Assembly (NCBI RefSeq): GCF_026810505.1
Contig: NZ_CP101750.1
Span: 8,606,515 to 8,670,514 of the forward strand
DNA length: 64,000 nucleotides
Reading direction: 5' to 3'
Origin: Streptomyces sp. Je 1-369
GTDB lineage: Bacteria > Actinomycetota > Actinomycetes > Streptomycetales > Streptomycetaceae
Each line of letters opens with the position of its first letter. Position 1 is the stretch's first letter. The position numbers and the translations under genes were made by a program. The notes beneath the pieces were generated by a model. It ran no database searches, had not been told where the DNA came from, and saw nothing but the letters and a program-made list of their open reading frames with translations. Shown piece by piece: positions 1 to 64,000 of the stretch.

Positions 1-67
1 GACGGTAACAGAGGGGGGCCGTCACGGCACGGGTTTTTATGGGGGGCGGGGGCGCCCCTCACGCGCG

Positions 68-1030
68 CTACGGGTTCGTGTCCGCGAGGATCTCCGCCGT
101 GTCGAAGAACGGGCGGCTCGGTCCCTCCGCGCCGTGGGCCAGGAGGTAGAGCGCCGTCGAGACGCGTTCGAGGTAGCCCCACTCCCAGACGGCCGTGGCG
201 TCGGTCCCGCTTGCCTCGGCAATGAGCGCGCAGTAGCGGCGGGCCAGCCGGGGCGCGTCGCCGGACAGGAGCTCGGCACACCAGTCGCGCAGGACGACAC
301 CGAGGTCGTACGCCGGGTCCGCGAGGAAGCCGTCGGGGTCGACGAAGGCGAAGCCGCTCTCCGCCCCCGCACGTGGCGCCCCCGCAGCGGGCAGCCTCAG
401 CAGGTTGCCCGGGTGGGGGTCGCCGTGGACGACCACCGCCCGGGAAGGGCAGTGGGCGGCAGCGCGGCGCTCGGCGTACGTCATGGCGCGGTCGTAGGCA
501 GCGATGGAGCACGGGCGGCCCAGGTCCCGCCACAACCGTTCGACGAGCACGGCGAGCCCCCTGGCCTTGCCTCCCTCGGCGGCTTCCACGAGCAGCTCGG
601 GAGAGCGCGGCACCTGCCACGCCCGGCGCAGCGTCGCGCACAGGACGGCGATCCGGCGTTCGGGCGGGAAGGCGAGCTCCGACAGCGGCGTGCCGAGCTG
701 CTCCATGAGCAGTGCGAACCGGTCGGCATCGTGGTCGAGTACGCGGACGTAGCCGCGGCCTCCGGAACGCAGGAGGGTGGTGATCTGCCCCGCGCTCCCG
801 GGCTCGGGCAGTGCCAGCTTGAGGACCGCGTCCGTACCGTCCTCGGCGCGGGCCCGGGCCACGTACCCGCCCGCTCCCGCACGGAACGGCGGCCCGACCG
901 TGACGGACCACCGGTGCTCGAGGTCGGCGATGAGCGCGGGCAGTCCCGCCAGCCACTCTTCACCGGCCGTTCCGAGCAGCTCGGCCCGGCGTCGCACGAC
1001 GGGCGACACCTCGATGCTCTCCTCGCGCAC
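68..1030 (-). CDS. APH-family phosphotransferase
   Basis: Predicted 320-residue cytosolic kinase of the aminoglycoside/choline kinase-like (APH) fold. The sequence shows the Brenner-type catalytic loop HGDPHPGNLL near residue 200 and, about 25 residues later, FVDPDGF, which supplies the metal-binding Asp. The N-lobe has a conserved Lys in AVLKLALPEP. The start is the GTG at 1030; no better ATG lies upstream. The final stretch DPAYDLGVVLRDW is typical of the family. The substrate cannot be read from sequence: family members phosphorylate aminoglycosides, other antibiotics, homoserine or small alcohols. It is monocistronic, transcribed away from the small gene at 1207. The kinase call is secure; a resistance role is only a possibility. 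Confidence 0.85.
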   Translation of the reverse strand: MREESIEVSPVVRRRAELLGTAGEEWLAGLPALIADLEHRWSVTVGPPFRAGAGGYVARARAEDGTDAVLKLALPEPGSAGQITTLLRSGGRGYVRVLDHDADRFALLMEQLGTPLSELAFPPERRIAVLCATLRRAWQVPRSPELLVEAAEGGKARGLAVLVERLWRDLGRPCSIAAYDRAMTYAERRAAAHCPSRAVVVHGDPHPGNLLRLPAAGAPRAGAESGFAFVDPDGFLADPAYDLGVVLRDWCAELLSGDAPRLARRYCALIAEASGTDATAVWEWGYLERVSTALYLLAHGAEGPSRPFFDTAEILADTNP

Positions 1031-1206
1031 ACCGTCACCTTAGGCCGCACCGGCCCCGGCGGCCCCTCGCGTGTGAAGGTCGTCACAAGCGCCCGTCTCA
1101 TGATCGGGGTCGGGTGCCATCGAGGTACGAGGTTCGCGTAAGGTCGCGGGTCGGCCGCCCACGGCCGACCAGTCGAACACCGTCCCCGAACAAGGAGCCG
1201 CAGGTC

Positions 1207-1380
1207 ATGCCGGCCAATGACGCCACCCAGGCGCCGATCTACCACACGCTCGTCCAGGAACACGGCGACGTCGTCGCCACGGCCCGCAAGGCTGCGGAGG
1301 AGACCCAGCAGACGGCCGAGGACCTGTTGGACTTCAGCACGCCCGCCCGCGCCGGTACGCCCGCCGCGCCCGCGTCCTAG
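1207..1380 (+). CDS. small hypothetical protein, 57 aa
   Basis: A 57-residue protein starting at ATG 1207, preceded by AAGGAG at 1192-1197 with good spacing. The central part (residues about 15-40) is acidic and helical (HGDVVATARKAAEETQQTAEDLLDF); the C-terminus is rich in Ala and Pro. There is no signal peptide or membrane segment. It is not recognised as a known family. A clear ribosome site and good codon bias support it as real. It lies between the kinase and another small acidic protein. Confidence 0.55.
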   Translation: MPANDATQAPIYHTLVQEHGDVVATARKAAEETQQTAEDLLDFSTPARAGTPAAPAS

Positions 1381-1465
1381 CGCGCGGGCACTCGGGGGCC
1401 CTCCCGCGGCCGGCCGCCCCGGCCGCCGTTCGCGTCGGCGCCGCCCTATCGGCCAGGATGGCGCG

Positions 1466-1753
1466 ATGGATTACGAGTTCTGGAAAGAGATCCACGAGCG
1501 CGGCGGCATCCCCGCGGTCAAGACCGCGCTGGAGGCGCTCCCCGACGACCTGCCGCCGCAGGACGCGGACGCCGCGACCGAGACGGCCCTGAAGGTCATC
1601 GAGGACGACATCGCCCGCATCAACGCGCGGGCGGACCGCGCCGAGGAGCGGGCCCGCAGGCTCGCCGAGCAGACCCGCGAGGTGAACGAGCAGCTCACCG
1701 AGCACGCCGCCCGCGGTGAGCAGGAGACGCCGCCCGGGAGCGCCGCGGAGTGA
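1466..1753 (+). CDS. small acidic coiled-coil protein, 95 aa
   Basis: A 95-residue protein starting MDYEFWKEIHERGG at ATG 1466. Residues about 35-75 (IARINARADRAEERARRLAEQ) have the charge pattern of a single long amphipathic helix or coiled coil. No catalytic motif, membrane segment or signal peptide is visible. Reading further upstream in frame gives only Arg/Pro-rich noise, so the internal ATG is chosen. Family and role are unknown. The neighbour downstream is a convergent AfsR-like regulator. Confidence 0.6.
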   Translation: MDYEFWKEIHERGGIPAVKTALEALPDDLPPQDADAATETALKVIEDDIARINARADRAEERARRLAEQTREVNEQLTEHAARGEQETPPGSAAE

Positions 1754-1804
1754 GGCGCACGGGCGGCCGGGGCCGACGCGCGTGCGGACCGTGAGCACCG
1801 CCCG

Positions 1805-4726
1805 TCACGTACGAGCCATCAGCCGCACCATCGCCGTGTCGTACCGCGCCTGGAGCCCCGTGTCCGCCGACACCCGCAGCAGCGCACCGAGCGCGCGGAC
1901 CGCACCGTCGTCGTAGCCGGACGACTCCGCCTCGCGGGCCGCGCTCTCCAGCCGCCGGATGCCCTCGGCCTCGTCGCCCATGCCGAGCAGTGCCTCGCCG
2001 ATGACAGTCCGCAGCAGCACCCGGGCCGCCGCCGACGCCTCCGAGGGGGCGTCGAGGTCGAGCGCGGCGACCGCCGTCTCGAAGGCCGGCTGCCACTCCC
2101 GTGCGTCGAGGCGGTGCCGGGCCAGGTGGTACAGGGCGAGGCGTTCGGTGTTCCGGTCGCCGACGCTGTGCGCGAGCTCCGCGGCGAGCGCGCAGCCCTC
2201 GGCGGCCTCCTCGGGGCTGCCGAGTTCGGACTGCGCGAGCGACAGGTTGATCAGCGCCGTCGCCTCGCCCCGCCGGTCACCGGCCCGGGCGGCGAGCACG
2301 GGCGCGGCCTCCAGATGAGCCAGCGCCTCGGAGGTACGGCCCTCCTCCGTCAGAACCCACCCGAGCAGGGCACGCACCCGCGACTCGGCTCGCGCGTCCC
2401 CGTCGGCCCGCGCCGCCTCAAGTGCCGTACGCAGCAGGGGAGTCCAGTCGTCCCGCACCCGCCACACGATCTGCGGCCAGAGCGCGAGGACGATCCGCCA
2501 CGTCCTGCCGTGCAGCCCTCCGGCGCGCGCGGCGGCCGCCGCCAGCGCCAGGTCGTCGCGCTCGGCCGCGTACCAGGCCATCGCCTGCTCGCGGTCGGCG
2601 AACTCCCTGGTGGCCTGCGGCGGCCGGAAGTCCACGGGCAGTGAGAAACACGACTCGTCGCCCGGCTCGGCCGCGTCGGCGGCGGCCAGCGCCGTGGCCA
2701 CACTGTGGTCGAGCCCGCGCACCAGGGCGTCCGGCCCGGCCTCCAGGCCCCGCGCGTAAAGCCGTACGAGGTCGTGCAGCGTCCAGCGGTCCGGCGCGGT
2801 ACGGATCACCAGGTGCGCCGCGGTGAGCTTGTCCAGCGCGGCGGCTGCGGTGTCCGGGTCCGTGCCCGCGAGCGCCGCGGCGGCGTACCGGTCGACGTGC
2901 GTCCCCGGATGCTGCCCGAGATGGGCGAAGTGGTGCGCGGCATCGTCCGGCAGCCGCCGCACCGTCAGCCGCAACGCCGCCCTGACGCCCGTGTCCTCCA
3001 CGTCCAGGAGGCTCAACCGGCGTGATTCGTCGGACAGTTCGGCGGTCATCGAGCTCAACGGCCAGTCGGGCTGGTCCGCCAGCCTCGCGGCCGCGACCCG
3101 CAGCGCCAGCGGCAGCCCGCCGCACAGCTCCGCGAGGCGCCGGGCGGCCACCTCTTCCGCGAGCACCCGCTCCTGGCCGAGCACCGCGGCGAGCAGCGCC
3201 GTGCTGTCCTCCGGTTCGAGTACGTCAAGGGGGACGGGCCGGGCCGCGTCGGAGGCGATGAGTCCGCGCAGCCGGTACCGGCTCGTCACCACGGTGACGC
3301 ACTCCGCACCGCCCGGCAGCAACTCCCTGACCTGCTCGGACGCCCGCGCGTTGTCGAGTACGACGAGGATCCTGCGGTCGGCGCACAGCGAACGGAACAA
3401 CGCGGACGCGCCGCCGGCCGACTCCGGTATGCGGCGCGGCGCGACGCCCAGCGCGAGCAGGAACTCCCGCAGCACTTCGAGGAGGGCCGGCTCACCCGTG
3501 TCGCTGAACCCGCGCAGATCGGCGTAGAGCAGCCCGCCGGGGAACTGCTCACGGTTGCGGTGCGCCCAATGCGCCACGAGCGCCGTCTTGCCGACGCCCG
3601 CGGGCCCGGTGACCAGACAGACCGGCGCTTCGCCGGCGGCGGCCCGGGACAGGGCGGTGAGCTCGTCGGCACGGCCGTGGAAGCCGCGGGGCATGCGGGG
3701 GAGGAGGTCGACTGTGGGAGGTGGTGCAGGGATGGCTGGGGTGGAGATCGAGGCTGAGGCTGACGGTGAGGTGGAGGCTGACGGTTCGGGGGTGACTGAA
3801 GGTGAAAGTGAAGGTGGAGGTACAGGTACAGGGACAGGCGGAAGAGAGGACGAGGCCGGGGCTGGGGTCGCCCCGGAGGCGGAGGCGGAGGCGGAGGCGG
3901 TGACAGCGGGCGAGGCGGGCTGTCGCGCCGTACCGGAACGTCGCGCCGTACCACCCGCCTCGTCCTCCCCCCGCAGCACATCCGTGTACGCGTCGGCCAG
4001 CTCCCGGCCCGGGTCGACCCCCAGTTCGTCGGCGAGCAGCCGCCGGGTGCGGTGGAACCAGTCGAGGGCCTCCGAGCGCCGCCCCGCCCGCTGCAGCTCC
4101 CGCACGAGCGCGGCGGCCAGCGACTCGCGCAGCGGGTGAACGCTCGCCTCCGCGCGCAGGACCGCGGCGGCGCGCGCGTGCTCTCCCATCAGTGAGTAGG
4201 CCGTAGCCAGCGACTCCACGGAGGCGAGGCGGAGTTCCTCCAGGGCCTGCGCGGCGGCCTGAAGCGGCTGACTCGGATACGCGCCGGTCAGCGCCGGACC
4301 CTGCCACAGCGACAGCGCCTCCTGGTACATCGCCACGGCATCGGAGGGCGCCCGCTGGCTGCGGGCCAACGTCACCAGTTCCTCGAATCGGTGGGCGTCC
4401 AGCAGGGACTCCGGCATCCGCAGGACGTACGCGGTGCCCTGGGTGAGCAGCTCGACGCCGAACATGTCGGCCTCGGCGCTGTTCAACAGGACCCGCAGCC
4501 GCGACACATGGCCCTGGATGACGCCGCGTGCCCGCGCGGGCGGTTCGTGGTCCCACAGCGCGGCCGTCAGCTGGTCGACCGGGACCGGATGGTTCGGCCT
4601 GAGCAGCAGGGCGGCGAGCAGGCTGCGCCGCTTGGCGGGGCCGAGGGGCAGCACGCCGACCTCAGTGGCGACGGAAACCGCTCCGAGCAGCCGAAACTCC
4701 ACTGATGAAACTCCTCTTGCGGGCAC
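1805..4726 (-). CDS. AfsR/SARP-type regulator with NB-ARC ATPase and TPR repeats
   Basis: Large 973-residue transcription regulator. Order of domains: an OmpR-type winged helix (residues about 10-100, VEFRLLGAVSV then RRSLLAALLLRPNHPVP), a bacterial transcriptional activation domain (about 105-250, ending LGVDPGRELADAYTDVL), a roughly 70-residue Ser/Pro/Ala-rich linker, an NB-ARC-type ATPase (P-loop GPAGVGKTAL; ILVVLDNA as Walker B; GGLPLALRV as the GLPL motif) and C-terminal TPR-like helices. This is the AfsR architecture: DNA binding with ATPase-driven oligomerisation to activate secondary metabolism. The start is ATG 4726; an alternative is the GTG that begins VEFRLLG. The linker is coded by direct repeats (GGAGGC units near 3880) and is probably disordered. 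Target genes are unknown. Confidence 0.88.
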   Translation of the reverse strand: MPARGVSSVEFRLLGAVSVATEVGVLPLGPAKRRSLLAALLLRPNHPVPVDQLTAALWDHEPPARARGVIQGHVSRLRVLLNSAEADMFGVELLTQGTAYVLRMPESLLDAHRFEELVTLARSQRAPSDAVAMYQEALSLWQGPALTGAYPSQPLQAAAQALEELRLASVESLATAYSLMGEHARAAAVLRAEASVHPLRESLAAALVRELQRAGRRSEALDWFHRTRRLLADELGVDPGRELADAYTDVLRGEDEAGGTARRSGTARQPASPAVTASASASASGATPAPASSSLPPVPVPVPPPSLSPSVTPEPSASTSPSASASISTPAIPAPPPTVDLLPRMPRGFHGRADELTALSRAAAGEAPVCLVTGPAGVGKTALVAHWAHRNREQFPGGLLYADLRGFSDTGEPALLEVLREFLLALGVAPRRIPESAGGASALFRSLCADRRILVVLDNARASEQVRELLPGGAECVTVVTSRYRLRGLIASDAARPVPLDVLEPEDSTALLAAVLGQERVLAEEVAARRLAELCGGLPLALRVAAARLADQPDWPLSSMTAELSDESRRLSLLDVEDTGVRAALRLTVRRLPDDAAHHFAHLGQHPGTHVDRYAAAALAGTDPDTAAAALDKLTAAHLVIRTAPDRWTLHDLVRLYARGLEAGPDALVRGLDHSVATALAAADAAEPGDESCFSLPVDFRPPQATREFADREQAMAWYAAERDDLALAAAAARAGGLHGRTWRIVLALWPQIVWRVRDDWTPLLRTALEAARADGDARAESRVRALLGWVLTEEGRTSEALAHLEAAPVLAARAGDRRGEATALINLSLAQSELGSPEEAAEGCALAAELAHSVGDRNTERLALYHLARHRLDAREWQPAFETAVAALDLDAPSEASAAARVLLRTVIGEALLGMGDEAEGIRRLESAAREAESSGYDDGAVRALGALLRVSADTGLQARYDTAMVRLMART

Positions 4727-4805
4727 CTTGATGGCATCTCGCGGGCAAAGACCCGGATGAGCGAAAAGAGTACGTTCTGCGTGCGGGCTCCGGCCGACGG
4801 GGGAG

Positions 4806-5315
4806 CGCGATACGTACGCGCGCGGACGCCTTCCCTACGCGCCGGGGCTGGCCGCCGCGCTGGTCGAGGCCGTGCAGCTCGACGGCCGAGGGCGCCTCAT
4901 CGACGTGGGCTGCGGTCCGGGAACCCTCGCGCTGACGCTGGCCCCTCTGTTCCACGAGGTCGTGGGCGTGGACCCGGACGGCGGGATGATCGCCGAGGGC
5001 GCTGGTACGCCGAGCAGGCCGCGGCGTTCTCCCGCAAGGCACCCCTGGCGGCGAGCGCGACGTACTCGCCCGTGCCGGATTCGCCGGTCCGCAGCGCCTC
5101 GTCGTCCCGGGCGGGCAGACTCTGGAACGCTCGGTCGACGACGTCGTGGCGGAGGTGTTCTCGATGTCCGGCTCCGCACCCCACCTCTTCGGCAGTCGCC
5201 GCGACCGTTTCGAGGCGGACCTGCGGACACTGCTGCGGGAGGTCTCCGCCTCGGGCCTGTTCTCGGAACGCGGCCCGAGTACTGAGGTATTCGTCTGGCG
5301 GATCGATGCGTGGTG
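4806..5315 (+). pseudogene. class I SAM methyltransferase remnant
   Basis: Two fragments of one methyltransferase lie in different frames. The first (from about 4806) reads YARGRLPYAPGLAAAL then LIDVGCGPGTLALTLAP, the SAM-binding glycine motif, and VVGVDPDGGM, the second SAM motif. After about 5010 the frame and the central part are lost. The C-terminal piece (about 5050-5315) reads DVLARAGFAGPQRL and ends VFVWRIDAW before a TGA. About 250 codons of an intact family member are reduced to about 170 with a shifted join, so an internal deletion killed the gene. No start codon or ribosome site survives. It separates the AfsR-like gene from the HTH/Tap-like pair. Confidence 0.75.
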
Positions 5316-5389
5316 ACTCTCTGACCTCGATGAATGCGTATTCCGCGTGCCATGTGCGAAAAACGCGCGCCCTTGGCTAGGCTGCGGCC

Positions 5390-5695
5390 ATGAGGATGTC
5401 TTCCAGGGAGCGACTGCGCGCGGCCGTGGCCGCGTTGATGCAGCTCACCGGCGACACGCAGGCAACCCTTGCCGCCGTGCTCGGCGTCGACCAGACGCAG
5501 GTGTCGCGTCGTCAGTCGGGCACCGCCGCCTGGGGCCTGGACGACTGCGACGCGATCGCCGCGCACTACGGCATCGACGTGCTCGACCTCCTCGCCGGTC
5601 CCACGCGCGCGTGCGAGACGCTGGCCGCCGACCGCCGCCGCACTGTGCCGAGTCGCCGTGCCGCGGCCGACGAGCCGAAGGGGGCCCGGCGGTGA
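5390..5695 (+). CDS. small HTH protein upstream of Tap-like gene
   Basis: A 101-residue protein with an XRE-like helix-turn-helix at residues about 20-60 (GDTQATLAAVLGVDQTQVSRRQSG), followed by a basic tail. Start ATG 5390; a second ATG two codons later is equally possible. A TAGGCT hexamer at 5378-5383 sits only six bases upstream of the start, which would fit a leaderless or near-leaderless transcript. The stop codon overlaps the GTG of the next gene (GTGA at 5692-5695), so the two are translationally coupled. Probably a DNA-binding partner or regulator of the Tap-like protein (inference). Confidence 0.75.
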   Translation: MRMSSRERLRAAVAALMQLTGDTQATLAAVLGVDQTQVSRRQSGTAAWGLDDCDAIAAHYGIDVLDLLAGPTRACETLAADRRRTVPSRRAAADEPKGARR

Positions 5696-7128
5696 GCGAC
5701 TTCGACGCGATCGACGCCCTGGTGGCGGCGTCCGGGCCCGAAGCGGAGCTGCCCCCCGCCGAGGAACGACGCGCCCTGCGCGACGCCCTCAACCTGTCCC
5801 AGGCGCAGGTGGCGCGGGCCATCGGCGTCAGTCCGACGACGGTCGGCGGCTGGGAGTCGGGACGGGAACCGACGGGGGCGATCCGTGAGAAGTACGCGTA
5901 CTTCCTGGCGTCGGCCCGCACGAGGCTCACGCCGCAGCCGCAGCCGCAGCCCGAACCGGAACCTGAACCGGAGTCCGAGCGGACACCCGCGCCCACGCCT
6001 CCGCCCGAGCCGGACCCCGAACCGTGCGTCCTGTGCGGCCGCCCCGCGACCGACCAGATCGAAGGCTTCACGCAGCACTTGGACCCTGCCGAGTGCGGCA
6101 CCACCGCCCCCGAACCGGCGCCCGCACTCGCCCCCACCCCCACGAAACTCGCCCCCACCGGCCGCCGCGCCACGGCAGCAACAACAGCCGAGGCCCCCGA
6201 CGCCATCGGCCGCGCCGTGCGGGACGCGCTCGCCGCGCACGAGGGTGACGTCGAAGCCGCCACCGCCGCCCTCGTGAAGCGGGCCATCCCGGATGCGATG
6301 GCCTTGCTCGACGAGACCCGCAAGGGCGGCCGCTACGACATCGTGGCGCACCCCTGGATCCCCGACATCCTCCGCAAGCAGACCTCGCGCGGCCCGGACC
6401 AGATCTGGGAGGCCCGCCCCAAGTGGACCCGCCCCGAACTCCCGCCGGGCGCGCACGAGGTGACGGCCCTGGACATCAACGGCGCCTATCTCTCCGCGCT
6501 CAAGACGCACCTCCCGATCGGCCAGCTGGAGCACTCCACCGGCTTCGGCCACGACCGACGCCGCGCCGGCGTCCACCTCGTCACGCCTCCCGTCTGGGAG
6601 CACGAGGGCGTGCTGCCGAACCCGATCGGCAACCGCGACGAGCCGGGGCCGCTCTGGATCACCGAGCCCACGCTGCGCCTGCTCCTGCGCCTGTCGTCGC
6701 CGAAGTACGGGCTGTGCGAACCACCCACGATCCACGAGTCGTACACCTCGGGCGCGACCGAAGGGCTCCTGGAGAAGTTCCGCGTCGCCCTCAAGGACGC
6801 CCGCGACCGGGCGATCGGCGAGGACGACGAGGTGACGCTGGAGTACGTGAAGGCGATGTACTCCAAGTTCGTCGCCACGATGGGGGAGTCGAACTACAAC
6901 CGCGAGCTCTACCGCCCCGACTGGATGCACCTGATCCGTTCGCAGGCGTTCTCCAACCTCTGGATGAAGGCCTACAAGGCGTACGAGGAGGGCCTCACCG
7001 TCGTACGCGCGATGGGTACTGACGAGCTCCACGTGATCGGCGACTGGCAGAGCGTCTTCCCCGAGGGGCGCTCGGTCGCCGAGGTGAAGGTGAAGGACCG
7101 GTACACCGTTCAACCTCGGCCTGTATAG
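5692..7128 (+). CDS. Tap-like telomere-associated HTH protein
   Basis: A 478-residue protein beginning at GTG 5692, overlapping the stop of the preceding HTH gene. It has an XRE-type HTH at residues about 25-60 (LSQAQVARAIGVSPTTVGGWE), a long Gln/Glu/Pro linker, a zinc-finger-like CVLCGRP...H...C stretch, then a conserved C-terminal region with LDINGAYLSA near residue 261, VKAMYSKFVATMG near 387 and MGTDELHVIG near 444. The layout resembles Streptomyces Tap, the protein that brings terminal protein Tpg to chromosome ends, but it is shorter than Tap (over 700 residues as I recall). No tpg gene follows, so this is probably an orphan or paralogue. The three C-terminal motifs look like family-B polymerase motifs A, B and C (see findings). 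Confidence 0.6.
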   Translation: MSDFDAIDALVAASGPEAELPPAEERRALRDALNLSQAQVARAIGVSPTTVGGWESGREPTGAIREKYAYFLASARTRLTPQPQPQPEPEPEPESERTPAPTPPPEPDPEPCVLCGRPATDQIEGFTQHLDPAECGTTAPEPAPALAPTPTKLAPTGRRATAATTAEAPDAIGRAVRDALAAHEGDVEAATAALVKRAIPDAMALLDETRKGGRYDIVAHPWIPDILRKQTSRGPDQIWEARPKWTRPELPPGAHEVTALDINGAYLSALKTHLPIGQLEHSTGFGHDRRRAGVHLVTPPVWEHEGVLPNPIGNRDEPGPLWITEPTLRLLLRLSSPKYGLCEPPTIHESYTSGATEGLLEKFRVALKDARDRAIGEDDEVTLEYVKAMYSKFVATMGESNYNRELYRPDWMHLIRSQAFSNLWMKAYKAYEEGLTVVRAMGTDELHVIGDWQSVFPEGRSVAEVKVKDRYTVQPRPV

Positions 7129-7237
7129 CGCCATTACGCACGAGGTGCATCGGCCGCCCGCTCAACCCCCCGCACCGGCTCGAGGTCTTGCCACAGGGGT
7201 GGCTGAGCCCCCGGCCGACACCTGCGAGGAGTGAGGC

Positions 7238-8473
7238 ATGGCGTTACGCAAGCGCACGAGGACCGGAGTGGTGGGCATCGTCGCGGCGGCGGTCGCGGCG
7301 ACCGCGTTCGTCGCCCCGGCCCGAGCGGATTCAGACCGGGCCTCCGCGGACAGGGACCGCCAGGCCTCCGCGGACAGGGACCACCCGGCCTCCGAGGGCA
7401 GGAGCCAGCGGGCTTCCGCGGACAAGAGCCACCGAGCCACCCAGCGTGCGATGGACGCGGCCGTGCGTGCGGGCACCCCCGGCATCGCGGCACAGGCACG
7501 CGACGCGCGCGGCGTCTGGTCGTCGACGGCGGGCGTCGGCGACCTCGCATCGGGTGCGCCGCGCGGCAAGAACGACCGGTTCCGCGTCGGCAGCATCACC
7601 AAGTCGTTCGTCGCGACCGTGCTGCTCCAGATGGAAGCGGAGGGGAAGCTCGACCTCGACGACACCGTCGAGCGACAGCTGCCCGGTCTCGTGCGCGGCA
7701 ACGGGAACGACGGCCGCAAAATCACCGTGCGACAGCTCCTCAACCACACCAGCGGACTGTTCGACTACCTCGCCGACGCGGAGTACAGCAAGACGTACTT
7801 GGAGGGCGACGGCTACCTCACGCACCGGTACGACACCCTGCCGCCCGAGAAGCACGTGGCCGTGGCCCTCTCCCACAAGCCGCTGTTCGAGCCCGGTGCC
7901 AAGCACTCGTACTCCAACACCAACTACATCCTGGCCGGACTGATCATCGAGAGGACCGGAGGCAGGACGTACGAGGCCGAAGTCCGCGACCGCATCATCA
8001 AGCCCCTGAAACTGAAGTCAACCACCAACCCCGGCAACAGCATCCACCTGCCCGGGCCCAGCAGCCGCGGCTACGCGAAACTCTTCCCCTCCGACCCCGA
8101 CCGGATCGACGACATCACCGAGATGAACGGTTCGCAGGGCTGGGCCGACGGCGACATCGTCTCCACCACCGGCGACCTCAACCGCTTCTACGACGCGCTG
8201 CTGCGCGGCAGGCTCCTGCCACCGGAGCAGCTCAAGGCGATGAAGACCACCGTCGCCGTGCCCGACGCACCGGACATGTCCTACGGCCTCGGCCTCTCAC
8301 GGATCAGGACCAGCTGCGGCACCACGCTCTGGGGCCACGGCGGCGGCATGGTCGGCTGGCTCTCCATGGCGTACAGCACGGAGGACGGCCGGCACCAACT
8401 GTCCTACAGCTACAACGCGGACTGGGACGGCGGGTCCATGGGCGCGATCCTCGACGCTGAGTACTGCGAGTGA
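7238..8473 (+). CDS. secreted serine hydrolase (beta-lactamase / D-Ala-D-Ala carboxypeptidase family)
   Basis: A 411-residue class C beta-lactamase-fold hydrolase. It begins with a signal peptide (twin Arg-rich n-region, then VVGIVAAAVAATAFVAPARA with a cleavage site near residue 30). Residues about 30-65 are an Asp/Arg/Ser-rich linker encoded by 30-bp direct repeats (ASADRD units near 7335-7400). Catalytic motifs: SITKSF (SxxK, nucleophile Ser), YSNTNY (YxN) and WGHGGG (the HxG equivalent of KTG). The family acts on D-amino-acid peptides or esters outside the cell; the exact substrate is not visible. It stands alone; ribosome site GAGGAGTGAGG precedes ATG 7238. Confidence 0.88.
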   Translation: MALRKRTRTGVVGIVAAAVAATAFVAPARADSDRASADRDRQASADRDHPASEGRSQRASADKSHRATQRAMDAAVRAGTPGIAAQARDARGVWSSTAGVGDLASGAPRGKNDRFRVGSITKSFVATVLLQMEAEGKLDLDDTVERQLPGLVRGNGNDGRKITVRQLLNHTSGLFDYLADAEYSKTYLEGDGYLTHRYDTLPPEKHVAVALSHKPLFEPGAKHSYSNTNYILAGLIIERTGGRTYEAEVRDRIIKPLKLKSTTNPGNSIHLPGPSSRGYAKLFPSDPDRIDDITEMNGSQGWADGDIVSTTGDLNRFYDALLRGRLLPPEQLKAMKTTVAVPDAPDMSYGLGLSRIRTSCGTTLWGHGGGMVGWLSMAYSTEDGRHQLSYSYNADWDGGSMGAILDAEYCE

Positions 8474-8608
8474 CGCGGCGCCGACCCGCACCCGGCGGCG
8501 CGCTCGTGGTCGGCGCTCTTGACACATGCGTACGCTTTCGCGACCTTTGAGCCTCGCAGGACAGGGGCGGGGGAACGGTCAGCTCGCGGGAAGGGCGGTC
8601 GGCCTGAG

Positions 8609-9706
8609 ATGGACTTCACGATCCACCGGCTCGACGGGCTGAGCGCGTCGCTGCGCGCGGCCTGGCACCGGGCGATGGACGAGTCGCCCCGGTTCGCCAA
8701 CCCCTTCCTGGCACCCGAGTTCGCGATGGGCGTCGCCAGGCACCGGGGCGGGACATACGTGGCGGTGTTGCGCGAGAAGGGGGAGGCCGTCGGCTTCCTG
8801 CCCTTCGAGCGCAACGCCTTCGGCGTGGGCCGGGCCATCGGCCTCGGCCTCTCCGACTGCCAGGCGCTCGTGCACCGGCCCGGAACCACCTGGAACACCG
8901 ACGACCTGCTGCGGGCCTGCCGGCTCTCCGTCTTCGAGTTCGACCACCTCGTCGAGGAGCAGAAACCGTTCGGCGCGTACGTCACCGGCACCTTCGCCTC
9001 CCCGGTGCTCGACCTGAAGGTCGGCGAGGCGGAGAGCTACGCGGAGTGGCTGCGCGGCGCCTACCCGGGCCTGGCCAAGACGACGCTGAAGAAGGAGCGC
9101 CGCCTGAGCCGCGACGTAGGCGAGATGCGGTTCGTCCACGACGAGCGCGACCCCGAGATACTGCGCACCCTCATGCGCTGGAAGTCCGCCCAGTACCGCA
9201 GGACCGGCCGCATGGACCGCTTCGCGCGGCCCTGGATAGTCGACTTGGCGCACGACCTCTTCCAGGTCCGCGAGGACCACTTCACCGGCATGCTGTCCGT
9301 CGTGTACGCGGGCGACCGGCCGGTGGCCGCGCACTTCGGGCCGACCTCGCGCACGGTGTCCGCCGCATGGTTCACCGCGTACGACCCCGAACTCGGCTAC
9401 TACTCCCCGGGCCTCATCATGCATCTGCGGATGGCGGAGGCCGCGGGCAGGAACGGGGTGCGGATCATGGACATGGGCCGGGGTGAGAAGGAGTACAAGG
9501 ACTGGCTCAAGACCCGTGAACTGCGCGTCGGCGAAGGGTTCGCGACCCGCCCCCACCCCGTGGCCGCGGCGCACCGGCTGTGGCGCAGACCGGTGCGGGG
9601 CCTGCGCAACACGGTCCTGGCCCACCCCCGGCTCAAGGAGCCGGCCGACCGGCTCCTGAAGACCGTCGGCACGATGCGCACGTCGCGCCGGGACGCCGGG
9701 CGCTGA
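8609..9706 (+). CDS. GNAT/FemAB-like acyltransferase (BioF2/CelD type)
   Basis: A 365-residue protein of the BioF2-like GNAT group (related to CelD and FemAB transferases), which moves acyl or aminoacyl groups onto cell-surface polymers. The seen signature is the C-terminal GNAT half: LSVVYAGDRPVAAHFG, WFTAYDPELGYYSPGLIMHL, and IMDMGRGEKEYKDWLKT, which is typical of the family. Start is ATG 8609 (MDFTIHRLDG); upstream in-frame sequence to 8519 has no family character. The next gene is a DegT-type aminotransferase 54 bases on in the same direction, so the two may share a transcript and build an amino-sugar or acylated glycan (inference). Confidence 0.75.
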   Translation: MDFTIHRLDGLSASLRAAWHRAMDESPRFANPFLAPEFAMGVARHRGGTYVAVLREKGEAVGFLPFERNAFGVGRAIGLGLSDCQALVHRPGTTWNTDDLLRACRLSVFEFDHLVEEQKPFGAYVTGTFASPVLDLKVGEAESYAEWLRGAYPGLAKTTLKKERRLSRDVGEMRFVHDERDPEILRTLMRWKSAQYRRTGRMDRFARPWIVDLAHDLFQVREDHFTGMLSVVYAGDRPVAAHFGPTSRTVSAAWFTAYDPELGYYSPGLIMHLRMAEAAGRNGVRIMDMGRGEKEYKDWLKTRELRVGEGFATRPHPVAAAHRLWRRPVRGLRNTVLAHPRLKEPADRLLKTVGTMRTSRRDAGR

Positions 9707-9760
9707 GCGAGGGCCGGTACGGAGGACGCACGGTTCGAGAGCGGTACGGAAGAGGTGAGG

Positions 9761-10999
9761 ATGCTGCCGTACGGATCGGGGCTCGCCACAGCGATGGCAC
9801 GGCGGCTTGGACGTCCCTGCGTCTACACACCCTCGGCGCGGCTCGCGCTCTACCTGGCGCTGCGGCACTGGTGCCGACCCGGCGGGCGCGTCCTCATGTC
9901 CCCGGTGAACGACGACGTGATCCTCTTCGTGGTGCTCGCGGCGGGACTGCGCCCGGTGCAGGCCCCCGTCTCCGTCTGGGACGGCAACATCGACCCGGCC
10001 GCCGTGCCGGAGCGGACCTGGCGGAACGTGGACGCCGTCCTCACCACGAACCTGTACGGAATCCCCGACCGCGTAGTGGAACTGCGCCGCCGTTGCGACG
10101 AGTTGGGCATCCCGCTCTTCGAGGACGCGGCGCACGCGATCGGCACGCGCGTGGACGGGCAGCCGATCGGGACGTTCGGAACCGCGGCGGCGTTCAGCCT
10201 CTCCAAGCACGTGGCGGCGACGGCCGGCGGCTTCCTCGCCGTCGAGGACGAGCGCACCCGCCGCAAGCTGGAAACGCTGCGCGACGAACTCCTGCTCCCG
10301 CGCAGCCTCCGCGCCGACCTGTCCACCACCCTGCGCCCCCTGGCCCGTTCGACCGTGCGGGGCCTGCACCTCGTGCACCCCGTATGGCGCACCCTGCAGC
10401 GCTTCGGAATGCTGGAGCGCGAGCGCGACACGTTCCGGATGAACCTCCACGCGCCCCGTCTCGCAGGCTGCGCGTCCGAGGCGCCGAGTCTCGCCGCGTA
10501 CGACCCGTGGGTACGCGTCGACCTGCACGGCTACCGGTCCCGCCACGGGGCCCTGGTCCGCGGGCAGTTGAAGCTGCGCGCCGCCCGCCTCGACGCCGAC
10601 CTCGCCCGGCGCAGGGCGGGCTCGTCGCTCCTGGCGGGCACCGGCTGGGCGACCCGGGCGCTCCAGGACCTGCCCGCCGACGGCGGGCCGTCGCCGCTCT
10701 TCCGCGTACCGCTCCTGGTGCGGGACCGCGACCAGCTGGTGGACCGCCTGGTGCGGCACGGGGTGGTCGCCGGATACATCTACGATCCACCGCTCGACGA
10801 CTACGCGGGTGCCGAGTTCGTGGAGCCGTCCCCCGACCCGTCGGCCGCCCGCTGGTTCGCCGCGCACACGCTGCCGGCCGACCCGCTCCTGGCCCGCAGG
10901 ATCACCAAGGCGCTGACCAAGGAACGGGCGGCACTGGCACATCCGCCCCTGGGAACGCGCGATGATCTGGCGCTTCCCGTCGGACCTACTGGCGGGTAA
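9761..10999 (+). CDS. DegT/DnrJ/EryC1/StrS-family aminotransferase
   Basis: A PLP-dependent aminotransferase-like protein of 412 residues. Seen motifs: TPSARLALYLALRHW near the N-terminus, SPVNDDVI, TTNLYGIPD, LFEDAAHAIGT (the PLP-stacking Asp region) and FSLSKHVAATAGGF, in which the Lys near residue 150 is the expected Schiff-base residue. Family members transaminate keto-sugars or related intermediates. Start ATG 9761 is favoured; a GTG six bases upstream is in frame. It follows the GNAT/FemAB-like gene closely and precedes an SRPBCC gene 30 bases on, all in the same direction, so a three-gene transcript is likely. Confidence 0.8.
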   Translation: MLPYGSGLATAMARRLGRPCVYTPSARLALYLALRHWCRPGGRVLMSPVNDDVILFVVLAAGLRPVQAPVSVWDGNIDPAAVPERTWRNVDAVLTTNLYGIPDRVVELRRRCDELGIPLFEDAAHAIGTRVDGQPIGTFGTAAAFSLSKHVAATAGGFLAVEDERTRRKLETLRDELLLPRSLRADLSTTLRPLARSTVRGLHLVHPVWRTLQRFGMLERERDTFRMNLHAPRLAGCASEAPSLAAYDPWVRVDLHGYRSRHGALVRGQLKLRAARLDADLARRRAGSSLLAGTGWATRALQDLPADGGPSPLFRVPLLVRDRDQLVDRLVRHGVVAGYIYDPPLDDYAGAEFVEPSPDPSAARWFAAHTLPADPLLARRITKALTKERAALAHPPLGTRDDLALPVGPTGG

Positions 11000-11029
11000 G
11001 GTCGGGGGCCGAGGAACGGAGCATTCCCC

Positions 11030-11578
11030 ATGGCCCGCACGTTGAGCGTCTCCCGCAGCATCCTGGTCCAGGCGTCCCCGTCGGAGGTGTACGCGCAGGT
11101 CAGCAGGCCCGCGCAGATGGGCCGCTGGAGCCCGGAGAACCTCGGCGCGACCGTGCCGGGCCCGGACGAACCGGCCGCGACGGGCCTGGTCTTCGTGGGC
11201 CACAACAAGCGCGGAGCGTTCCGCTGGACCACCCGCTGCACGGTGACCGCGGCGGACCCCGGCAGCCGTTTCGCGTTCCGGGTGCACGCGATCGGCCTGA
11301 AGCGCCCCCGGCTGAGCGCCCCCATCGCGACCTGGGAGTACCGCTTCGAGCAGGTGGAAGCGGGGACGGAGGCCGGTGCGGAGGGGGCGGGGACGGTGAC
11401 GCGGGTGACCGAGACCTGGACGGACGACCGGCGCTCGTGGCCGGACTTCGTGGCGAACGCCTTCGACCGCATCGCTACGCGAGGCCGGACCTTCGCCGTG
11501 TTCCAGGTGGGCAACATCGACCGGACGCTGCGCAACCTCAAGAGGGAGTTCGAGGACGAGGGCGTTCCCAGCCACTGA
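11030..11578 (+). CDS. SRPBCC-family (START-like) protein
   Basis: A 182-residue protein of the SRPBCC/polyketide-cyclase-like fold. The N-terminus LSVSRSILVQASPSEVYAQV and the following PAQMGRWSPEN are the usual opening strand and helix of the fold; a later TRVTETWTDDRR strand and a long C-terminal helix (RNLKREFED) complete it. These proteins hold a hydrophobic ligand in a deep cavity; the ligand is unknown. No signal peptide. It is the last gene of the set starting at 8609; just downstream lies the P450 remnant. Confidence 0.75.
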   Translation: MARTLSVSRSILVQASPSEVYAQVSRPAQMGRWSPENLGATVPGPDEPAATGLVFVGHNKRGAFRWTTRCTVTAADPGSRFAFRVHAIGLKRPRLSAPIATWEYRFEQVEAGTEAGAEGAGTVTRVTETWTDDRRSWPDFVANAFDRIATRGRTFAVFQVGNIDRTLRNLKREFEDEGVPSH

Positions 11579-11696
11579 GCTTGCTCTGCACCTTCGGCCG
11601 TCACGCGGAGCGGCCGCGCCGTTCCGGACGCGATCCGGCCGCCCGGCCCACTGACCGGCCTAGCGCATTCCGTCGACTCGCGGACCATATTTCGTC

Positions 11697-12202
11697 GGTT
11701 CCGCTTCGCCGGCCATGAGACGACCGCCGGCCTCATCGCCAACGGCACCCGGGCGCTGCTCGACCACCCCGACCAACTGGCAGCCCTGCGGGCCGACTTC
11801 GGCCTCCTGGAGGGGGCCGTGGAGGAGATGCTGCGCTATGACGGGCCGATCGAGGCGGCCACCTGGCGCTTCACGGATGGTCCTGTGGGCATCGCCGGCA
11901 CGGTCGTCCCCGACCGGCAGTTCGTGCTGATCGCCCTCGCCTCCGCGGACCGTGACCCCGGCCGCTTTCCCGGCCCGGCCCGCTTCGACATCACCCGCGA
12001 CGCCCGCGGCCACATCGCCTTCGGCCATGGCATCCACTACTGTCTGGGCGCCCCGCTGGCCCGGCTGGAGGGCCGTATCGCCGTGCGCGCCCTCCTGGAA
12101 CGCTGCCCCGGTCTGGCCCAGGACCCCGATGCCGGGGCGCTGTCGTGGCGCACCGGCATGCTCGTCCGCGGCCCACGCCGCCTGCCGGTCCGTTGGGACT
12201 GA
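11697..12202 (+). pseudogene. cytochrome P450 C-terminal remnant
   Basis: About 167 codons of the C-terminal part of a P450. Visible: the I-helix motif AGHETTAG, the K-helix ExxR motif as EEMLRYDGP, and the heme loop FGHGIHYCLGAPLARLEG with the axial Cys. The first 230 or so residues of the fold are absent: the sequence upstream of about 11697 has no P450 similarity in any frame, and there is no start codon or ribosome site. The reading frame of the remnant is intact to TGA 12200-12202, which coincides with the left target-site copy of a MITE. It is a 5'-truncated gene and cannot make an active enzyme by itself. Confidence 0.85.
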
Positions 12203-12416
12203 GAGCCTGTCTTTGAACCCCCGCCTGCGCCCCGACGCCCGGCACGCACTCCCCCAAGCTCTCGGCTCCGCTCGAGCAGGGGGGACCCCCATGCCGCACG
12301 GCGTCCCAGGACAGGTGGCTCCGCCACATGACCTGGCACGCCGCACACCGATCGCACGCACCGAACGCCGCTGCGCCCGCGCTCCGCGCGAACGACGGGG
12401 GTTCAAAGACAGGCTC
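12203..12416. mobile_element. MITE copy 1 (IS5-family-like ends), 214 bp
   Basis: A 214-bp non-coding element with perfect terminal inverted repeats of about 20 bp (GAGCCTGTCTTTGAACCCCC at the left; its reverse complement at the right). It is flanked by TGA on both sides (12200-12202 and 12417-12419), a 3-bp duplication of the TNA type used by some IS5-family transposases. A second copy at 27664-27877 is the same length and differs at one base. The inside has a strong hairpin (CCCCC...GGGGG around CTCGGCTCCGCTCGAG) and an AGGTGGC/GCCACATGACCT palindrome. No transposase is encoded, so it would be moved in trans. Confidence 0.9.
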
Positions 12417-12777
12417 TGAGCGCCGACCGCGGACATGGGCGTGGCCCCGGCCGAGACACCACCCGTACTCAAGGTGAGAGGCCGCGTCGCGCGTCCGACG
12501 GGTGGGGCGGCTCACCTGGCGGGAGGGGCGCGCCAGGGAGCGTGCGGCCCCACCCGTCGGGACGGCTCCCGGTGGCGGGCAGGTGGCCGGTATCTCCCGC
12601 GTCGGCTGCCCTGCCGGTTGGTGAGCACACCGGGACCTGTGGTGGTGATGGGGGCCTGTGGTGCTTGGGGCGGAAAGCCGTGATCGGCAGGGACCAGAAA
12701 GACCGGTCTGTCTCGTGCGTCGCTGCCTCGACCATGGCAGCGTGCGGCGCCCGTGTCCAGGACTATTCTGGTCGGTG
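12417..12777. other. intergenic stretch with long inverted repeat
   Basis: No convincing gene. It holds a perfect 14-bp inverted repeat (CCGACGGGTGGGGC at 12495-12508 against its complement at 12547-12560, 38-base loop), which could be a transcript-end hairpin or a regulator site. The end of the stretch (TATTCT hexamer near 12764) sits just upstream of the TetR start and may be its -10 box. Confidence 0.4.
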
Positions 12778-13362
12778 ATGGACAGTCATTCGCCGCCTGA
12801 AACGGAACAGTTGGCGCCCCGCGAACGGATTCTGAGGACCGCGTACGAGCTCTTCTCGCAACGCGGCATCCGTGATGTCGGCATCGAGGAAGTCATCGCG
12901 CGTTCGGGAGTCGCCAAGGCGACCCTCTACCGGCACTTTCCCTCGAAGGACCAGCTCGTCCTGGCGTTCCTGGCCCGCAGGGAGCGGCAGTGGACCCTGG
13001 GGAGGGTCGTCGCGGGTGCCCGCAGCCGCGGCGGAACCCCGGAAGGCAGGCTGCTGGCCATTTTCGACGTCTTCGACGAGTGGTTCCGTAGCGATGACTT
13101 CGACGCCTGTACGTTCATCAACGTTCTGCTGGAGATGGGCTGGAAGCATCCGCTGGGGCGGGCGAGCATCGAGTACCTGGAGAACATCCGCTCCCTCGTG
13201 GGCGGCATGGCCGAAGAAGCGGGGCTGCGCGACACGGACGGGTTCGCCCGGTCCTGGCACATCCTGATGAAGGGGTCCATCATCTCGGCGGCGGAGGGCG
13301 ACCACGACGCGGCCCTGCGGGCCAAGGAGATGGCCCGCATGCTCATCGCCCGGCATCGCTGA
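12778..13362 (+). CDS. TetR-family transcriptional regulator
   Basis: A 194-residue regulator. The TetR HTH is at residues about 17-60: RERILRTAYELFSQRGIRDVG then IARSGVAKATLYRHFPSKDQL, a near-consensus sequence. The C-terminal ligand domain includes FINVLLEMGWKHPLGRAS. Start is ATG 12778; the longer upstream frame has no family character. No obvious regulated partner is adjacent: the downstream MarR gene is convergent. It is probably autoregulated. The ligand cannot be told from sequence. Confidence 0.85.
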   Translation: MDSHSPPETEQLAPRERILRTAYELFSQRGIRDVGIEEVIARSGVAKATLYRHFPSKDQLVLAFLARRERQWTLGRVVAGARSRGGTPEGRLLAIFDVFDEWFRSDDFDACTFINVLLEMGWKHPLGRASIEYLENIRSLVGGMAEEAGLRDTDGFARSWHILMKGSIISAAEGDHDAALRAKEMARMLIARHR

Positions 13363-13438
13363 CGACGACGGGGTGGGCGAGGCGTGCACATCTGCAGCCG
13401 GGGCCGCTTCGTCCCGTGCGAGCGGCACACGGAGTAGC

Positions 13439-13885
13439 TCAGTCGCGCGGCCAAGGACGCCCGTCGAGTCGCTCGATGTCACGGTTGAGACGGGCGAGAC
13501 AGTCCGCGAGTTGCGCCGCCTCCTCGGGCGACCAGTCGGCCAGGACCTTGCCGAGGCCCGCGACGTTCTCGGACCTGTCGTCGTCCAGACGGCGCTCGCC
13601 CTCTCCGGTGATGGCGAACTTGCGGGCGATGCCGCCGTCGGGGTCGGGGATGCGCTCGACGACGCCGGCCCGCAGCATCGCGGCGGTCTGCCGGTTCAGC
13701 GTGGAGGTGTCCAGCCCGAACGCGTCCCGCAACTGTCCGATGGACATGGGGCCTTCGGCGCGGATCCGGCTGAGAACGATGTAGGCGCTGCGGTCGAGCC
13801 GCCCGCCGCCCCTCGACGTGAGCAGGCTCATGTGGCGGCCGAGGAGCATCGTCTCGAATTCGATCTGATCCAGCGGCTTGTCCAT
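13439..13885 (-). CDS. MarR-family regulator of the divergent MFS pump
   Basis: A 148-residue winged-helix regulator. Residues about 30-100 give the MarR fold: YIVLSRIRAEGPMSIGQL, then DAFGLDTSTLNRQTAAMLRAG (recognition helix) and the wing ERIPDPDGGIARKFAIT. Start ATG 13885 is chosen because the in-frame extension to 14020 reads as a His/Cys/Met-rich string produced by the operator repeats. It is divergent from an MFS exporter at 14053; the 167-bp gap contains four TGCAC-type palindromes. By family behaviour it represses itself and the pump until a ligand binds. Confidence 0.88.
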   Translation of the reverse strand: MDKPLDQIEFETMLLGRHMSLLTSRGGGRLDRSAYIVLSRIRAEGPMSIGQLRDAFGLDTSTLNRQTAAMLRAGVVERIPDPDGGIARKFAITGEGERRLDDDRSENVAGLGKVLADWSPEEAAQLADCLARLNRDIERLDGRPWPRD

Positions 13886-13904
13886 GCGAGCAGATATATC
13901 ACGG

Positions 13905-13980
13905 ATTGTGTGCATGCTGCACATGGAGTGCATCGCACACTTGATGTGCATCATGCACATCTCGTGTACGGTGCACATCG
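13905..13980. promoter_or_regulatory. clustered TGCAC palindromes, probable MarR operators
   Basis: The gap between the MarR gene and the MFS gene contains repeated GTGCA/TGCAC half-sites: TGTGCA-TGC-TGCACA (13909-13923), GTGC-ATC-GCAC (13928-13938), GATGTGCAT-C-ATGCACATC (13943-13961, perfect 9-bp arms) and a weaker site at 13964-13978. Spacing is about 18-20 bases between centres, two helical turns, suggesting several MarR dimers bind one face. Function is inferred from location and symmetry. Confidence 0.65.
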
Positions 13981-14052
13981 TCTCCGTGGTGTTGTGCCAC
14001 GGCACACCGGCATACGGCAACCAACAGCACTACGCAGCAACAGGGAGCACCC

Positions 14053-15522
14053 GTGGACAGTGCACAACCAGCGACCCGGCCGGGCGCCGTGATCGGCATC
14101 CTCGCCCTCGCGGGCATCGTGGCCGCGATCACGCAGACCCTGGTCGTGCCGCTGATCGCGGAACTCCCCGACCTGCTCGACACGTCCGCGTCCAACGCCT
14201 CGTGGGTCATCACGGCGACCCTGCTGGCCGCCGCCGTGGCGACCCCCGTCGCCGGGCGCCTCGGCGACATGTTCGGCAAGCGCCGCATGCTGCTCGTCTC
14301 CCTGATACCACTGGTCGTGGGCTCCGTCGTGTGCGCCGTGTCCTCGTCCGTCGTGCCGATGATCGCCGGCCGCGGACTGCAGGGCATGGGCATGGGCGTC
14401 GTACCGCTCGGCATCAGCCTGCTGCGCGACGTGGTGCCCGCGGAGCGCCTCGGCTCGGCCATCGCCCTCATGAGCGCGTCCATGGGCGTGGGCGGCGCGC
14501 TCGGCCTTCCGCTCGCCGCCGCGATCGCCGAGAATGCCAGCTGGCGCGTGCTGTTCTGGGTCGTCGCGGGCCTGGCCGTCGTCGTCGGCGCCCTGATTTT
14601 GAGCCTCGTACCCGCCGAACGGCAGAACGCCGCGCGCGGCGGCTTCGACGGGCTCGGCGCGGTCGGTCTCGGAGCCGGACTGATCTGCCTGCTGCTCGGT
14701 GTCTCCAAGGGCGCCGACTGGGGCTGGGGGAGCGCCACCACGCTGGGCCTGTTCGCCGGCGCCGTCGTCACGCTGCTGGCCTGGGCCTGGTGGGAACTGC
14801 GCCTGACCGACCCGCTGGTCGACCTGCGGGTGACCGCCCGACCTCAGGTGCTGATGACCAACGCGGCCTCGGTCCTGGTCGGATTCTCCATGTACGCCCA
14901 GTCGTTGGTCGTACCGCAGCTGCTCCAGCTCCCCGAGGCCACCGGCTACGGCCTGGGTCAGTCGATGGTCGCCATGGGCCTGTGGATGGCGCCGGCCGGA
15001 CTGATGATGATGGCCATGTCCCCGCTGGGCGCGAAGCTGTCCGCCGCACGCGGCCCCAAGGTCACCCTGTCCGTGGGCAGCCTCGTCATCGCCGCTGGGT
15101 ACGGCCTCGGCCTGCCCCTGACCGGTTCCGGTTCCACCTGGAGCCTGCTGATCGTGACGATCGTCTGCAACACGGGAGTCGGCTTCGCCTACGGCGCGAT
15201 GCCCGCCCTCATCATGGGCGCCGTACCCCCGTCGGAGACCGCGTCGGCCAACAGCTTCAACACCCTGATGCGCTCGATCGGCAGCTCGGTCTCCGCTGCC
15301 GTCATCGGTGTCGTCCTGGCCCAGCTGACGACGGACTTCGGGGGCTACGCCCTGCCCTCCGAGAGCGGCTTCCGCGTCGCCATGGCGATCGGCTGCGGCG
15401 TGGGCCTGACGGCCGCGGTCGTTGCCGCGCTCATTCCCGTACGCCCCACCACCGACCGCATCGAACCCGCCACGGTCCCCGCGCCCGTCACCGCCTCCGA
15501 GGCGCCGGAGACGAAGGCCTGA
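14053..15522 (+). CDS. MFS exporter, 14-TM DHA2 (EmrB/QacA) type
   Basis: A 489-residue membrane transporter with a proton-driven drug-export architecture. Motif A is seen as GRLGDMFGKRRML after TM2, and the motif C-like GVGGALGLPLAAAI lies in TM5. The length and spacing fit 14 membrane helices. Start GTG 14053 with AGGGAG upstream; the long antisense frames are shadows. The divergent MarR gene and shared operator array indicate inducible expression. Substrate unknown; the O-methyltransferase that follows 117 bases later might make or modify the exported compound (inference). Confidence 0.88.
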   Translation: MDSAQPATRPGAVIGILALAGIVAAITQTLVVPLIAELPDLLDTSASNASWVITATLLAAAVATPVAGRLGDMFGKRRMLLVSLIPLVVGSVVCAVSSSVVPMIAGRGLQGMGMGVVPLGISLLRDVVPAERLGSAIALMSASMGVGGALGLPLAAAIAENASWRVLFWVVAGLAVVVGALILSLVPAERQNAARGGFDGLGAVGLGAGLICLLLGVSKGADWGWGSATTLGLFAGAVVTLLAWAWWELRLTDPLVDLRVTARPQVLMTNAASVLVGFSMYAQSLVVPQLLQLPEATGYGLGQSMVAMGLWMAPAGLMMMAMSPLGAKLSAARGPKVTLSVGSLVIAAGYGLGLPLTGSGSTWSLLIVTIVCNTGVGFAYGAMPALIMGAVPPSETASANSFNTLMRSIGSSVSAAVIGVVLAQLTTDFGGYALPSESGFRVAMAIGCGVGLTAAVVAALIPVRPTTDRIEPATVPAPVTASEAPETKA

Positions 15523-15639
15523 ACCGGCACGCCGGAGCGGCGGGCCCGGCGGCCCGTCCGGTCCGGCGGCGCGAGGGCTTTCGGCCACAGGGTGCGAGGG
15601 GTGGTGGTGCGTGGTCGGCCCGGGGGTAGGGCTTCGATC

Positions 15640-16695
15640 ATGTTATTGAACGGACCCTCCACTTCCGCCGCCGGTACGCGCGCCGCCTCCGGTACGCGTC
15701 CCCCGGCCGTCGCCATGCTGCGTCTGCTCGCCGGCTTCCAGGTCTCCCAGGCCCTGTACGTCATCGCCCGCGCGGGCGTGGCCGACCACCTGGCCGCAGG
15801 ACCGCGGCCGGTCGCCGAAGCGGCCGCGGCCGCCGGTGTCCGCACGGACCTGCTGCGGCGGCTGATCCGCACCCTCGCCGCCGAGCAGGTCTTCGCGTTC
15901 GACGCGGACCGGGACACCGTCGGCCTCGGCCCGCTGGGGCACACGCTGTGCAGCGACACCGACGACTCGCTGCGCGATGTGGCCCTCATGTGGATGGACA
16001 CCCACTACGGACCCTTCGCCGGCCTCTGGTCCACGCTGCACGACGGAGTGCCCGCCGCCGAACGGGAGCTGGGCAAGCCGCTCTTCGACTGGATCGCGGA
16101 GGAACCGGACCGGGTCGACGGCTTCAGCGCCGCCATGGGCAACCTGCTCGCCCTCCGGCAGGACGCCCTCGACAGCCTGGACCTGAGCAAGGTCCACCAC
16201 CTGGTCGACATCGGCGGCGCCGACGGCACGGCGCTCGCCGCGCTCGCCCGGCGGCACGAGTGGCTCTGGGGGACCGTCTTCGACCTGCCGCACGTCGTGG
16301 CCGGCGCCGAACCCGTACTGCGCGCGGCCGGGGTCGCCGATCGGGTCGGCACCTGGAGCGGCGACTTCTTCGAGAGCGTGCCGCCCGGCGCGGACGCCTA
16401 CCTGGCCTGCTTCATCCTCCACGACTGGAACGACGAACAGAGCGCCGTCATTCTGGACCGCGTACGCCGGGCCGCGGGCTCCAGGGCCCGCCTCTTCCTC
16501 GTGGAGACCGTACTGGACGAGGGCTCCGCCCCGGAGGTCGCGACCCTGCTCGACCTCACGATGATGGGCATGCTGAACGGCAGGGAACGCAGCCGCGCGG
16601 ACTGGCAGTCCCTGTTGTCGGGCTCGGGGTTCCGCCTCGACCGTGTCGTGGAGACGGGTGGCCCTATGTGCGTGATCGAGGCGACGAGCCTGTAG
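15640..16695 (+). CDS. SAM-dependent O-methyltransferase (plant COMT / DnrK type)
   Basis: A 351-residue small-molecule O-methyltransferase. An N-terminal dimerisation winged helix (LRLLAGFQVSQALYVIARAG; DLLRRLIRTLA) is followed by the SAM site LVDIGGADGTALAAL near residue 185 and the conserved ILHDWNDEQSAVIL segment with the catalytic His near 265. Start ATG 15640 is immediately followed by a TTA Leu codon at 15643-15645, rare in Streptomyces and read by bldA tRNA, so translation is probably limited to late growth. A longer GTG start at 15592 is in frame but still includes the TTA. Acceptor likely a phenolic secondary metabolite. Confidence 0.85.
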   Translation: MLLNGPSTSAAGTRAASGTRPPAVAMLRLLAGFQVSQALYVIARAGVADHLAAGPRPVAEAAAAAGVRTDLLRRLIRTLAAEQVFAFDADRDTVGLGPLGHTLCSDTDDSLRDVALMWMDTHYGPFAGLWSTLHDGVPAAERELGKPLFDWIAEEPDRVDGFSAAMGNLLALRQDALDSLDLSKVHHLVDIGGADGTALAALARRHEWLWGTVFDLPHVVAGAEPVLRAAGVADRVGTWSGDFFESVPPGADAYLACFILHDWNDEQSAVILDRVRRAAGSRARLFLVETVLDEGSAPEVATLLDLTMMGMLNGRERSRADWQSLLSGSGFRLDRVVETGGPMCVIEATSL

Positions 16696-16789
16696 TGGTC
16701 GGGTCACAGCAGTCGTGTACGGGCGTACGCCGTCGTACCGCGCGGGATTGAGGGAGGCGCCTCACGGTGCACCGAGGGTTGACCACGCG

Positions 16790-16852
16790 GCAAACCGTGA
16801 GGGCAGAGCCGCAAACCATGGGAGCAGAGCCGCAAACCGTGGGAGCAGACAG
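16790..16852. repeat. 21-bp tandem repeat, three copies
   Basis: Three consecutive copies of a 21-base unit (GCAAACC[GA]TGGGAGCAGAGCC) start at 16790, 16811 and 16832 in the gap upstream of the peptidoglycan-binding gene. The unit length is two helical turns, so it could be a repeated protein-binding site; no direct evidence. Confidence 0.7.
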
Positions 16853-16963
16853 GAGTCACACCGTCGGTTGACGTGTTCCGGCGGCCGTTTTCCTACCGTG
16901 GACAGTGCCCGGGCATTCCCGTCCGAGGCGGCTGCGACGCCGCCCCTCCATCAGGGAGCTCAC

Positions 16964-17380
16964 ATGCCCATCCACCGCACTGCCGCGACCTTGCTGGCCG
17001 CGGGTCTCCTCGCCGGGACGGCGGCCACCGGTGTCGCCGCCACCGCATCGGCCGCGACCCCGTCGGCGGCCACCACCTCGGCAGCCGCCCCGTCGGCCGC
17101 GCCGTCCACCGCTCTGGCCGCCTGCGCCTACTACTCGAACTTCGGCTACTACTGCGGTTACGACGTCAACAACACATACGCCGACTACGGCGACCGCGGG
17201 AACAAGGTCAGGGAGATCCAGGCGATTCTCCAGTACCGGGGGTACAACATCGGCCGCTACGGAGTCGACGGCCAGTTCGGCGGCGACACTCTCAAGGCCG
17301 TGAAGAAGTTCCAGCGCAACTGGAACCTCAATGACGACGGCATCGTAGGGCCCAAGACCTGGGCGCGCCTGCGGGGCTGA
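16964..17380 (+). CDS. secreted peptidoglycan-binding domain protein
   Basis: A 138-residue exported protein. Residues 1-32 are a signal peptide (MPIHRTAATLLAAG then GTAATGVAATASA). An Ala/Ser/Pro spacer follows, then a Tyr/Cys-rich segment (ACAYYSNFGYYCGYD) and a PG_binding_1 fold (residues about 75-138): GDRGNKVREIQAILQYRG, YGVDGQFGGDTLKAVKKFQ, and DGIVGPKTWARLRG. The family docks on cell-wall glycan; no catalytic domain is attached. Start ATG 16964 is chosen because the signal peptide begins there. A TTGACG at 16868 may be its -35 box. Confidence 0.88.
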   Translation: MPIHRTAATLLAAGLLAGTAATGVAATASAATPSAATTSAAAPSAAPSTALAACAYYSNFGYYCGYDVNNTYADYGDRGNKVREIQAILQYRGYNIGRYGVDGQFGGDTLKAVKKFQRNWNLNDDGIVGPKTWARLRG

Positions 17381-17458
17381 GAGTCCGACTTCGCACGCGG
17401 CACCGGAACAGCGGGACCGTTCCGGTGCCGCCGGGGCGTACGGCCCTACGATGGGTCC

Positions 17459-17818
17459 ATGTCGGAGCGCACGGAAACCTCACCTGCACATCATGGGCAC
17501 CAACGGAGCCCGGGCAGGGAGCAGTTGGAGACCGCCACGACCGTGTTCGCGCTGCTCGCCGACCCCACCCGGCTGCACCTGCTGTGGCTGCTGGCCGGAG
17601 GAGAGGCGGACGTGACCGAGCTGGCCTCCGAGAGCGAGGCGGCCCGGCCTGCCGTCAGTCAGCATCTGGCCAAGCTCCGGCTCGCGGGCCTCGTCCAGGC
17701 CCGCAAGGACGGGCGCCGGATGGTGTATTCGCTGCGCGACGGCCATCTGCGGCGCCTGGTCACCGAGGCGCTGAGCCACGCCGACCATCAGGTCACCGGC
17801 GCGCCCTGGCACGCGTAA
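17459..17818 (+). CDS. ArsR/SmtB-family regulator
   Basis: A 119-residue winged-helix repressor. Seen: TVFALLADPTRLHLLWLLAGG, the ArsR opening, then VTELASESEAARPAVSQHLAKLRLAGLV as HTH and recognition helix, and RKDGRRMVYSLRDGHLRRLV as the wing. No CxC metal site is visible, but the N-terminal HHGH and C-terminal His residues could bind metal. Start ATG 17459. It precedes an MFS transporter with a perfect palindrome in the 82-bp gap, so it probably controls that pump in response to metal or another signal. Confidence 0.88.
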   Translation: MSERTETSPAHHGHQRSPGREQLETATTVFALLADPTRLHLLWLLAGGEADVTELASESEAARPAVSQHLAKLRLAGLVQARKDGRRMVYSLRDGHLRRLVTEALSHADHQVTGAPWHA

Positions 17819-17829
17819 TTCTTCTCGTC

Positions 17830-17855
17830 GACATGTGCGCATCTGCGCACATGTC
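17830..17855. promoter_or_regulatory. perfect 12+12 palindrome, probable ArsR operator
   Basis: GACATGTGCGCA, two bases, then its exact complement (17830-17855), located between the ArsR gene and the MFS start codon. The TGCGCA-centred symmetry resembles operators of actinobacterial ArsR/KmtR-type repressors. It overlaps where the MFS promoter must be. Operator role is inferred from place and symmetry. Confidence 0.7.
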
Positions 17856-17900
17856 GTCTACCGTAGAGGTGTCCGGGCCGTCGACCCAGGGGACACCGTC

Positions 17901-19397
17901 ATGCGCTCAGTGCTGTGGAACCGCACCTATCGCCGCCTGTTCACCGCCCAAGTCGTCGCCCTCACGGGCACGGGCCTCGCAACCGTTGCCCTGAGCCTTC
18001 TGGCGTACGACCTCGCCGGAGCGGACGCCTCCGCCGTCCTCGGCACCGCACTGGCGATCAAAATGGTGGCCTACGTGGGCCTCGCCCCGTTGATCAGCGC
18101 CTTCGCCGACCGCGTGCCACGCCGCGCCCTGCTGGTGACCATGGACGGCGTCCGCGCCGGTACCGCACTCGTCCTGCCGTTCGTGCACCAGGTGTGGCAG
18201 GTGTACGTCCTCATCTTCCTGCTCCAGGCCGCATCGGCCGCGTTCACGCCCACCTTCCAGGCGACGATCCCCGAGATCCTGCCCGCCGAGCGCGACTACC
18301 TGCGCGCCCTGTCGCTCTCCCGGCTCGCCTACGAACTCGAGAGCCTGCTCAGCCCGGTCCTGGCCGCCGCACTGCTCGCGACGGTCACGTACAACTGGCT
18401 GTTCGCCGGTACGGCTCTCGGCTTCCTCGCGTCCGCGGCCCTGGTCGTGTCGGTCGCGCTGCCCGCGCCGCGCCCGGTCGAGCGCGACGGCGTCCAGGCA
18501 CGGGTGACGTTCGGCGCCCGCCTCCATTGGGCCACGCCCCGGCTACGCGCCCTGCTCGCGCTGGACCTCGTCGCGGCCGCCGCCGGTGCCATGGTCATCG
18601 TCAACACGGTGGTGCTCGTCAGGGAACACCTGCGTCTCGGGGCGGGCGAAGTGTCGCTGGCCCTGGGCGCGTTCGGGGCCGGTTCCATGGCTGCCGCCGT
18701 GCTCCTGCCGCGCGCCCTGGAACGCTTCGGCGACCGATGCGTCATGCTGCCCGCCGGGTTCGTGCTCGGCGCGGTGCTCGCCGCACTCACCACGGGGATC
18801 GCGCACGGCACCCGGTCCTGGGGAGGGCTGCTGGCGGCCTGGGCGCTCCTCGGCGCGGCTTCGTCCATGGTCCTGACCCCGAGCGGCGGACTGATCCGCC
18901 GCTCGGCCGCGCCCGCCGACCTGCCGGCCGCGTTCGCCGCCCAGTTCGCTCTCAGCCACGGCTGCTGGCTGCTCACCTACCCGCTCGCAGGATGGCTGGC
19001 CGCCACCGCGGGGATGACCGTCGCGGCGGCGACACTCACCGTTCTCGCACTGGCCGCCGCGACCACGGCCGCGCTGCTGTGGCCGACCCACGACCCAGCC
19101 CGCCTCACCCACCTCCACACCGCCCTGCCCGCCGACGACCCGCACCTCGCCGACGCGCACGCGGGCCCCCACGGCTGGCGGCACGCGCACGACTACGTCA
19201 TCGACGTCCGCCACCCGAGGTGGCCGACCCACGGTCACGCGCCGGGTCGGGCGCCGAGCCGTGCGGGTTCGCATGAGCGCCGACCTCGGCCAGGTCCTCA
19301 CCGTCCGCCAGACGTGCCCGCACCGTCACGCGGGCGTCCTTCGGAGCCCGAACGGCCAGGGTTCGGCCGCGCCGCTCCGCGTCGACCTCCCCGGTGA
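17901..19397 (+). CDS. MFS transporter with His-rich C-terminal tail
   Basis: A 498-residue major-facilitator protein (12 predicted helices) starting at ATG 17901, MRSVLWNRTYRRLFTAQVVAL. Motif A-like FADRVPRRALL lies after TM2. After the last helix a His-rich tail (HDPARLTHLHTAL ... PHGWRHAHDYVIDVRHPRWP, 11 His in about 50 residues) suggests metal handling. The ArsR gene and palindrome upstream support inducible metal or drug efflux. The frame runs a further 50 or so Arg/Pro-rich residues into the 3' end of the convergent gene, a 200-bp antisense overlap; an ancestral stop near 19230 may have been lost. Confidence 0.82.
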   Translation: MRSVLWNRTYRRLFTAQVVALTGTGLATVALSLLAYDLAGADASAVLGTALAIKMVAYVGLAPLISAFADRVPRRALLVTMDGVRAGTALVLPFVHQVWQVYVLIFLLQAASAAFTPTFQATIPEILPAERDYLRALSLSRLAYELESLLSPVLAAALLATVTYNWLFAGTALGFLASAALVVSVALPAPRPVERDGVQARVTFGARLHWATPRLRALLALDLVAAAAGAMVIVNTVVLVREHLRLGAGEVSLALGAFGAGSMAAAVLLPRALERFGDRCVMLPAGFVLGAVLAALTTGIAHGTRSWGGLLAAWALLGAASSMVLTPSGGLIRRSAAPADLPAAFAAQFALSHGCWLLTYPLAGWLAATAGMTVAAATLTVLALAAATTAALLWPTHDPARLTHLHTALPADDPHLADAHAGPHGWRHAHDYVIDVRHPRWPTHGHAPGRAPSRAGSHERRPRPGPHRPPDVPAPSRGRPSEPERPGFGRAAPRRPPR

Positions 19398-21249
19398 CCG
19401 TGATCCGGGTGACGTCGCGGCTGCCGGCGGCCAGGAGGTACCGGTGCCCGGAGCCCGCCGTCCACCGCGCACTCGCCACGACATGCTGGCCGAACCTGCT
19501 GCACGCGGCCGTCGAGCGGGCCCGTCCGACGACCTTCGCCGGTGCCGTCGCGGACTCGGCGGACGTACGGAACTGGAGCAGGACACTTCCCGGCCCGCGC
19601 CAGGTCGAGGCGCGCGTGCACGACCACACGGCCCGGCCGCCGTCCTCCGGCAGCTTCTGATCGGCGAAGTCCCACTGGTTGACGGCCCGCACGCCTCGGC
19701 CGCGCAGTTCGGAGAGGTGGCACGCACCCCGGGCCCAGCTCCGCAGCGCGGTGCCGCTGGTGGCCTCGCGCGGCTGGCGGGCGGGCGCGCCCGTGCCGGG
19801 CAGCGGGGTGTGGCTGAGGTGCGCGGGGGCGAGGTCGCCGAGGTCGGTGACGAGGAAGGCGTGCTTCTCCACGATGCGGGCGGACGAACGCAGTTGGAGC
19901 ACCGGCAGGCTGTCGCACGGGCCCGCGGCCGACGGTGCGTCGACGGCCGCGGTGAGGCCCTGGCCGGACACGTCGAGCGGTCGGCCGGGGGAGTTGGGGC
20001 GCAGCAGATCGCGCGTGCGGGCCTCCGCGATCCACGGAGCCGTGAGGTAGCGGATCCTGCCGTCCTTGCGGCTGACGGTGAGCGCGGCCGCCGTGGTCAC
20101 GTCGGAGTCGTCGGCGCGCGAGAAGTCGAGGGAGGCGGGCTCCTTCGGCGACGCGGGTTCCACGTAGCGGACCACGCGCCGACCGTCGTGGAACAGTACG
20201 ACCGCCTCACCGCCCACGACATCGGCGTACAGCAACTGGGTTGCTGCGGGCGGGGGTTCGGTGGTCGTCGCCCGGGCGGCGCCGACGCGGGTGCCGGGTG
20301 GGGGCTCGGTCCAGGCGGCGAGGGCGCGGGTCAGCAGCTCGCGGTCGTCGGCGCGGGCGCCGCGGACCGGCCAGGCGCTGAAGTCCACCCGCGAGGTGTC
20401 GGCCCACACGGCGGGGGAGGTGCGGAGCAGCGCGTCGGCGCTGATCGCGGGGCGCCCGCCGGTCGGCCGTGTCGGCTTTTCGCCCGGGACCGGGACGGGG
20501 CCGATCGTCAGGAGCGCCGCGCAGCTGATCGCGGTGATGCCCGCCGCGCACCAGAGGAGCCGGAAGCGGCGCCGACGGCGGAGCAGGTCGGTGGGGCGGG
20601 TCTGCACGGAGCAGGCGTCGAACTCCTGCGAGCGCAGCAGCTTGCCCGCCGCCTCGCCGGCCTGCTCCTCGACGCGGCGGGCGGCGCGCAGCGCTGCCTC
20701 CGGATCGGGCACGTCGGCGGCGGCGAGCAGATCAACGACCTCGGGGTGCGCCAGACCGTCCAGCCTGCACAGCACGAACGCCGCACGGGCGGGCGCGGAG
20801 AGTTTGGAGAGAACCTGCGCCAGCGCGATCTCCTCCGTGCCGCCCGCGCGGGGAAAGAGCCGCAGCCCCCACACCACAGGGAGCGCCGGGCGCAGTTCGC
20901 GGGGCGGCGGCAGCCGGTCCGGCCACCCACGCGGCCGCCGCTCGTGAGCCAGCGCCGCGCACAGCACCCGCGCGGTCATGTAAGCGGTACCCGTCCTGGC
21001 GGGCTCACCCCCACTCCCCGTACGCGGCAGCGGAACCCGGACGGTCGCATGCCGCACCCTGAAACCCGGCAGGGCACGCTGTACCAGAGAATGAGCGGCG
21101 AGAACACGCCGATGCCGACTGAGCCTGCCGGGCAGGGTGAGGTACGCGAGACGTACGAGCCGTGTGTACTGGTCGACGATGACGGCCTCGGCATGATCGA
21201 GGGCCACGGGCTCGAACGCCTTGCCCCGGCGCCGCTGCGATGTGCTCAT
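19198..21249 (-). CDS. membrane-anchored sigma-factor-like protein with large extracytoplasmic domain
   Basis: A 683-residue protein. Residues about 20-60 (DQYTRLVRLAYLTLPGRLSRHR) resemble an ECF sigma region 2 helix, and residues about 147-195 (LSKLSAPARAAFVLCRLDGLAHPEVVDLL) resemble region 4. A single membrane helix (about 229-250, LLWCAAGITAISCAALLTIG) follows a run of Arg (RRRRRFR), giving an inside-to-outside orientation. The remaining 430 residues are beta-rich and would lie outside. No -10 or -35 recognition residues can be verified. No separate anti-sigma gene is nearby. Function unknown; a tethered regulator or signalling receptor is possible. Start ATG 21249; its 3' end overlaps the convergent MFS gene. 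Confidence 0.7.
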   Translation of the reverse strand: MSTSQRRRGKAFEPVALDHAEAVIVDQYTRLVRLAYLTLPGRLSRHRRVLAAHSLVQRALPGFRVRHATVRVPLPRTGSGGEPARTGTAYMTARVLCAALAHERRPRGWPDRLPPPRELRPALPVVWGLRLFPRAGGTEEIALAQVLSKLSAPARAAFVLCRLDGLAHPEVVDLLAAADVPDPEAALRAARRVEEQAGEAAGKLLRSQEFDACSVQTRPTDLLRRRRRFRLLWCAAGITAISCAALLTIGPVPVPGEKPTRPTGGRPAISADALLRTSPAVWADTSRVDFSAWPVRGARADDRELLTRALAAWTEPPPGTRVGAARATTTEPPPAATQLLYADVVGGEAVVLFHDGRRVVRYVEPASPKEPASLDFSRADDSDVTTAAALTVSRKDGRIRYLTAPWIAEARTRDLLRPNSPGRPLDVSGQGLTAAVDAPSAAGPCDSLPVLQLRSSARIVEKHAFLVTDLGDLAPAHLSHTPLPGTGAPARQPREATSGTALRSWARGACHLSELRGRGVRAVNQWDFADQKLPEDGGRAVWSCTRASTWRGPGSVLLQFRTSAESATAPAKVVGRARSTAACSRFGQHVVASARWTAGSGHRYLLAAGSRDVTRITVTGEVDAERRGRTLAVRAPKDARVTVRARLADGEDLAEVGAHANPHGSAPDPARDRGSATSGGGRR

Positions 21250-21501
21250 CGATCGAGGAACCTTCCGAAGGCTGACGGTGTTACGTCCTGACCTCCGTCA
21301 AACGAGTGAATGGTGCGATGGTCACCGACGGGGCGTGAGCGCTGTTGCCGTTCGGTGACAGCGGGGACCGAGCTGTGACGTGGCGGAGGGCAACGGGTGC
21401 GGGGGGTCGCGGGTCGTATGGAGCGTGGGATCAGGAGGGCGGTGTGTGACGCTCACGTGGTCCCGGACCAGCACACCGACCGCATCAAATGGGGGAACAC
21501 G

Positions 21502-22113
21502 ATGGAGACGAACACGCGCGTGAACAAGGGACTGCTCGCCATGGGCGCTGCCCTGGCCGCGGCGGGCATCGCCGCGAGCACCGTACCGGCCGCCGCGGCC
21601 GGCACCCCTCGCTTCCTCTCGCCGAGCGAACTGCCGCCGCACGCCTCGTCCTCCTGGACCGCCGGGCCGGTCACGGCGGGGCAGCCCGACCCGCTGCCGA
21701 TGTGCGTCGGCGAGGTTCTGCCGTCGATCTCGGTGCACCGCACCTACCGCACCGACCTCGACACCGGCGCCCTCCAGGTGACCGTGGTCGAGCGCAGCGA
21801 ACAGCGGGCCAAGGACTTCGCCGCGCTGCTGCGCAAGAACCTCGACGGCTGCGCGAAGAAGGTGATGCAGCAGTACCCCGACATCACCGCGAAGCAGAAG
21901 TACTACGGAAAGGTGAACGCCGAGGACGGCGCCCACGTCTACGGCGTCCACACCACCGCCACGTGGGGCGCCTCCGACATCAACATGTTCTCGGTGGGCC
22001 GCGACGGCACCACGGTGACGCTCGTGCAGTGGGGTCGGATGGGCGACTTCGCCGACGCTCAGGTGGCCGACTTCAAGACCACGACCGCCACCGCCGTGAA
22101 CAAGCTCTACTGA
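21502..22113 (+). CDS. secreted hypothetical protein, 203 aa
   Basis: Start ATG 21502 (METNTRVNKG), after GGGGGAA. A signal peptide spans residues 1-33 (LLAMGAALAAAGIAASTVPAAAAG). The mature part has PMCVGEVLPSISVHRTYRTD, VVERSEQRAKDFAALLRKNLDGCAK and TTATWGASDINMFSVGRDGTTVTLVQWG, the pattern of secreted actinobacterial sensor-like or PknH-C-like domains with two Cys that may form a disulfide. No catalytic motif. It is divergent from the sigma-like gene, with 252 bases between; both being envelope proteins, they may share a signal (inference). Confidence 0.75.
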   Translation: METNTRVNKGLLAMGAALAAAGIAASTVPAAAAGTPRFLSPSELPPHASSSWTAGPVTAGQPDPLPMCVGEVLPSISVHRTYRTDLDTGALQVTVVERSEQRAKDFAALLRKNLDGCAKKVMQQYPDITAKQKYYGKVNAEDGAHVYGVHTTATWGASDINMFSVGRDGTTVTLVQWGRMGDFADAQVADFKTTTATAVNKLY

Positions 22114-22215
22114 TCCGACCTCGGCCTTCCCGTTACGGGGTGGGACAATCGGCCGACCGGGGAGAGGCCGGGGGCCGGTGTGGCGCCCGGCACCCGGTGG
22201 TGGGGAGGAACGACG

Positions 22216-22626
22216 GTGGTGGAGTGGCGGTACATCGCCAAGGGCGCAAGGGCCGTCCCTGAACCCATGGCCACGCCGTTCGTCTGGACGACGGCCTGTT
22301 CGGGCTCCCTCGTCCTTGTCATCGCGTTCGATCTGCTCGGCGCGCTCGACCGCACCGGCCTCGCTCTCGCCGCGTTGTCCGTACTGGCCGCGCTCGTCGG
22401 AACGCTCGGCCGGTTCGTCGCGGCGCCGGGCACGGCCCTGCTCTGCTGGGCCCTGCTGAACGTCTTCGCCGCCCACCCCACCGGGGAACTCTCCTGGGCC
22501 GGACACCGGGACCCCGGCTGGGTGGCGTGCCTGCTGGCCGCCGCCCTCATCGGAACGGCCACGGCCCGGGTGTGGTACGCCCGGGCCGCATACCGCCGCA
22601 TCACCCCGTTCGATGGGGCAGCCTGA
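22216..22626 (+). CDS. hypothetical integral membrane protein
   Basis: About 136 residues starting at one of two adjacent GTG codons (22216 or 22219), seven bases after GGGGAGGA. A short cytosolic head (VVEWRYIAKGARAVPEP) precedes four hydrophobic segments: FVWTTACSGSLVLVIAFDLL, LALAALSVLAALVGTL, GTALLCWALLNVFAAH, and VACLLAAALIGTATA. It ends with a basic tail YARAAYRRI. No family is recognised. It lies between the secreted 21502 protein and argG. Confidence 0.65.
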   Translation: MVEWRYIAKGARAVPEPMATPFVWTTACSGSLVLVIAFDLLGALDRTGLALAALSVLAALVGTLGRFVAAPGTALLCWALLNVFAAHPTGELSWAGHRDPGWVACLLAAALIGTATARVWYARAAYRRITPFDGAA

Positions 22627-22711
22627 CCCTCGTACCTCACAGGACCGGCGTCGGGTGCCAGGTCCAGCCGGCCTCCTCATGCAAGGCGCCGCGTACCGAG
22701 TCACACCCGTC

Positions 22712-24202
<1,491 letters not shown>

Positions 24203-24249
24203 CCCGCACGCCCGCGCACGCCATCGGAGCGGCAGCCACTGACGGCACA

Positions 24250-24289
24250 TGAGGCCGGCGCGACACCAGAAGGTGTCGCGCCGGCCTCA
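24250..24289 (+). terminator. intrinsic-type hairpin after argG
   Basis: A perfect 18-bp stem (TGAGGCCGGCGCGACACC with its complement) and a 4-base loop 48 bases after the argG stop. No T-run follows, as is usual for Streptomyces terminators. Confidence 0.8.
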
Positions 24290-24410
24290 TCCGTTTCGGC
24301 AGCGCCTCTGATTCGTTGACGTCTTTGTGGGTATCCGGGGGCAGTCGGCGTACGGCACCTGTCCCGAGGGGCGCCCGATCCGCGCGGTGAAGCCCATGGC
24401 CAGTGGGGTT

Positions 24411-24439
24411 TTACGCGACTGTAGAAGTATGGCTAGGGT
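24411..24439 (+). promoter_or_regulatory. candidate HrdB-type promoter for acyltransferase gene
   Basis: TTACGC (24411-24416), a 17-base spacer and TAGGGT (24434-24439). The -10 matches the Streptomyces TAGRRT consensus; the -35 is a partial match. The predicted start site is about 75 bases before the TTG start of the acyltransferase. Confidence 0.4.
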
Positions 24440-24522
24440 GCCGGAGATGTTCCGCGACGGCGTATCACCCGCACCGGAGCAAGACGTGATGGCGCAGGCC
24501 CAGGTTCACTGTGGGAGGCATC

Positions 24523-25653
24523 TTGAGTGAGACCGCACGGCCGACGGGCCCTCATACACTGGCGCTGCCTCCCCAACGCCCCACCCCGCGCCCGCCCGTC
24601 GCTGCGAGCCCGGCCACGGACGCGGCGAAACCGGCCAAGCGGCGGGACTCGTTCTTCGACAACGCCAAGTACCTGGCGATCGTCCTCGTCGCCATGGGAC
24701 ACGCGTGGGAACCGCTGCGCGGCGACAGCAGGGCCGCCGCCGCGCTGTACATCACCGTCTACACGTTCCACATGCCGGCGTTCATCGTCATCTCCGGCTA
24801 CTTCTCCCGCAGCTTCGACGCGGGCCCGAACCGCATCCGCCGCCTGGTCACGGGGATCGCCGTGCCCTACGTGATCTTCGAAGTCGCGTACACCTTCTTC
24901 AAAAGGTGGGCGGGCGGCGACCCTGACTACCCCATCAGCCTGCTCGACCCCTGGTACCTGACCTGGTTCCTGGCCGCGCTGTTCATCTGGCGCCTCACGA
25001 CGCCCCTCTGGAAGCTCGTGCGGTGGCCGCTGCCGCTCGCGCTCGCCATCGCCGTCCTCGCCTCCGTGTCCCCCGACATCGGCGACGACCTCGACCTCCA
25101 GCGCGTCCTGCAGTTCCTGCCCTTCTTCGTCCTGGGCCTCGTCCTGAAACCGGCCCACTTCCAGATGGTGCGGCGCCGCGAGGCGCGGATCCTGGCCCTG
25201 CCGGTCTTCGCCATGGCCCTCGCCTTCGCCTACTGGGCCGCCCCGCGCATGAACGCGGCGTGGTTCTACCGCCGCGACAGCGCGCAGGAACTGGCCGCGC
25301 CCGGCTGGGCGGGCGCCGTCATGACCATCGGGCTCTTCGGCTGCTCGCTGGTCCTCGTCGCCTGCTTCTTCGCGTGGGTGCCGGGGCGGAGGCTGTGGTT
25401 CACGGCACTGGGCGCCGGAACGCTGTACGGGTACCTGCTGCACGGCTTCCTCGCCAAGGGATCCCGCTTCTGGGACTGGTACGACGCCGACTGGATCCAC
25501 CGCCCGCTCGGCGAGGTCACCGTGACCGTCCTGGCGGGAACAGTGATCACGCTCCTCTGTACGCCGCCGGTGCAGCGGACGTTCCGTTTCGCCATGGAGC
25601 CGAGGATGACCTGGGCCTTCAAGGAACAGAAACGCAAGGATCCGGCCGAGTGA
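24523..25653 (+). CDS. acyltransferase-3 family integral membrane protein
   Basis: A 376-residue multi-helix membrane acyltransferase resembling fucose 4-O-acetylase/NolL-type proteins. Family signs: RRDSFFDNAKYLAIVLVAMGHAWEP (with the active His), YTFHMPAFIVISGYFSR, and a later GAGTLYGYLLHGFL. About ten hydrophobic helices follow. These enzymes use acetyl-CoA to decorate sugars or lipids at the membrane. Start TTG 24523 is chosen since GGGAGG lies five bases upstream; GTG 24511 is the alternative. Its stop overlaps the start of the downstream GNAT gene, so the two are translationally coupled. Confidence 0.82.
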   Translation: MSETARPTGPHTLALPPQRPTPRPPVAASPATDAAKPAKRRDSFFDNAKYLAIVLVAMGHAWEPLRGDSRAAAALYITVYTFHMPAFIVISGYFSRSFDAGPNRIRRLVTGIAVPYVIFEVAYTFFKRWAGGDPDYPISLLDPWYLTWFLAALFIWRLTTPLWKLVRWPLPLALAIAVLASVSPDIGDDLDLQRVLQFLPFFVLGLVLKPAHFQMVRRREARILALPVFAMALAFAYWAAPRMNAAWFYRRDSAQELAAPGWAGAVMTIGLFGCSLVLVACFFAWVPGRRLWFTALGAGTLYGYLLHGFLAKGSRFWDWYDADWIHRPLGEVTVTVLAGTVITLLCTPPVQRTFRFAMEPRMTWAFKEQKRKDPAE

Positions 25654-26132
25654 ACCCTCCGGCCAGGCCTCCCGCGGTCCACTACGAGAGCGTCGTCGAG
25701 ACGGTGCCCGCGGGACGCCGGGCCGTCGTCGTCCTGGACCGCGACGACCGGCAGGTCGGCAGCCTCGAGTTCCAGGTCTGCCACCCCTGCCGGCTCGGAC
25801 ACATCGGCAACATCGCCGTCGCCGCCCACTGGCAGGGCCAGGGCATCGGGCGGCACGCCGTGCACCTCGCCCTCGCCGCCGGCGCCGGGTACACCTGGTC
25901 CACCTCGCGCCAGTCGTCCGCGGGCCGCCGCTTCTTCGCGGCCATGGAGGACGAGACGGGGACCGCCTTCCCGTCCTGCGGCACGCGGTGCCCGCACATG
26001 GACCCCCGCATGAGCCCCGGCCCCCTCGCCACGGAGTCCGCCTGGCGCATCGGGTGGCACGCCGCGCTGCGGCGGCGGAAAGCGATCAGAGAACCCGAGG
26101 ACGACCAGGACCGTTGTCCTGAAACACCCTGA
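25650..26132 (+). CDS. GNAT-family N-acetyltransferase
   Basis: A 160-residue acetyltransferase starting at GTG 25650, overlapping the previous stop (GTGA). The acetyl-CoA motif A is visible: LGHIGNIAVAAHWQGQGIGRHAV at residues about 48-70, with the Q/R-x-x-G-x-G/A loop QGQGIG. C-terminal residues include a CGTRC pair and a basic end. Tight coupling to the membrane acyltransferase suggests both act in one modification path. Substrate unknown. Confidence 0.78.
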   Translation: MNPPARPPAVHYESVVETVPAGRRAVVVLDRDDRQVGSLEFQVCHPCRLGHIGNIAVAAHWQGQGIGRHAVHLALAAGAGYTWSTSRQSSAGRRFFAAMEDETGTAFPSCGTRCPHMDPRMSPGPLATESAWRIGWHAALRRRKAIREPEDDQDRCPETP

Positions 26133-26365
26133 ACGAGGATCACCACACGCGCATCTGCCGGCCCGCCTGACGCACCCGCCCGGCCGATCGAAACACGGTC
26201 AGAAGCTCGCGTAGGACCGCACACTTCCGATCGTTGTGTGCGGTGAAAAGATCGAATGAGTGTCGACTTCACAGGGGCCCCGAGCTTCGGACAAGCCTCT
26301 ATCGTGGCTGCCTGTGCCGCAGACGGTGTTGCCTGGCGGTCCATTCGAAGAGTTGGGAGTGAACG

Positions 26366-27247
26366 ATGGCCGCTGCTGACGGTGCGGCATCTTTCGGCAC
26401 GATGCCAGTGCAGCAACTCCGGTCGGGAGACCACGCGTTCGTCAGCTACGAGGACGACGAAGCGGGCCGCGACGTGGTCACCACCTTCGCCTGGACGGGA
26501 CTCGCCCGGCACGAGAAGGTCATGGTCTTCTCCTCGCCGCAGGTGGACGAGAGCGAGGTCTGGAACAGCCTGGACGCCCCGGGCCCCCTTCTGGGGGCGG
26601 CCCGCGAGCGGGGCCAGCTGGTGGTCAGCAGCATGCGCGCACTCATCCACCCCGCCCCGCACTTCACCCCCGAGCGCCAGTGGCAGCGCATCCAGGAGGA
26701 GACCGGCCGCGCCCTGAAGGAGGGCTACAGCGGTCTGCGCACCTATATCGACATGCACTGGGTGGCGGACCTGGACGCGGACGTCGCAGTGATGATGCAC
26801 CGCGAATCGAACGCCCAGCACCTCTTCACCGACCGCCCCTACACCGAGATCTGCGCCTACGACAGCAGGTCGTTCGCGCCCGACGTCCTGACAGCCATGC
26901 ACCGGGCCCACCCGTGCCGACTGCTGTCCCACCTCGGAGAACTCCACGTGGAACAGTCACCCGGCACCGTGCGCCTGGCCGGCGAGGCGGACGTCGCCAC
27001 CCGCGAACAGTTCCTCTCCGCTGTACGCGAAGGACTGCTGCGCACAGCGGACGCCCAACAGCTGACGCTGGACATGTCCCAGCTCATCTTCCTCAGCGCC
27101 GCCTGCGCCGTGGACCTGCTGAGACTGGCCGCGTCCTCCGAGGACCACGGAATCCGTGCCCTGTGCCATCCCGCAGGCGCCCGCATACTGCGGAGGGCGG
27201 GCGCGGAGAACATGCCCAACCTGCTGCTCAGCGAGGTGACCCGCTGA
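26366..27247 (+). CDS. MEDS-STAS anti-anti-sigma-type sensor protein
   Basis: A 293-residue cytosolic protein. Residues about 13-180 form a MEDS (DcmR sensory) domain: GDHAFVSYEDDEAGRDVV and LHTYIDM-type elements such as GLRTYIDMHWVADL. Residues about 195-290 form a STAS domain: GTVRLAGEADVATREQFL, LTLDMSQLIFLSAACAVDLLRLA, whose Ser in FLSAA is the expected phosphorylation site. STAS proteins bind anti-sigma kinases. The next gene is such a kinase and starts within its stop codon (TGATG at 27245). A hairpin-like palindrome (CCGCACAC/GTGTGCGG) at 26217-26243 lies upstream. Confidence 0.85.
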   Translation: MAAADGAASFGTMPVQQLRSGDHAFVSYEDDEAGRDVVTTFAWTGLARHEKVMVFSSPQVDESEVWNSLDAPGPLLGAARERGQLVVSSMRALIHPAPHFTPERQWQRIQEETGRALKEGYSGLRTYIDMHWVADLDADVAVMMHRESNAQHLFTDRPYTEICAYDSRSFAPDVLTAMHRAHPCRLLSHLGELHVEQSPGTVRLAGEADVATREQFLSAVREGLLRTADAQQLTLDMSQLIFLSAACAVDLLRLAASSEDHGIRALCHPAGARILRRAGAENMPNLLLSEVTR

Positions 27248-27663
27248 TGACGTCGATCGGCCCCGCCGAACCGCCGACCGCCCTGCTGGAGTATCCCTTC
27301 ACCCAGGACGACCTGCCGCGGCTGCGCATGCTCGTCGACCAGTACGCCGACCGCGAGGGGCTGCCCGAACCGCAGCGGAGCGATTTCATCGTGGCCATCG
27401 ACGCGGTGGCCACCAACGCCATCGCCCACGCGGGCGGCGGCGGCACGCTGACACTGCGGCGCGTCGACGGACACCTCGAATGCCACATCCACGACTCCGG
27501 CCCGGGCTTCACCGCGGACGTCATCCCCCCGCTGGCCCCGGGCATCGGCGACCCCGCCGAGGGCCGCGGACTGTGGCTGGCCCGCCACATCACCGAGTAC
27601 CTCAGGATCTCCGACGGCACCATCGGAGCCGTCGTCACCCTCGCCATGCGCCTGCCCCACTGA
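27247..27663 (+). CDS. HATPase_c anti-sigma-type kinase (RsbW-like)
   Basis: A 138-residue GHKL ATPase. The N-box is FIVAIDAVATNAIAHAGGGG, the G1 box is CHIHDSGPGFT and a later GRGLWLARHI is the G2 box. The family phosphorylates STAS antagonists and holds sigma factors; the STAS gene overlaps by one base. No sigma gene lies nearby, so the sigma partner is elsewhere. The stop TGA at 27661-27663 is also the left target copy of MITE 2, so the insertion landed at the end of the gene and kept a stop. Confidence 0.85.
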   Translation: MTSIGPAEPPTALLEYPFTQDDLPRLRMLVDQYADREGLPEPQRSDFIVAIDAVATNAIAHAGGGGTLTLRRVDGHLECHIHDSGPGFTADVIPPLAPGIGDPAEGRGLWLARHITEYLRISDGTIGAVVTLAMRLPH

Positions 27664-27877
27664 GAGCCTGTCTTTGAACCCCCGCCTGCGCCCCGACGCC
27701 CGGCACGCACTCCCCCAAGCTCTCGGCTCCGCTCGAGCAGGGGGGACCCCCATGCTGCACGGCGTCCCAGGACAGGTGGCTCCGCCACATGACCTGGCAC
27801 GCCGCACACCGATCGCACGCACCGAACGCCGCTGCGCCCGCGCTCCGCGCGAACGACGGGGGTTCAAAGACAGGCTC
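27664..27877. mobile_element. MITE copy 2, 214 bp
   Basis: The same element as at 12203-12416, same orientation, same length and 213 of 214 bases equal (one C/T change in the CATGC[CT]GCAC stretch). It is flanked by TGA at 27661-27663 and 27878-27880, again a 3-bp TNA-type duplication. The right end lies nine bases from the stop codon of the convergent protease gene. Near identity of the copies means recent movement or gene conversion. Confidence 0.9.
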
Positions 27878-27886
27878 TGAGGACCG

Positions 27887-28735
27887 TCAGCTCCCGGTCG
27901 GGCAGTCCGCCCGGCGCGACGGCGGAGCCGCGCGGCCCGACTCCGCGTCCGCCACCGTCAGCACCTGCACGGTCAGGGCGCACTCGACCTGCCTGACGGT
28001 ATGGAACGTCACGAGGTCCTCGGGACCGTGCTCACGCCGTGGCCCGCCGCCGATCAGCATGCCGACGAGCCTGGCCCCGTACACCATGTGCCCGTCGACC
28101 TCCTTGTCGACCGGCACGAACACGGGGGATCCCGAATCGCCGTCGTCCACGATGTCCACGCCCTCCTTCCCGGCGAGCACCAGGCCCCGGGTGCACACGA
28201 TCGGCTCCTCATCGCCGCAGGACTCACCACCGGTGAGGTTGTACACCTCGATGTCGCAGACCAGCTTGGTCACCTTCCCGCTGACACACACCTTCTGCCC
28301 GCGCACGGGACCGTCCACCTTCTCCAGGACACGGCGCGCGACGGGCGTGCTCGGCGTACCGCCGTCCGTCCAGATGGTCGTCGCGTACACCTGCGGTTTG
28401 ACGCGGGTGCCGGTGATCATCGCGGCGTCCATCGTCTCCGTGTTGTACGACTCGAGGAACGTGCCGAACCTGAACTCGCCCGAGGTCGCATCCGTCCCGC
28501 TCGGCGCGCAGTGCCCGGCACTCGCCATCCCGCGCTTGCCACTGACGACCTTGCGCACGGCGAACCCCGACGAACAGGCGAACGTCCGTCCCCCGTACGT
28601 CACGCGGTACTCGGCACCGCCGCGGTGCGGCTGCGGATCGTTGGACCTGCTCGCCGGGGCACCGGACGCGGGCGATGACCACGTCAGGACCAGCAGGAGG
28701 GCCACCAGGCAGTAGGCGAAGGGTCGTCCTGACAT
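27887..28735 (-). CDS. secreted trypsin-like serine protease
   Basis: A 282-residue exported protease, start ATG 28735 with GAGGAG upstream. A signal peptide covers residues 1-26 (YCLVALLLVLTWSSPASG). The catalytic triad is seen as MASAGHC (His), ETMDAAMI (Asp) and DDGDSGSPVF (Ser). Cys pairs flank the His and lie in VCVSGKVTKLVC, a streptogrisin/alpha-lytic-like set of disulfides. It lacks the long pro-domain of streptogrisins. It starts 17 bases after the stop of the 1381-residue gene and is probably the third gene of that operon, so may process the giant proteins or their target. Chymotrypsin-fold call is secure; its substrate is inferred. Confidence 0.85.
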   Translation of the reverse strand: MSGRPFAYCLVALLLVLTWSSPASGAPASRSNDPQPHRGGAEYRVTYGGRTFACSSGFAVRKVVSGKRGMASAGHCAPSGTDATSGEFRFGTFLESYNTETMDAAMITGTRVKPQVYATTIWTDGGTPSTPVARRVLEKVDGPVRGQKVCVSGKVTKLVCDIEVYNLTGGESCGDEEPIVCTRGLVLAGKEGVDIVDDGDSGSPVFVPVDKEVDGHMVYGARLVGMLIGGGPRREHGPEDLVTFHTVRQVECALTVQVLTVADAESGRAAPPSRRADCPTGS

Positions 28736-28752
28736 CCGAATCTCCTCATTTC

Positions 28753-31700
28753 CTAGAGCTCGAAGTCGATCCGTCCGAGCACGCCGACACTCAGGCCGAA
28801 GTAGTCGGCGTGCACCGGACGCCGGGCCGCGGGCACGGCGGTGCCGTTCACAGTGAGGGTGTCCGTGGCGGTGTCCGCGTCGGTGCGGTAGAGCTCGTAC
28901 TCCTGCACGAGCAGCCGGTACGAGGTCAGCAACTGCACGTCCGGCAGGGGGACACCCCCGACCCACACGAACGAGCCGCCGTCGGCCCGGCACGTCAGCT
29001 CCGCCGGAGTGCCCGCCTGCTTCCAGTCCATCTCGTCCGTCTGGAGGGTGGCCCGGCTCTGCAGGGTCACGACGACCCGGCGGCTGGCGGCCGCGGCGGT
29101 GACTCCGGTGCCGCTGAGCTCGCCGAGTTCGTTGTACGTCGCCGGTCCCGCGAGACGCACGGTGAGCCGGTCGCCGTCCCTGCGACCGGTGACCGAGCGG
29201 GGCGGCACGAGCTGCGCGAACTCCGCGCGCTCCACCTTCGACAGATGCAGCGGATCGACCGAGTACGGCTGATAGCGGGCCAGGGCGAGCCGCACGTACG
29301 GGAAGTACGTCTTCGCGGTGGCGGCCGCGTCGCCGAAATCCACGTCGATGTCGACGTACCACAGCTGCCGCTCCGGGTGGAACGCCGGAGCGAACGCCAC
29401 CGCGTCGACGGCCACGGGGGCCGTGCCAGGGGAGTCGGCGAGCCGCAGGCCCGTCAGCCTCTCCGCCGCGTTCGGGAAGTGTCCGGCGGCCGGGTTCGGC
29501 AGGACCGTCGGGTCGGCCCAGACGGGGTCCACACCCCAGCGGGTGACGAAGGTGTCCGGCAGGGCCGCACCGGCCGGATCGAGCAGGACGGCCAGCATCT
29601 CGTCGTCGCCGGAGGAGAACCACGGCCGGTTCAGATAGACGCGCAGGCCCGCGGGGCGGCGGTGCCGGGTGATGGAGCGGCGCTCCTCGTCGACGGTCCG
29701 CTGCCAGCGGAAGGTCGGCACGACATAGGCCACCGCGGGCGGCTCGGGACGGCGCGAACTGGGCACGCGCACGGGAGCAGCCACCGGCCCGACCCGGGTG
29801 ACGTTGGCCCGGTCCTGCGTGATGCTGGGGTGGAAGTACTCGCGGAACCGGGTGACGGCCGTCGGTGTGTAGCGGATGTTGCGGTGCCGGGTGTCGCCGA
29901 ACTCGTGCGCGCGGTCGACGTGTTCCTCGTCGGCGGTGTACGCGAGGGTGATGTCCTCCAGGTGCGTGTGGCCGTCGATCAGGACCGGCTCGGGCCGGGC
30001 GACGTCGTCGAGCCACTCGCTCCAGTGCGCGTCCACCTCGACGTGACCGCTGCTCTCGGCGTGACTGGTCAGCGCCCCTGTCAGCTGCGCCGCGGTCTGT
30101 TCGGCCGTGCGGTGCGGTACCAGTTCGCGGAGCTCCGGGCGGAGTACGGGCTTCTCCACCGCGTGGACGAGCGTCAGCTCGACCCACGGGGTGAGCATCC
30201 AGTTCTCGCCGTCGGCGCTCGCCCGCGTGACGAACGCCTTGTCCGCGGCGGGCAGCTCCGCCCAGAACGGCGAGTCGGTCAGCAGGCTCCACTGCCGCAG
30301 CAACGGCAGCTTCCCCGGGGCGACATAGCAACTCAGCCGCACCGTGGCGATCTCACCCTTGGTGAGGAACACCTCAAGCACCCGTTCGCGCACGCCGTCA
30401 CGCCAGTGCGGTTCTCTGTCGCCTTCCCTGACGCGCAGCTTGAACGGCTTGGCCTGCGGCCACGGGCCGGGGAACGGGATCTTGCGGTTCTCCGTGTCAC
30501 CGGGCAGACCGCGCAGCATGACGCCCTCGGCCAGGACGTCCGGCAGGTACGGAAGGAGCAGCTGGTCGGCGCTGTGCACCACGAACTCGCCCTGTTCCAG
30601 GCCGGCGCCGCGCCGGGGGAGGGGCAGCGGGGTGAGCGGCAGCGGGTCATGCACGTTGTGCTTGGCGATGTGGATCTCGCCCTCGCGCAGCAGATCGTGT
30701 TCCAGGTGCGGCCACTCCGGGTCCCGCACCTTCGTGTCCAGGAAGGACCCGGACTCGCGGGACGCGACGGCGACGTACTCCTCGCGGACCTCGGCGGAGG
30801 AGTCCGGGCCGAAGACCGCGTCGAACACGCCGTGCTCCTCGGCCATCTGCAGGGCGGTCTTCGGCGGTGCCACATGCCGCTCCGCGACCGGCTTGTACCG
30901 CCGGTCCAGATCGTCGACCTCCGAGCGCGCCTCGTGGTCGGGGACGTCGGAGCGGCGCAGGGCGTACTCGTCGGTGGAGATCGCGCGGCCGTCGTCGGTG
31001 ACGGTGCTGCGGATGACGAGGCGCTCGGTGGACTCGCCCTCGTTGAACGGCAGGAGCGGCATCACCACGGGCTGGGGGACCGGCTCCCAGCGGCCGTACG
31101 TGATCGCGTCGGAGTGGACGGCGTCCGGGGTGCTCGCCGTGTGGTCGGGGCCGTTGCCCGCCAGGTCCACGACCCTGGCGCGCATCCGGTAGGTGCGGCC
31201 GAACCGCAGGGCGGGCAGCGAGCCCGGCTCCGCGGTGAACTTCGTGTCGAGCGGCACGTCCGGCGACACGGGCGGCGCCGGTGCCTCCGGCCGGTCGTCC
31301 AGGCCGATGGTCCGGCCCGGGCGCGGCGCAGCGAGGCTCCAGCCGTGCCAGCCGAGCACGGCCTGGTGCCCGTACAGCTGCCGGTCGTCGGCCGCGTCGA
31401 CGGTGACCGCGCTGGACCGCACCAGCCCCTCGTCCGGACGCACTCCCCGGATCTCGACGGGCTGCTGTCCCGGACGACGGACCGTGTAGCGGCCCCGGCG
31501 GCGCAGCAACGAACGCCACTGCGCGATGCGGCCGGTGGCGGGGTCGACGACGCCGATGTCGACGCGGTACCCCCGCAGCAGGTCCACGGCGGTCAGGACG
31601 GTCTCCGACGCGTCGACCTGCCGGCCCACGTCGGCACCGATGAGCCCGGCGAGGTGCCGGTCGCGGTCGGTGTGCAGCAGGGTGATTCCGGCGCCGCGGG

Positions 31701-32898
31701 CCGCGGGGGTGCCGGTGCCCGACACCTGCTGGGCCACTGATCGAGCGCCCGGGGGCAGCCGGTCGCCGTTCCACAGGGTGTCGATCGTGCGTGCGTAGTC
31801 GACGTGCTTGAGGGCCGCCCCGTCCACGTCGAGTTCGGTGAGGTGCCAGAGCTCGGGGTCGCCGAGGTCCAGCATGCGGTCCTTGATCACCCCGCTGTCC
31901 ACGGCGGCCGCCTCGAAGACGTTGCCCCGCGTGTAACGGATGCGCGTCCAAGGGCACTTGCCCGGGGCGTTGAGCACGCCCGCCTCGGGCAGCCCGTCGT
32001 CGAAGTGCACACGCACCTGCGCCCCGTCCACCACCCCCGCCGGCATCGCGAAGCTCAGATCGAGCACGAGCCCGAACCGCCGCTGCAGCTCCGGATAGTC
32101 GCCCAGCAGCCCGCACGCCTCATGGAAGTCGATCCGGTGCGCGGGCTCCTCCGCGAGCCCGGGCACGGACGGCGCCTTGCCCCGGTCGTAGAACCTGGCC
32201 GCCTCGGCGAGCGGCAGCATCCGCTTGTCGTCGGAGTACGCCCCGCTCGTACGGTCCATGAAGCGCGGCTTGTGCCCGTCGTCGTCCGCCGCGCGGACAC
32301 CGCGCGGACGGAGCACCTCCTCCAGCACCGCGTACCCGTCCTTCGGGTTGCGGCCCAGTTCGAGCACCCGGTCCGGGATCAGGTCGGCCACCCGGAACAG
32401 CGCGGGAAGCTCCCAGCCGCGGTGGTCCGTCGGCGGCTCCTCGCACAACGCCCGTTCCTCCCGGGCCCAAGCGGTACGCAGCCTGCTCTGCGTGGTGTGC
32501 ACGGCGATCGCCTCGTACAGCCCGGTCACCTCGTCGTGCACCAGCTTGCCCGGGTAGGAGCGCAGCGTGCGCCGCTCGTCCGCGGCGAGCGCGGTGGGCG
32601 GCGGCTGTGGGGGGCGTACGAAGGTGGAGTCGTCGAACAGGGTCCGCCACAGGGCGAGGTCGGCGGCCGGATAGCGGCCCGTGGGCCGCAGGCTGGTCAC
32701 ACGCGTGCCCGCCGGACTGTTGAACTCCAGCCACAGCGACGGGAGAAGCGCCGCCAGCCGCTCCGGCCACTTCGCGAAGTACGCGGACTGACCGAGCGCG
32801 CCGATCCCGGTGAGGCTGGGGCTGACGAGCACGGACACACGTACCGTGTCCGCGTCGGCGACGCCGTCGGGAAGCACGGTCCAACGGATGCTGTCCAT
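28753..32898 (-). CDS. giant hypothetical protein, 1381 aa (operon gene 2)
   Basis: A 1381-residue protein of no family I can name. No signal peptide, membrane helix or ATPase motif. The N-terminus MDSIRWTVLPDGVADADTVRVSVLVSP and the end DYFGLSVGVLGRIDFEL are beta-strand-like; a stretch near residues 1180-1240 (VDIDVDFGDAAATAKTYFPYVRLALARYQPYS) looks like a conserved module of large structural proteins. Several short beta-sandwich-like repeats (RYTVRRPGQQPVEIRG, TYRMRARVVDLAGNG) are Fn3- or Ig-like in character (inference). Start ATG 32898, two bases after the stop of the upstream giant gene, with GGAGG inside that gene; co-transcription and coupling are likely. A structural or surface assembly role is possible but unproven. 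Confidence 0.75.
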   Translation of the reverse strand: MDSIRWTVLPDGVADADTVRVSVLVSPSLTGIGALGQSAYFAKWPERLAALLPSLWLEFNSPAGTRVTSLRPTGRYPAADLALWRTLFDDSTFVRPPQPPPTALAADERRTLRSYPGKLVHDEVTGLYEAIAVHTTQSRLRTAWAREERALCEEPPTDHRGWELPALFRVADLIPDRVLELGRNPKDGYAVLEEVLRPRGVRAADDDGHKPRFMDRTSGAYSDDKRMLPLAEAARFYDRGKAPSVPGLAEEPAHRIDFHEACGLLGDYPELQRRFGLVLDLSFAMPAGVVDGAQVRVHFDDGLPEAGVLNAPGKCPWTRIRYTRGNVFEAAAVDSGVIKDRMLDLGDPELWHLTELDVDGAALKHVDYARTIDTLWNGDRLPPGARSVAQQVSGTGTPAARGAGITLLHTDRDRHLAGLIGADVGRQVDASETVLTAVDLLRGYRVDIGVVDPATGRIAQWRSLLRRRGRYTVRRPGQQPVEIRGVRPDEGLVRSSAVTVDAADDRQLYGHQAVLGWHGWSLAAPRPGRTIGLDDRPEAPAPPVSPDVPLDTKFTAEPGSLPALRFGRTYRMRARVVDLAGNGPDHTASTPDAVHSDAITYGRWEPVPQPVVMPLLPFNEGESTERLVIRSTVTDDGRAISTDEYALRRSDVPDHEARSEVDDLDRRYKPVAERHVAPPKTALQMAEEHGVFDAVFGPDSSAEVREEYVAVASRESGSFLDTKVRDPEWPHLEHDLLREGEIHIAKHNVHDPLPLTPLPLPRRGAGLEQGEFVVHSADQLLLPYLPDVLAEGVMLRGLPGDTENRKIPFPGPWPQAKPFKLRVREGDREPHWRDGVRERVLEVFLTKGEIATVRLSCYVAPGKLPLLRQWSLLTDSPFWAELPAADKAFVTRASADGENWMLTPWVELTLVHAVEKPVLRPELRELVPHRTAEQTAAQLTGALTSHAESSGHVEVDAHWSEWLDDVARPEPVLIDGHTHLEDITLAYTADEEHVDRAHEFGDTRHRNIRYTPTAVTRFREYFHPSITQDRANVTRVGPVAAPVRVPSSRRPEPPAVAYVVPTFRWQRTVDEERRSITRHRRPAGLRVYLNRPWFSSGDDEMLAVLLDPAGAALPDTFVTRWGVDPVWADPTVLPNPAAGHFPNAAERLTGLRLADSPGTAPVAVDAVAFAPAFHPERQLWYVDIDVDFGDAAATAKTYFPYVRLALARYQPYSVDPLHLSKVERAEFAQLVPPRSVTGRRDGDRLTVRLAGPATYNELGELSGTGVTAAAASRRVVVTLQSRATLQTDEMDWKQAGTPAELTCRADGGSFVWVGGVPLPDVQLLTSYRLLVQEYELYRTDADTATDTLTVNGTAVPAARRPVHADYFGLSVGVLGRIDFEL

Positions 32899-32900
32899 GA

Positions 32901-35900
32901 TCAGTCCACCTCCGCGAACGCGGTGCAGTAGTCGAGGACCGGATCGATCAGGGCGCCGGTCACCGGGTCGGGGTACGGGGACATCAGATCGACGAAGGTG
33001 GGCGGAGTGATGGCGGGGCGAGGCGCGTCCCCGGCGAACGCGGCGGTTCCGGTGCCGCTGCCCGCGAACTTCTTCTCGCAGCTGATCGTCACCGACGTCT
33101 CGAAGAAGCCGATCTCGATGCTGATCGTCAGGGTGGCCCGCCCGATCGCGTACCCGTCCTTGTAGCCCAGCTCCATGTACAGCTCGATGGAGGCGGAGAC
33201 GATGCCGAGGACGTCGACCTCGCCGCGCGCCCGCAGATAGCCGACGAGCGTCACGCTGTTCTGCGCCAGGTCGAGCCGGAAGTAGATCCCGGCCATCACC
33301 GACAGGCTGCCGCTCGCCACCCCGAAGTTCATCGACACGGCGGCCCCGAACTCGAGGGCCGCGTCCAGCACGGCGATCTCTTTGGGGTTCAGGACGATTC
33401 CGAAGTAGCCCCCGCCGCCGAGCATCGACACGGTGAGGCGGAACGGCGCCTCACGGCGGCAGAACGCGAACCCGGCCTGGAGCGGTGTGTCGCCGATGAA
33501 CGGGACGGACAGCACCGCGTTGAGGGAGAGGTTCTCCAGGCTGAAGACGCCGACGGCCGCGTTCGGCAGCTGCATGGAGTAGTTGGCGTGGATGCCCGAT
33601 CCGTCGACCGTGATGGCGGGCGGGTCGCTGAAGCCGTCGAGCGGAATGATGTTGCGCAGGGTCTGGACGAAGGCGAGGTTCCCCACGAAGTCGACGCCGC
33701 CGAACTTCACCTCGACGTCCGGCTTCTGCCCGGCGCGCATGCTGAACCGGATCTCGTCGAAGTGCAGCACGACCGCGTCGAACCCGGGCACCATGCGCAG
33801 GTCGAACCTGCCCAGGGTGCAGGTGACGTCGGCGGCCTGCGGCACGTCCGGGCGCAGCGAGCCGCGCAGGTCGGTGACGAGCGTCAGTTTCCCCGTCGGC
33901 CAGAACACGGCGTCCTCGGCCCTGGTCGGCGTCGGCTTGCCCGGCGTCCACGCCTTGATGTCGGGCTGCCACTGCAACCGGGAGTTGACCACGTCGGGCA
34001 ACTTAGCGCCGAGCGCGGCCAACTCGATCGCCTTCTTCAGGGCGAGGGCCCGGCCGACGGCACTGTCCCAGGTGGCGGCCTGCTCGGCGATCCGGCCGAG
34101 CAGCTGCCGTACGCCGGTGTCGACCCCGGCGGGCAGCGCGACGCGCAGCGCGGCGAGGGCGTCGGCGAACGCGTCGAAGGCGTTCTCGACCTCCTCGATG
34201 GTGGTGGGGTCAGGCGATTCCTCAACGGCGGTGGAGGCCGTTGCCCGCGCCAACTGGCCGACGATGTAGTCCACGAGGGTCTGTGCGAAGAGCGCCGCGG
34301 CATCGGTCACGCGAAGGACCGCGTCCACCGTCCCGGGGAACTGTTCCTCGACGGACGTGAGCAGATCGCGCAGCCCGAGGAGGTCGCCGAGGAAGCCGGT
34401 GACCGCGTCGACCGTCGCCGTGAAGAAGTTCGGCGCCTTGAGGTTGTCGAGGCCGATCTCGCTCAGGATCTCGGTGAGCGGGAACATTCCGAACAGCTTG
34501 GCCCCGGCCAGCTCCCCGAAGTAGTCGAGGGGATTGAACCGGCCCTGCGCGAGCTTGGCCCACTTGTCGACGGGCCCGGCACCCGCTGCTGAGCCCGCCG
34601 CCGTCCCTTGTGCCGCGGCGACAGGACCGGTGAGCCGGGAGAGCCCGGCGACGGGGAAGTTGGGCTGGGCGAGGGCGCCGGAGGTCTGCCCCGAGCCGCG
34701 GAACGTCAGGTCCACGGGCGTGACGAGCTCGACGAAGACCTGCCCCTTGTTCGCCTCGGTGAAGGCGTCCCGCACATACGGCTCGGGGTAGAACACCGAC
34801 TGCGGCTGGTCGGTCCCGAAGCCGCCGAACTGGCTGAGTGCCGGGATCACGGCCCGGGCCCAGCGCACGGTCGGCACGAACCGCGGGTGATCGGTGGGGT
34901 CCAGGTCCAGGATGGCCTCGGTGGTCGCGGCGCCCCAGATCAGCTGCCCGGTGGAGAGCGCCGTGTCGCCGGGCTTGCGGCTCGGCGCGTACGCGATGGA
35001 CTGGCCGCGCACGTCGGCGACGGCGCGCCGGACGGCGGGGTCGTTCAGGTTCGGTGGCCCGGGGGACGGTTCGGGGACGAGGCTCCGGTAGTGGTCGACG
35101 ATCACCTGCACGTCGGCCTTGTTCTCGTGGACGAGCTTGCCGACGAACGCCATCGGCGTACGGAACTCCAGGAGACGCCCCTCCAGGTCGAGCATGCTCA
35201 CCTGGAACTGGAAGGGATCCTCGGTGGCCGACACAGGGAAGAAGGCGAGCTTCTCGTTGGGGTCACCGCCGGTGGAGGAGAGTCCGGGGATGGTCCGCGG
35301 CGTCTCCAGATCAGGCGTGACCAGGGTGAGCAGCCGGACGCTGCTGAACGGGAAGAGCCGCCGCAGCCGCCGCTGATCGGCGTTGTCCTCCGGCGCTCCG
35401 TAACTGCGCACAGGCTCGCGCACCATGATGAAGAACCGCTGGTTGAGATAGGCGGCCCGGTCCGGACGCGCGTGGTCGAACTTGCGCTCGGTGACCTTGA
35501 CCAAATCCGCCAGATGCCCGAACGGCCACAGGCGGCCGCGGTACATGACGCGCACGTAGTGATCACGGCCCAGCGCGGCACGGTGCCGCCACTGCGTGAC
35601 GTCGAAGCCGACCGGCGGCCGGTCCCAGCGGCCGAACGAGTCGAGCCAGCCGCCCATGGCTCGACCGGCGGCCGGTCCCAGCGGCCGAACGAGTCGAGCC
35701 AGCCGCCCATGGCGGAAAGGACGAGGTTGTCGACGTCGAGCGGCGCGGGCGTGAAGCCGCCGGGCAGGTTCCGGTTGGAGCTCAGATGGACGACCGAGGA
35801 CCGGTCCTTGCGGTCGAGCGCCATCGTGAACTCGTTGCCCCCGGCGGGCAGCGCGCGGGGGTCGGCCGGGTCGAATCCGGGGTCGCGGGTCCACACCGCG

Positions 35901-36643
35901 CGGGCGTGACCGGCCGGCATCCGGGTGTGCCAGAGCTCGACGCGGCCGTCCGGGTCGGGGAGCGCGGTGGGGTGCGTCCAGGTCGCGGACTGCGGCGGGG
36001 AGAGCAGCAGCCGGTAGGGGAGCTCGATGCCGGTACGGGGGTTGGCGGCGTCGGCCAGGGGGTTCTCGGGGGCGGGGTTGGCGAAGGCGTGCGGGATGCC
36101 CGTAGGGGGCGTGGCGCGGGAGTCGGCGGGCCGGGCGGGGCCGTGTCGGGCGGCCAGTTCCGCAGTTGTCCGGGCCAGCCGCAGGGCCTGGAACACGTCG
36201 ACGGGGCGGTCGGCCACGGTGTGCGCCAGATGGGCCGCGGAGGCGGGCTCCCGCGCGGCGTCCACGACGTGGAGCGGCAGGGTCCGCATGGCCGTGAGCA
36301 GACCCGCTTCGGTGTACTCGATGACGACGTCGGCGGCGACGGAGAACACGAGCAGGCTGCGTCCGCCGATGCGCGAGGCGACGGGCGGCGGCTTGTGCGG
36401 CTCGCTTCCGGCGCGTGCCGTTTCCGGTAGACCGGGGCTGATCTCGAAGAAGGCCTGCTCGGCGACGTGTTGAGGGCCGAACGTGACTACGAGGAAGGCG
36501 GGTTGCGCGGGTTCCTTGCGCACCAGCCGCCGTGGTCCGAGGAGGGGGCGTTCCAGTCGCAGACCCAGGAACGCGAAGTGGAGATCGAGCAGGTCGGTCG
36601 CCCGTAGCAGCCGGTACGGCTCGGGCGGTGGGGGCGCGGCCAT
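32901..36643 (-). pseudogene. giant hypothetical protein, operon gene 1, frameshifted by tandem duplication
   Basis: The gene starts at ATG 36643 (MAAPPPPEPYRLLRATDLL; AGGAG upstream) and reads in one frame to about 35650, where LSAMGGWLDSFGRWDRPP is met. A 52-bp sequence is repeated at an offset of 53 bases (35609-35660 and 35662-35713), shifting the frame; the downstream frame repeats GGWLDSFGRWDRPPVGFDV and continues to TGA 32901. Removing one 53-base unit restores a single 1229-codon frame. The protein has no signal or membrane helix; its C-terminal 450 residues are rich in beta strands (FSLENLSLNAVLS, LTISIEIGFFETSVTIS). Unknown family. Either a real switch/lesion or a sequencing artefact. 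Confidence 0.75.
35609..35713. repeat. tandem duplication, period 53 bp, inside giant gene
   Basis: Two 52-base identical copies (35609-35660 and 35662-35713) separated by a single T. It includes the codons for GGWLDSFGRWDR. The 53-base shift is not a multiple of three and breaks the reading frame. Confidence 0.95.
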
Positions 36644-37004
36644 GTGACTCTCCTGTCAGACGAGTCAGGGAACTCGTACGAGTCAGGAGACCCGTACGGG
36701 TGTGGCGCCGATCCTCACAGGAACAGGGTGGTCGGCAGACCGACCGGCCGACCGGGCAGCGGGCCGCAGACGTGTCCCCCGGACCCCTCGGCCTCCCTGC
36801 CCTCCATGCGCACGATGGCTCGTGCCAAGGCTCCCGGACCCGCCCGGCACCGTGCACGGAGGCCACCCCTCCACCACCCGAACGAGTGAACTCGGCGGCC
36901 GACAGGTCATACGTAAGCGACGCGCAGGGAGACGGAATACGCCTCGTGGCGGGCGAGTTGAAGACAATTGCCACCATCCGGTACCGCTCAACAAGGAGAC
37001 CCGC
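36644..37004. promoter_or_regulatory. divergent intergenic region before giant-protein operon
   Basis: No gene. It must hold the promoters of the minus-strand operon and of the PNPOx-like gene. Near 36655-36705 the sequence ACGAGTCAGG occurs twice with interleaved CTCGTACGAG and CCCGTACGGG palindromes, a possible operator. AAGGAG at 36993 serves the plus gene. Confidence 0.45.
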
Positions 37005-37430
37005 ATGCCCCTGAGCGTCGAAGAGCGCGAACTGTTCCTCGCCGAGCCGCACATCGGAGCGCTGGCCGTGACGGCGGAGGACGGCCGGGCGCCGCTCACC
37101 CTGCCGATCTGGTACCAGTACGCCCCGGGTGGCGAGCTCTGGGTGATGACGGGCCGCCACTCCAAGAAGGGGCAGCTGATCGCCGCCGCGGGACGTTTCT
37201 CGCTGATGGTCGATCGCCTGGAGCCGACCATCCGGTACGTCTCCGTGGAGGGTCCCGTGGTCCGCACCGAGGAGGCGACCATCGAGCAGCTGCGGGAGAT
37301 CTCGGCGCGCTACCTCGCGCCCGACAAGGTCGAGCCGTACATCGAGTTCGCCTCCAAGGACCACGGTGAGCAGGCGGTCTACTACCTGCGGCCCGAGCAC
37401 TGGTACTCGTCGGACCTCGGAACCGTCTGA
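37005..37430 (+). CDS. pyridoxamine 5'-phosphate oxidase-like (split beta-barrel) protein
   Basis: A 141-residue flavin-type split-barrel protein. Seen: LFLAEPHIGALAVTAEDGRAPLTLPIWYQY, the standard opening of the PNPOx/F420-binding group, then GRHSKKGQLIAAAGRFSLMVD. Start ATG 37005 after AAGGAG. Members bind FMN, F420 or heme; which one is not clear from the short sequence. It is divergent from the giant-protein operon. Confidence 0.8.
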   Translation: MPLSVEERELFLAEPHIGALAVTAEDGRAPLTLPIWYQYAPGGELWVMTGRHSKKGQLIAAAGRFSLMVDRLEPTIRYVSVEGPVVRTEEATIEQLREISARYLAPDKVEPYIEFASKDHGEQAVYYLRPEHWYSSDLGTV

Positions 37431-37466
37431 ACGGGGACGATCGACGAGGACGGTTGACGAGGACGG

Positions 37467-38282
37467 TTACGGCTTGCGGGCGAGGCCTCCGTGTTCGCCG
37501 ATGGGCTCCGCGGCGGGAGCTCCGGCCTCCGGGCGCCAGAAGGGGACCGGGACGACGCCGGGCTCAAGGAGTTCGAGGCCGTCGAAGAACGCCGCGATCT
37601 TGTCGACGGGGCGCAGGAAGTACGGGACGGCGCCGGTCTCGTTGTAGGCGTCCTGCGCCCGTTCGTAGGCGCTGTCGATGCCGCGTGAGCCGTCGTTGAT
37701 CGAGAGGTAGCCGCCGGACGGCAGGCCGTCCAGGAGCCGCGCGACGATCGCGCGCGCCTGGTCGTAGTCGGCGATGTGCCCCAGGATGTTGCTGAGGATC
37801 AGGGCGGTCGGGCGGGTGAGGTCCAGCGTCTCCGCGGCCGCCGCCAGGATGCGGTCGGGGTCGGAGAGCTCGGCGTCGACGTAGGCGGTCGCGCCCTCGG
37901 GGGTGGAGGTGAGCAGCCCGCGGGCGTGGGTGAGGACCATCGGGTCGTGGTCCACGTATACGATCCTGGACTCCGGGGCGAGCCGCTGGGCGACCTCGTG
38001 GGTGTTGTCCACCGTCGGCAGCCCGGCCCCGATGTCCAGGAACTGCCGGATGCCCGCCTCGGTGACCAGGTGCGTGATGGTGCGGCGCAGGAAGGCACGG
38101 CTGCTGCGCGCCACGGTGGCGATGCCGGGGAAGACGGCGCTGTAGGCGTCGCCGGCCGCCCGGTCGACAGGGTAGTTGTCCTTTCCTCCCAGCCAGTAGT
38201 TCCAGATCCGGGCCGAGTGCGGCACCGAGGTGTCGATCTTCTGGTGCGGCGCAGGACCGGGCGTCGTGGCGTGGTCGGTCAT
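37467..38282 (-). CDS. SAM-dependent methyltransferase, DUF574 type
   Basis: A 271-residue methyltransferase of the large Streptomyces DUF574/Methyltransf_19 group. Signs: SVPHSARIWNYWLGGKDNYPVDR near residue 20, QFLDIGAGLPTVDNTHEVAQ (SAM site), VYVDHDPMVLTHARGLL (Asp binding the ribose), and LSINDGSRG. Start ATG 38282. Targets of this family are unknown though they are often linked to regulatory genes. Single gene, convergent with the PNPOx-like gene. Confidence 0.88.
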   Translation of the reverse strand: MTDHATTPGPAPHQKIDTSVPHSARIWNYWLGGKDNYPVDRAAGDAYSAVFPGIATVARSSRAFLRRTITHLVTEAGIRQFLDIGAGLPTVDNTHEVAQRLAPESRIVYVDHDPMVLTHARGLLTSTPEGATAYVDAELSDPDRILAAAAETLDLTRPTALILSNILGHIADYDQARAIVARLLDGLPSGGYLSINDGSRGIDSAYERAQDAYNETGAVPYFLRPVDKIAAFFDGLELLEPGVVPVPFWRPEAGAPAAEPIGEHGGLARKP

Positions 38283-38436
38283 GAGAACCGTCAGCCTTTC
38301 AACCGTGGCGTGGTCCGATCAACGCACAACCTACGCCGCAACGGCGCCGTTCCGCACACGAGTTCACGGCAACGATGTACGTCGGCGGAGCAGGTGCGCC
38401 GAACGGGGCTCCGTCGGCCGACTCCGGGACATGCGC

Positions 38437-39186
38437 TCAACTGGTCATATGCGCGCCGCCGTTGACGTGCAGCACCTGACCGGTGATGTGGCGGGCCCCG
38501 GGAGAGGCGAGGAAGGCAACCGTTTCCGCGATGTCCTTCGGCGAGCCCGCGCGGCCCGTCGAAGTCGCCGCCACGAGCTGCTCACGCCTTTCGTCGGCGA
38601 GCTGGTCCCGGAAGAACTCGGTGTCCGCGATGTAACCGGGCGCGACGACGTTGGCGGTGATACCGCGCGGCCCGAGCGTGCGGGCGAGGTCCAGGTTCCA
38701 GGAGGCGAGCCCGGCCTTGGAGGCGCCGTAGGAACCGGCGCCGGAACCCCGGGACGCGGCGATCGACCCGATGTGGACGACCGCGCCACCGTCCGCGAGC
38801 CGCCCGTCCAGGGCCCTGGTGGTCAGCGCGGCGCTGACGAGGTTCGCGTCGAGGTTGGCGCGGAAGGCCTCCGCGTACGCGACGAGGTCGGCTTCTTCGC
38901 CGACGGTGAGCCCTGTGCTGCTCTCGCCGTCGAAGTCGGTGTTGCCGCCGGCGTTGTTCACGAGGACGTCGACGTGCTCCGGCAGTTCGGCGAGGAGGGC
39001 GATCAGCGCTTCGGGGCGGGTGTGGTCGCACACCACGCCGCGTACACCGATCTCGGCCGCCAGCCGGTCGAGGGGCTCGCGGCGACGCCCGGTGACGAAC
39101 ACGGAATCCCCTTGCTCGGCGAAGAGGCGGGCGGCGGCGCGGCCGATGCCGGTGCCGCCGCCGGTGATCAGGATGGTGCGTGCCAT
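38437..39186 (-). CDS. SDR-family oxidoreductase
   Basis: A 249-residue classical short-chain dehydrogenase. NAD(P) site TGGGTGIG at residues 8-15; NNAG at about 90; catalytic Ser in IGSIAAS and YGASK with Tyr/Lys near residue 155; C-terminal LHVNGGAHMTS. VTGRRREPLD after the second strand suggests NADPH (Arg residues). Start ATG 39186. It is divergent from a MarR gene with a 12-bp palindrome between, so probably repressed by it. Substrate unknown. Confidence 0.9.
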   Translation of the reverse strand: MARTILITGGGTGIGRAAARLFAEQGDSVFVTGRRREPLDRLAAEIGVRGVVCDHTRPEALIALLAELPEHVDVLVNNAGGNTDFDGESSTGLTVGEEADLVAYAEAFRANLDANLVSAALTTRALDGRLADGGAVVHIGSIAASRGSGAGSYGASKAGLASWNLDLARTLGPRGITANVVAPGYIADTEFFRDQLADERREQLVAATSTGRAGSPKDIAETVAFLASPGARHITGQVLHVNGGAHMTS

Positions 39187-39212
39187 AAGCTGTACTCCAA
39201 CATCCGTTGAGG

Positions 39213-39224
39213 CCTAAATTTAGG
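39213..39224. promoter_or_regulatory. 12-bp perfect palindrome, probable MarR operator
   Basis: CCTAAATTTAGG, an AT-rich perfect palindrome in a GC-rich context, lies between the divergent SDR and MarR genes, 27 bases from the SDR start. A further TTTAGGGCTAAA overlaps its right side. Operator role inferred. Confidence 0.65.
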
Positions 39225-39352
39225 GCTAAACGACAACGTACCATTGGTGTTTGAAGGTTTCGAGGGCTCTGACGGCTCTGGGGTCCGAGGGCTCCGCGGG
39301 TTCCGAGAGCTCCGCGGGTTCCGAGAGCGAGAGGCAGGCGGCAGACGTGGGC

Positions 39353-39982
39353 ATGGGCGCGGGGAGAACGACGGGCGGCGCGGCGGGGTCCGGGGGAGCT
39401 GGGGGCGCCGGGGGAGTCGGGGGTGGGGGCGGCGCTTCTGAGGCGGCCGGGACCGCCGCGTACACCGCCCGGGACATCGCCGCCGCGTGGGAGCGCGAGC
39501 GCCCCGGCACCCCCGCCACGTCGATCGGCATCGTCACGCCGATCTGGCAGCTTGCCAAGCTCTTCGGCGACGATCGGCGGCGGGTCCTTGCCCGGGCCAA
39601 CGTGGACACTGCGACGCTGGACCTGCTCAGCGTGTTGCGCCGCAGCGGTACGCCCTACACCCTGACCACCCGTGAACTGGGCCGCCTCTCCATGGTGACG
39701 GCGGGCGCGGTCTCACAGCGTGTGGCCCGCGCGGAACGCGAAGGCCTTGTCACCCGCCGCCCTGGAGAGGGCAGGCCGCGTACGGTCGACGTCACCCTGA
39801 CCGAAGCGGGCCACGCGCTCGTGGAGGCGACGGTGGACGAAGTGCTGGGCAGGGAGGCCGACTTGATCAGCGGCCTCACCGCCGAGCAGCAGGCCCGACT
39901 CACCGAACTCCTCGGCGTCCTTCTGGAGGACGTCCAGCGGAGTCTCGGGGACGAGCGGATCACGCAGGTGGGCCAGTTGTGA
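39353..39982 (+). CDS. MarR-family regulator with Gly/Ser-rich N-terminus
   Basis: About 209 residues from ATG 39353; a TTG at 39251 and a GTG at 39347 are other in-frame starts, so the true N-terminus is uncertain. The region from 39251 to 39450 encodes Ser/Gly/Ala runs made by short direct repeats. The MarR core lies in the last 150 residues: LDLLSVLRRSGTPYTLTTREL, SMVTAGAVSQRVARAEREGLV (recognition helix) and RRPGEGRPRTVDVTLTEAG (wing). It probably represses the divergent SDR gene. Confidence 0.8.
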   Translation: MGAGRTTGGAAGSGGAGGAGGVGGGGGASEAAGTAAYTARDIAAAWERERPGTPATSIGIVTPIWQLAKLFGDDRRRVLARANVDTATLDLLSVLRRSGTPYTLTTRELGRLSMVTAGAVSQRVARAEREGLVTRRPGEGRPRTVDVTLTEAGHALVEATVDEVLGREADLISGLTAEQQARLTELLGVLLEDVQRSLGDERITQVGQL

Positions 39983-40266
39983 GACTGGACCGGCGCGAAC
40001 ACGCAAATACCCCTGAGGGGGCGCGATGATGGGGGTGCCCCGAACCCGCCCTCACTGCCCGGATCTGCACGTGGTGATGTGCTGTGCATGGTGCACTGTC
40101 ACCTGTACGCGGTGCTGAGCTGCACTGTTATCGGGGAGTCGAACCCCCGCGTTGCTCTTCACGCGCCAGGAGTGGGCCGGAAACCGCCGGCCCTCGGTGT
40201 GTGCACGCCTCCGGAACAGCTACCTGCTCCCCATCATCTTCTGCACTGCTGCACTGCTGCACTGGC

Positions 40267-40737
40267 TCAGTCCAGCAGGTCGACCTCCCAGTTCGCGCGC
40301 TGGATGCGCACGTCGATCTCGCGGATGTCGCGGGCGAGCGCGTCCGCCTGGCCGCGCAGTTCCGCGACGGGAAGGGCGGAGAGCATCAGGAGCTCGGACC
40401 GCAGCTGTCGTCCGTACCCCCGGTCGCCCGTGCCCGCCGCCGCGTCCGCGGCCGCGGTGACCACGGAGTGGCGCAGCCGCAGTACGTCCCGGCGTGCGAG
40501 CGCGTCGGTGAGGGTGCCGACCTCGCCCAGATCGACGGAAGCGTTGGTCCGGTTGATCCGCCGGATCAGCGACTCCAGGTGGTCGAGCACCTCACCGGCG
40601 TCGGCCAGCAACTGGGCCGCGTCCTCGGGAGGCGTCTCGCCTTCCTGGTAGCGCGCGCTGCTGACGACGCGCGATCGCAACTGTTCGACGCGACGCGTCG
40701 CTTCAGCACGTTCTGCGAGTGCTTCGGCAAGCTTCAC
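40267..40737 (-). CDS. DIP1984-family protein
   Basis: A 156-residue mostly helical protein starting MKLAEALAERAEATRRVEQLRSR, the family's typical opening, with EGETPPEDAAQLLADAGEVL and IRRINRTNASVDLGEVGTLTDALARRD in the middle. The family (named for a Corynebacterium diphtheriae protein, sometimes called septicolysin-like) has no settled function. No signal peptide or membrane helix. Start ATG 40737. It stands alone. Confidence 0.8.
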   Translation of the reverse strand: MKLAEALAERAEATRRVEQLRSRVVSSARYQEGETPPEDAAQLLADAGEVLDHLESLIRRINRTNASVDLGEVGTLTDALARRDVLRLRHSVVTAAADAAAGTGDRGYGRQLRSELLMLSALPVAELRGQADALARDIREIDVRIQRANWEVDLLD

Positions 40738-40896
40738 TTCGATCCCCCGTTCTGTTCTCTGAGCTCGAACGAGTATACGGATCTGTATGGCTCCGTACGC
40801 ACGGAATTTACGCGCCCGCGACCGCGCCCGCGCTCGATGACGGGGAAGGCGTGGTGTTGCCCTCCGAACACGTTGGCCGTGGAGCGTACCCGCCGC

Positions 40897-42075
40897 CTAC
40901 TTCTTCGGTTCCCGGAAGCGGCCGAACGCCTTGGTGAAGGCGCTCAGCGTAGAGCCCGAGCCGGGGCCCGAGCTCCCGTCCGGCTTGTCCTGCCCCGGCG
41001 CGGCCGTCGTGAGGGGCGCACCGTCGCCGCCCGTCACCTCGGCCAACGCGGCCTGCGCGGCTTCGGCCGCCTCGCGGTACAGGTCACGCGAGGTCGTCAT
41101 GGCGTCGAGGGCCTCGGCGTACTTGGTGACCATGTCCTGGGCGTGGGTCAGTTCCTCGTCCGGGGTGAGCAGGTGCCAGCCCTGGCGCAGCCGCGTGAGG
41201 GCCTGCTCGGCCTCGGCGGGGAGGGGGCGGGGGAGTGCGGCGAACTCCTTGATCCTGTCGAGGAGTTGGGTCGGCTCGGAACCGTCGAGGAAGACCGTGC
41301 GTACGGTGAAGCGCTCCGCGTCGTACTCCGGGCTCGGCGGCGCCGTGGGGAGGACGACGGCGCCGCCGCGGGGCATCCGCACGCTCAGTTCCCGCTTCAT
41401 CGCGAAGTCGGCGATCTGCGCCTGCTCCGGCGTGCCCCGGTGCTCGACGACCTGGTGGCGCAGGCTCGGCGGCAGAAACGTCGAGACCGGCTGCTGCCCC
41501 TTCGCGTCCGGCGTCATCGCCTCGTGCACGACGACATGGATGTACCAGCTCTGGCGCGTGCAGTCCCGCAGCAGGTGGCGCAGCTCGTCGTCGTCCTTCG
41601 GCAGGTGATTCGTCAACCGCAGCCGCAGGTCGGACGTGACGTCGTGGTCCCACGGGACCTGGTTGCTGTCGGGCCAGAACATGGTGGCGGGCGAGGGCCA
41701 GTGCGCGTCCCACACCTGCTCGGCCTCGGCGGCCAGGACCCAGGTGACACCACCCTCGCCGTCCTTGCGCCGGGTCTCGGCGTCGTACGTGGTCAGCTGG
41801 GCGCGCACCGTCACGTCGTCGGTCACGTGCCAGCGGGCCTCGAAGAGCCGACGGGCCGAGGGGCCCGGGTCGGCGGACTCGTCCCGAGGATGCAGGACGG
41901 TGGAGCGGGCCGCCTCCGCAGGGTCGAGATCCAGGAAGTCGTCGAGCACCCCGGCCGCCTTGAGGGCGATCAGGTTGCGCCGGACATCCTGCTCGGGCTC
42001 GGGCCCGAGGTGGCGCCCGCGCCCCAGCCACGCGGTGTCGGGGACGGTGGTCGAGGAGCTGCTGTTCTTGGCCAT
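40897..42075 (-). CDS. hypothetical protein, 392 aa
   Basis: Starts at ATG 42075 (MAKNSSSSTTVPDTAWLGRG); the longer frame to 42180 reads through a duplicated TCACGGTTAGGGAGAGCTGTG sequence and is not favoured. No recognised domain. Features: an acidic region with several DDD/EE runs, a FWPDSNQVPWDHDVTSDL segment, and a C-terminal helix (THAQDMVTKYAEALDAM) then a Gly/Ser tail and basic end. Soluble, cytosolic. Function unknown. Confidence 0.7.
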   Translation of the reverse strand: MAKNSSSSTTVPDTAWLGRGRHLGPEPEQDVRRNLIALKAAGVLDDFLDLDPAEAARSTVLHPRDESADPGPSARRLFEARWHVTDDVTVRAQLTTYDAETRRKDGEGGVTWVLAAEAEQVWDAHWPSPATMFWPDSNQVPWDHDVTSDLRLRLTNHLPKDDDELRHLLRDCTRQSWYIHVVVHEAMTPDAKGQQPVSTFLPPSLRHQVVEHRGTPEQAQIADFAMKRELSVRMPRGGAVVLPTAPPSPEYDAERFTVRTVFLDGSEPTQLLDRIKEFAALPRPLPAEAEQALTRLRQGWHLLTPDEELTHAQDMVTKYAEALDAMTTSRDLYREAAEAAQAALAEVTGGDGAPLTTAAPGQDKPDGSSGPGSGSTLSAFTKAFGRFREPKK

Positions 42076-42331
42076 GGATTCGTTCTGTAGGTGATCGGGG
42101 CCCGACCAGTATGGTCCGTGATCCCGTCGAGGGAAGAGGGGCAGGGAGAGCTGTGTCACGGTTAGGGAGAGCTGTGTCACGGTTCAGGTGCTGTCGCTCG
42201 ATTTCTCCTGCCCCACAACAGCTGACCAATGCGGGCCGGGTACGGGCTGTCCAGGACGCAGAACTCGGTGCCTTCGGGATCCGTCAGCACGGCCCCTCCG
42301 GATGCGACGGCGTACGGCAGTCGGACGCGGA

Positions 42332-42910
42332 TCAGAGGGGTGAGACGTCGATTTCGTGGCGGACGGCCCAGGCCCAGTGCTCCGCGACAGTACGGCCGAC
42401 GGTCGCGGCGAGGGCGGACACGGCTTGGGCGGACACGGCTTGGGCGGAGACGGTCGCTGAAGCGTCGGCCGGACCGCCCGGACCGCCCGGACCGCCGACC
42501 GGGTCGGGGATCGTTTCCAGGAGAACCGCATTGCTGCCCCCGTCCGGCACGCGCCCGGTGGCGAAGACGTAGGAGGACCCCGCGGGCAGTGGCTCGCGCC
42601 CCTGCTCGTAGCTGACATCGACGGTGCCGCGGAGCTGCCCCTTGAGAACCCGGCCGACGCGGACGGCGTACAGGTCGGATAGAACGCCGTACACGTCACG
42701 CTCCCCGCCGTGTCCCACGACCGTGCCTGTGAAGACGTCGTCGGCGGTCCCCGCCACTTGCCGGGCGTCGCGAGGGTCGTAGAGCGTGACCGCCTCCCCG
42801 GGACCGCCACCGTCCTCGAGCCCGGTGAGGCCGTACGCGCTCCAGACGGCGGCCGCGACCACCGTCATGCCCGCGGTGGCGACCGCCAGGCGGCGGAGTA
42901 GATCACTCAT
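42332..42910 (-). CDS. secreted or membrane-anchored hypothetical protein
   Basis: About 192 residues from ATG 42910 (MSDLLRRLAVATAG). One N-terminal hydrophobic segment (MTVVAAAVWSAYGLTGL) is a signal anchor. The mature part, with DDVFTGTVVGHGG, YAVRVGRVLKGQLRGTVDVSYEQG and PAGSSYVFATG, has the pattern of small actinobacterial OB-like or NTR-like secreted domains (weak). A repeated SAQAVSAQAVSA stretch near the end comes from 15-bp repeats. Located just downstream of the broken metalloprotease in the same direction, so once probably co-transcribed. Confidence 0.6.
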   Translation of the reverse strand: MSDLLRRLAVATAGMTVVAAAVWSAYGLTGLEDGGGPGEAVTLYDPRDARQVAGTADDVFTGTVVGHGGERDVYGVLSDLYAVRVGRVLKGQLRGTVDVSYEQGREPLPAGSSYVFATGRVPDGGSNAVLLETIPDPVGGPGGPGGPADASATVSAQAVSAQAVSALAATVGRTVAEHWAWAVRHEIDVSPL

Positions 42911-42921
42911 GGTTCTGCCCT

Positions 42922-43320
42922 TCAGCCCCACAACGCGTGGTAGTTCTTCCGGTCTCGTTTCGTCGGCCTGCCGCTGGACGGCATGTCGACCGTGTTCGGT
43001 GCCAACAACGAGTGGTAGGCCCTGGGGTTCTTGTGGCAGAACCCCAGGGCGTGCCCGAGCTCGTGTGCCGTGATCATCCGCCGGTACGTGGTGTTGCCGT
43101 ACGCCTTACCCGCCCCAGGTAGGCCCTGTTGAGCTGGAGCACATCCGTGCCCCGCATTCCCTTCCCCTGCCCGGAGATGTTCTTCCACGGAGCCCGGGCG
43201 GTATTGACGTCCGACCATTCCAGGTCGGCGATACGACTCGCGTCGTCGACGGGAAACTTCACCGTCGGTACGCCTTTGCGGGGCTGGGCCAGCGGGCGGA
43301 TTCTGCCGATACCGGGCGGG
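42922..43320 (-). pseudogene. zinc metalloprotease remnant (snapalysin/matrixin-like)
   Basis: The C-terminal piece reads RMITAHELGHALGFCHKNP, a HExxHxxGxxH zinc site, and DMPSSGRPTKRDRKNY. The preceding piece, VKFPVDDASRIADLEWSDV ... VLQLNRAYLG, lies in a different frame; the shift is near 43120-43130. The N-terminal signal sequence is missing, replaced by the facing remnant at 43401. So the gene is both truncated and frameshifted. The order of parts fits a small secreted metalloprotease. Confidence 0.75.
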
Positions 43321-43400
43321 TCGGAATTCCGCACGGCTTCACGGCCGCGGGCGTCGTGCTCCGGCCTGGCAGGGCGTGGGTTGTGGTGCCCAGTTCGCAG

Positions 43401-43700
43401 ATGGTCGGCAGCATCAGCGCGGACCGGTACGAGCGGATCGTGGCACGGCTGCGTGACGCGGTCGAGGAGTTGCCGAAGAGTCAGTTCATCATCGGCGACG
43501 GAGCCTTGGAGGTGTGCCCGATGCAGGACCACGGCGGCCGATCCGTGGCCGGCGGACGTGCCTTACAACACCTTGAAGTCCTACCGGTGGGTGGGCGTGT
43601 ACAGATGCCGCTGCTCGGCCCACGACGGAAGGCGCAAGGCGGACGGTCGCCAGTTCCGGGCCCTGCACCGCGGAGCTGTGCGCGGTTCGCAGAGGTACAA
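43401..43700 (+). pseudogene. remnant of a Streptomyces DUF6192-like HTH gene
   Basis: MVGSISADRYERIVARLRDAVEELPKSQF, then IIGDGALEVCPMQDHGG, then in another frame DVPYNTLKSYRWVGVY: this order matches a Streptomyces family of DNA-binding-like proteins (DUF6192 as I recall). A frameshift near 43550 and loss of the C-terminal half show decay. No good start or ribosome site. It abuts two other remnants. Confidence 0.55.
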
Positions 43701-43710
43701 GGATGGGTTC

Positions 43711-44805
43711 TCAGGCTGGGCAGGTCGGCGTCAGCAGGCTGGTCTCTGCCTCGACTCTGGCTCTGAGGCAGTCGGTGAAGGGTGGCGCGGGGGCGAGGGT
43801 GTCCAGCAGGGCGTGTGCCCGGCTGTTGAGGCTCGTGAGGAATTGGTTGTAGGGGCCGACGACGTCTGCGGTGAGCATCATGTGGGCCAGTTCCTGGCGT
43901 TTGTCGTCTGATCCGGCGGCTTGGGGCAGCAGGGCCAGTGCTCGCTCCCGGGCGGTGGGAGCGGTGTTGAGCAGGTGGACGAGCAGGTAGGTGGCTGTCC
44001 CGTTGCGCAGGTCTTCGCGATCTCCGTCCAGGAGGTCGTCGTGGTCGTTACGAAACTGAGCGAGCAGCCCCAGGAGGTGGCCGAACTCGCCCCACGCGGT
44101 AACCGACTGGTGCGCGTGGACGTCGGACATGCCTGTGTGGGTGGCCGGCGCTGCCAAGCGGCCCGGGTCGAGCGAGTCAGACGGCCGGGGAGGCGATGAG
44201 GCCTGCCCGCCGTGGGCGAGACGTGCGGCCATGGTGCATGCCATCTCGTAGATCGAGGCACTCTTGTTGCGGTAAACCTCCAGCACTTCCTCGGTGCTCA
44301 CCTCTTGCGGATGGTTGCGGACGTCGGCGATCTGCCCGTCGATGGCACAGGTCCAGCCGTCGAGGTAGTCCTGCATCAGGCGCTGGCGCAACGGACCGGG
44401 CAAGGGGGCTGCCTGAAGCGCCCGCAGCGGCAGCCCATAGCCGCCCTCCAGGGCCGCCACCATGGCTACGCCAGGTGCTGTGCCGTGCAGGGGTGGTTCA
44501 TCGCCGTCGACGAAGTCGTCGAAGACGTTGGCGGCCCGCCACCACAGCGCGTGCACCGCGGCCACCGGGACCGCGGGCCGCGCCTCGCCGCTGATCGCCG
44601 CATGCACGAGCAGCGGCAGCGAGAGCTCCAGAGGGGTGGGCCTGCCCTGGGTGAGCAGCACGTCCAGAGCGGAGTGCAGGGACTCGTGATGAGGGCTGTA
44701 AGTGTCGAGGACACCGGCGAGATATTGCCGCACCTCGGGAAAGACAGCACGAATATTCTTCTCGGCCTGCTGCTGCGAGCAGAGCTGTTCGTGAGGATCG
44801 AGCAC
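43711..44805 (-). CDS. polyprenyl synthetase-family (class I isoprenoid) enzyme
   Basis: A 364-residue all-helical class I isoprenoid enzyme. First Asp-rich motif NVFDDFVDGDEPP near residue 90, second RNDHDDLLDGDRED near 250. These bind Mg-diphosphate. The spacing is as in prenyl synthases, but the first motif is DDFVDGD rather than DDxxD, so chain length and even synthase versus cyclase role are uncertain. Start GTG 44805, five bases after CAGGGAG; in-frame sequence further upstream is Arg/Pro noise. It is alone between gene remnants, so its partners may have been lost. Confidence 0.75.
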   Translation of the reverse strand: MLDPHEQLCSQQQAEKNIRAVFPEVRQYLAGVLDTYSPHHESLHSALDVLLTQGRPTPLELSLPLLVHAAISGEARPAVPVAAVHALWWRAANVFDDFVDGDEPPLHGTAPGVAMVAALEGGYGLPLRALQAAPLPGPLRQRLMQDYLDGWTCAIDGQIADVRNHPQEVSTEEVLEVYRNKSASIYEMACTMAARLAHGGQASSPPRPSDSLDPGRLAAPATHTGMSDVHAHQSVTAWGEFGHLLGLLAQFRNDHDDLLDGDREDLRNGTATYLLVHLLNTAPTARERALALLPQAAGSDDKRQELAHMMLTADVVGPYNQFLTSLNSRAHALLDTLAPAPPFTDCLRARVEAETSLLTPTCPA

Positions 44806-45206
44806 GCATACTCCCTGGGTGGCGCGGGCCGCAGCAGCCACGGTCGGCGGTCCGCCACTATGGTGCCGCCCCGCAGGTGGGCATTCTTCATGTCGAGGGC
44901 ATGTGGCACTCCGAGGTGGTCCCAGGCAGGGAGCTGGGAGCCTGAAGCTGGCCGGGCCCGCTACGAGTCGAGCGTGCATACGTCACGAGGCCGCCAGAAA
45001 ATCCCCACGAAGAAGAGGGGCACGACAGCAGCAGCCCCTGATCACCAGCGACGACATGGCGTCATCAGCAACCGCATCCCACCAAACCGTTCCTCAACTC
45101 GTCGACACACACCGGACCACGATGCCGCCACAGCGCATCCACCGCGAGACGGCGCAGCCAGACGAGGGACTCCAGGACGTTTTGTAGACGCTCACAACCC
45201 GTCTTG

Positions 45207-45246
45207 GAATCTATGCCGAAGGTTCCGAATCTATGCCGAAGGTTCC
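45207..45246. repeat. 20-bp direct tandem repeat
   Basis: GAATCTATGCCGAAGGTTCC occurs twice, head to tail. Confidence 0.9.
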
Positions 45247-45304
45247 GAGACGAGTCCTCGGGGCCACAGCCAGTCCTGCTGCCCTTGCTCGGTGCGCCGC
45301 CATA

Positions 45305-45321
45305 GGGTTCAAAGACAGGCT
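45305..45321. mobile_element. solo inverted-repeat end of MITE/IS5-like element
   Basis: GGGTTCAAAGACAGGCT is identical to the right-end repeat of the two MITE copies, but the rest of the element and a matching left end are absent. A scar of an insertion or of an ancestral IS. Confidence 0.7.
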
Positions 45322-45525
45322 AGATCACGACGCCACATGGTCTTCGTAACCCGTCGAGACACCCGACCGGGCAAGGACAGGCGGAGCGTCAATCGTATGT
45401 GAGACATCCGGACGCCTCACCATCCACGAGCGTTTGCAGTTCCGGCAACTTCTGTTGCTGTGCCGCACCGGCCACCGGCAGGCTGATGCCTAGTCAAGAG
45501 GACTGGCGACAGAGGGAGTTGCAGC

Positions 45526-45972
45526 ATGAGTACCGCCACAGGAGACAGCACGCAACGAAGCGCGGCCGACGCGTCCGGTGCGCCCGGTAACCGCGTCCAC
45601 CATGTCCGAGCCGGTGAGTTGGACGGCCATGCGGCCGTCAGCGGAGGCACGGTCGGCTCGAAGAAGCTCTGGATGGGTCTGGTGGAGAACCCACCGCTCA
45701 GCGCGACGGACAACCATCACCACGGCGCATCGGAGGCGGGCATCTATGTGGTCAGCGGCCACCCCGTGTTCGTCTACCACGACGGTACGAAGGAGGTACG
45801 GGTCGCCGCGGGACCCGGAGACTTCTTCCTGGTCCCTCCGTTCGTCCCGCACCGGGAGGAGAACCCTGACCCGGACGAGCCGGTGGTGGTCGTCATAGCC
45901 CGGACCACGCAAGAGCCGATCAAGGTGTCCGTGCCGGAGCTGTATCAACTCGCGGAGGACGCGGCGCAGTAA
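45526..45972 (+). CDS. cupin-domain protein
   Basis: A 148-residue single cupin. Motif 1 NHHHGASEAGIYVVSGHPVFVYHDG carries the His cluster and Glu that bind metal; motif 2 is PGDFFLVPPFVPHREEN with the final His. Start ATG 45526 with GAGGGAG upstream. Single-cupin proteins act as small dioxygenases, isomerases or sensors. It is followed by a strong terminator, so is monocistronic. Confidence 0.85.
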   Translation: MSTATGDSTQRSAADASGAPGNRVHHVRAGELDGHAAVSGGTVGSKKLWMGLVENPPLSATDNHHHGASEAGIYVVSGHPVFVYHDGTKEVRVAAGPGDFFLVPPFVPHREENPDPDEPVVVVIARTTQEPIKVSVPELYQLAEDAAQ

Positions 45973-46032
45973 AGGCACGCGGACCAGGAAGGCAGGAAGG
46001 GCGGAGCGCGCGGGCTGGGAGGACTACTGATG

Positions 46033-46066
46033 GCGGGCCGACGGAGAGTCGGCCCGCTTCCTTCTT
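46033..46066 (+). terminator. rho-independent terminator after cupin gene
   Basis: A 10-bp perfect stem GCGGGCCGAC/GTCGGCCCGC with a five-base loop, then TTCCTTCTT. One of the few T-tailed terminators in the window. Confidence 0.88.
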
Positions 46067-46321
46067 GGCTGCGAATTGCTACGTGTGGCGAACTGATCAA
46101 TTCCCATTACCTGAGTCATGGCTCATTCTCAACGGCTGAACCGTGGGTGAGCTGAATGAACTGCAGGTGAATGGAGATGATCAAGCCTGCTCTCGGCGGC
46201 AGTCGTTTTCGCCTGTCCCTGCCTGTCCCTGCCTGTCCTTGCCTGTCCTTGCCTGTTCCCGCCTCGTCCCGCTTGTTCCAGCGCGCGTTCCTGAATTCGG
46301 CGCTGGGGTGCTGGGGCCTGA
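46067..46321. other. gap between terminator and afsA-like stop, with 10-bp repeat
   Basis: Most of the 349-base gap downstream of the cupin gene (45973-46321). No gene. Six tandem copies of a 10-base unit (GCCTGTCC[CT]T) fill 46211-46270. Confidence 0.6.
46211..46270. repeat. 10-bp minisatellite, six copies
   Basis: GCCTGTCCCT, GCCTGTCCCT, GCCTGTCCTT, GCCTGTCCTT, GCCTGTTCCC and GCCTCGTCCC in a row; the unit is one helical turn. It lies between the convergent cupin and afsA-like genes. Confidence 0.85.
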
Positions 46322-47398
46322 TTAGAGGTGGGTGTGGGTGAGGGTGGTGGTGTGGGTGGGGCGGTTGTTCTGGTGGGTGGTGACGGTGTGCGTGGTGGTG
46401 TTGTGGGTGTGGGTGGGCGGAGTGGCGGTGACGGTGGTGGGGGAGGTGAGTTCGACGTAGTGGTGGAAGGTCGTGTGCGTGTGGGTGAGGTGGGTGGTCG
46501 GGGGGTGCGGATGGGTGGCTTGGCGAGCGGCCTCTATGAGGACCATGCCGGGCAGGTGGTCGCCGTCGTGGTCGAAGAGGACGGGGTGCTGGGGGTGGGG
46601 GTTGAGCCGGAAGATGTGGGGCTGGTGAGTGGGGGTGAGGACGAGGTCGCGGGAGTGGGTGCGGCCGTAGAGGTGGGGGTCCTGGTGGGTGGGGGTGTGG
46701 ATCAGGGCCTTGAGGGTGTGTGTGGTGGGGTCGGTGGTGTCGTGGGGGTTGCCGGAGGTGCGCATGCGGCGATACGCGGCGGGTGAGATGCAGGTGAAGT
46801 GGCCGTAGCCGGTGGAGAGGATCTGGTTTTTGGGGTTGGTGATGGTGAGGGTGATGGTGAACTGAGGGCTGCGGCTGGGGCGGGAGAGGGTGGTGTGCAG
46901 GGTGAGGTTGGTGGGGGTGCTGCCGATGGTGAGGTGCTCGGGGTGGGTGGTGACGGTCATGTCTTGCATGACGAAGTGGTGGCCGAGGGGTATCCCGTGT
47001 TCGGCATGGGCGAGGTAGATGCCGGTCTGGCGGAGGGTTTCGCAGGCCTGGAGGTGGTCGTGGCGTCCGTCGAGGGTGGTGAAGAAGGTGTGGGCGCGGG
47101 GCCATTGGCCGGTGAGGGTGTAGCTCTCGGGGCCGGTCTTCTCGCAGCCGGTGAGGAAGACCTCGGCGAGGGCGGCGCGGTGCACGTACTCGGCGGGGAC
47201 GGTGGTGGTGAGGCGGGGCGGGGCGGATGCCGCGCCGGTGGTACTGGTCCGGCGAGTGGCGTGGGCCGGAGGGGTGGAGCCGTCTGTGGTGCCCTCTGTG
47301 GTGATGGCGGTGGAGCCGTCTGTGGTGCCCTCTGTTGTCGTGCTGGAGGTGGTGCGGGTGTCCTGGACGTCTTTCGACAGTACGAGACTGCTGTTCAT
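46322..47398 (-). CDS. AfsA-family gamma-butyrolactone biosynthesis protein
   Basis: A 358-residue protein with the two hotdog-like AfsA repeats. The first includes VPAEYVHRAALAEVFLTG and LDGRHDHLQACETLRQTG; the second includes LPGMVLIEAARQA. AfsA joins a beta-keto acyl chain with dihydroxyacetone phosphate to start A-factor type signal synthesis. Residues 1-60 are a Thr/Ser-rich extension encoded by 42-bp direct repeats (TTEGTTDGS twice), not usual in AfsA. Start ATG 47398 with GGGAGAGG upstream. It is divergent from the HAD-like gene; an ARE-like site lies between. The strong His/Thr content follows the ACC/CAC codon bias. Confidence 0.85.
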   Translation of the reverse strand: MNSSLVLSKDVQDTRTTSSTTTEGTTDGSTAITTEGTTDGSTPPAHATRRTSTTGAASAPPRLTTTVPAEYVHRAALAEVFLTGCEKTGPESYTLTGQWPRAHTFFTTLDGRHDHLQACETLRQTGIYLAHAEHGIPLGHHFVMQDMTVTTHPEHLTIGSTPTNLTLHTTLSRPSRSPQFTITLTITNPKNQILSTGYGHFTCISPAAYRRMRTSGNPHDTTDPTTHTLKALIHTPTHQDPHLYGRTHSRDLVLTPTHQPHIFRLNPHPQHPVLFDHDGDHLPGMVLIEAARQATHPHPPTTHLTHTHTTFHHYVELTSPTTVTATPPTHTHNTTTHTVTTHQNNRPTHTTTLTHTHL

Positions 47399-47434
47399 GA
47401 ACCTCTCCCCCGGAGGTGAAATGAAAGTGACGCC

Positions 47435-47463
47435 ATAACATACATACCCACCGGTTTCCTTTT
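47435..47463. promoter_or_regulatory. ARE-like butyrolactone-receptor binding site 1
   Basis: ATAACATACATACCCACCGGTTTCCTTTT resembles the autoregulatory elements bound by ArpA/ScbR-type receptors (ACATAC-type left arm, CCGGTTT right arm). It lies 37 bases upstream of the afsA-like start, where receptor binding would block its promoter. Inference from motif and context. Confidence 0.55.
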
Positions 47464-47697
47464 CAAGGGTTGATGGTGATTACACGCGGTGCCTCGGAAC
47501 ATTATTCGGATTCTGGTATTCCGCTGTTGCGGTTACCCGGCCAGGGGTGGGGTTTCGGGATTTAGTGACACTGGGTAGTTGCGCCCCTGGTGGGAGGGCG
47601 GATCGGGGTCGGGCGAGGGGAAGTGCGGGGTGTGCGGGGGCGGGGCGAGAGTTCGGGATTCAAGGTAAAGGGGAGTTGTTCAGTCCGCTTAATGTGA

Positions 47698-47726
47698 TGG
47701 AAAACAGGGCGTCCGGTTCCCTTGTT
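47698..47726. promoter_or_regulatory. ARE-like site 2 (weaker)
   Basis: TGGAAAACAGGGCGTCCGGTTCCCTTGTT shares the CCGGTT-CCTT arm and an AACA left arm with site 1. It overlaps the possible -10 of the HAD-like gene. Weaker match than site 1. Confidence 0.35.
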
Positions 47727-47831
47727 ATGCTTTCGCGCCGCCGACCGGGAGGGTGCGGGACGGGGACGGAAGCGGGGACGGGGCGGGGCGGTGCGGTGTT
47801 GTGCAGTGCGGGTCGGTGCATGCATGCACGG

Positions 47832-47871
47832 GTGCCTGGGTGCCTGGGTGCCTGGGTGCCTGGGTGCATGG
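47832..47871. repeat. 8-bp minisatellite GTGCCTGG, five units
   Basis: Four exact GTGCCTGG units and a fifth GTGCATGG in a row, upstream of the HAD-like gene. Slippage here could change promoter or leader length. Confidence 0.88.
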
Positions 47872-47945
47872 ATGCATCGGCGGACCGTGCAGGTTCGGTT
47901 TGTGTTGGGTTTGTTGTTGCTGATGAGGGTGGGGTTGTGATTGTG

Positions 47946-48767
47946 ATGACGGGTAGTGAGGGTTCGTTCGGAGCTGGCGCGGGCGAGACGAGTTCGGCCG
48001 CTGCGGCTGCGGCTGCGGCTGCGGCTGCGGCTGCGGCTGCGGCTGCGGGTGTTGGCGTGGGTGCGGCTCCGGCTGCGGGGTTGAGCCATGTGCGGTTGGT
48101 GGCGGTCAACATTGACGGGGTGTTGTTGAACGACAGTTTCGGTCCGGTCATCCGGCGGCTGGTGGAGTCGCGGGGCGGGGCGTACGGGCCGGAGTTGGAG
48201 CAGGCGTTGCTGTCGCAGTCGCAGCTGGTGGCGGCGCGGGCGGCCGCGGAGGTGTTGGGGGGCAGCGCCGAGGAACTGCTGGCTGCGTACTTCGAGGAGA
48301 GGGAGCGGTACGTGGCGGAGCATCCGGTACGGGTGCTGCCGGGGGCGCGGGAGTTGCTCGAGCGGCTGCACGGGCTGGAAGTGTCAACTGTGTGTTACGG
48401 AGGGCTGGAGCGGACGCACTTCGACCGCTACCTCGGCGACGTGGCGGAGTTGTTCGACGCGCCGGGGTACGTATGCACGAACGACTTCCGGCCAGGCATC
48501 CGGGAGATCACCGAGGACGTGTTCGGGCTGCGGCTGGACCAGGTGGTGTTCATCGACGACGTGGCGCGGGTCGCGGACGCGGCGCGGGAGCTGGGCGTAG
48601 CGTTCATCGGGCATCCCAGTGATTACGAGGACGGTTTTCAGCGGCCGCTTATGGAGCGGGCAGGGGCGCGGCATGTGGTGCGCTCACTGGGGGAGATCGA
48701 CGAGGAGTTGCTGCGTCGGGTGGACGCGGAGGCGGCGGCCGGGCGCAGTTGGCTTGAGCTGGCTTGA
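47946..48767 (+). CDS. HAD-superfamily protein of butyrolactone cluster, motif I Asp replaced
   Basis: About 273 residues from ATG 47946 (GTG 47937 is another start). After a poly-Ala run coded by eight CTGCGG repeats (48001-48048) comes the HAD fold: motif I reads VAVNIDGVLL, with Asn at residue 55 where the nucleophile Asp is expected; the cap domain is LLAAYFEERERYVAEH; VCYGG is the motif II region and VFIDDVARVADAARELG is motif IV with two Asp. HAD phosphatases near afsA genes may dephosphorylate the butenolide phosphate intermediate. Without the nucleophile the activity is uncertain. It precedes the receptor gene on the same strand. Confidence 0.7.
   Translation: MTGSEGSFGAGAGETSSAAAAAAAAAAAAAAAAAGVGVGAAPAAGLSHVRLVAVNIDGVLLNDSFGPVIRRLVESRGGAYGPELEQALLSQSQLVAARAAAEVLGGSAEELLAAYFEERERYVAEHPVRVLPGARELLERLHGLEVSTVCYGGLERTHFDRYLGDVAELFDAPGYVCTNDFRPGIREITEDVFGLRLDQVVFIDDVARVADAARELGVAFIGHPSDYEDGFQRPLMERAGARHVVRSLGEIDEELLRRVDAEAAAGRSWLELA
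48001..48048. repeat. CTGCGG hexanucleotide repeat, eight copies
   Basis: Eight perfect CTGCGG units coding for an Ala run in the HAD-like protein. Unit gain or loss keeps the frame. Confidence 0.92.
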
Positions 48768-48970
48768 GCGGGGTGTGTAGCGAGGGGTTGCAGTGGGGGT
48801 GGCGGCCTGCCGTCCGGTCAGGGTTTGTCCTCTTCATGTCGTGTACGGGTTGTTTGTTCGGCTGGCACGGTTGGCACGGCTGACGCGCGGCTGGTAGGTG
48901 GTGGGGGCTGTCTGCAGCGCAGGCGGCCCCCGCGGTGTTATGGGGTGGGGGGTGGCGGAGGAGGTGTGGG

Positions 48971-48998
48971 TAAGGTACGTGCACGGCGGTTTCTTTTT
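48971..48998. promoter_or_regulatory. ARE-like site 3, upstream of receptor gene
   Basis: AAGGTACGTGCACGGCGGTTTCTTTTTA has the CGGTTTCYTTTT arm of site 1 and a GTACGTGCAC left arm. It lies about 50 bases before the receptor start, where autorepression sites are usual in this family. Confidence 0.5.
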
Positions 48999-49048
48999 AG
49001 GGTCTGCTGTGTGTCCGGTGTCGGTGTTGGGTGGAGGGGAGGTTTCTG

Positions 49049-49711
49049 GTGGCGCAGCAGGAGCGTGCTGTTCGGACGCGGCGGGCGGTGTTGGAGGCCG
49101 CGGCGGCGGTCTTTGCCGAGCATGGGTATTCGGCGGCGACGGTGTCGGACATTTTGCAGGTGGCGGGAGTAACCAAGGGGGCTCTGTATTTTCATTTCGA
49201 TTCGAAGGAGGCTCTAGCGCGGGGAGTGCTGCAGGCGCAGGTGGCGTTTGCGGGGCCGGCACAGGAGCTGAAGGTACAGGAGTGGGTGGACGCGGGGCTG
49301 TTGCTGGCGCACCGGTTGCCGCGGGATCCGGTGGTGCGGGCGGGGGCGGTGTTGTCGTCGGATCCGCAGGGGCGGGAGCACTACGGGAGTGCGTGGCCGG
49401 CGTGGATCGAGCTGTCGGCGCAGACCTTGGCTGAGGCGAAGGAGCGGGGGGAGATCCTGTCGCATGTGGTGCCGCGGCAGACCGCGGAGTTGATCGTGTC
49501 GTCGTTCCACGGTGTGCAGTTGTTTTCGCAGCTGGAGTGTGGGCTGGCGGACGTGGAGCGGCGGATCTCGGTGTTGTATGACCACGTGATTCCGGCGATT
49601 ACGGTGCCGGCGGTGCTGGCGCGGCTGGATCTGGCGCCGGATCGTGGGGCGCGGTTGTACGCGCAGGCGGTGTCGGTTCCCCAGCCCGCGCTGGTCCCCT
49701 CTACGGGCTGA
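49049..49711 (+). CDS. gamma-butyrolactone receptor (ArpA/ScbR type TetR regulator)
   Basis: A 220-residue TetR-type receptor. HTH at residues about 8-50: RAVRTRRAVLEAAAAVFAEHGY, SAATVSDILQVAGVTKGALYFHF, close to the ArpA/BarA/ScbR consensus. The ligand domain includes WPAWIELSAQTLAEAKERGE and SSFHGVQLFSQLECG, with the Trp that contacts the butyrolactone in this family. Start GTG 49049 is chosen since GGAGGGGAGG lies six bases before; a GTG at 49031 is in frame. It would repress the ARE sites upstream of itself and the afsA-like gene until the lactone builds up. Its 3' end overlaps the convergent AraC gene by 11 bases. Confidence 0.88.
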   Translation: MAQQERAVRTRRAVLEAAAAVFAEHGYSAATVSDILQVAGVTKGALYFHFDSKEALARGVLQAQVAFAGPAQELKVQEWVDAGLLLAHRLPRDPVVRAGAVLSSDPQGREHYGSAWPAWIELSAQTLAEAKERGEILSHVVPRQTAELIVSSFHGVQLFSQLECGLADVERRISVLYDHVIPAITVPAVLARLDLAPDRGARLYAQAVSVPQPALVPSTG

Positions 49712-50576
49712 CGTTTTTGCTTGTCTTCTTGGTGCCTTCCACTGGCTCCCGGGCGGTCCACGCGACATCGTCGACCGCGAGCCATGGCGCGGCCGAAACG
49801 GCCGTGGGGGTCACCCCGGTGAAGGTCAGCACGTCCCGATGCAGGTGGGACTGGTCGGCGTAGCCGCTCTCCGCCGCTACGGAGCCGGGGCTGTATCCCG
49901 CGGCGAGGCGGTGGGCCGCGTGGTCGAAGCGGATCAGCTGCGCGGCGCGCTTGGGGCTGAGGCCGATCTGGGACCGAAAGCGTGCCCATAGCCGTTTACG
50001 GCTCCAGCCGACCTCCGCGGCCAGCGGTTCGATGCGGATCCGTCCCTGGCCGAGGACCATCTGCCGCCAGGCGTACGAGACTTCCGGGTCGACCGCTCGG
50101 CCTGTCTCGTACCGTCGGGCGAGTGCTGCCTCGGCGATCGCGAACCGCTCGTCTCAGGACGCAGCGGCACGTAGTTGTTCCAGGAGTTGAGTGCCGCCCC
50201 GGCCCCAGAGCGCGTCGAGGGAGATGATCTCTCCGCCCGGCTCCAGGGAGGCACCCAGGACCGTGTGCGCGATCACTGGTGACAGGCGTATCTGCAAGGC
50301 GTCAATGTTCTGGCCGCGTGCGCGAACGGCGCCGGGCGAGAGCCCGAAGAGGACGCTGCCGCCCTGCTGCCGATCACGGGCGGAGTCGACGATCAGGCCG
50401 TTGCCCAAGTCGATGGCCAGGGTGACGGCCGGATACGGGATCACGGGGAGGTCGAGGGGGCTTGTGGTGCGATCACGGAACCCGGCCAGGGAAACACCCG
50501 GCAGTCGGCTGGCCTGCGCGGGAGTGGTGATGTCCCACCTGGCGGCAGGCGTGAGAGTCCCCTCGGCAGATCCCAT
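49701..50576 (-). pseudogene. AraC-family regulator interrupted by in-frame TGA
   Basis: The N-terminal half (50576-50157, ATG start; WDITTPAQASRLPGVSLAG ... SLDALWGRGGTQLLEQLRAAAS) is a DUF6597-like sensor domain. It ends at TGA 50154-50156. The same frame continues with DERFAIAEAALARRYE and then the AraC HTH domain (RKRLWARFRSQIGLSPKRAAQL; SGYADQSHLHRDVLTFTGVTP) to TAG 49701. Relatives usually have Trp here (SWDERF), so one G-to-A change of TGG explains the stop. Unless the stop is read through, or the HTH half is restarted internally (ATG 50060), no full protein forms. Confidence 0.85.
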
Positions 50577-50669
50577 GGTCTGAGCCTACGGGTCAACTCC
50601 CATGGGTTCACGACGCGTCGGAACATTCGTCCAAGACCCGGCAGCCGGTGCGCGGCAACACTGGCATCT

Positions 50670-50760
50670 CGCTACCCGCTACCTGGTACCCCGCTACTTG
50701 GTACTCCTCTACCTGGTACCCGCTATCTGGTACCCGGTCCTCGGTACCGGGTAGCGGGCA
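50670..50760. repeat. 15-16 bp repeats with GGTACC palindromes
   Basis: About five imperfect units of CGCTACCTGGTACCC, with the last copies in reverse (GGTACCGGGTAGCGGG), making the array partly self-complementary. It ends 30 bases before the amidase start. Confidence 0.8.
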
Positions 50761-50789
50761 CCCGCTACTCGCTCCGGAAGAGGCTTTAC

Positions 50790-51838
50790 GTGACGCACCT
50801 CCCGATCGATCCGTTCACATCGGCCGTCGAGCTCGCCGCGGCCATACGCCGCAAGGAGGTGAGCCCGGTCGAGGTGGCCGACAGCTACCTGCAACGGATG
50901 GACGCACTCGACCCCCGTCTCAACGCGTACTGCCATCGGGCCGACCACGACGTCCGCAAAGCCGCGGCACAGGCGACCGATGCGGTGGTACGCGCCGCAT
51001 CCCCTCAGGACCTGCCCGCGTTCCACGGCGTCCCGCTCCCGGTCAAGGACTACCTGGACGTGGCCGGTTGGCCCACGACCTACGGGAGCGCCGGCGCCGA
51101 CCCGGCGCCTGTCACCCCGCCGCGTGGTGGTCACCCCCGACCCCACAGCGCTCCTTCACGGACGCGCTCACGGCAGCTCCGCCCGCGGGGCTCAGAGTCG
51201 GAGTGCTCGTGGAACCACCGATCGCCGGGATGAGCGTGGACCCGGCATGCCTGGCGGCGGTCGACACGACACTGCGGACTCTCGAAGCCGCGGGCCACCA
51301 CGTGGTGGACGTTCCCCTGCCGCTGCCACCGACAGACGAGTTGATCGCCGCGTTCATGACGATCTGGAACGCCGCAGCCGCAGGCATGCCGCTCGCAGAC
51401 CCGGACCGCATCGAGCCGCACAATCGGATCCAGCGCGAGGCGGCGCGCGCCGTCGACTCCTGGGCGTACGCGGAGGCCGCGCAGCGCACCCAGCGGCTGT
51501 CGCGGCGCATCGTCGAAGCGTTCGTCGGCAGTTTCGACCTACTCATCACGCCCACCATGGCCTGCCTGCCCCCGCCCATCGGCTTCTGGCGTACGGGCAG
51601 TGGGGACGACCCGATGACGCCCGTACGCAAGAGCTATCCGCTGGCCGTGTTCACCTCGCTGTTCAACGTGACCGGTCAGCCGGCGATTTCGCTGCCCCTT
51701 CACCACGACGCCGCCTCCGGTCTGCCCGTCGGCGTCCAACTCGTCACCGCGCCTTGGCGGGAGGACCTGCTGCTGCAGGTGTCGCGCACGCTCGAACTCG
51801 AGCTGCCCTGGGCACACCGCCGACCGCCCGTCAGCTGA
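50790..51838 (+). pseudogene. amidase (AS family) with internal deletion
   Basis: The N-terminal part from GTG 50790 reads PIDPFTSAVELAAAIRRKEVSP and AFHGVPLPVKDYLDVAGWPTTYGS, with the first Lys of the Ser-Ser-Lys triad in VKD. After about 51120 the frame changes to LRVGVLVEPPIAGMSVDPACL, continuing as an amidase C-terminus (FDLLITPTMACLPPPIG; FTSLFNVTGQPAISLPL; GLPVGVQLV). The Gly/Ser-rich signature with both catalytic Ser residues, about 100 codons, is missing and the join is out of frame. The enzyme must be inactive. Confidence 0.85.
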
Positions 51839-51846
51839 CGCGTCCC

Positions 51847-51907
51847 CCCGGCCTCCGTCAGGGGCCCCCGGACCTCCGTCAGAGGCCCCCGGCTCCGTCA
51901 GGGGGCG
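51847..51907. repeat. 20-bp imperfect tandem repeat, three copies
   Basis: Three units of CCGGCCTCCGTCAGGGGCCC with small changes, just after the amidase remnant; each is a short hairpin (CCCC...GGGG), so a transcript-end role is possible. Confidence 0.65.
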
Positions 51908-52035
51908 GCCCCCGCCGCGCGATCGCAGGTCGCACGACTCGTGCACGTCGTGCACCTCATGCGCCCCGTGCACCCCGCGCAGACAGACTCACCAACAGGC
52001 CCCGAACAGGCTGGCCGCAGAAGGGAAGTTCAGGC

Positions 52036-52425
52036 ATGACCGTTACTCCGATCGATCTCTACGGTTCCTTCATCCACCTTGGGCAAGGCGGCGAGGTCCG
52101 CGCCGAGGAGCCGGTCTTCGACCCTGAGCGGGACGGCTGGCAGGTGATGACCTTCCACGTGGAGACCGACGCCGACATCCACGGTGACCACTGGGAAATC
52201 CACACCGCTGCGGACGAGGTCGTCTCCTGCCTCACCGGCGGCATACGCCTCTGTTTGCGCCCGCAGCGGCCGGAAGACGAAGAGGAACAGATCAAACTGA
52301 CCGCCGGGACGGCAGCTGTTGTGCCGCGCGGACGATGGCACCGCATCGCCCTGGACGCCCCCAGCGACATCATGTCCGTCACTGTGCCGAGTGGCAGCCG
52401 TTTGGAGAAGCGGACGGAGGCCTGA
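52036..52425 (+). CDS. cupin-like protein, 129 aa
   Basis: Starts at ATG 52036 with AAGGGAAG upstream. Cupin pattern: GDHWEIHTAADEVVSCLTGGIRLCL is motif 1 (HWEIH...E), and LTAGTAAVVPRGRWHRIAL is motif 2 with the final His. DIMSVTVPSGSR ends the barrel. Such small cupins bind a metal and act as sensors or simple enzymes in many Streptomyces clusters. Upstream 190 bases hold GTGCAC repeats (51940-51980), possible operator half-sites. Confidence 0.78.
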   Translation: MTVTPIDLYGSFIHLGQGGEVRAEEPVFDPERDGWQVMTFHVETDADIHGDHWEIHTAADEVVSCLTGGIRLCLRPQRPEDEEEQIKLTAGTAAVVPRGRWHRIALDAPSDIMSVTVPSGSRLEKRTEA

Positions 52426-53410
52426 CGAACTCTGCGGTTCGGATTGGATCGGATCGGGCCGGAGTGGACGGGACCGGGCCGGAGCGGACGGACCGGACTG
52501 GAGCGGGCCGGAGCGAACTGGAGCGATCGGCGGGCTTGGGTAGGAGACGACCCCGGCCCGGGTGACGGCTGGGATCAAGCAGTGAGGCCGTGACCGCGAG
52601 GCGGTCACCAACCGAGTGAAGGCAGGTGCCTTCGCCGACGCCGGTGGCGCGTCCGTCCGTCCCGTCGTCTGGGCTGTTCGGGTCCTCGCGCGTGTCCGCC
52701 GGGCGCGCGCCGTCCTGTTGGGCTCGGCCTGGGTGTTGTAGGCGTCGTCGCTGTCTCGCGGTGCTGCGCGGTTTTCTTCGGTGCGTGCCGGGAGTATGTG
52801 GGGCGGGGCGCGGCCGCCGCCATCCACTCCGCCAACGCGTACCACCCGGCCTGGCGCCATCCAGTCGGGCCGGCTCGGTCGGCCCGCCCTGCCCTGCTTG
52901 GTCAACCCGCCCCGCCCCGCCCGGCCCGCCCGGTTCGGCTGGTCCGGTTCGGCCTGTCCTATCCGGGTCGATTGGCTGCCCCTGGTTTGACGCGTGGTGT
53001 GCGGGCCGGGCCAGGCCGTCTCGCCCGGACTGGGCCGAGTTATTTGACTCGGCTGGTCCCGCTGGGGGAGGAAGCCGGGAGCTGGGGGGCTTGGCCGTGC
53101 ATTTGCTGGCCGCGGGGCTCCCGAGCCGTCGGGCCAGCCCTCAGCCGATGGTTCCGCTTCCGGGTGCCGGGTGCGGGGTGGGGGGTGTGCGTGTGCCTGG
53201 TTCCTGGTGTCTGGTCTGGTGGTTTCTCAAGATCTGCTTGAGGGGGGTGGGTGGATGGCCGGAGGTGGGCTCCAGCGCTGCTAGAAACCAGCTACGCGGT
53301 TTTGTATTGACAGGGGTCGTGGAATCTATTTGAATCTGGGTGCGGTAAAGGGGATCGGCTCCGTGTGTGGCGTGGCTGCGGGCGGTAACTACCACTTTCT
53401 GGGGGACGCT
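52426..53410. other. non-coding, repeat-rich spacer before SARP 1
   Basis: 985 bases without a credible gene. 52435-52545 consists of degenerate GGA(T/C)CGG/GGCCGGAG repeats; later parts are GC-skewed runs. A TTGACA at 53307-53312, followed at 17 bases by TTGAAT, is a promoter candidate for SARP 1, in a locally AT-rich patch. Confidence 0.6.
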
Positions 53411-54592
53411 GTGGATGTTGAGGTGCTCGGCGCGCTGGGGGTGCGGGTGAACGGGGTGTCGGTGGTGCCTACGGCGCCCAAGCCGCGGCAGGTGCTGGCG
53501 TTGTTGGCGTTGCATGCGGACCGGATGGTGCCGGTGTCGGTTCTGGCGCAGGAGTTGTGGGGTGCGGCTCCGCCGCGCAGTGCCCGGACGACGTTGCAGA
53601 CGTATGTGCTGCAGCTGCGTGAGCTCATCGCTGCCGCGCTGGCCCGGGAGGCCGTCCCCGCCGCCGCCCCTGCCCCTGCCCCGGTGGCCGCCGCAGTCGC
53701 GGCCGTGCCGGGTGCTGCCCCCGCCGCCGTCCCCGCCGTGCTGGGTGCAGCCGTCCCCGCCGCAGTCGCCGCTGTCCCTGCCGCAGTCGTTCCTGCCGCA
53801 GTCGCGGCCCCTGCTGGGCCGGGTGCAGTCGTTCCTGCCGTAACTGTTCCTGAGGCTGTCCCCGCCGAAGCCGCAGTCGCGGCCGCGGCCGTCCCTGTCG
53901 GGGTGGGTGGGGTGCGCAGTGCCAAGGAGGTGTTGGTGACGATGCCGGGTGGGTATCTGCTGTGTGGTGGTGGCGGGGTGAGTGATGTGCGGGCTTTTGA
54001 GGAGTTGGCGGGGGCGGGGTATCGGGCGATGGATGCGGGGGATTGTGCGGGGGCGGCGGGGCGGCTGCGTGAGGCGCTGGCGTTGTGGTCGGGTACGGCT
54101 TTCGCGGATGTGCAGGCGGGTCCGCAGTTGCAGATGGAGATCAAGCGGCTGGATGAGAGCCGGCTGTGTGCGCTGGACCGGCGGATCGAGGCCGATCTGC
54201 GGTTGGGCCGGCACCGGGAGCTGCTGGCCGAGCTGACGGTGCTGGTCAATGGCTACCGCACGCATGAGAGTCTGCATGCCCAGTACATGCTTGCGCTGCA
54301 CCGTTCGGGGCGGCGTGGTGAGGCGCTGGATGCCTATCAGCGGCTGCGGGCCACGCTGGTGCAGGAGCTGGGTCTGGAGCCCTCGGTCCGGCTGCGGCGT
54401 CTGCAGCGGTCCATTCTGAGTGCCGGCCACGACCTCACCGCCCCCGCCCCCGCGCCCGCTCCCGCGCCTGCTCCCGTGTCTGCTGCTGCGGCTGGTCGGC
54501 TGGCTGCGGGGGCTGCGGTCTCCGCGCCTGGCGCGGCGGGGGCGGGGGCGGGGGTTTCTGTGGGCCGTGTGCGGCTGGTGCCCACCGGCTGA
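53411..54592 (+). CDS. SARP-family activator with Ala/Pro/Val insertion in DNA-binding domain
   Basis: About 393 residues from GTG 53411 (VDVEVLGALGVRVNG), with GGGGGAC upstream; a TTG at 53330 is also in frame. The OmpR-type domain begins normally: KPRQVLALLALHADRMVPV then ARTTLQTYVLQLRE (recognition helix, residues about 58-71). A run of some 90 residues of Ala, Pro and Val then interrupts the domain before the wing KEVLVTMPGGYLL. The activation domain follows (ALALWSGTAFADVQ; LHAQYMLALHRSGRRGEALDAYQRLR; LGLEP). A short Ala/Pro tail ends it. Small SARPs switch on polyketide clusters. Whether the split DNA-binding domain still folds is unclear. Confidence 0.82.
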   Translation: MDVEVLGALGVRVNGVSVVPTAPKPRQVLALLALHADRMVPVSVLAQELWGAAPPRSARTTLQTYVLQLRELIAAALAREAVPAAAPAPAPVAAAVAAVPGAAPAAVPAVLGAAVPAAVAAVPAAVVPAAVAAPAGPGAVVPAVTVPEAVPAEAAVAAAAVPVGVGGVRSAKEVLVTMPGGYLLCGGGGVSDVRAFEELAGAGYRAMDAGDCAGAAGRLREALALWSGTAFADVQAGPQLQMEIKRLDESRLCALDRRIEADLRLGRHRELLAELTVLVNGYRTHESLHAQYMLALHRSGRRGEALDAYQRLRATLVQELGLEPSVRLRRLQRSILSAGHDLTAPAPAPAPAPAPVSAAAAGRLAAGAAVSAPGAAGAGAGVSVGRVRLVPTG

Positions 54593-55498
54593 GCCGTTGG
54601 GTGCGGGCGGGTCCGGTCCGGGCTTCCGGGCCGGGGCTGGGGGTTTGCGTGCCGGGCCGTCCCTGTCGGGGGTCTGTTGCTTGTGGTCGTGTGCTGGCCC
54701 GCTGCGGGTTTGCGCGGTGGGCGGGCGGGCCGCGTCGATCCCGCGTGTGCCCCGGGGCCGGCCGTGCTCAGCGTGTACTGCCGTGTTCCGTCGTCTGCCG
54801 GCCTCGTGTTGCCGTGCGGCGGGTGTCCGGTACCGCAGCTGCAACCGTGCAAGGACGTGGGGAGCGAGGGGGCGGTGGGCGGTGTGCGACAACGTTTCCT
54901 TGCCGGCCGCGCGGACTTCACTCCGGGCCAGGCGCACCTGGCCCGCGCCGCCTACCGTGCCCCTGGGAGCCCGTCCCCCGGGACGGCCTCAACCCGCCCG
55001 CCCGTCACGGCGCCTGACTGTGCCGCACTCCGCCCGCCTCCCGCGGTTCCTGCCCCCTCAGCCCTGTTCCGGTACACCAAGCACCAAGCACCAAACGCCA
55101 GCACTACGTGCCAAGTGCCAGTTTCAGCACCAAGTCCCAGCACCACGTGCCAGTTCCAGAACCAGGACCAGCGCCAGGACCAGCACTACGTGCCAGCACC
55201 AGCCCGGTACTACGTGCCAGTTCCAGTCCCAGTACTACGTGCCAGTTCCAGCACCAAGTCCCAGCACCACGTGCCAGTTCCAGCACCAGCGCAGCGTCAA
55301 CACCAGCGCAGCGCCAGCACCAGCACCAGCGTCAGCACCGGCGCCAGCGCAGCGTCAGCGTCTGTGTTTGTGCCTGTTTCTGTTTCGGTGTGTGGTGCCC
55401 CGTACGGCGAAAGGAGGGTGCCCCGCACCCGATACGAGAGCGCCCGCGGCGACGGAATGCAGTCAAGACAAGAACTCGACGAAGTACGGAGAACACCC
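54593..55498. other. non-coding spacer between the two SARP genes
   Basis: 906 bases with no believable gene. The first 480 bases are plain GC-rich DNA. 55085-55375 is a minisatellite of the CAGCACCA/GTGCCAGTTCCAG type. The last 100 bases carry the likely promoter and ribosome site of SARP 2 (CGGAGAACACCC before ATG 55499). Confidence 0.65.
55085..55375. repeat. degenerate minisatellite (CAGCACCA / GTGCCAGTTCCAG units)
   Basis: About 290 bases built of short units such as CCAGCACTACGTGCCAGTT, GTTCCAGCACCAAGTCCCAG and GCGCAGCGCCAGCACCA; a 40-base block (CCAAGTCCCAGCACCACGTGC...) appears twice, near 55129 and 55254. CACGTG and TACGTG palindromes recur every 25-60 bases. Confidence 0.85.
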
Positions 55499-56320
55499 AT
55501 GAAGATTCAGGTTCTGGGTCCGTTGAGCGCCGAGGTCAACGGGGGATCGATTGTTCCGACGGCACGCAAGCCGCGGCAGATCTTGTCCCTGTTTGCCCTC
55601 TATCCGGGACAGGTCATGCCTGTTCCCACGCTCATGGAGGAGCTCTGGGGCACTGAGCCGCCCCAGAGTGCGCTGACCACCCTGCAGACCTACATCCTGC
55701 AGCTGCGCCGGCATCTGGGCACCGCGCTGGGGCCCGGTACTCCGGGGACCGCCAAGGAGGTGCTGGCCACCCGGCACGGCGGTTATCTGATGCAGATACC
55801 GGCTGATGGCGTGGACGTGCACGAGTACGACCGTCTGGCCACCGAGGGCCGTGGCGCCTTCGAGAGCGGGGATGATGCCACCGCCGCCGACCGTTTCCGT
55901 CGGGCGCTGGCGCTGTGGCGCGGGCCCGCGCTGGTCGATGTGCGGGTCGGTCCCATCCTGGAGATCGAGGTCATGCGTCTGGAGGAGTCGCGTCTTGGCA
56001 CGGTGGAGCGGCGTATCGATGCCGATCTGCGGCTGGGCCGGCACTCCGAACTCATCGCCGAACTCACCGAACTGACCGCGCGCTACCCCCAGCACGAAGG
56101 ACTGCACTCGCAGGCCATGGTGGCGCTCTACCGTTCGGGGCGGCAGGCCTCGGCGCTGGAGATCTACCGCAAGCTGCGGATCCGCATGATCGAAGGGCTG
56201 GGGGTGGAGCCCTCCCCGCAGGTGCAGCGGCTGCACCAGGCCATGCTGGCCGTCGATCCCCAGCTGGACGTCACCGCCGGGCCGCGGCGCAGCTCCACGT
56301 TCGACCTGTACGCCGCCTGA
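55499..56320 (+). CDS. SARP-family pathway activator
   Basis: A 273-residue SARP of normal small size, start ATG 55499. DNA-binding domain: MKIQVLGPLSAEVNGG, RKPRQILSLFALYPGQVMPV, PPQSALTTLQTYILQLRRHLG (recognition helix), KEVLATRHGGYLMQI (wing). Activation domain: YDRLATEGRGAFESGDDATAADRFRRAL, LHSQAMVALYRSGRQASALEIYRKLR, GLGVEPSPQVQRLHQAML. It is close kin of SARP 1 but lacks the insertion, so the pair looks like a duplication. SARPs bind direct heptamer repeats upstream of biosynthetic promoters. Its likely targets are the aromatase and PKS genes downstream. Confidence 0.9.
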   Translation: MKIQVLGPLSAEVNGGSIVPTARKPRQILSLFALYPGQVMPVPTLMEELWGTEPPQSALTTLQTYILQLRRHLGTALGPGTPGTAKEVLATRHGGYLMQIPADGVDVHEYDRLATEGRGAFESGDDATAADRFRRALALWRGPALVDVRVGPILEIEVMRLEESRLGTVERRIDADLRLGRHSELIAELTELTARYPQHEGLHSQAMVALYRSGRQASALEIYRKLRIRMIEGLGVEPSPQVQRLHQAMLAVDPQLDVTAGPRRSSTFDLYAA

Positions 56321-57522
56321 CCGCCGGCCGATGCGGCCGTCCGGCCACGGCCGCCCGCACGCCCGGTCACCGGCCGTCCGGCCACGGCGATCCGGTGACC
56401 GGCCGTTGCGGCTTCCGGCCGTCCGGCCGGGGCCACCCGGTGACCGGCCGCCTGGCCACAGGCCGTTCGGGCAGGGCCACTTGGCACCCGGGCTGCCGGT
56501 CGCCGGCCTGTGGGCTTCCGGCCGTTCGGTGTCCGGCTTGTCCGGCCCGGGGCCGCTTGGTGACTGCCGCTCTGGTCATGTGCTGTTCGGTCAGGGGCTC
56601 ATGGCGGCCGGGCTGTCCGGTTCCGGCTGCCGGTCGCCGGCCTGTGGGCTTCCGGCCGTCTGGTGTCCGGTTGTCCGCCCTGGGGCCGCCTGGTGACTGC
56701 TGCTCTGGTCACGGGCCGTTCGGGCCGGGCCACTTGGCGGCCCGGCTGTCGGTCGCTGGCTTTTGGGCTTCTGGCCGTTCGGTGTCCGGTTGTCCGCCCC
56801 GGGGCCGGCTGGTGACCGGCGCTCTGGCCGCGCGCCGTTCGGTGACCGGTTGCCCGGCCGGAAGCGCCTGGTGACCGGCCGTCCGGCCACGGGCACCGGT
56901 CACGCGGCGGCCCCGGCCACCGGTCGTCGGGCTGTCCGGCCACCGGGCGGCTCGGCCGTCGGGCCACGGCCACCTGCTCACCCGGGGGCCCGGCCACCAG
57001 GCCGCCCCGGCTGTCCGGCCGCCCGGTGGTCCGGCCACCTGCTCACCGGCTGTCCGGTCACCTGGCCGTCCGGTCACCTGCCCCCCCGGGGTCTGCTCGC
57101 GCCGCATCCGCTGCCTGCCTGCCTCGCGTGCGGTGCCCGGGCCGGGCGGACCGGGGCGGGCGCGGGGGCGGTCTGGCTGTCCCCGGGCCACCCCGGCCGG
57201 GGCGGGGCCGGTCAGGGGCGGGGTGGTTGTCCGGTGTGTGGGGGCGGTCGTGTTGCGTGCGCTGCGCAGCGAGGCGGACTCGAGCCGTGTGCGGGCACGC
57301 GTCGAGCCGGGTGGGGCACACTGCACAGACCACCGGCCCCGCTCCCGGCGCGTTCGCCCCGGGCCTGCCCGCCACCGGGCACCACCTGCCCGTCACCGGG
57401 TTCCACCTGCCCGTCACCGGGTACCGCTGCGCGCTGCTGTGCCGCTCTGTTGCGTCTGGCCCGCTCGGCCCGGCTTCGTCACGACCATTGCGTGCACATG
57501 GCGCGAGAGAAAGGGGGGTCCG
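56321..57522. repeat. 1.2-kb spacer of imperfect 120-134 bp repeats
   Basis: No gene. A block starting CGCCGGCCTGTGGGCTTCCGG near 56501 recurs near 56635 and 56754 (periods 134 and 119), and smaller CCGGCCGTTCGG, GGTGACCGG and GGCCACCTG units fill the rest to about 57080. The same DNA gives long open frames on several strands, an effect of GC bias. 57100-57522 is plain spacer with the ribosome site AAGGGGGG for the next gene. Confidence 0.75.
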
Positions 57523-58482
57523 GTGCCCGGCGAGCGTATCCACCGGTTGTCGCACACGCTGGAGGTGGCCGCGCCCGCCTCCACCCTCTACGCGCTGATC
57601 GCGGACCCTGAGCGCTGGCCGCTGTACCTGCCGCGCAGCGTCTACGCCCAGCGTCTGGACTTCGACGGCGTCAACGAACGGGTCCGTCTGTGGGCGCTGG
57701 CCGAGGGCCGGATCGTGTCCTGGACCGCCTGCCGCACCCAGGATCCGGTGCGCCGGCTGATTTCCTTCCGTCAGGATGTGCTGATGGAGCCGGCCACCTC
57801 GATGGCCGGGTGCTGGAGTGTGCGGCCGCTGGCGCCGGGCCGCTGCCGGCTGACCCTGGAACACGAGTTCACCGCTGCCCCCGGCCGGCCCCAGGACGCC
57901 CTCTGGCTTGCCCAGGTCACCGCCGACAACACCCGTTCCACCCTGCGCAGCCTGCAGTTTCTGGCCGAGCGCTGGAGCCGCCTGGACGAGCTGGCCCTCT
58001 CCTTCGCCGAGTCGGTGCGGGTGAAGGGGCCCGCCGAGCTGGTCTACGGTTTCCTCTACGATGTGGCCGACTGGCCCGGCCAGCTCCCGCACGTGCGCCG
58101 GGCCGCGCTGGAAGAGCCCCACCTCGGCATCCAGAAAGTCGCCCTGGAACTCACCGCCGCCGACGGCGGGCCCGCCCCCGGGGTGGCCGGGATCCGTATC
58201 TGTTTCCCGCACGCCGGCCGTATCGTGCACAAGGCCACCGTGCCCCGCCCGCTGCTGGCCGCGCACTGCGGTGAATGGTCGGTCCTGCCCGACGAACGGG
58301 GCGTCACCGTGGTCGCCCAGCACCATGCCCTGCTGCGCGAGGACCGCATCGAACAGGTCCTGGGCGCCGGCGCCACCCTCGCCGAGGCCCGCCGCCGTAT
58401 CCGTGCCGACCTCGCCCGCGACAGCCGCCAGATCCTGCAACTGGCCCGCCGTCACGCCGAATCCGCCATCCGCGTCCTGTGA
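57523..58482 (+). CDS. di-domain polyketide aromatase/cyclase
   Basis: A 319-residue protein made of two SRPBCC domains (residues about 5-150 and 160-305), the arrangement of type II PKS aromatase/cyclases such as ActVII-like enzymes. Domain 1: HTLEVAAPASTLYALIADPERWPLYLP. Domain 2: ESVRVKGPAELVYGFLYDVADWPGQLPHVRR and IRICFPHAGRIVHKATVP. These shape and dehydrate the first ring of the bound polyketide chain. Start GTG 57523 after AAGGGGGG. No ketosynthase or ACP gene is in the window, so partners must lie beyond 64000 or elsewhere. Confidence 0.88.
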   Translation: MPGERIHRLSHTLEVAAPASTLYALIADPERWPLYLPRSVYAQRLDFDGVNERVRLWALAEGRIVSWTACRTQDPVRRLISFRQDVLMEPATSMAGCWSVRPLAPGRCRLTLEHEFTAAPGRPQDALWLAQVTADNTRSTLRSLQFLAERWSRLDELALSFAESVRVKGPAELVYGFLYDVADWPGQLPHVRRAALEEPHLGIQKVALELTAADGGPAPGVAGIRICFPHAGRIVHKATVPRPLLAAHCGEWSVLPDERGVTVVAQHHALLREDRIEQVLGAGATLAEARRRIRADLARDSRQILQLARRHAESAIRVL

Positions 58483-58562
58483 CCCCGCCCAGCCGCCCCC
58501 CGTCCCGGCCCGCGCCACCACCGACCCCCGCGCCCGCGGCCCCGCGGCGGGGCCCGGCACCC

Positions 58563-58676
58563 GGCCCCGCCCCGGCCTCCCGGGTCCGGCCGCCCCACCC
58601 GGCCCCGCCCCGGCCTCCCGGGTCCGGCCGCCCCACCCGGCCCCGCCCCGGCCTCCCGGGCCCGGCCGCCCCACCC
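58563..58676. repeat. 38-bp tandem repeat, three copies
   Basis: Copies at 58563, 58601 and 58639 differ at only a base or two. It follows closely on the aromatase stop. Confidence 0.9.
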
Positions 58677-59042
58677 GGCCCCGACGCCTGTCCGCCCGCC
58701 GGGGCCGACACGAACTCCCGCACCCGCCCACCTCCCTGGCGTCGCGCCCTGCCCGGCCCTGCCCGGCCCTGCCCGGGCCTGGTGAGGCGCCGGTGCCCCG
58801 GCGCGTCCTCCGGCTCTGGCGTCTGCCTGCCGGACGGGGTGTATTGGGGATGCCGGCGTACGGCGGCACGCTGCGGCGACGTGCCCGGCCCCCGTCCCGG
58901 ACCGCAGACGTCCGGTGCTTGGACCGGCCCGGACGTCCGCCCCCGCCGTGAGCAGCCCGGCCTCCCCGTAAGCGACACCCGCAGCCGATACGCCCAGCAG
59001 CCCGGCCCGGCCCGGCCCGGCCCGGCCCGGCCCTGCCCGGCC

Positions 59043-59112
59043 CAGCAGTCCGGCCCGGCCCAGCAGTCCGGCCCGGCCCAACAGCCCTGCCTGGCCCAGC
59101 AGTCCGGCCCGG
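59043..59112. repeat. 18-bp tandem repeat, four copies
   Basis: CAGCAGTCCGGCCCGGCC at 59043, 59061, 59079 (variant) and 59097. Confidence 0.9.
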
Positions 59113-59741
59113 TCCCGTCCCGGGTGGTTGGGTACCGGCGCGTCATAGGGCCCCGACGCCTGCCGTCCGCCCGGGCAGGCGCTGTGAACTTCCGTATACG
59201 CAGCGCCCCGAGGCGGGGCGAGGCGTCCGGCCGGCCCCGGGCGCCCCGGCCGCGCCGCCCCCAGACGTCGGGCCCCGGCATGCCGCCCGGCTCTGACGTC
59301 TGCCCGCCCGCCCCCGGCGACACACCAAGGCGACAGGCCAAGGCGACACATTAAGGCGACACATTAAGGCGGCTGGCCAAGGCGGCTGGCCCGGGCGGCA
59401 GGACCGGGCCGTCCCGGGCAGCCGGAGGCCGGTGTGTCACGTGGCCCTGACGTCTGTCCACCCGCCGGGGGCATCACGAACTCCCGCGCACGCGACACGC
59501 CGAGGCGACATGCCGGCCCGCCCCGGTGCCCCGGAACGCCGGGCCGCGGTGCGCCACCCGGCGCGGCGATCTGTTGGGTGGCGCGCTCAGCTCGAGTTTT
59601 AATCTCGGACGGCTTGCTCGCCCCGTCTCCGCGGTATCCGCCGCCGATCCCGCCCGGCTCAGGGCGGACGCCAGGAGGGCCGAGGCGTGGTCGCGCTGGG
59701 GTGAGGAGCCGGTCGAAGGTCAGAACCCAGGCCGGGAGTCG

Positions 59742-60128
59742 TCAGACGAAGAAGGCGTTCATCCCGGGCACGTCGGAGAGATAGGTCTCGATACTCGCGA
59801 TCTTTCCGTCGCGGAGCCGGCAGACCGTGGCCAGGTATTCGTCCAGCACGGCGTCTTCCCGGTGCGCGGTGTTGTGCAGGGAGAGCGCCATGTTCTCCCT
59901 GCTGGCCAGGAGATGCAGCAGCTCGAAGTCGAGGCCGTACGAGGCGATCAGCTGAGCGCGCTCCACCACCGCCTCGGCGCCGTCGGCTGTGCCGGAGATG
60001 GTGTTGTCGCCGGGCAGGGTCCAGGTGGCGTCGTCGTGCAGCAGGGCCCGGATGCCGTCCCAGTCGCCCGAGACCAGGGCCTGGTGGAAGGTGCGCCCGA
60101 GGGCGAGGGGGGCTTCGTTGGTGGACAT
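59742..60128 (-). CDS. SnoaL/NTF2-like protein
   Basis: A 128-residue protein of the SnoaL-like alpha+beta barrel fold: LGRTFHQALVSGDWDGIRALLHDDATWTLPGD near the start, then ISGTADGAEAVVERAQLIASYG, and VCRLRDGKIASIETYLSDVPG at the end. The fold serves as polyketide cyclase, isomerase or unknown small-molecule binder. Start ATG 60128 after AAGGGAA. It is divergent from a TetR gene with a palindromic operator between; the pair appears to be a self-contained switch. Confidence 0.85.
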   Translation of the reverse strand: MSTNEAPLALGRTFHQALVSGDWDGIRALLHDDATWTLPGDNTISGTADGAEAVVERAQLIASYGLDFELLHLLASRENMALSLHNTAHREDAVLDEYLATVCRLRDGKIASIETYLSDVPGMNAFFV

Positions 60129-60146
60129 GGCATTCCCTTCACAACA

Positions 60147-60170
60147 CTAAAGCGGTGATCTCCGCTTTAG
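60147..60170. promoter_or_regulatory. TetR operator palindrome
   Basis: CTAAAGCGG, six bases, CCGCTTTAG: perfect 9-bp arms between the divergent SnoaL-like and TetR genes. A degraded copy (CTAAGGCGCAACTCTTTGCTTTAAGG) lies at 60194-60219, next to the TetR start, so both promoters may be bound. Confidence 0.7.
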
Positions 60171-60226
60171 CGTGACCGTAAGCCCCCTGCTCGCTAAGGC
60201 GCAACTCTTTGCTTTAAGGTGGAGGG

Positions 60227-60805
60227 GTGAACGCTGACGCATCGACGAAGCGGCCCGGCGGCCGCAGCGCCCACGTCCGTGCCGCCGTACACAGCGCCGC
60301 GGTCGCGCTGGTGGGCGAGTTGGGCGCCGACCAGGTGACCCTCCCCGCCGTGGCCCAGCGCGCGGGGGTCAACTCCAGCACCCTCTACCGGCGCTGGGGT
60401 ACGCTCGCCGCGCTCCTGGCCGACATCGCCCAGCACCGCGGCGACACCGGCGCGCCCCCGCTCGCCGGTGACCTGCGCACCGACCTGGAGAACCAGGCGG
60501 TCTGGACGCTGGCGGAGCTCTCCCGGCCCGGCGGCATCGCCTTCTTCCGCGCCGAAGTCGCGCCCGACGTCGACGAGCGCCACGACGGACTGCGCGAATG
60601 TCTGCGCAGGGTCAGCGAGCGCTTCCGCCCGGTCCTCGACGCGGCGCGGGAGCGCGGCGAGGCGCCCCCGTCCCTGGAGCAGGTTCTGGACCGGATCGTT
60701 GCGCCGCTCTACTTCCGGGTGGTCTTCTCCATCCCCGGTACGGATGAGGCGTACGCCCGCGGCCTTGTCGCGGAGCTGCCCGGGAAGCTCCAGCCTGAGT
60801 TGTGA
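60227..60805 (+). CDS. TetR-family regulator
   Basis: A 192-residue TetR regulator from GTG 60227. HTH: VRAAVHSAAVALVGELGADQVTL, AVAQRAGVNSSTLYRRWG. The C-terminal domain (LDRIVAPLYFRVVFSIPGTDEAYARGLV) is of the TetR_C_11-like type. The GGAGG in front almost touches the GTG, so the exact start is uncertain. It probably represses the SnoaL-like gene and itself through the palindrome at 60147-60170. Confidence 0.85.
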   Translation: MNADASTKRPGGRSAHVRAAVHSAAVALVGELGADQVTLPAVAQRAGVNSSTLYRRWGTLAALLADIAQHRGDTGAPPLAGDLRTDLENQAVWTLAELSRPGGIAFFRAEVAPDVDERHDGLRECLRRVSERFRPVLDAARERGEAPPSLEQVLDRIVAPLYFRVVFSIPGTDEAYARGLVAELPGKLQPEL

Positions 60806-63320
60806 ACTTCGCCCGGCTCCTCGCTCCGGCGGAACCCGCCCGGAGCCGCACACACCCCGGGGCCCCGGAGGGAGAGGTTACGGAACACCTGCCGGACGCC
60901 CCGATGGCCCCATGCCGTTTCAGAACCTCTCGGCACCTGCCTGAGCCGGGCGGAACCGGCGTTGCCCACTACGGGAGACGGGGCCGGCAAGCCGGCCCGA
61001 GGTTGAAACTCAAGCTCGGGTGTTGTGCCGGGCCCCGGCCCGCCCCCCCCCGGCACTCCGGCCGTCCCGGCGCCGCCCCGGGCGGCCGGGGCCCCTCCTC
61101 GCACTGCCCCCGCCGGGCGGCACGCCACGGACTCCGGCTCACGCGGCCCCCGCCTCCCGGAGGCGGGTCCCTGCGGCGGCGGACGCCGGACAGCGCGCCG
61201 CCATACGGCCGTTGCGGGCGCCCCCCCGGGGGCCGCCGCAGCGCAGCCGGGCGGCCCCGGGGGAGTGCCGTGGCCCCGGCAGGGGCAACCGTGCGCCCCG
61301 GCCGCGGCCGCGGCGGTGCGGGGAAGTCGGGCCCCGGGGCCCTGGGGCGCCGGTCCGCGGATGGCGCTCGGCCCGCCCGCCCGCTCCCTCATCCGCCCAG
61401 CCCTCATCCTCCTAGCCCTCATCCTCCCAGCCCTCATCCTCCCCGCCCCCGAGCGCCTGGCGTCACGGCCGTCAACTCGGCCCGGGCGCACGGAAGATGC
61501 GGACGCGGTGACTCCGTGCGGGGCGGAGCGGCAGTCGGGGAATCCGGTCCGCACAACACCCCGCCCCAGTGACCTACGTCACTTTCGGAGTCCCTTGGTG
61601 CGGGGACGGCATCCGTGTCACTATTTCCGCACGACTTCCCTGCCCAAAGCCGGTTCTGAGGCGGTGGGTTGAGTGTCGTATCCGCCGCCTCTTACGGGCC
61701 GTGCCGAGTTCATGCCCCGGCGGTATCGCTTCCCCCCACCGCATTTCATTGCCCGTATGCCATGACGCCCGGCGTCCACGGACACGGACCCGGCGGGGAT
61801 TTCTCCCTCCCTCATTCCGGCTGCCCTGAGCGTGCCGAAATCTGTGCCGGAAAAGAGCAGCCCTGCACCATCGGCCGGCACCGCCACCGGCACCATCAGC
61901 CGGCACCGGCACCGGCACCGGCACCGCGCGGGCACCGCCGTGCCAGGGCCCCGGCCCGGCGCAGTCCGGCCGGCGCATCCTCGTTCTGTCCCAACTCCCG
62001 CCTCCCCGCCCGTAGGTGAGTCGGCGGCCGGGGGGAAGGGGGCGGGGGAGTGGCGCGCCGGGCAGGAGGCCGGCGGGCCGGTAGGCGCGCGGGCCGGACC
62101 GGTGCCCGTGGCCCGCCCGGGCCGGTACGCAGCCCGCGCCCCCGCCGGGACGTCAGAACCCGGGGACAGCCAGCCCCCGGGCGCGCCGGGCAGAGGGCAC
62201 CGCTCCCGTACCGCCAGAGCAGCCCCCGTACCCGCCCGGTACCCGCACCGCCCGCCCGGCCCCGGCCCGCACCCCGGGCGACCAGCCCCACTGCCCCACG
62301 CCCGCGCCCCGGACCCCCGCCCCGCTCCGCCCCGGGCAGGACCGCGGCCTTGCACCCGCACCTGGCGCACCCGGCACCTGGCGCACCCGGCACCTCCGCA
62401 CCTGGCGCACCCGGCACTCCCGCACCCGGCACCTCCGCACCTGCGTGCCACCAGTCCTCAGCCCGGCCCCCGCCCGGGGCAGGGCCCGCGCTCCCGCACA
62501 CCGCCCCAACCCCCCCGCTGCGCCCGGGCGGGACCGAGGCCTTGCACCCGCACCTCCGCACCTCCGCACCTCGGCCCCCTGCACCCTGGCCTCCCCGCAC
62601 CTCCGTGCCACCCGGCCTGCCGACACCTCCGTGCCACCCGGCCTCAGCCGCGTCCCGCCCGGGGCAGAACCGCGGTCCTGCCTCAACCCCGCGCCGCCCC
62701 GGCCCCGTTCCGCCCCGCGCCGCCCCGACCCCGTTCCGCTCCGCCCCGACCGCGCCCCCGGGACGGGACGGCAGCCCCGCTGGGCAGGGCTGCGGCCCCG
62801 CCCCCGAACCTCCGTGCCCCGCCCGGCCATACCCCCGACCCCCGGGGGAGAGGGACAGCGCCACAGCTCCCGCAACCTCCGCACTCACGCCCCACCCGGC
62901 CCCGGCCGGCCCGCCCCACCCGGCCCCGGCCGGTCGTCCCATCCGCGCCGCCTTCCCCGGCGCCCGGACCGATCACCACTCCTGCCTCAACGGGCCCTGC
63001 CTCAACGGGCCGCGCCCCGCGAGGCTGCCCAAGGCCCCCAAGGCCCCCAAGGCCCCCAAGGCCCCCGGCCCTCAAGAGCCCAAGGCGCCCCGAGGAGCCC
63101 CTAGGAACCCCGAGGCCCCCCCGAGGGAGGCCCAGACGGGCAGCGGGGCGGCGGGGCAGCGGGGTGGGGAGTGGTGATCGGTCCGGGTCCGGAGAAGGCG
63201 GCGCGGCAGACGCCGTCACAGCAGCTGCCCCCCTTCCACCGCCCCCGCGGGCGGCACCGGGAGTGCGCGAAAGCTTCTCCACGTGCAGAAGGCAGACTCT
63301 AGAGAAAGTGGATTCCCGAT
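60806..63320. other. 2.5-kb GC-rich non-coding region before type III PKS
   Basis: No credible gene on either strand; long open frames are Pro/Arg/Gly/Ala strings. Repeats include a 15-bp unit CCCTCATCCTCCCAG four times (61386-61445), CCGGCA units (61880-61930), CACCTCCGCACC/GGCGCACCCGGCAC blocks (62340-62660) and AAGGCCCCC four times (63031-63066). A lower-GC patch at 61560-61690 with the palindrome GTGAC-CTAC-GTCAC (61569-61582) may be a promoter or operator. The last 80 bases presumably carry the promoter of the PKS gene. Confidence 0.65.
61386..61445. repeat. 15-bp tandem repeat, four copies
   Basis: CCCTCATCC[GT]CC[CT]AG-type units begin at 61386, 61401, 61416 and 61431. Confidence 0.9.
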
Positions 63321-64000
63321 ATGCCTAGGCTATGCAAGCCGTCAGTGCGTGTGCCGGAATACGTCATCACAGCGGAAGAGACGCTCCAATTCGCCGAGAA
63401 GGCCCACGCCGGAAAGCCGCAGCTTCCCCTGGCGCTGCGCCTGATCCGTAACACGGGGGTGCTGAAGCGGCATATCGTGCAGCCCATCGAGCAGACCCTG
63501 GCACACCCCGGCCTGACCGAGCGCAACCGCATCTACGAGGCGGAGTCCAAAAAGCGCACCCCCGAGGTCGTCGAGGAGGCCCTGGCCAACGCCGAGGTCA
63601 GCGCCCGGGACATCGACGCGATCATCTACGTGTCGTGCACCGGGTTCCTGATGCCCTCGCTGACCGCCTGGCTCATCAACAAGATGGGCTTCCGCTCCGA
63701 CACCCGCCAGATCCCCATCTCCCAGCTGGGCTGCGCGGCCGGCGGCGCCGCCATCAACCGCGCCCACGACTTCTGCGTGGCCCACCCCGGCAGCAACGTC
63801 CTGATCGTCTCCTGCGAGCTGTGCTCACTGTGCTACCAGCCCGACATGGACGACATCGGCTCGCTGCTCTCGGACGGCCTGTTCGGCGACGCGGTCGCCG
63901 CCGCCGTGGTGCGCGGCATCGGCGGCACCGGCATCGAGCTGGAGCGCAACTCCTCCTACCTCATCCCCCACACCGAGGACTGGATCTCCTACTCGGTGCG
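63321..64000 (+). CDS. type III polyketide synthase, RppA-like (partial, cut by window end)
   Basis: The first 226 codons of a chalcone-synthase-fold enzyme from ATG 63321. Family marks: ALRLIRNTGVLKRHIVQP, YVSCTGFLMPSLTAWLINKMGF, and the nucleophile Cys in ISQLGCAAGGAAINRAHDF near residue 138. ELCSLCYQPDMDDIGSLLSDGLFGDAVAAAVVRG follows. The sequence is close to RppA, which makes 1,3,6,8-tetrahydroxynaphthalene from five malonyl-CoA. The His/Asn of the triad lie past the window edge. It is preceded by 2.5 kb of repeat-rich DNA. SARP 2 and the aromatase lie upstream in the same direction. Confidence 0.88.
   Translation, partial: MPRLCKPSVRVPEYVITAEETLQFAEKAHAGKPQLPLALRLIRNTGVLKRHIVQPIEQTLAHPGLTERNRIYEAESKKRTPEVVEEALANAEVSARDIDAIIYVSCTGFLMPSLTAWLINKMGFRSDTRQIPISQLGCAAGGAAINRAHDFCVAHPGSNVLIVSCELCSLCYQPDMDDIGSLLSDGLFGDAVAAAVVRGIGGTGIELERNSSYLIPHTEDWISYSV

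Follow-up and report, generated by a model that had tools for sequence, protein, structure and literature searches.

The window analysed here is a stretch of 64,000 nucleotides from Streptomyces sp. Je 1-369, in which three closely packed genes, A, B and C, raise the question of what two giant proteins could be doing beside a small secreted protease. An earlier note on this DNA had proposed a large assembly served by a dedicated maturation protease, and had offered a surface structure, a scaffold or a toxin-like system as its possible nature. We ask here whether the two giants belong together, what they resemble, where they might act, and whether the protease is part of the same system.

Operon layout and the lesion in gene A

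Gene A runs on the minus strand from an ATG at 36643 to 32901, and is followed after 2 bases by gene B (28753..32898, minus; 1381 aa), modelled as an array of immunoglobulin/fibronectin-like beta-sandwiches. After a further 17 bases comes gene C (27887..28735, minus; 282 aa), a secreted serine protease of the chymotrypsin type by homology and by its catalytic triad. Because an in-frame stop lies directly upstream of the A start, beside an AGGAG-like ribosome site, A cannot be extended in that direction; the C start at 28735 is nested in a longer, TTG-started frame. Re-reading the coordinates bore out the strand, the order and both gaps given in the earlier note, together with its lengths for B and C, and the 15 closest homologues of A are 1222-1255 aa long. 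By eye, the operon is flanked upstream by a pyridoxamine-oxidase-like gene on the plus strand (36702-37430) and downstream by a sensor/anti-sigma-like pair (26366-27663).

The operon is real and its coding is not a matter of chance. The third-position GC of B is 0.93. Against the S. atriruber locus (L015), Ka and Ks are 0.076 and 0.353 for the first part of A, 0.041 and 0.300 for the second part, 0.055 and 0.261 for B, and 0.127 and 0.261 for C, giving ratios of 0.14-0.22 for A and B and about 0.49 for C. The corresponding values against S. flavofungini (L010) are 0.163 and 0.530, 0.120 and 0.464, 0.161 and 0.474, and 0.370 and 0.562, with ratios of 0.26-0.34 for A and B and 0.66 for C. At the level of substitution patterns, purifying selection on A and B is shown.

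In this strain a perfect tandem duplication, with a period of 53 bases and 52 matching positions (35609..35713, no strand), splits A over two reading frames. The first part, the N-terminal region, is read in frame 1 as 326 codons (35666..36643, minus), and the second, read in frame 2 and the part that was modelled, comprises 918 codons and a stop (32901..35657, minus); the two parts were analysed separately throughout. When the A region was compared in ten close relatives, none carried two copies of the 53-base segment: nine have one copy, and in the tenth none was detected at the mismatch limit. It could be that the operon is dying in this strain, the duplication having killed A and left a working system only in relatives. 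A perfect duplication unseen in ten relatives fits this reading, but it could also have arisen in the assembly or be a tandem duplication that can revert, and no other break was seen in B, in C or in either part of A. We lean slightly away from a dying operon while taking it seriously, and it can hold alongside any other reading considered below.

A and B as a tandem pair

With about 8,000 candidates scored in each case, homologues were found in 71 protein clusters for B and in 301 for A, 120 of the latter being listed. Named homologues are mostly from Streptomyces, the closest from S. atriruber and S. venezuelae, with others from a Symbiobacteriaceae MAG, Sandaracinobacteroides, Anaerolineae and Horticoccus; the first part of A is 70-84% identical to ten close relatives. 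Counting the window's own genome, a 271-residue piece of B occurs in 28 of 295 Streptomyces genomes, and a search of 396 Actinomycetota genomes with the end of A gave 13. On plasmids, 9 records gave a match to the window's B and 18 to its A.

We inspected 55 loci: 19 on genome contigs reached through B, 16 on plasmids (from the 18 records), 12 in genomes reached through A, and 8 picked by hand among matches to the B piece. In 51 of these, from Streptomyces to rhizobial plasmids and across several phyla, A is followed in tandem by B (43 of the first 46 loci were called by tblastn, L035 and 7 of 9 later plasmid loci by profile). The two matches are 0.5 to 1.6 kb apart in L070, L079 and L083. L083 has a transposase-like frame between them, and its A (2875-5862) begins with a lectin-like, DUF346-type region, both seen by eye only. 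The four exceptions are L034, which holds fragments of A only, L078, with nothing above threshold, and L099 and L100, where a giant gene that the B profile fails to recognise comes after the end of A. Sensitivity matters here: searched at 1e-5, the window's B found a match in just 9 of the 18 A-bearing plasmid records, and of the 9 seemingly without it 8 were opened and the profile found B in 5 (L035, L095-L098). On sequence grounds, A and B are a near-obligate pair, and the joint function proposed for the two giants in the earlier note is strongly supported by this arrangement. The co-occurrence of all three genes, which that note had suggested checking, holds for A with B; C accompanies B in only 6 of the 19 genome-contig relatives.

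Several of these loci deserve a comment of their own. In L099 (9208-19026) and L100 (5155-20358), most of the first part of A and the partner were missed by the profiles; these two loci appear from their sequences to represent a more distant branch of A, one member of which is annotated as apolipoprotein-like. In one Streptomyces protein (P0025) the first half of A is fused to the final three quarters of B, as if the stretch between had been deleted. On the rhizobial plasmids L035, L095 and L100, nearby genes are annotated as dpdE/dpdF, WYL, N-6 DNA methylase, PD-(D/E)XK nuclease or SIR2, and this company, around A-B pairs in the first two and around an A end with its unrecognised giant partner in L100, recalls defence islands. 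Neighbours with hemopexin, NHL or BNR propeller repeats were seen near A-B in one genome each (L075, L074, L087).

Searches of Pfam, NCBIfam and PHROG gave no match above a family cut-off for B, C or either part of A, and none of these proteins matched the anti-phage defence models of PADLOC. Sequence searches of the PDB with the second part of A and with B gave nothing useful, and the same was true of profiles built from divergent family members, 23 for A and 22 for B. A and B are thus two new protein families, fitting none of those tested, whose function we infer below. That a tandem giant pair present in actinobacteria, proteobacteria and others should have no family model in the libraries searched represents an annotation gap.

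Predicted folds and the protease

The second part of A was modelled at a mean pLDDT of 83. The model contains a helical segment at residues 418-548 of this part (34014..34406, minus), whose length differs strongly from clade to clade, and an amphipathic antiparallel beta-meander at residues 676-872 (33042..33632, minus). In the fold search this meander resembles the walls of beta-barrels, with amphipathic alternation along its strands and a predicted hydrophobic face that extends over a sheet of roughly twelve strands and is not confined to a single hairpin. Foldseek TM-scores for A are about 0.1, and the barrel resemblance may be just a common arrangement. B is modelled as an array of immunoglobulin-like domains. 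Family searches and structure models agree with the earlier description of both giants as beta-rich and modular, with no known domain.

Two groups of known proteins invite comparison. Large lipid transfer proteins (vitellogenin, MTP, apoB), as characterised in PMC9219001, likewise combine an amphipathic beta-sheet with helices in one large protein, whereas A-B is bacterial and encoded by two genes. In the Foldseek list for A, MTP takes ranks 1 and 4 and lipovitellin rank 6, at TM-scores of about 0.1; no lipid transfer protein is among the 50 VIA rows listed, and Pfam detected none of this superfamily in the window's proteins at E ≤ 1 or in 23 A relatives at E ≤ 0.01. Outer-membrane beta-barrels such as CymA, FhuA and LptD differ in that A has no Sec-type start that we could see, many A-B hosts are Gram-positive, and the meander accounts for just some 190 residues in a protein of several domains; closure of the sheet into a barrel was not visible in the model or the fold search. 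A glycine-rich amphipathic strand pattern that looks similar by eye is found in the giant DUF6603 (PF20248) proteins of Streptomyces, one of which is encoded in this genome (G000:C1:803417-804964). Membership of A in DUF6603 was rejected, the profile-profile probability being at most 1.4% with shallow alignments.

The identification of C as a secreted serine protease stands. A signal-like start is visible by eye in all seven copies of C, and the His, Asp and Ser of the triad, whose motifs we take to be of the chymotrypsin type, are kept in all seven aligned copies. Sequence matches in the PDB are to a lytic endopeptidase (5mrt, E 2.8e-5) and to 2oua (E 0.013). C shares its triad motifs with lytic endopeptidase and alpha-lytic-type proteases, but differs from them in going undetected by Pfam at E ≤ 1 and in not being one of the 17 proteins of this genome that match PF00089.

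Whether C is dedicated to A and B is a separate matter. Among 295 Streptomyces genomes C has matches in seven, of which three, the window's included, are close (at least 45% identity over most of C), and all three adjoin B. C was also the commonest neighbour family when 44 loci were clustered (5 loci). Since the close copies all lie beside B and the family leads the neighbours, C is a clade-specific accessory rather than a passer-by. The earlier idea of a dedicated maturation protease is weakened by the absence of C behind B in 13 of the 19 relatives, by its faster evolution than A and B, and by its being secreted when A and B here bear no signal; its association with B in the close relatives is what survives. 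Judged from sequence, C is part of the operon in one clade and at most a clade-specific addition outside the A-B core.

Possible export, surface attachment and roles

Clues to where the pair acts come from relatives. A twin-arginine (Tat) signal is present by eye at the start of A in 10 of the 51 relatives' proteins read (L032, L035, L073, L077, L079, L095-L098 and L101), in both Actinomycetota and Alphaproteobacteria. No such signal was seen by eye in the other 41, and none of the 119 listed nearer homologues (301 found) passed a Tat pattern, which itself missed 2 of the first 5 by-eye cases and made one false match. The B partners of Tat-bearing A proteins lack a signal in all 8 starts read, the B start of L079 not having been found and that of L101 not having been read. 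The window's own A starts without a Tat signal and with no Sec-type start seen, and no signal peptide was seen in its B.

Further modules point towards the cell surface. B of L077 has three matches to CWB2, the best at residues 1712-1799 of 1909; CWB2 is described in PMC8559796 as a module that anchors surface proteins, and its presence is a strong hint, from this one locus, that the partner without a signal acts outside the cell. A peptidoglycan-binding module occurs in B of L081, L084 and P0054 (below cut-off in P0054), and A of L086 (4102-8340) starts with a lectin-like DUF346 repeat. On a Sinorhizobium meliloti plasmid (L096), a Tat-bearing A of 3052 residues and a B of 1766 residues are followed, 49 bases behind B, by tatA, encoding a TatA of 55 residues (PF02416, E 2.4e-9). 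The proposal of a surface structure gains support from these relatives, and only there; the window's own A carries no signal.

Taken together, these observations suggest the following model. A and B would be two subunits of one large complex and would fold together in the cytoplasm. A 1:1 unit would comprise about 2600 residues here, more than 4600 in some rhizobial relatives and up to about 5000 in Alphaproteobacterial ones. Once folded, the complex may in several lineages leave through Tat, B travelling as a hitchhiker on the signal of A, with wall retention provided by the CWB2 or peptidoglycan-binding modules added to B and glycan binding by the lectin-like start of A. In strains that have it, C is secreted and might trim the complex after export. 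As the clade of the window has an A without a signal, export there would have to proceed in some other way or be absent. Our belief in and our doubts about cytoplasmic assembly, Tat co-export in some lineages and a surface role are evenly matched.

The closest precedent is that of hydrogenases and formate dehydrogenases, which cross Tat with a signal on one partner only, according to PMC10924467. The ten relatives with a signal on A and, where read, none on B follow the same scheme, and add to it wall anchors on one B and a tatA gene in one operon. They differ from it in that Pfam finds no cofactor domain in A or B, the partners are giant and beta-rich, and most A proteins, the window's included, have no signal. 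The same source, in a passage on tail-anchored proteins, states that partner-bound Tat export is hard to spot by bioinformatics. The division of signal and wall anchor between the subunits of relatives, together with the tatA of one operon, makes co-export of a giant complex directly testable.

The core role of the complex is most likely binding or scaffolding by the long meander of A, whose oily face would have to be covered by B, by helices of A itself or by a hydrophobic ligand. The helical segment measures 104-136 residues between anchors in 4 of 5 Tat-bearing A proteins measured, and with a segment this short A does not generally shield the face with helices of its own. As an occupant, a hydrophobic ligand such as a lipid is possible but doubtful. 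Bolder still, and rather improbable in our estimation, would be a new bacterial two-subunit surface carrier of hydrophobic molecules, exported through Tat, in which A supplies an open amphipathic sheet and B an immunoglobulin-like shell. If this were true, A would be a bacterial analogue of vitellogenin-type carriers and the folded pair a single Tat cargo, in one case with its own TatA.

The strongest rival to co-export is a two-subunit scaffold that stays in the cytoplasm in most lineages, this one included, the Tat signals and wall modules being side branches. The 41 A proteins without a Tat signal and the failure of all 119 nearer homologues to pass the pattern are what it would predict, but it sits poorly with Tat signals in both Actinomycetota and Alphaproteobacteria, a tatA gene in one operon, recurring wall or glycan modules and, in this clade, a secreted protease tied to B; we consider it unlikely, though worth keeping in mind. 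We give considerably less credit to a pore-forming or toxin-like pair whose meander inserts into a target membrane upon activation by C. Its appeal lies in the barrel-wall-like meander and the adjoining protease of one clade, whereas the hydrophobic face is a broad sheet and not one hairpin, the protease is absent from most relatives, and no toxin family was matched; the toxin-like system of the earlier note found no positive evidence.

Least probable is an origin of the pair from a phage tail or contractile-injection structure: a B relative carries the name 'Baseplate protein J-like' in one source, the top viral fold match of A is phage host-specificity protein J (E 5.9e-4, TM 0.09) and a single IMG/VR contig holds A and B together, but neither giant matched PHROG or any of 50,697 phage records, the capsid, protease and terminase genes of that contig (by eye) lie at one end with A-B outside them, and no tail family was seen by eye among neighbours common to at least 3 of 44 loci. 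The A-B pair of that contig (L089 254-10085), next to capsid, prohead protease and terminase-like genes named by eye, probably lies at the edge of a prophage.
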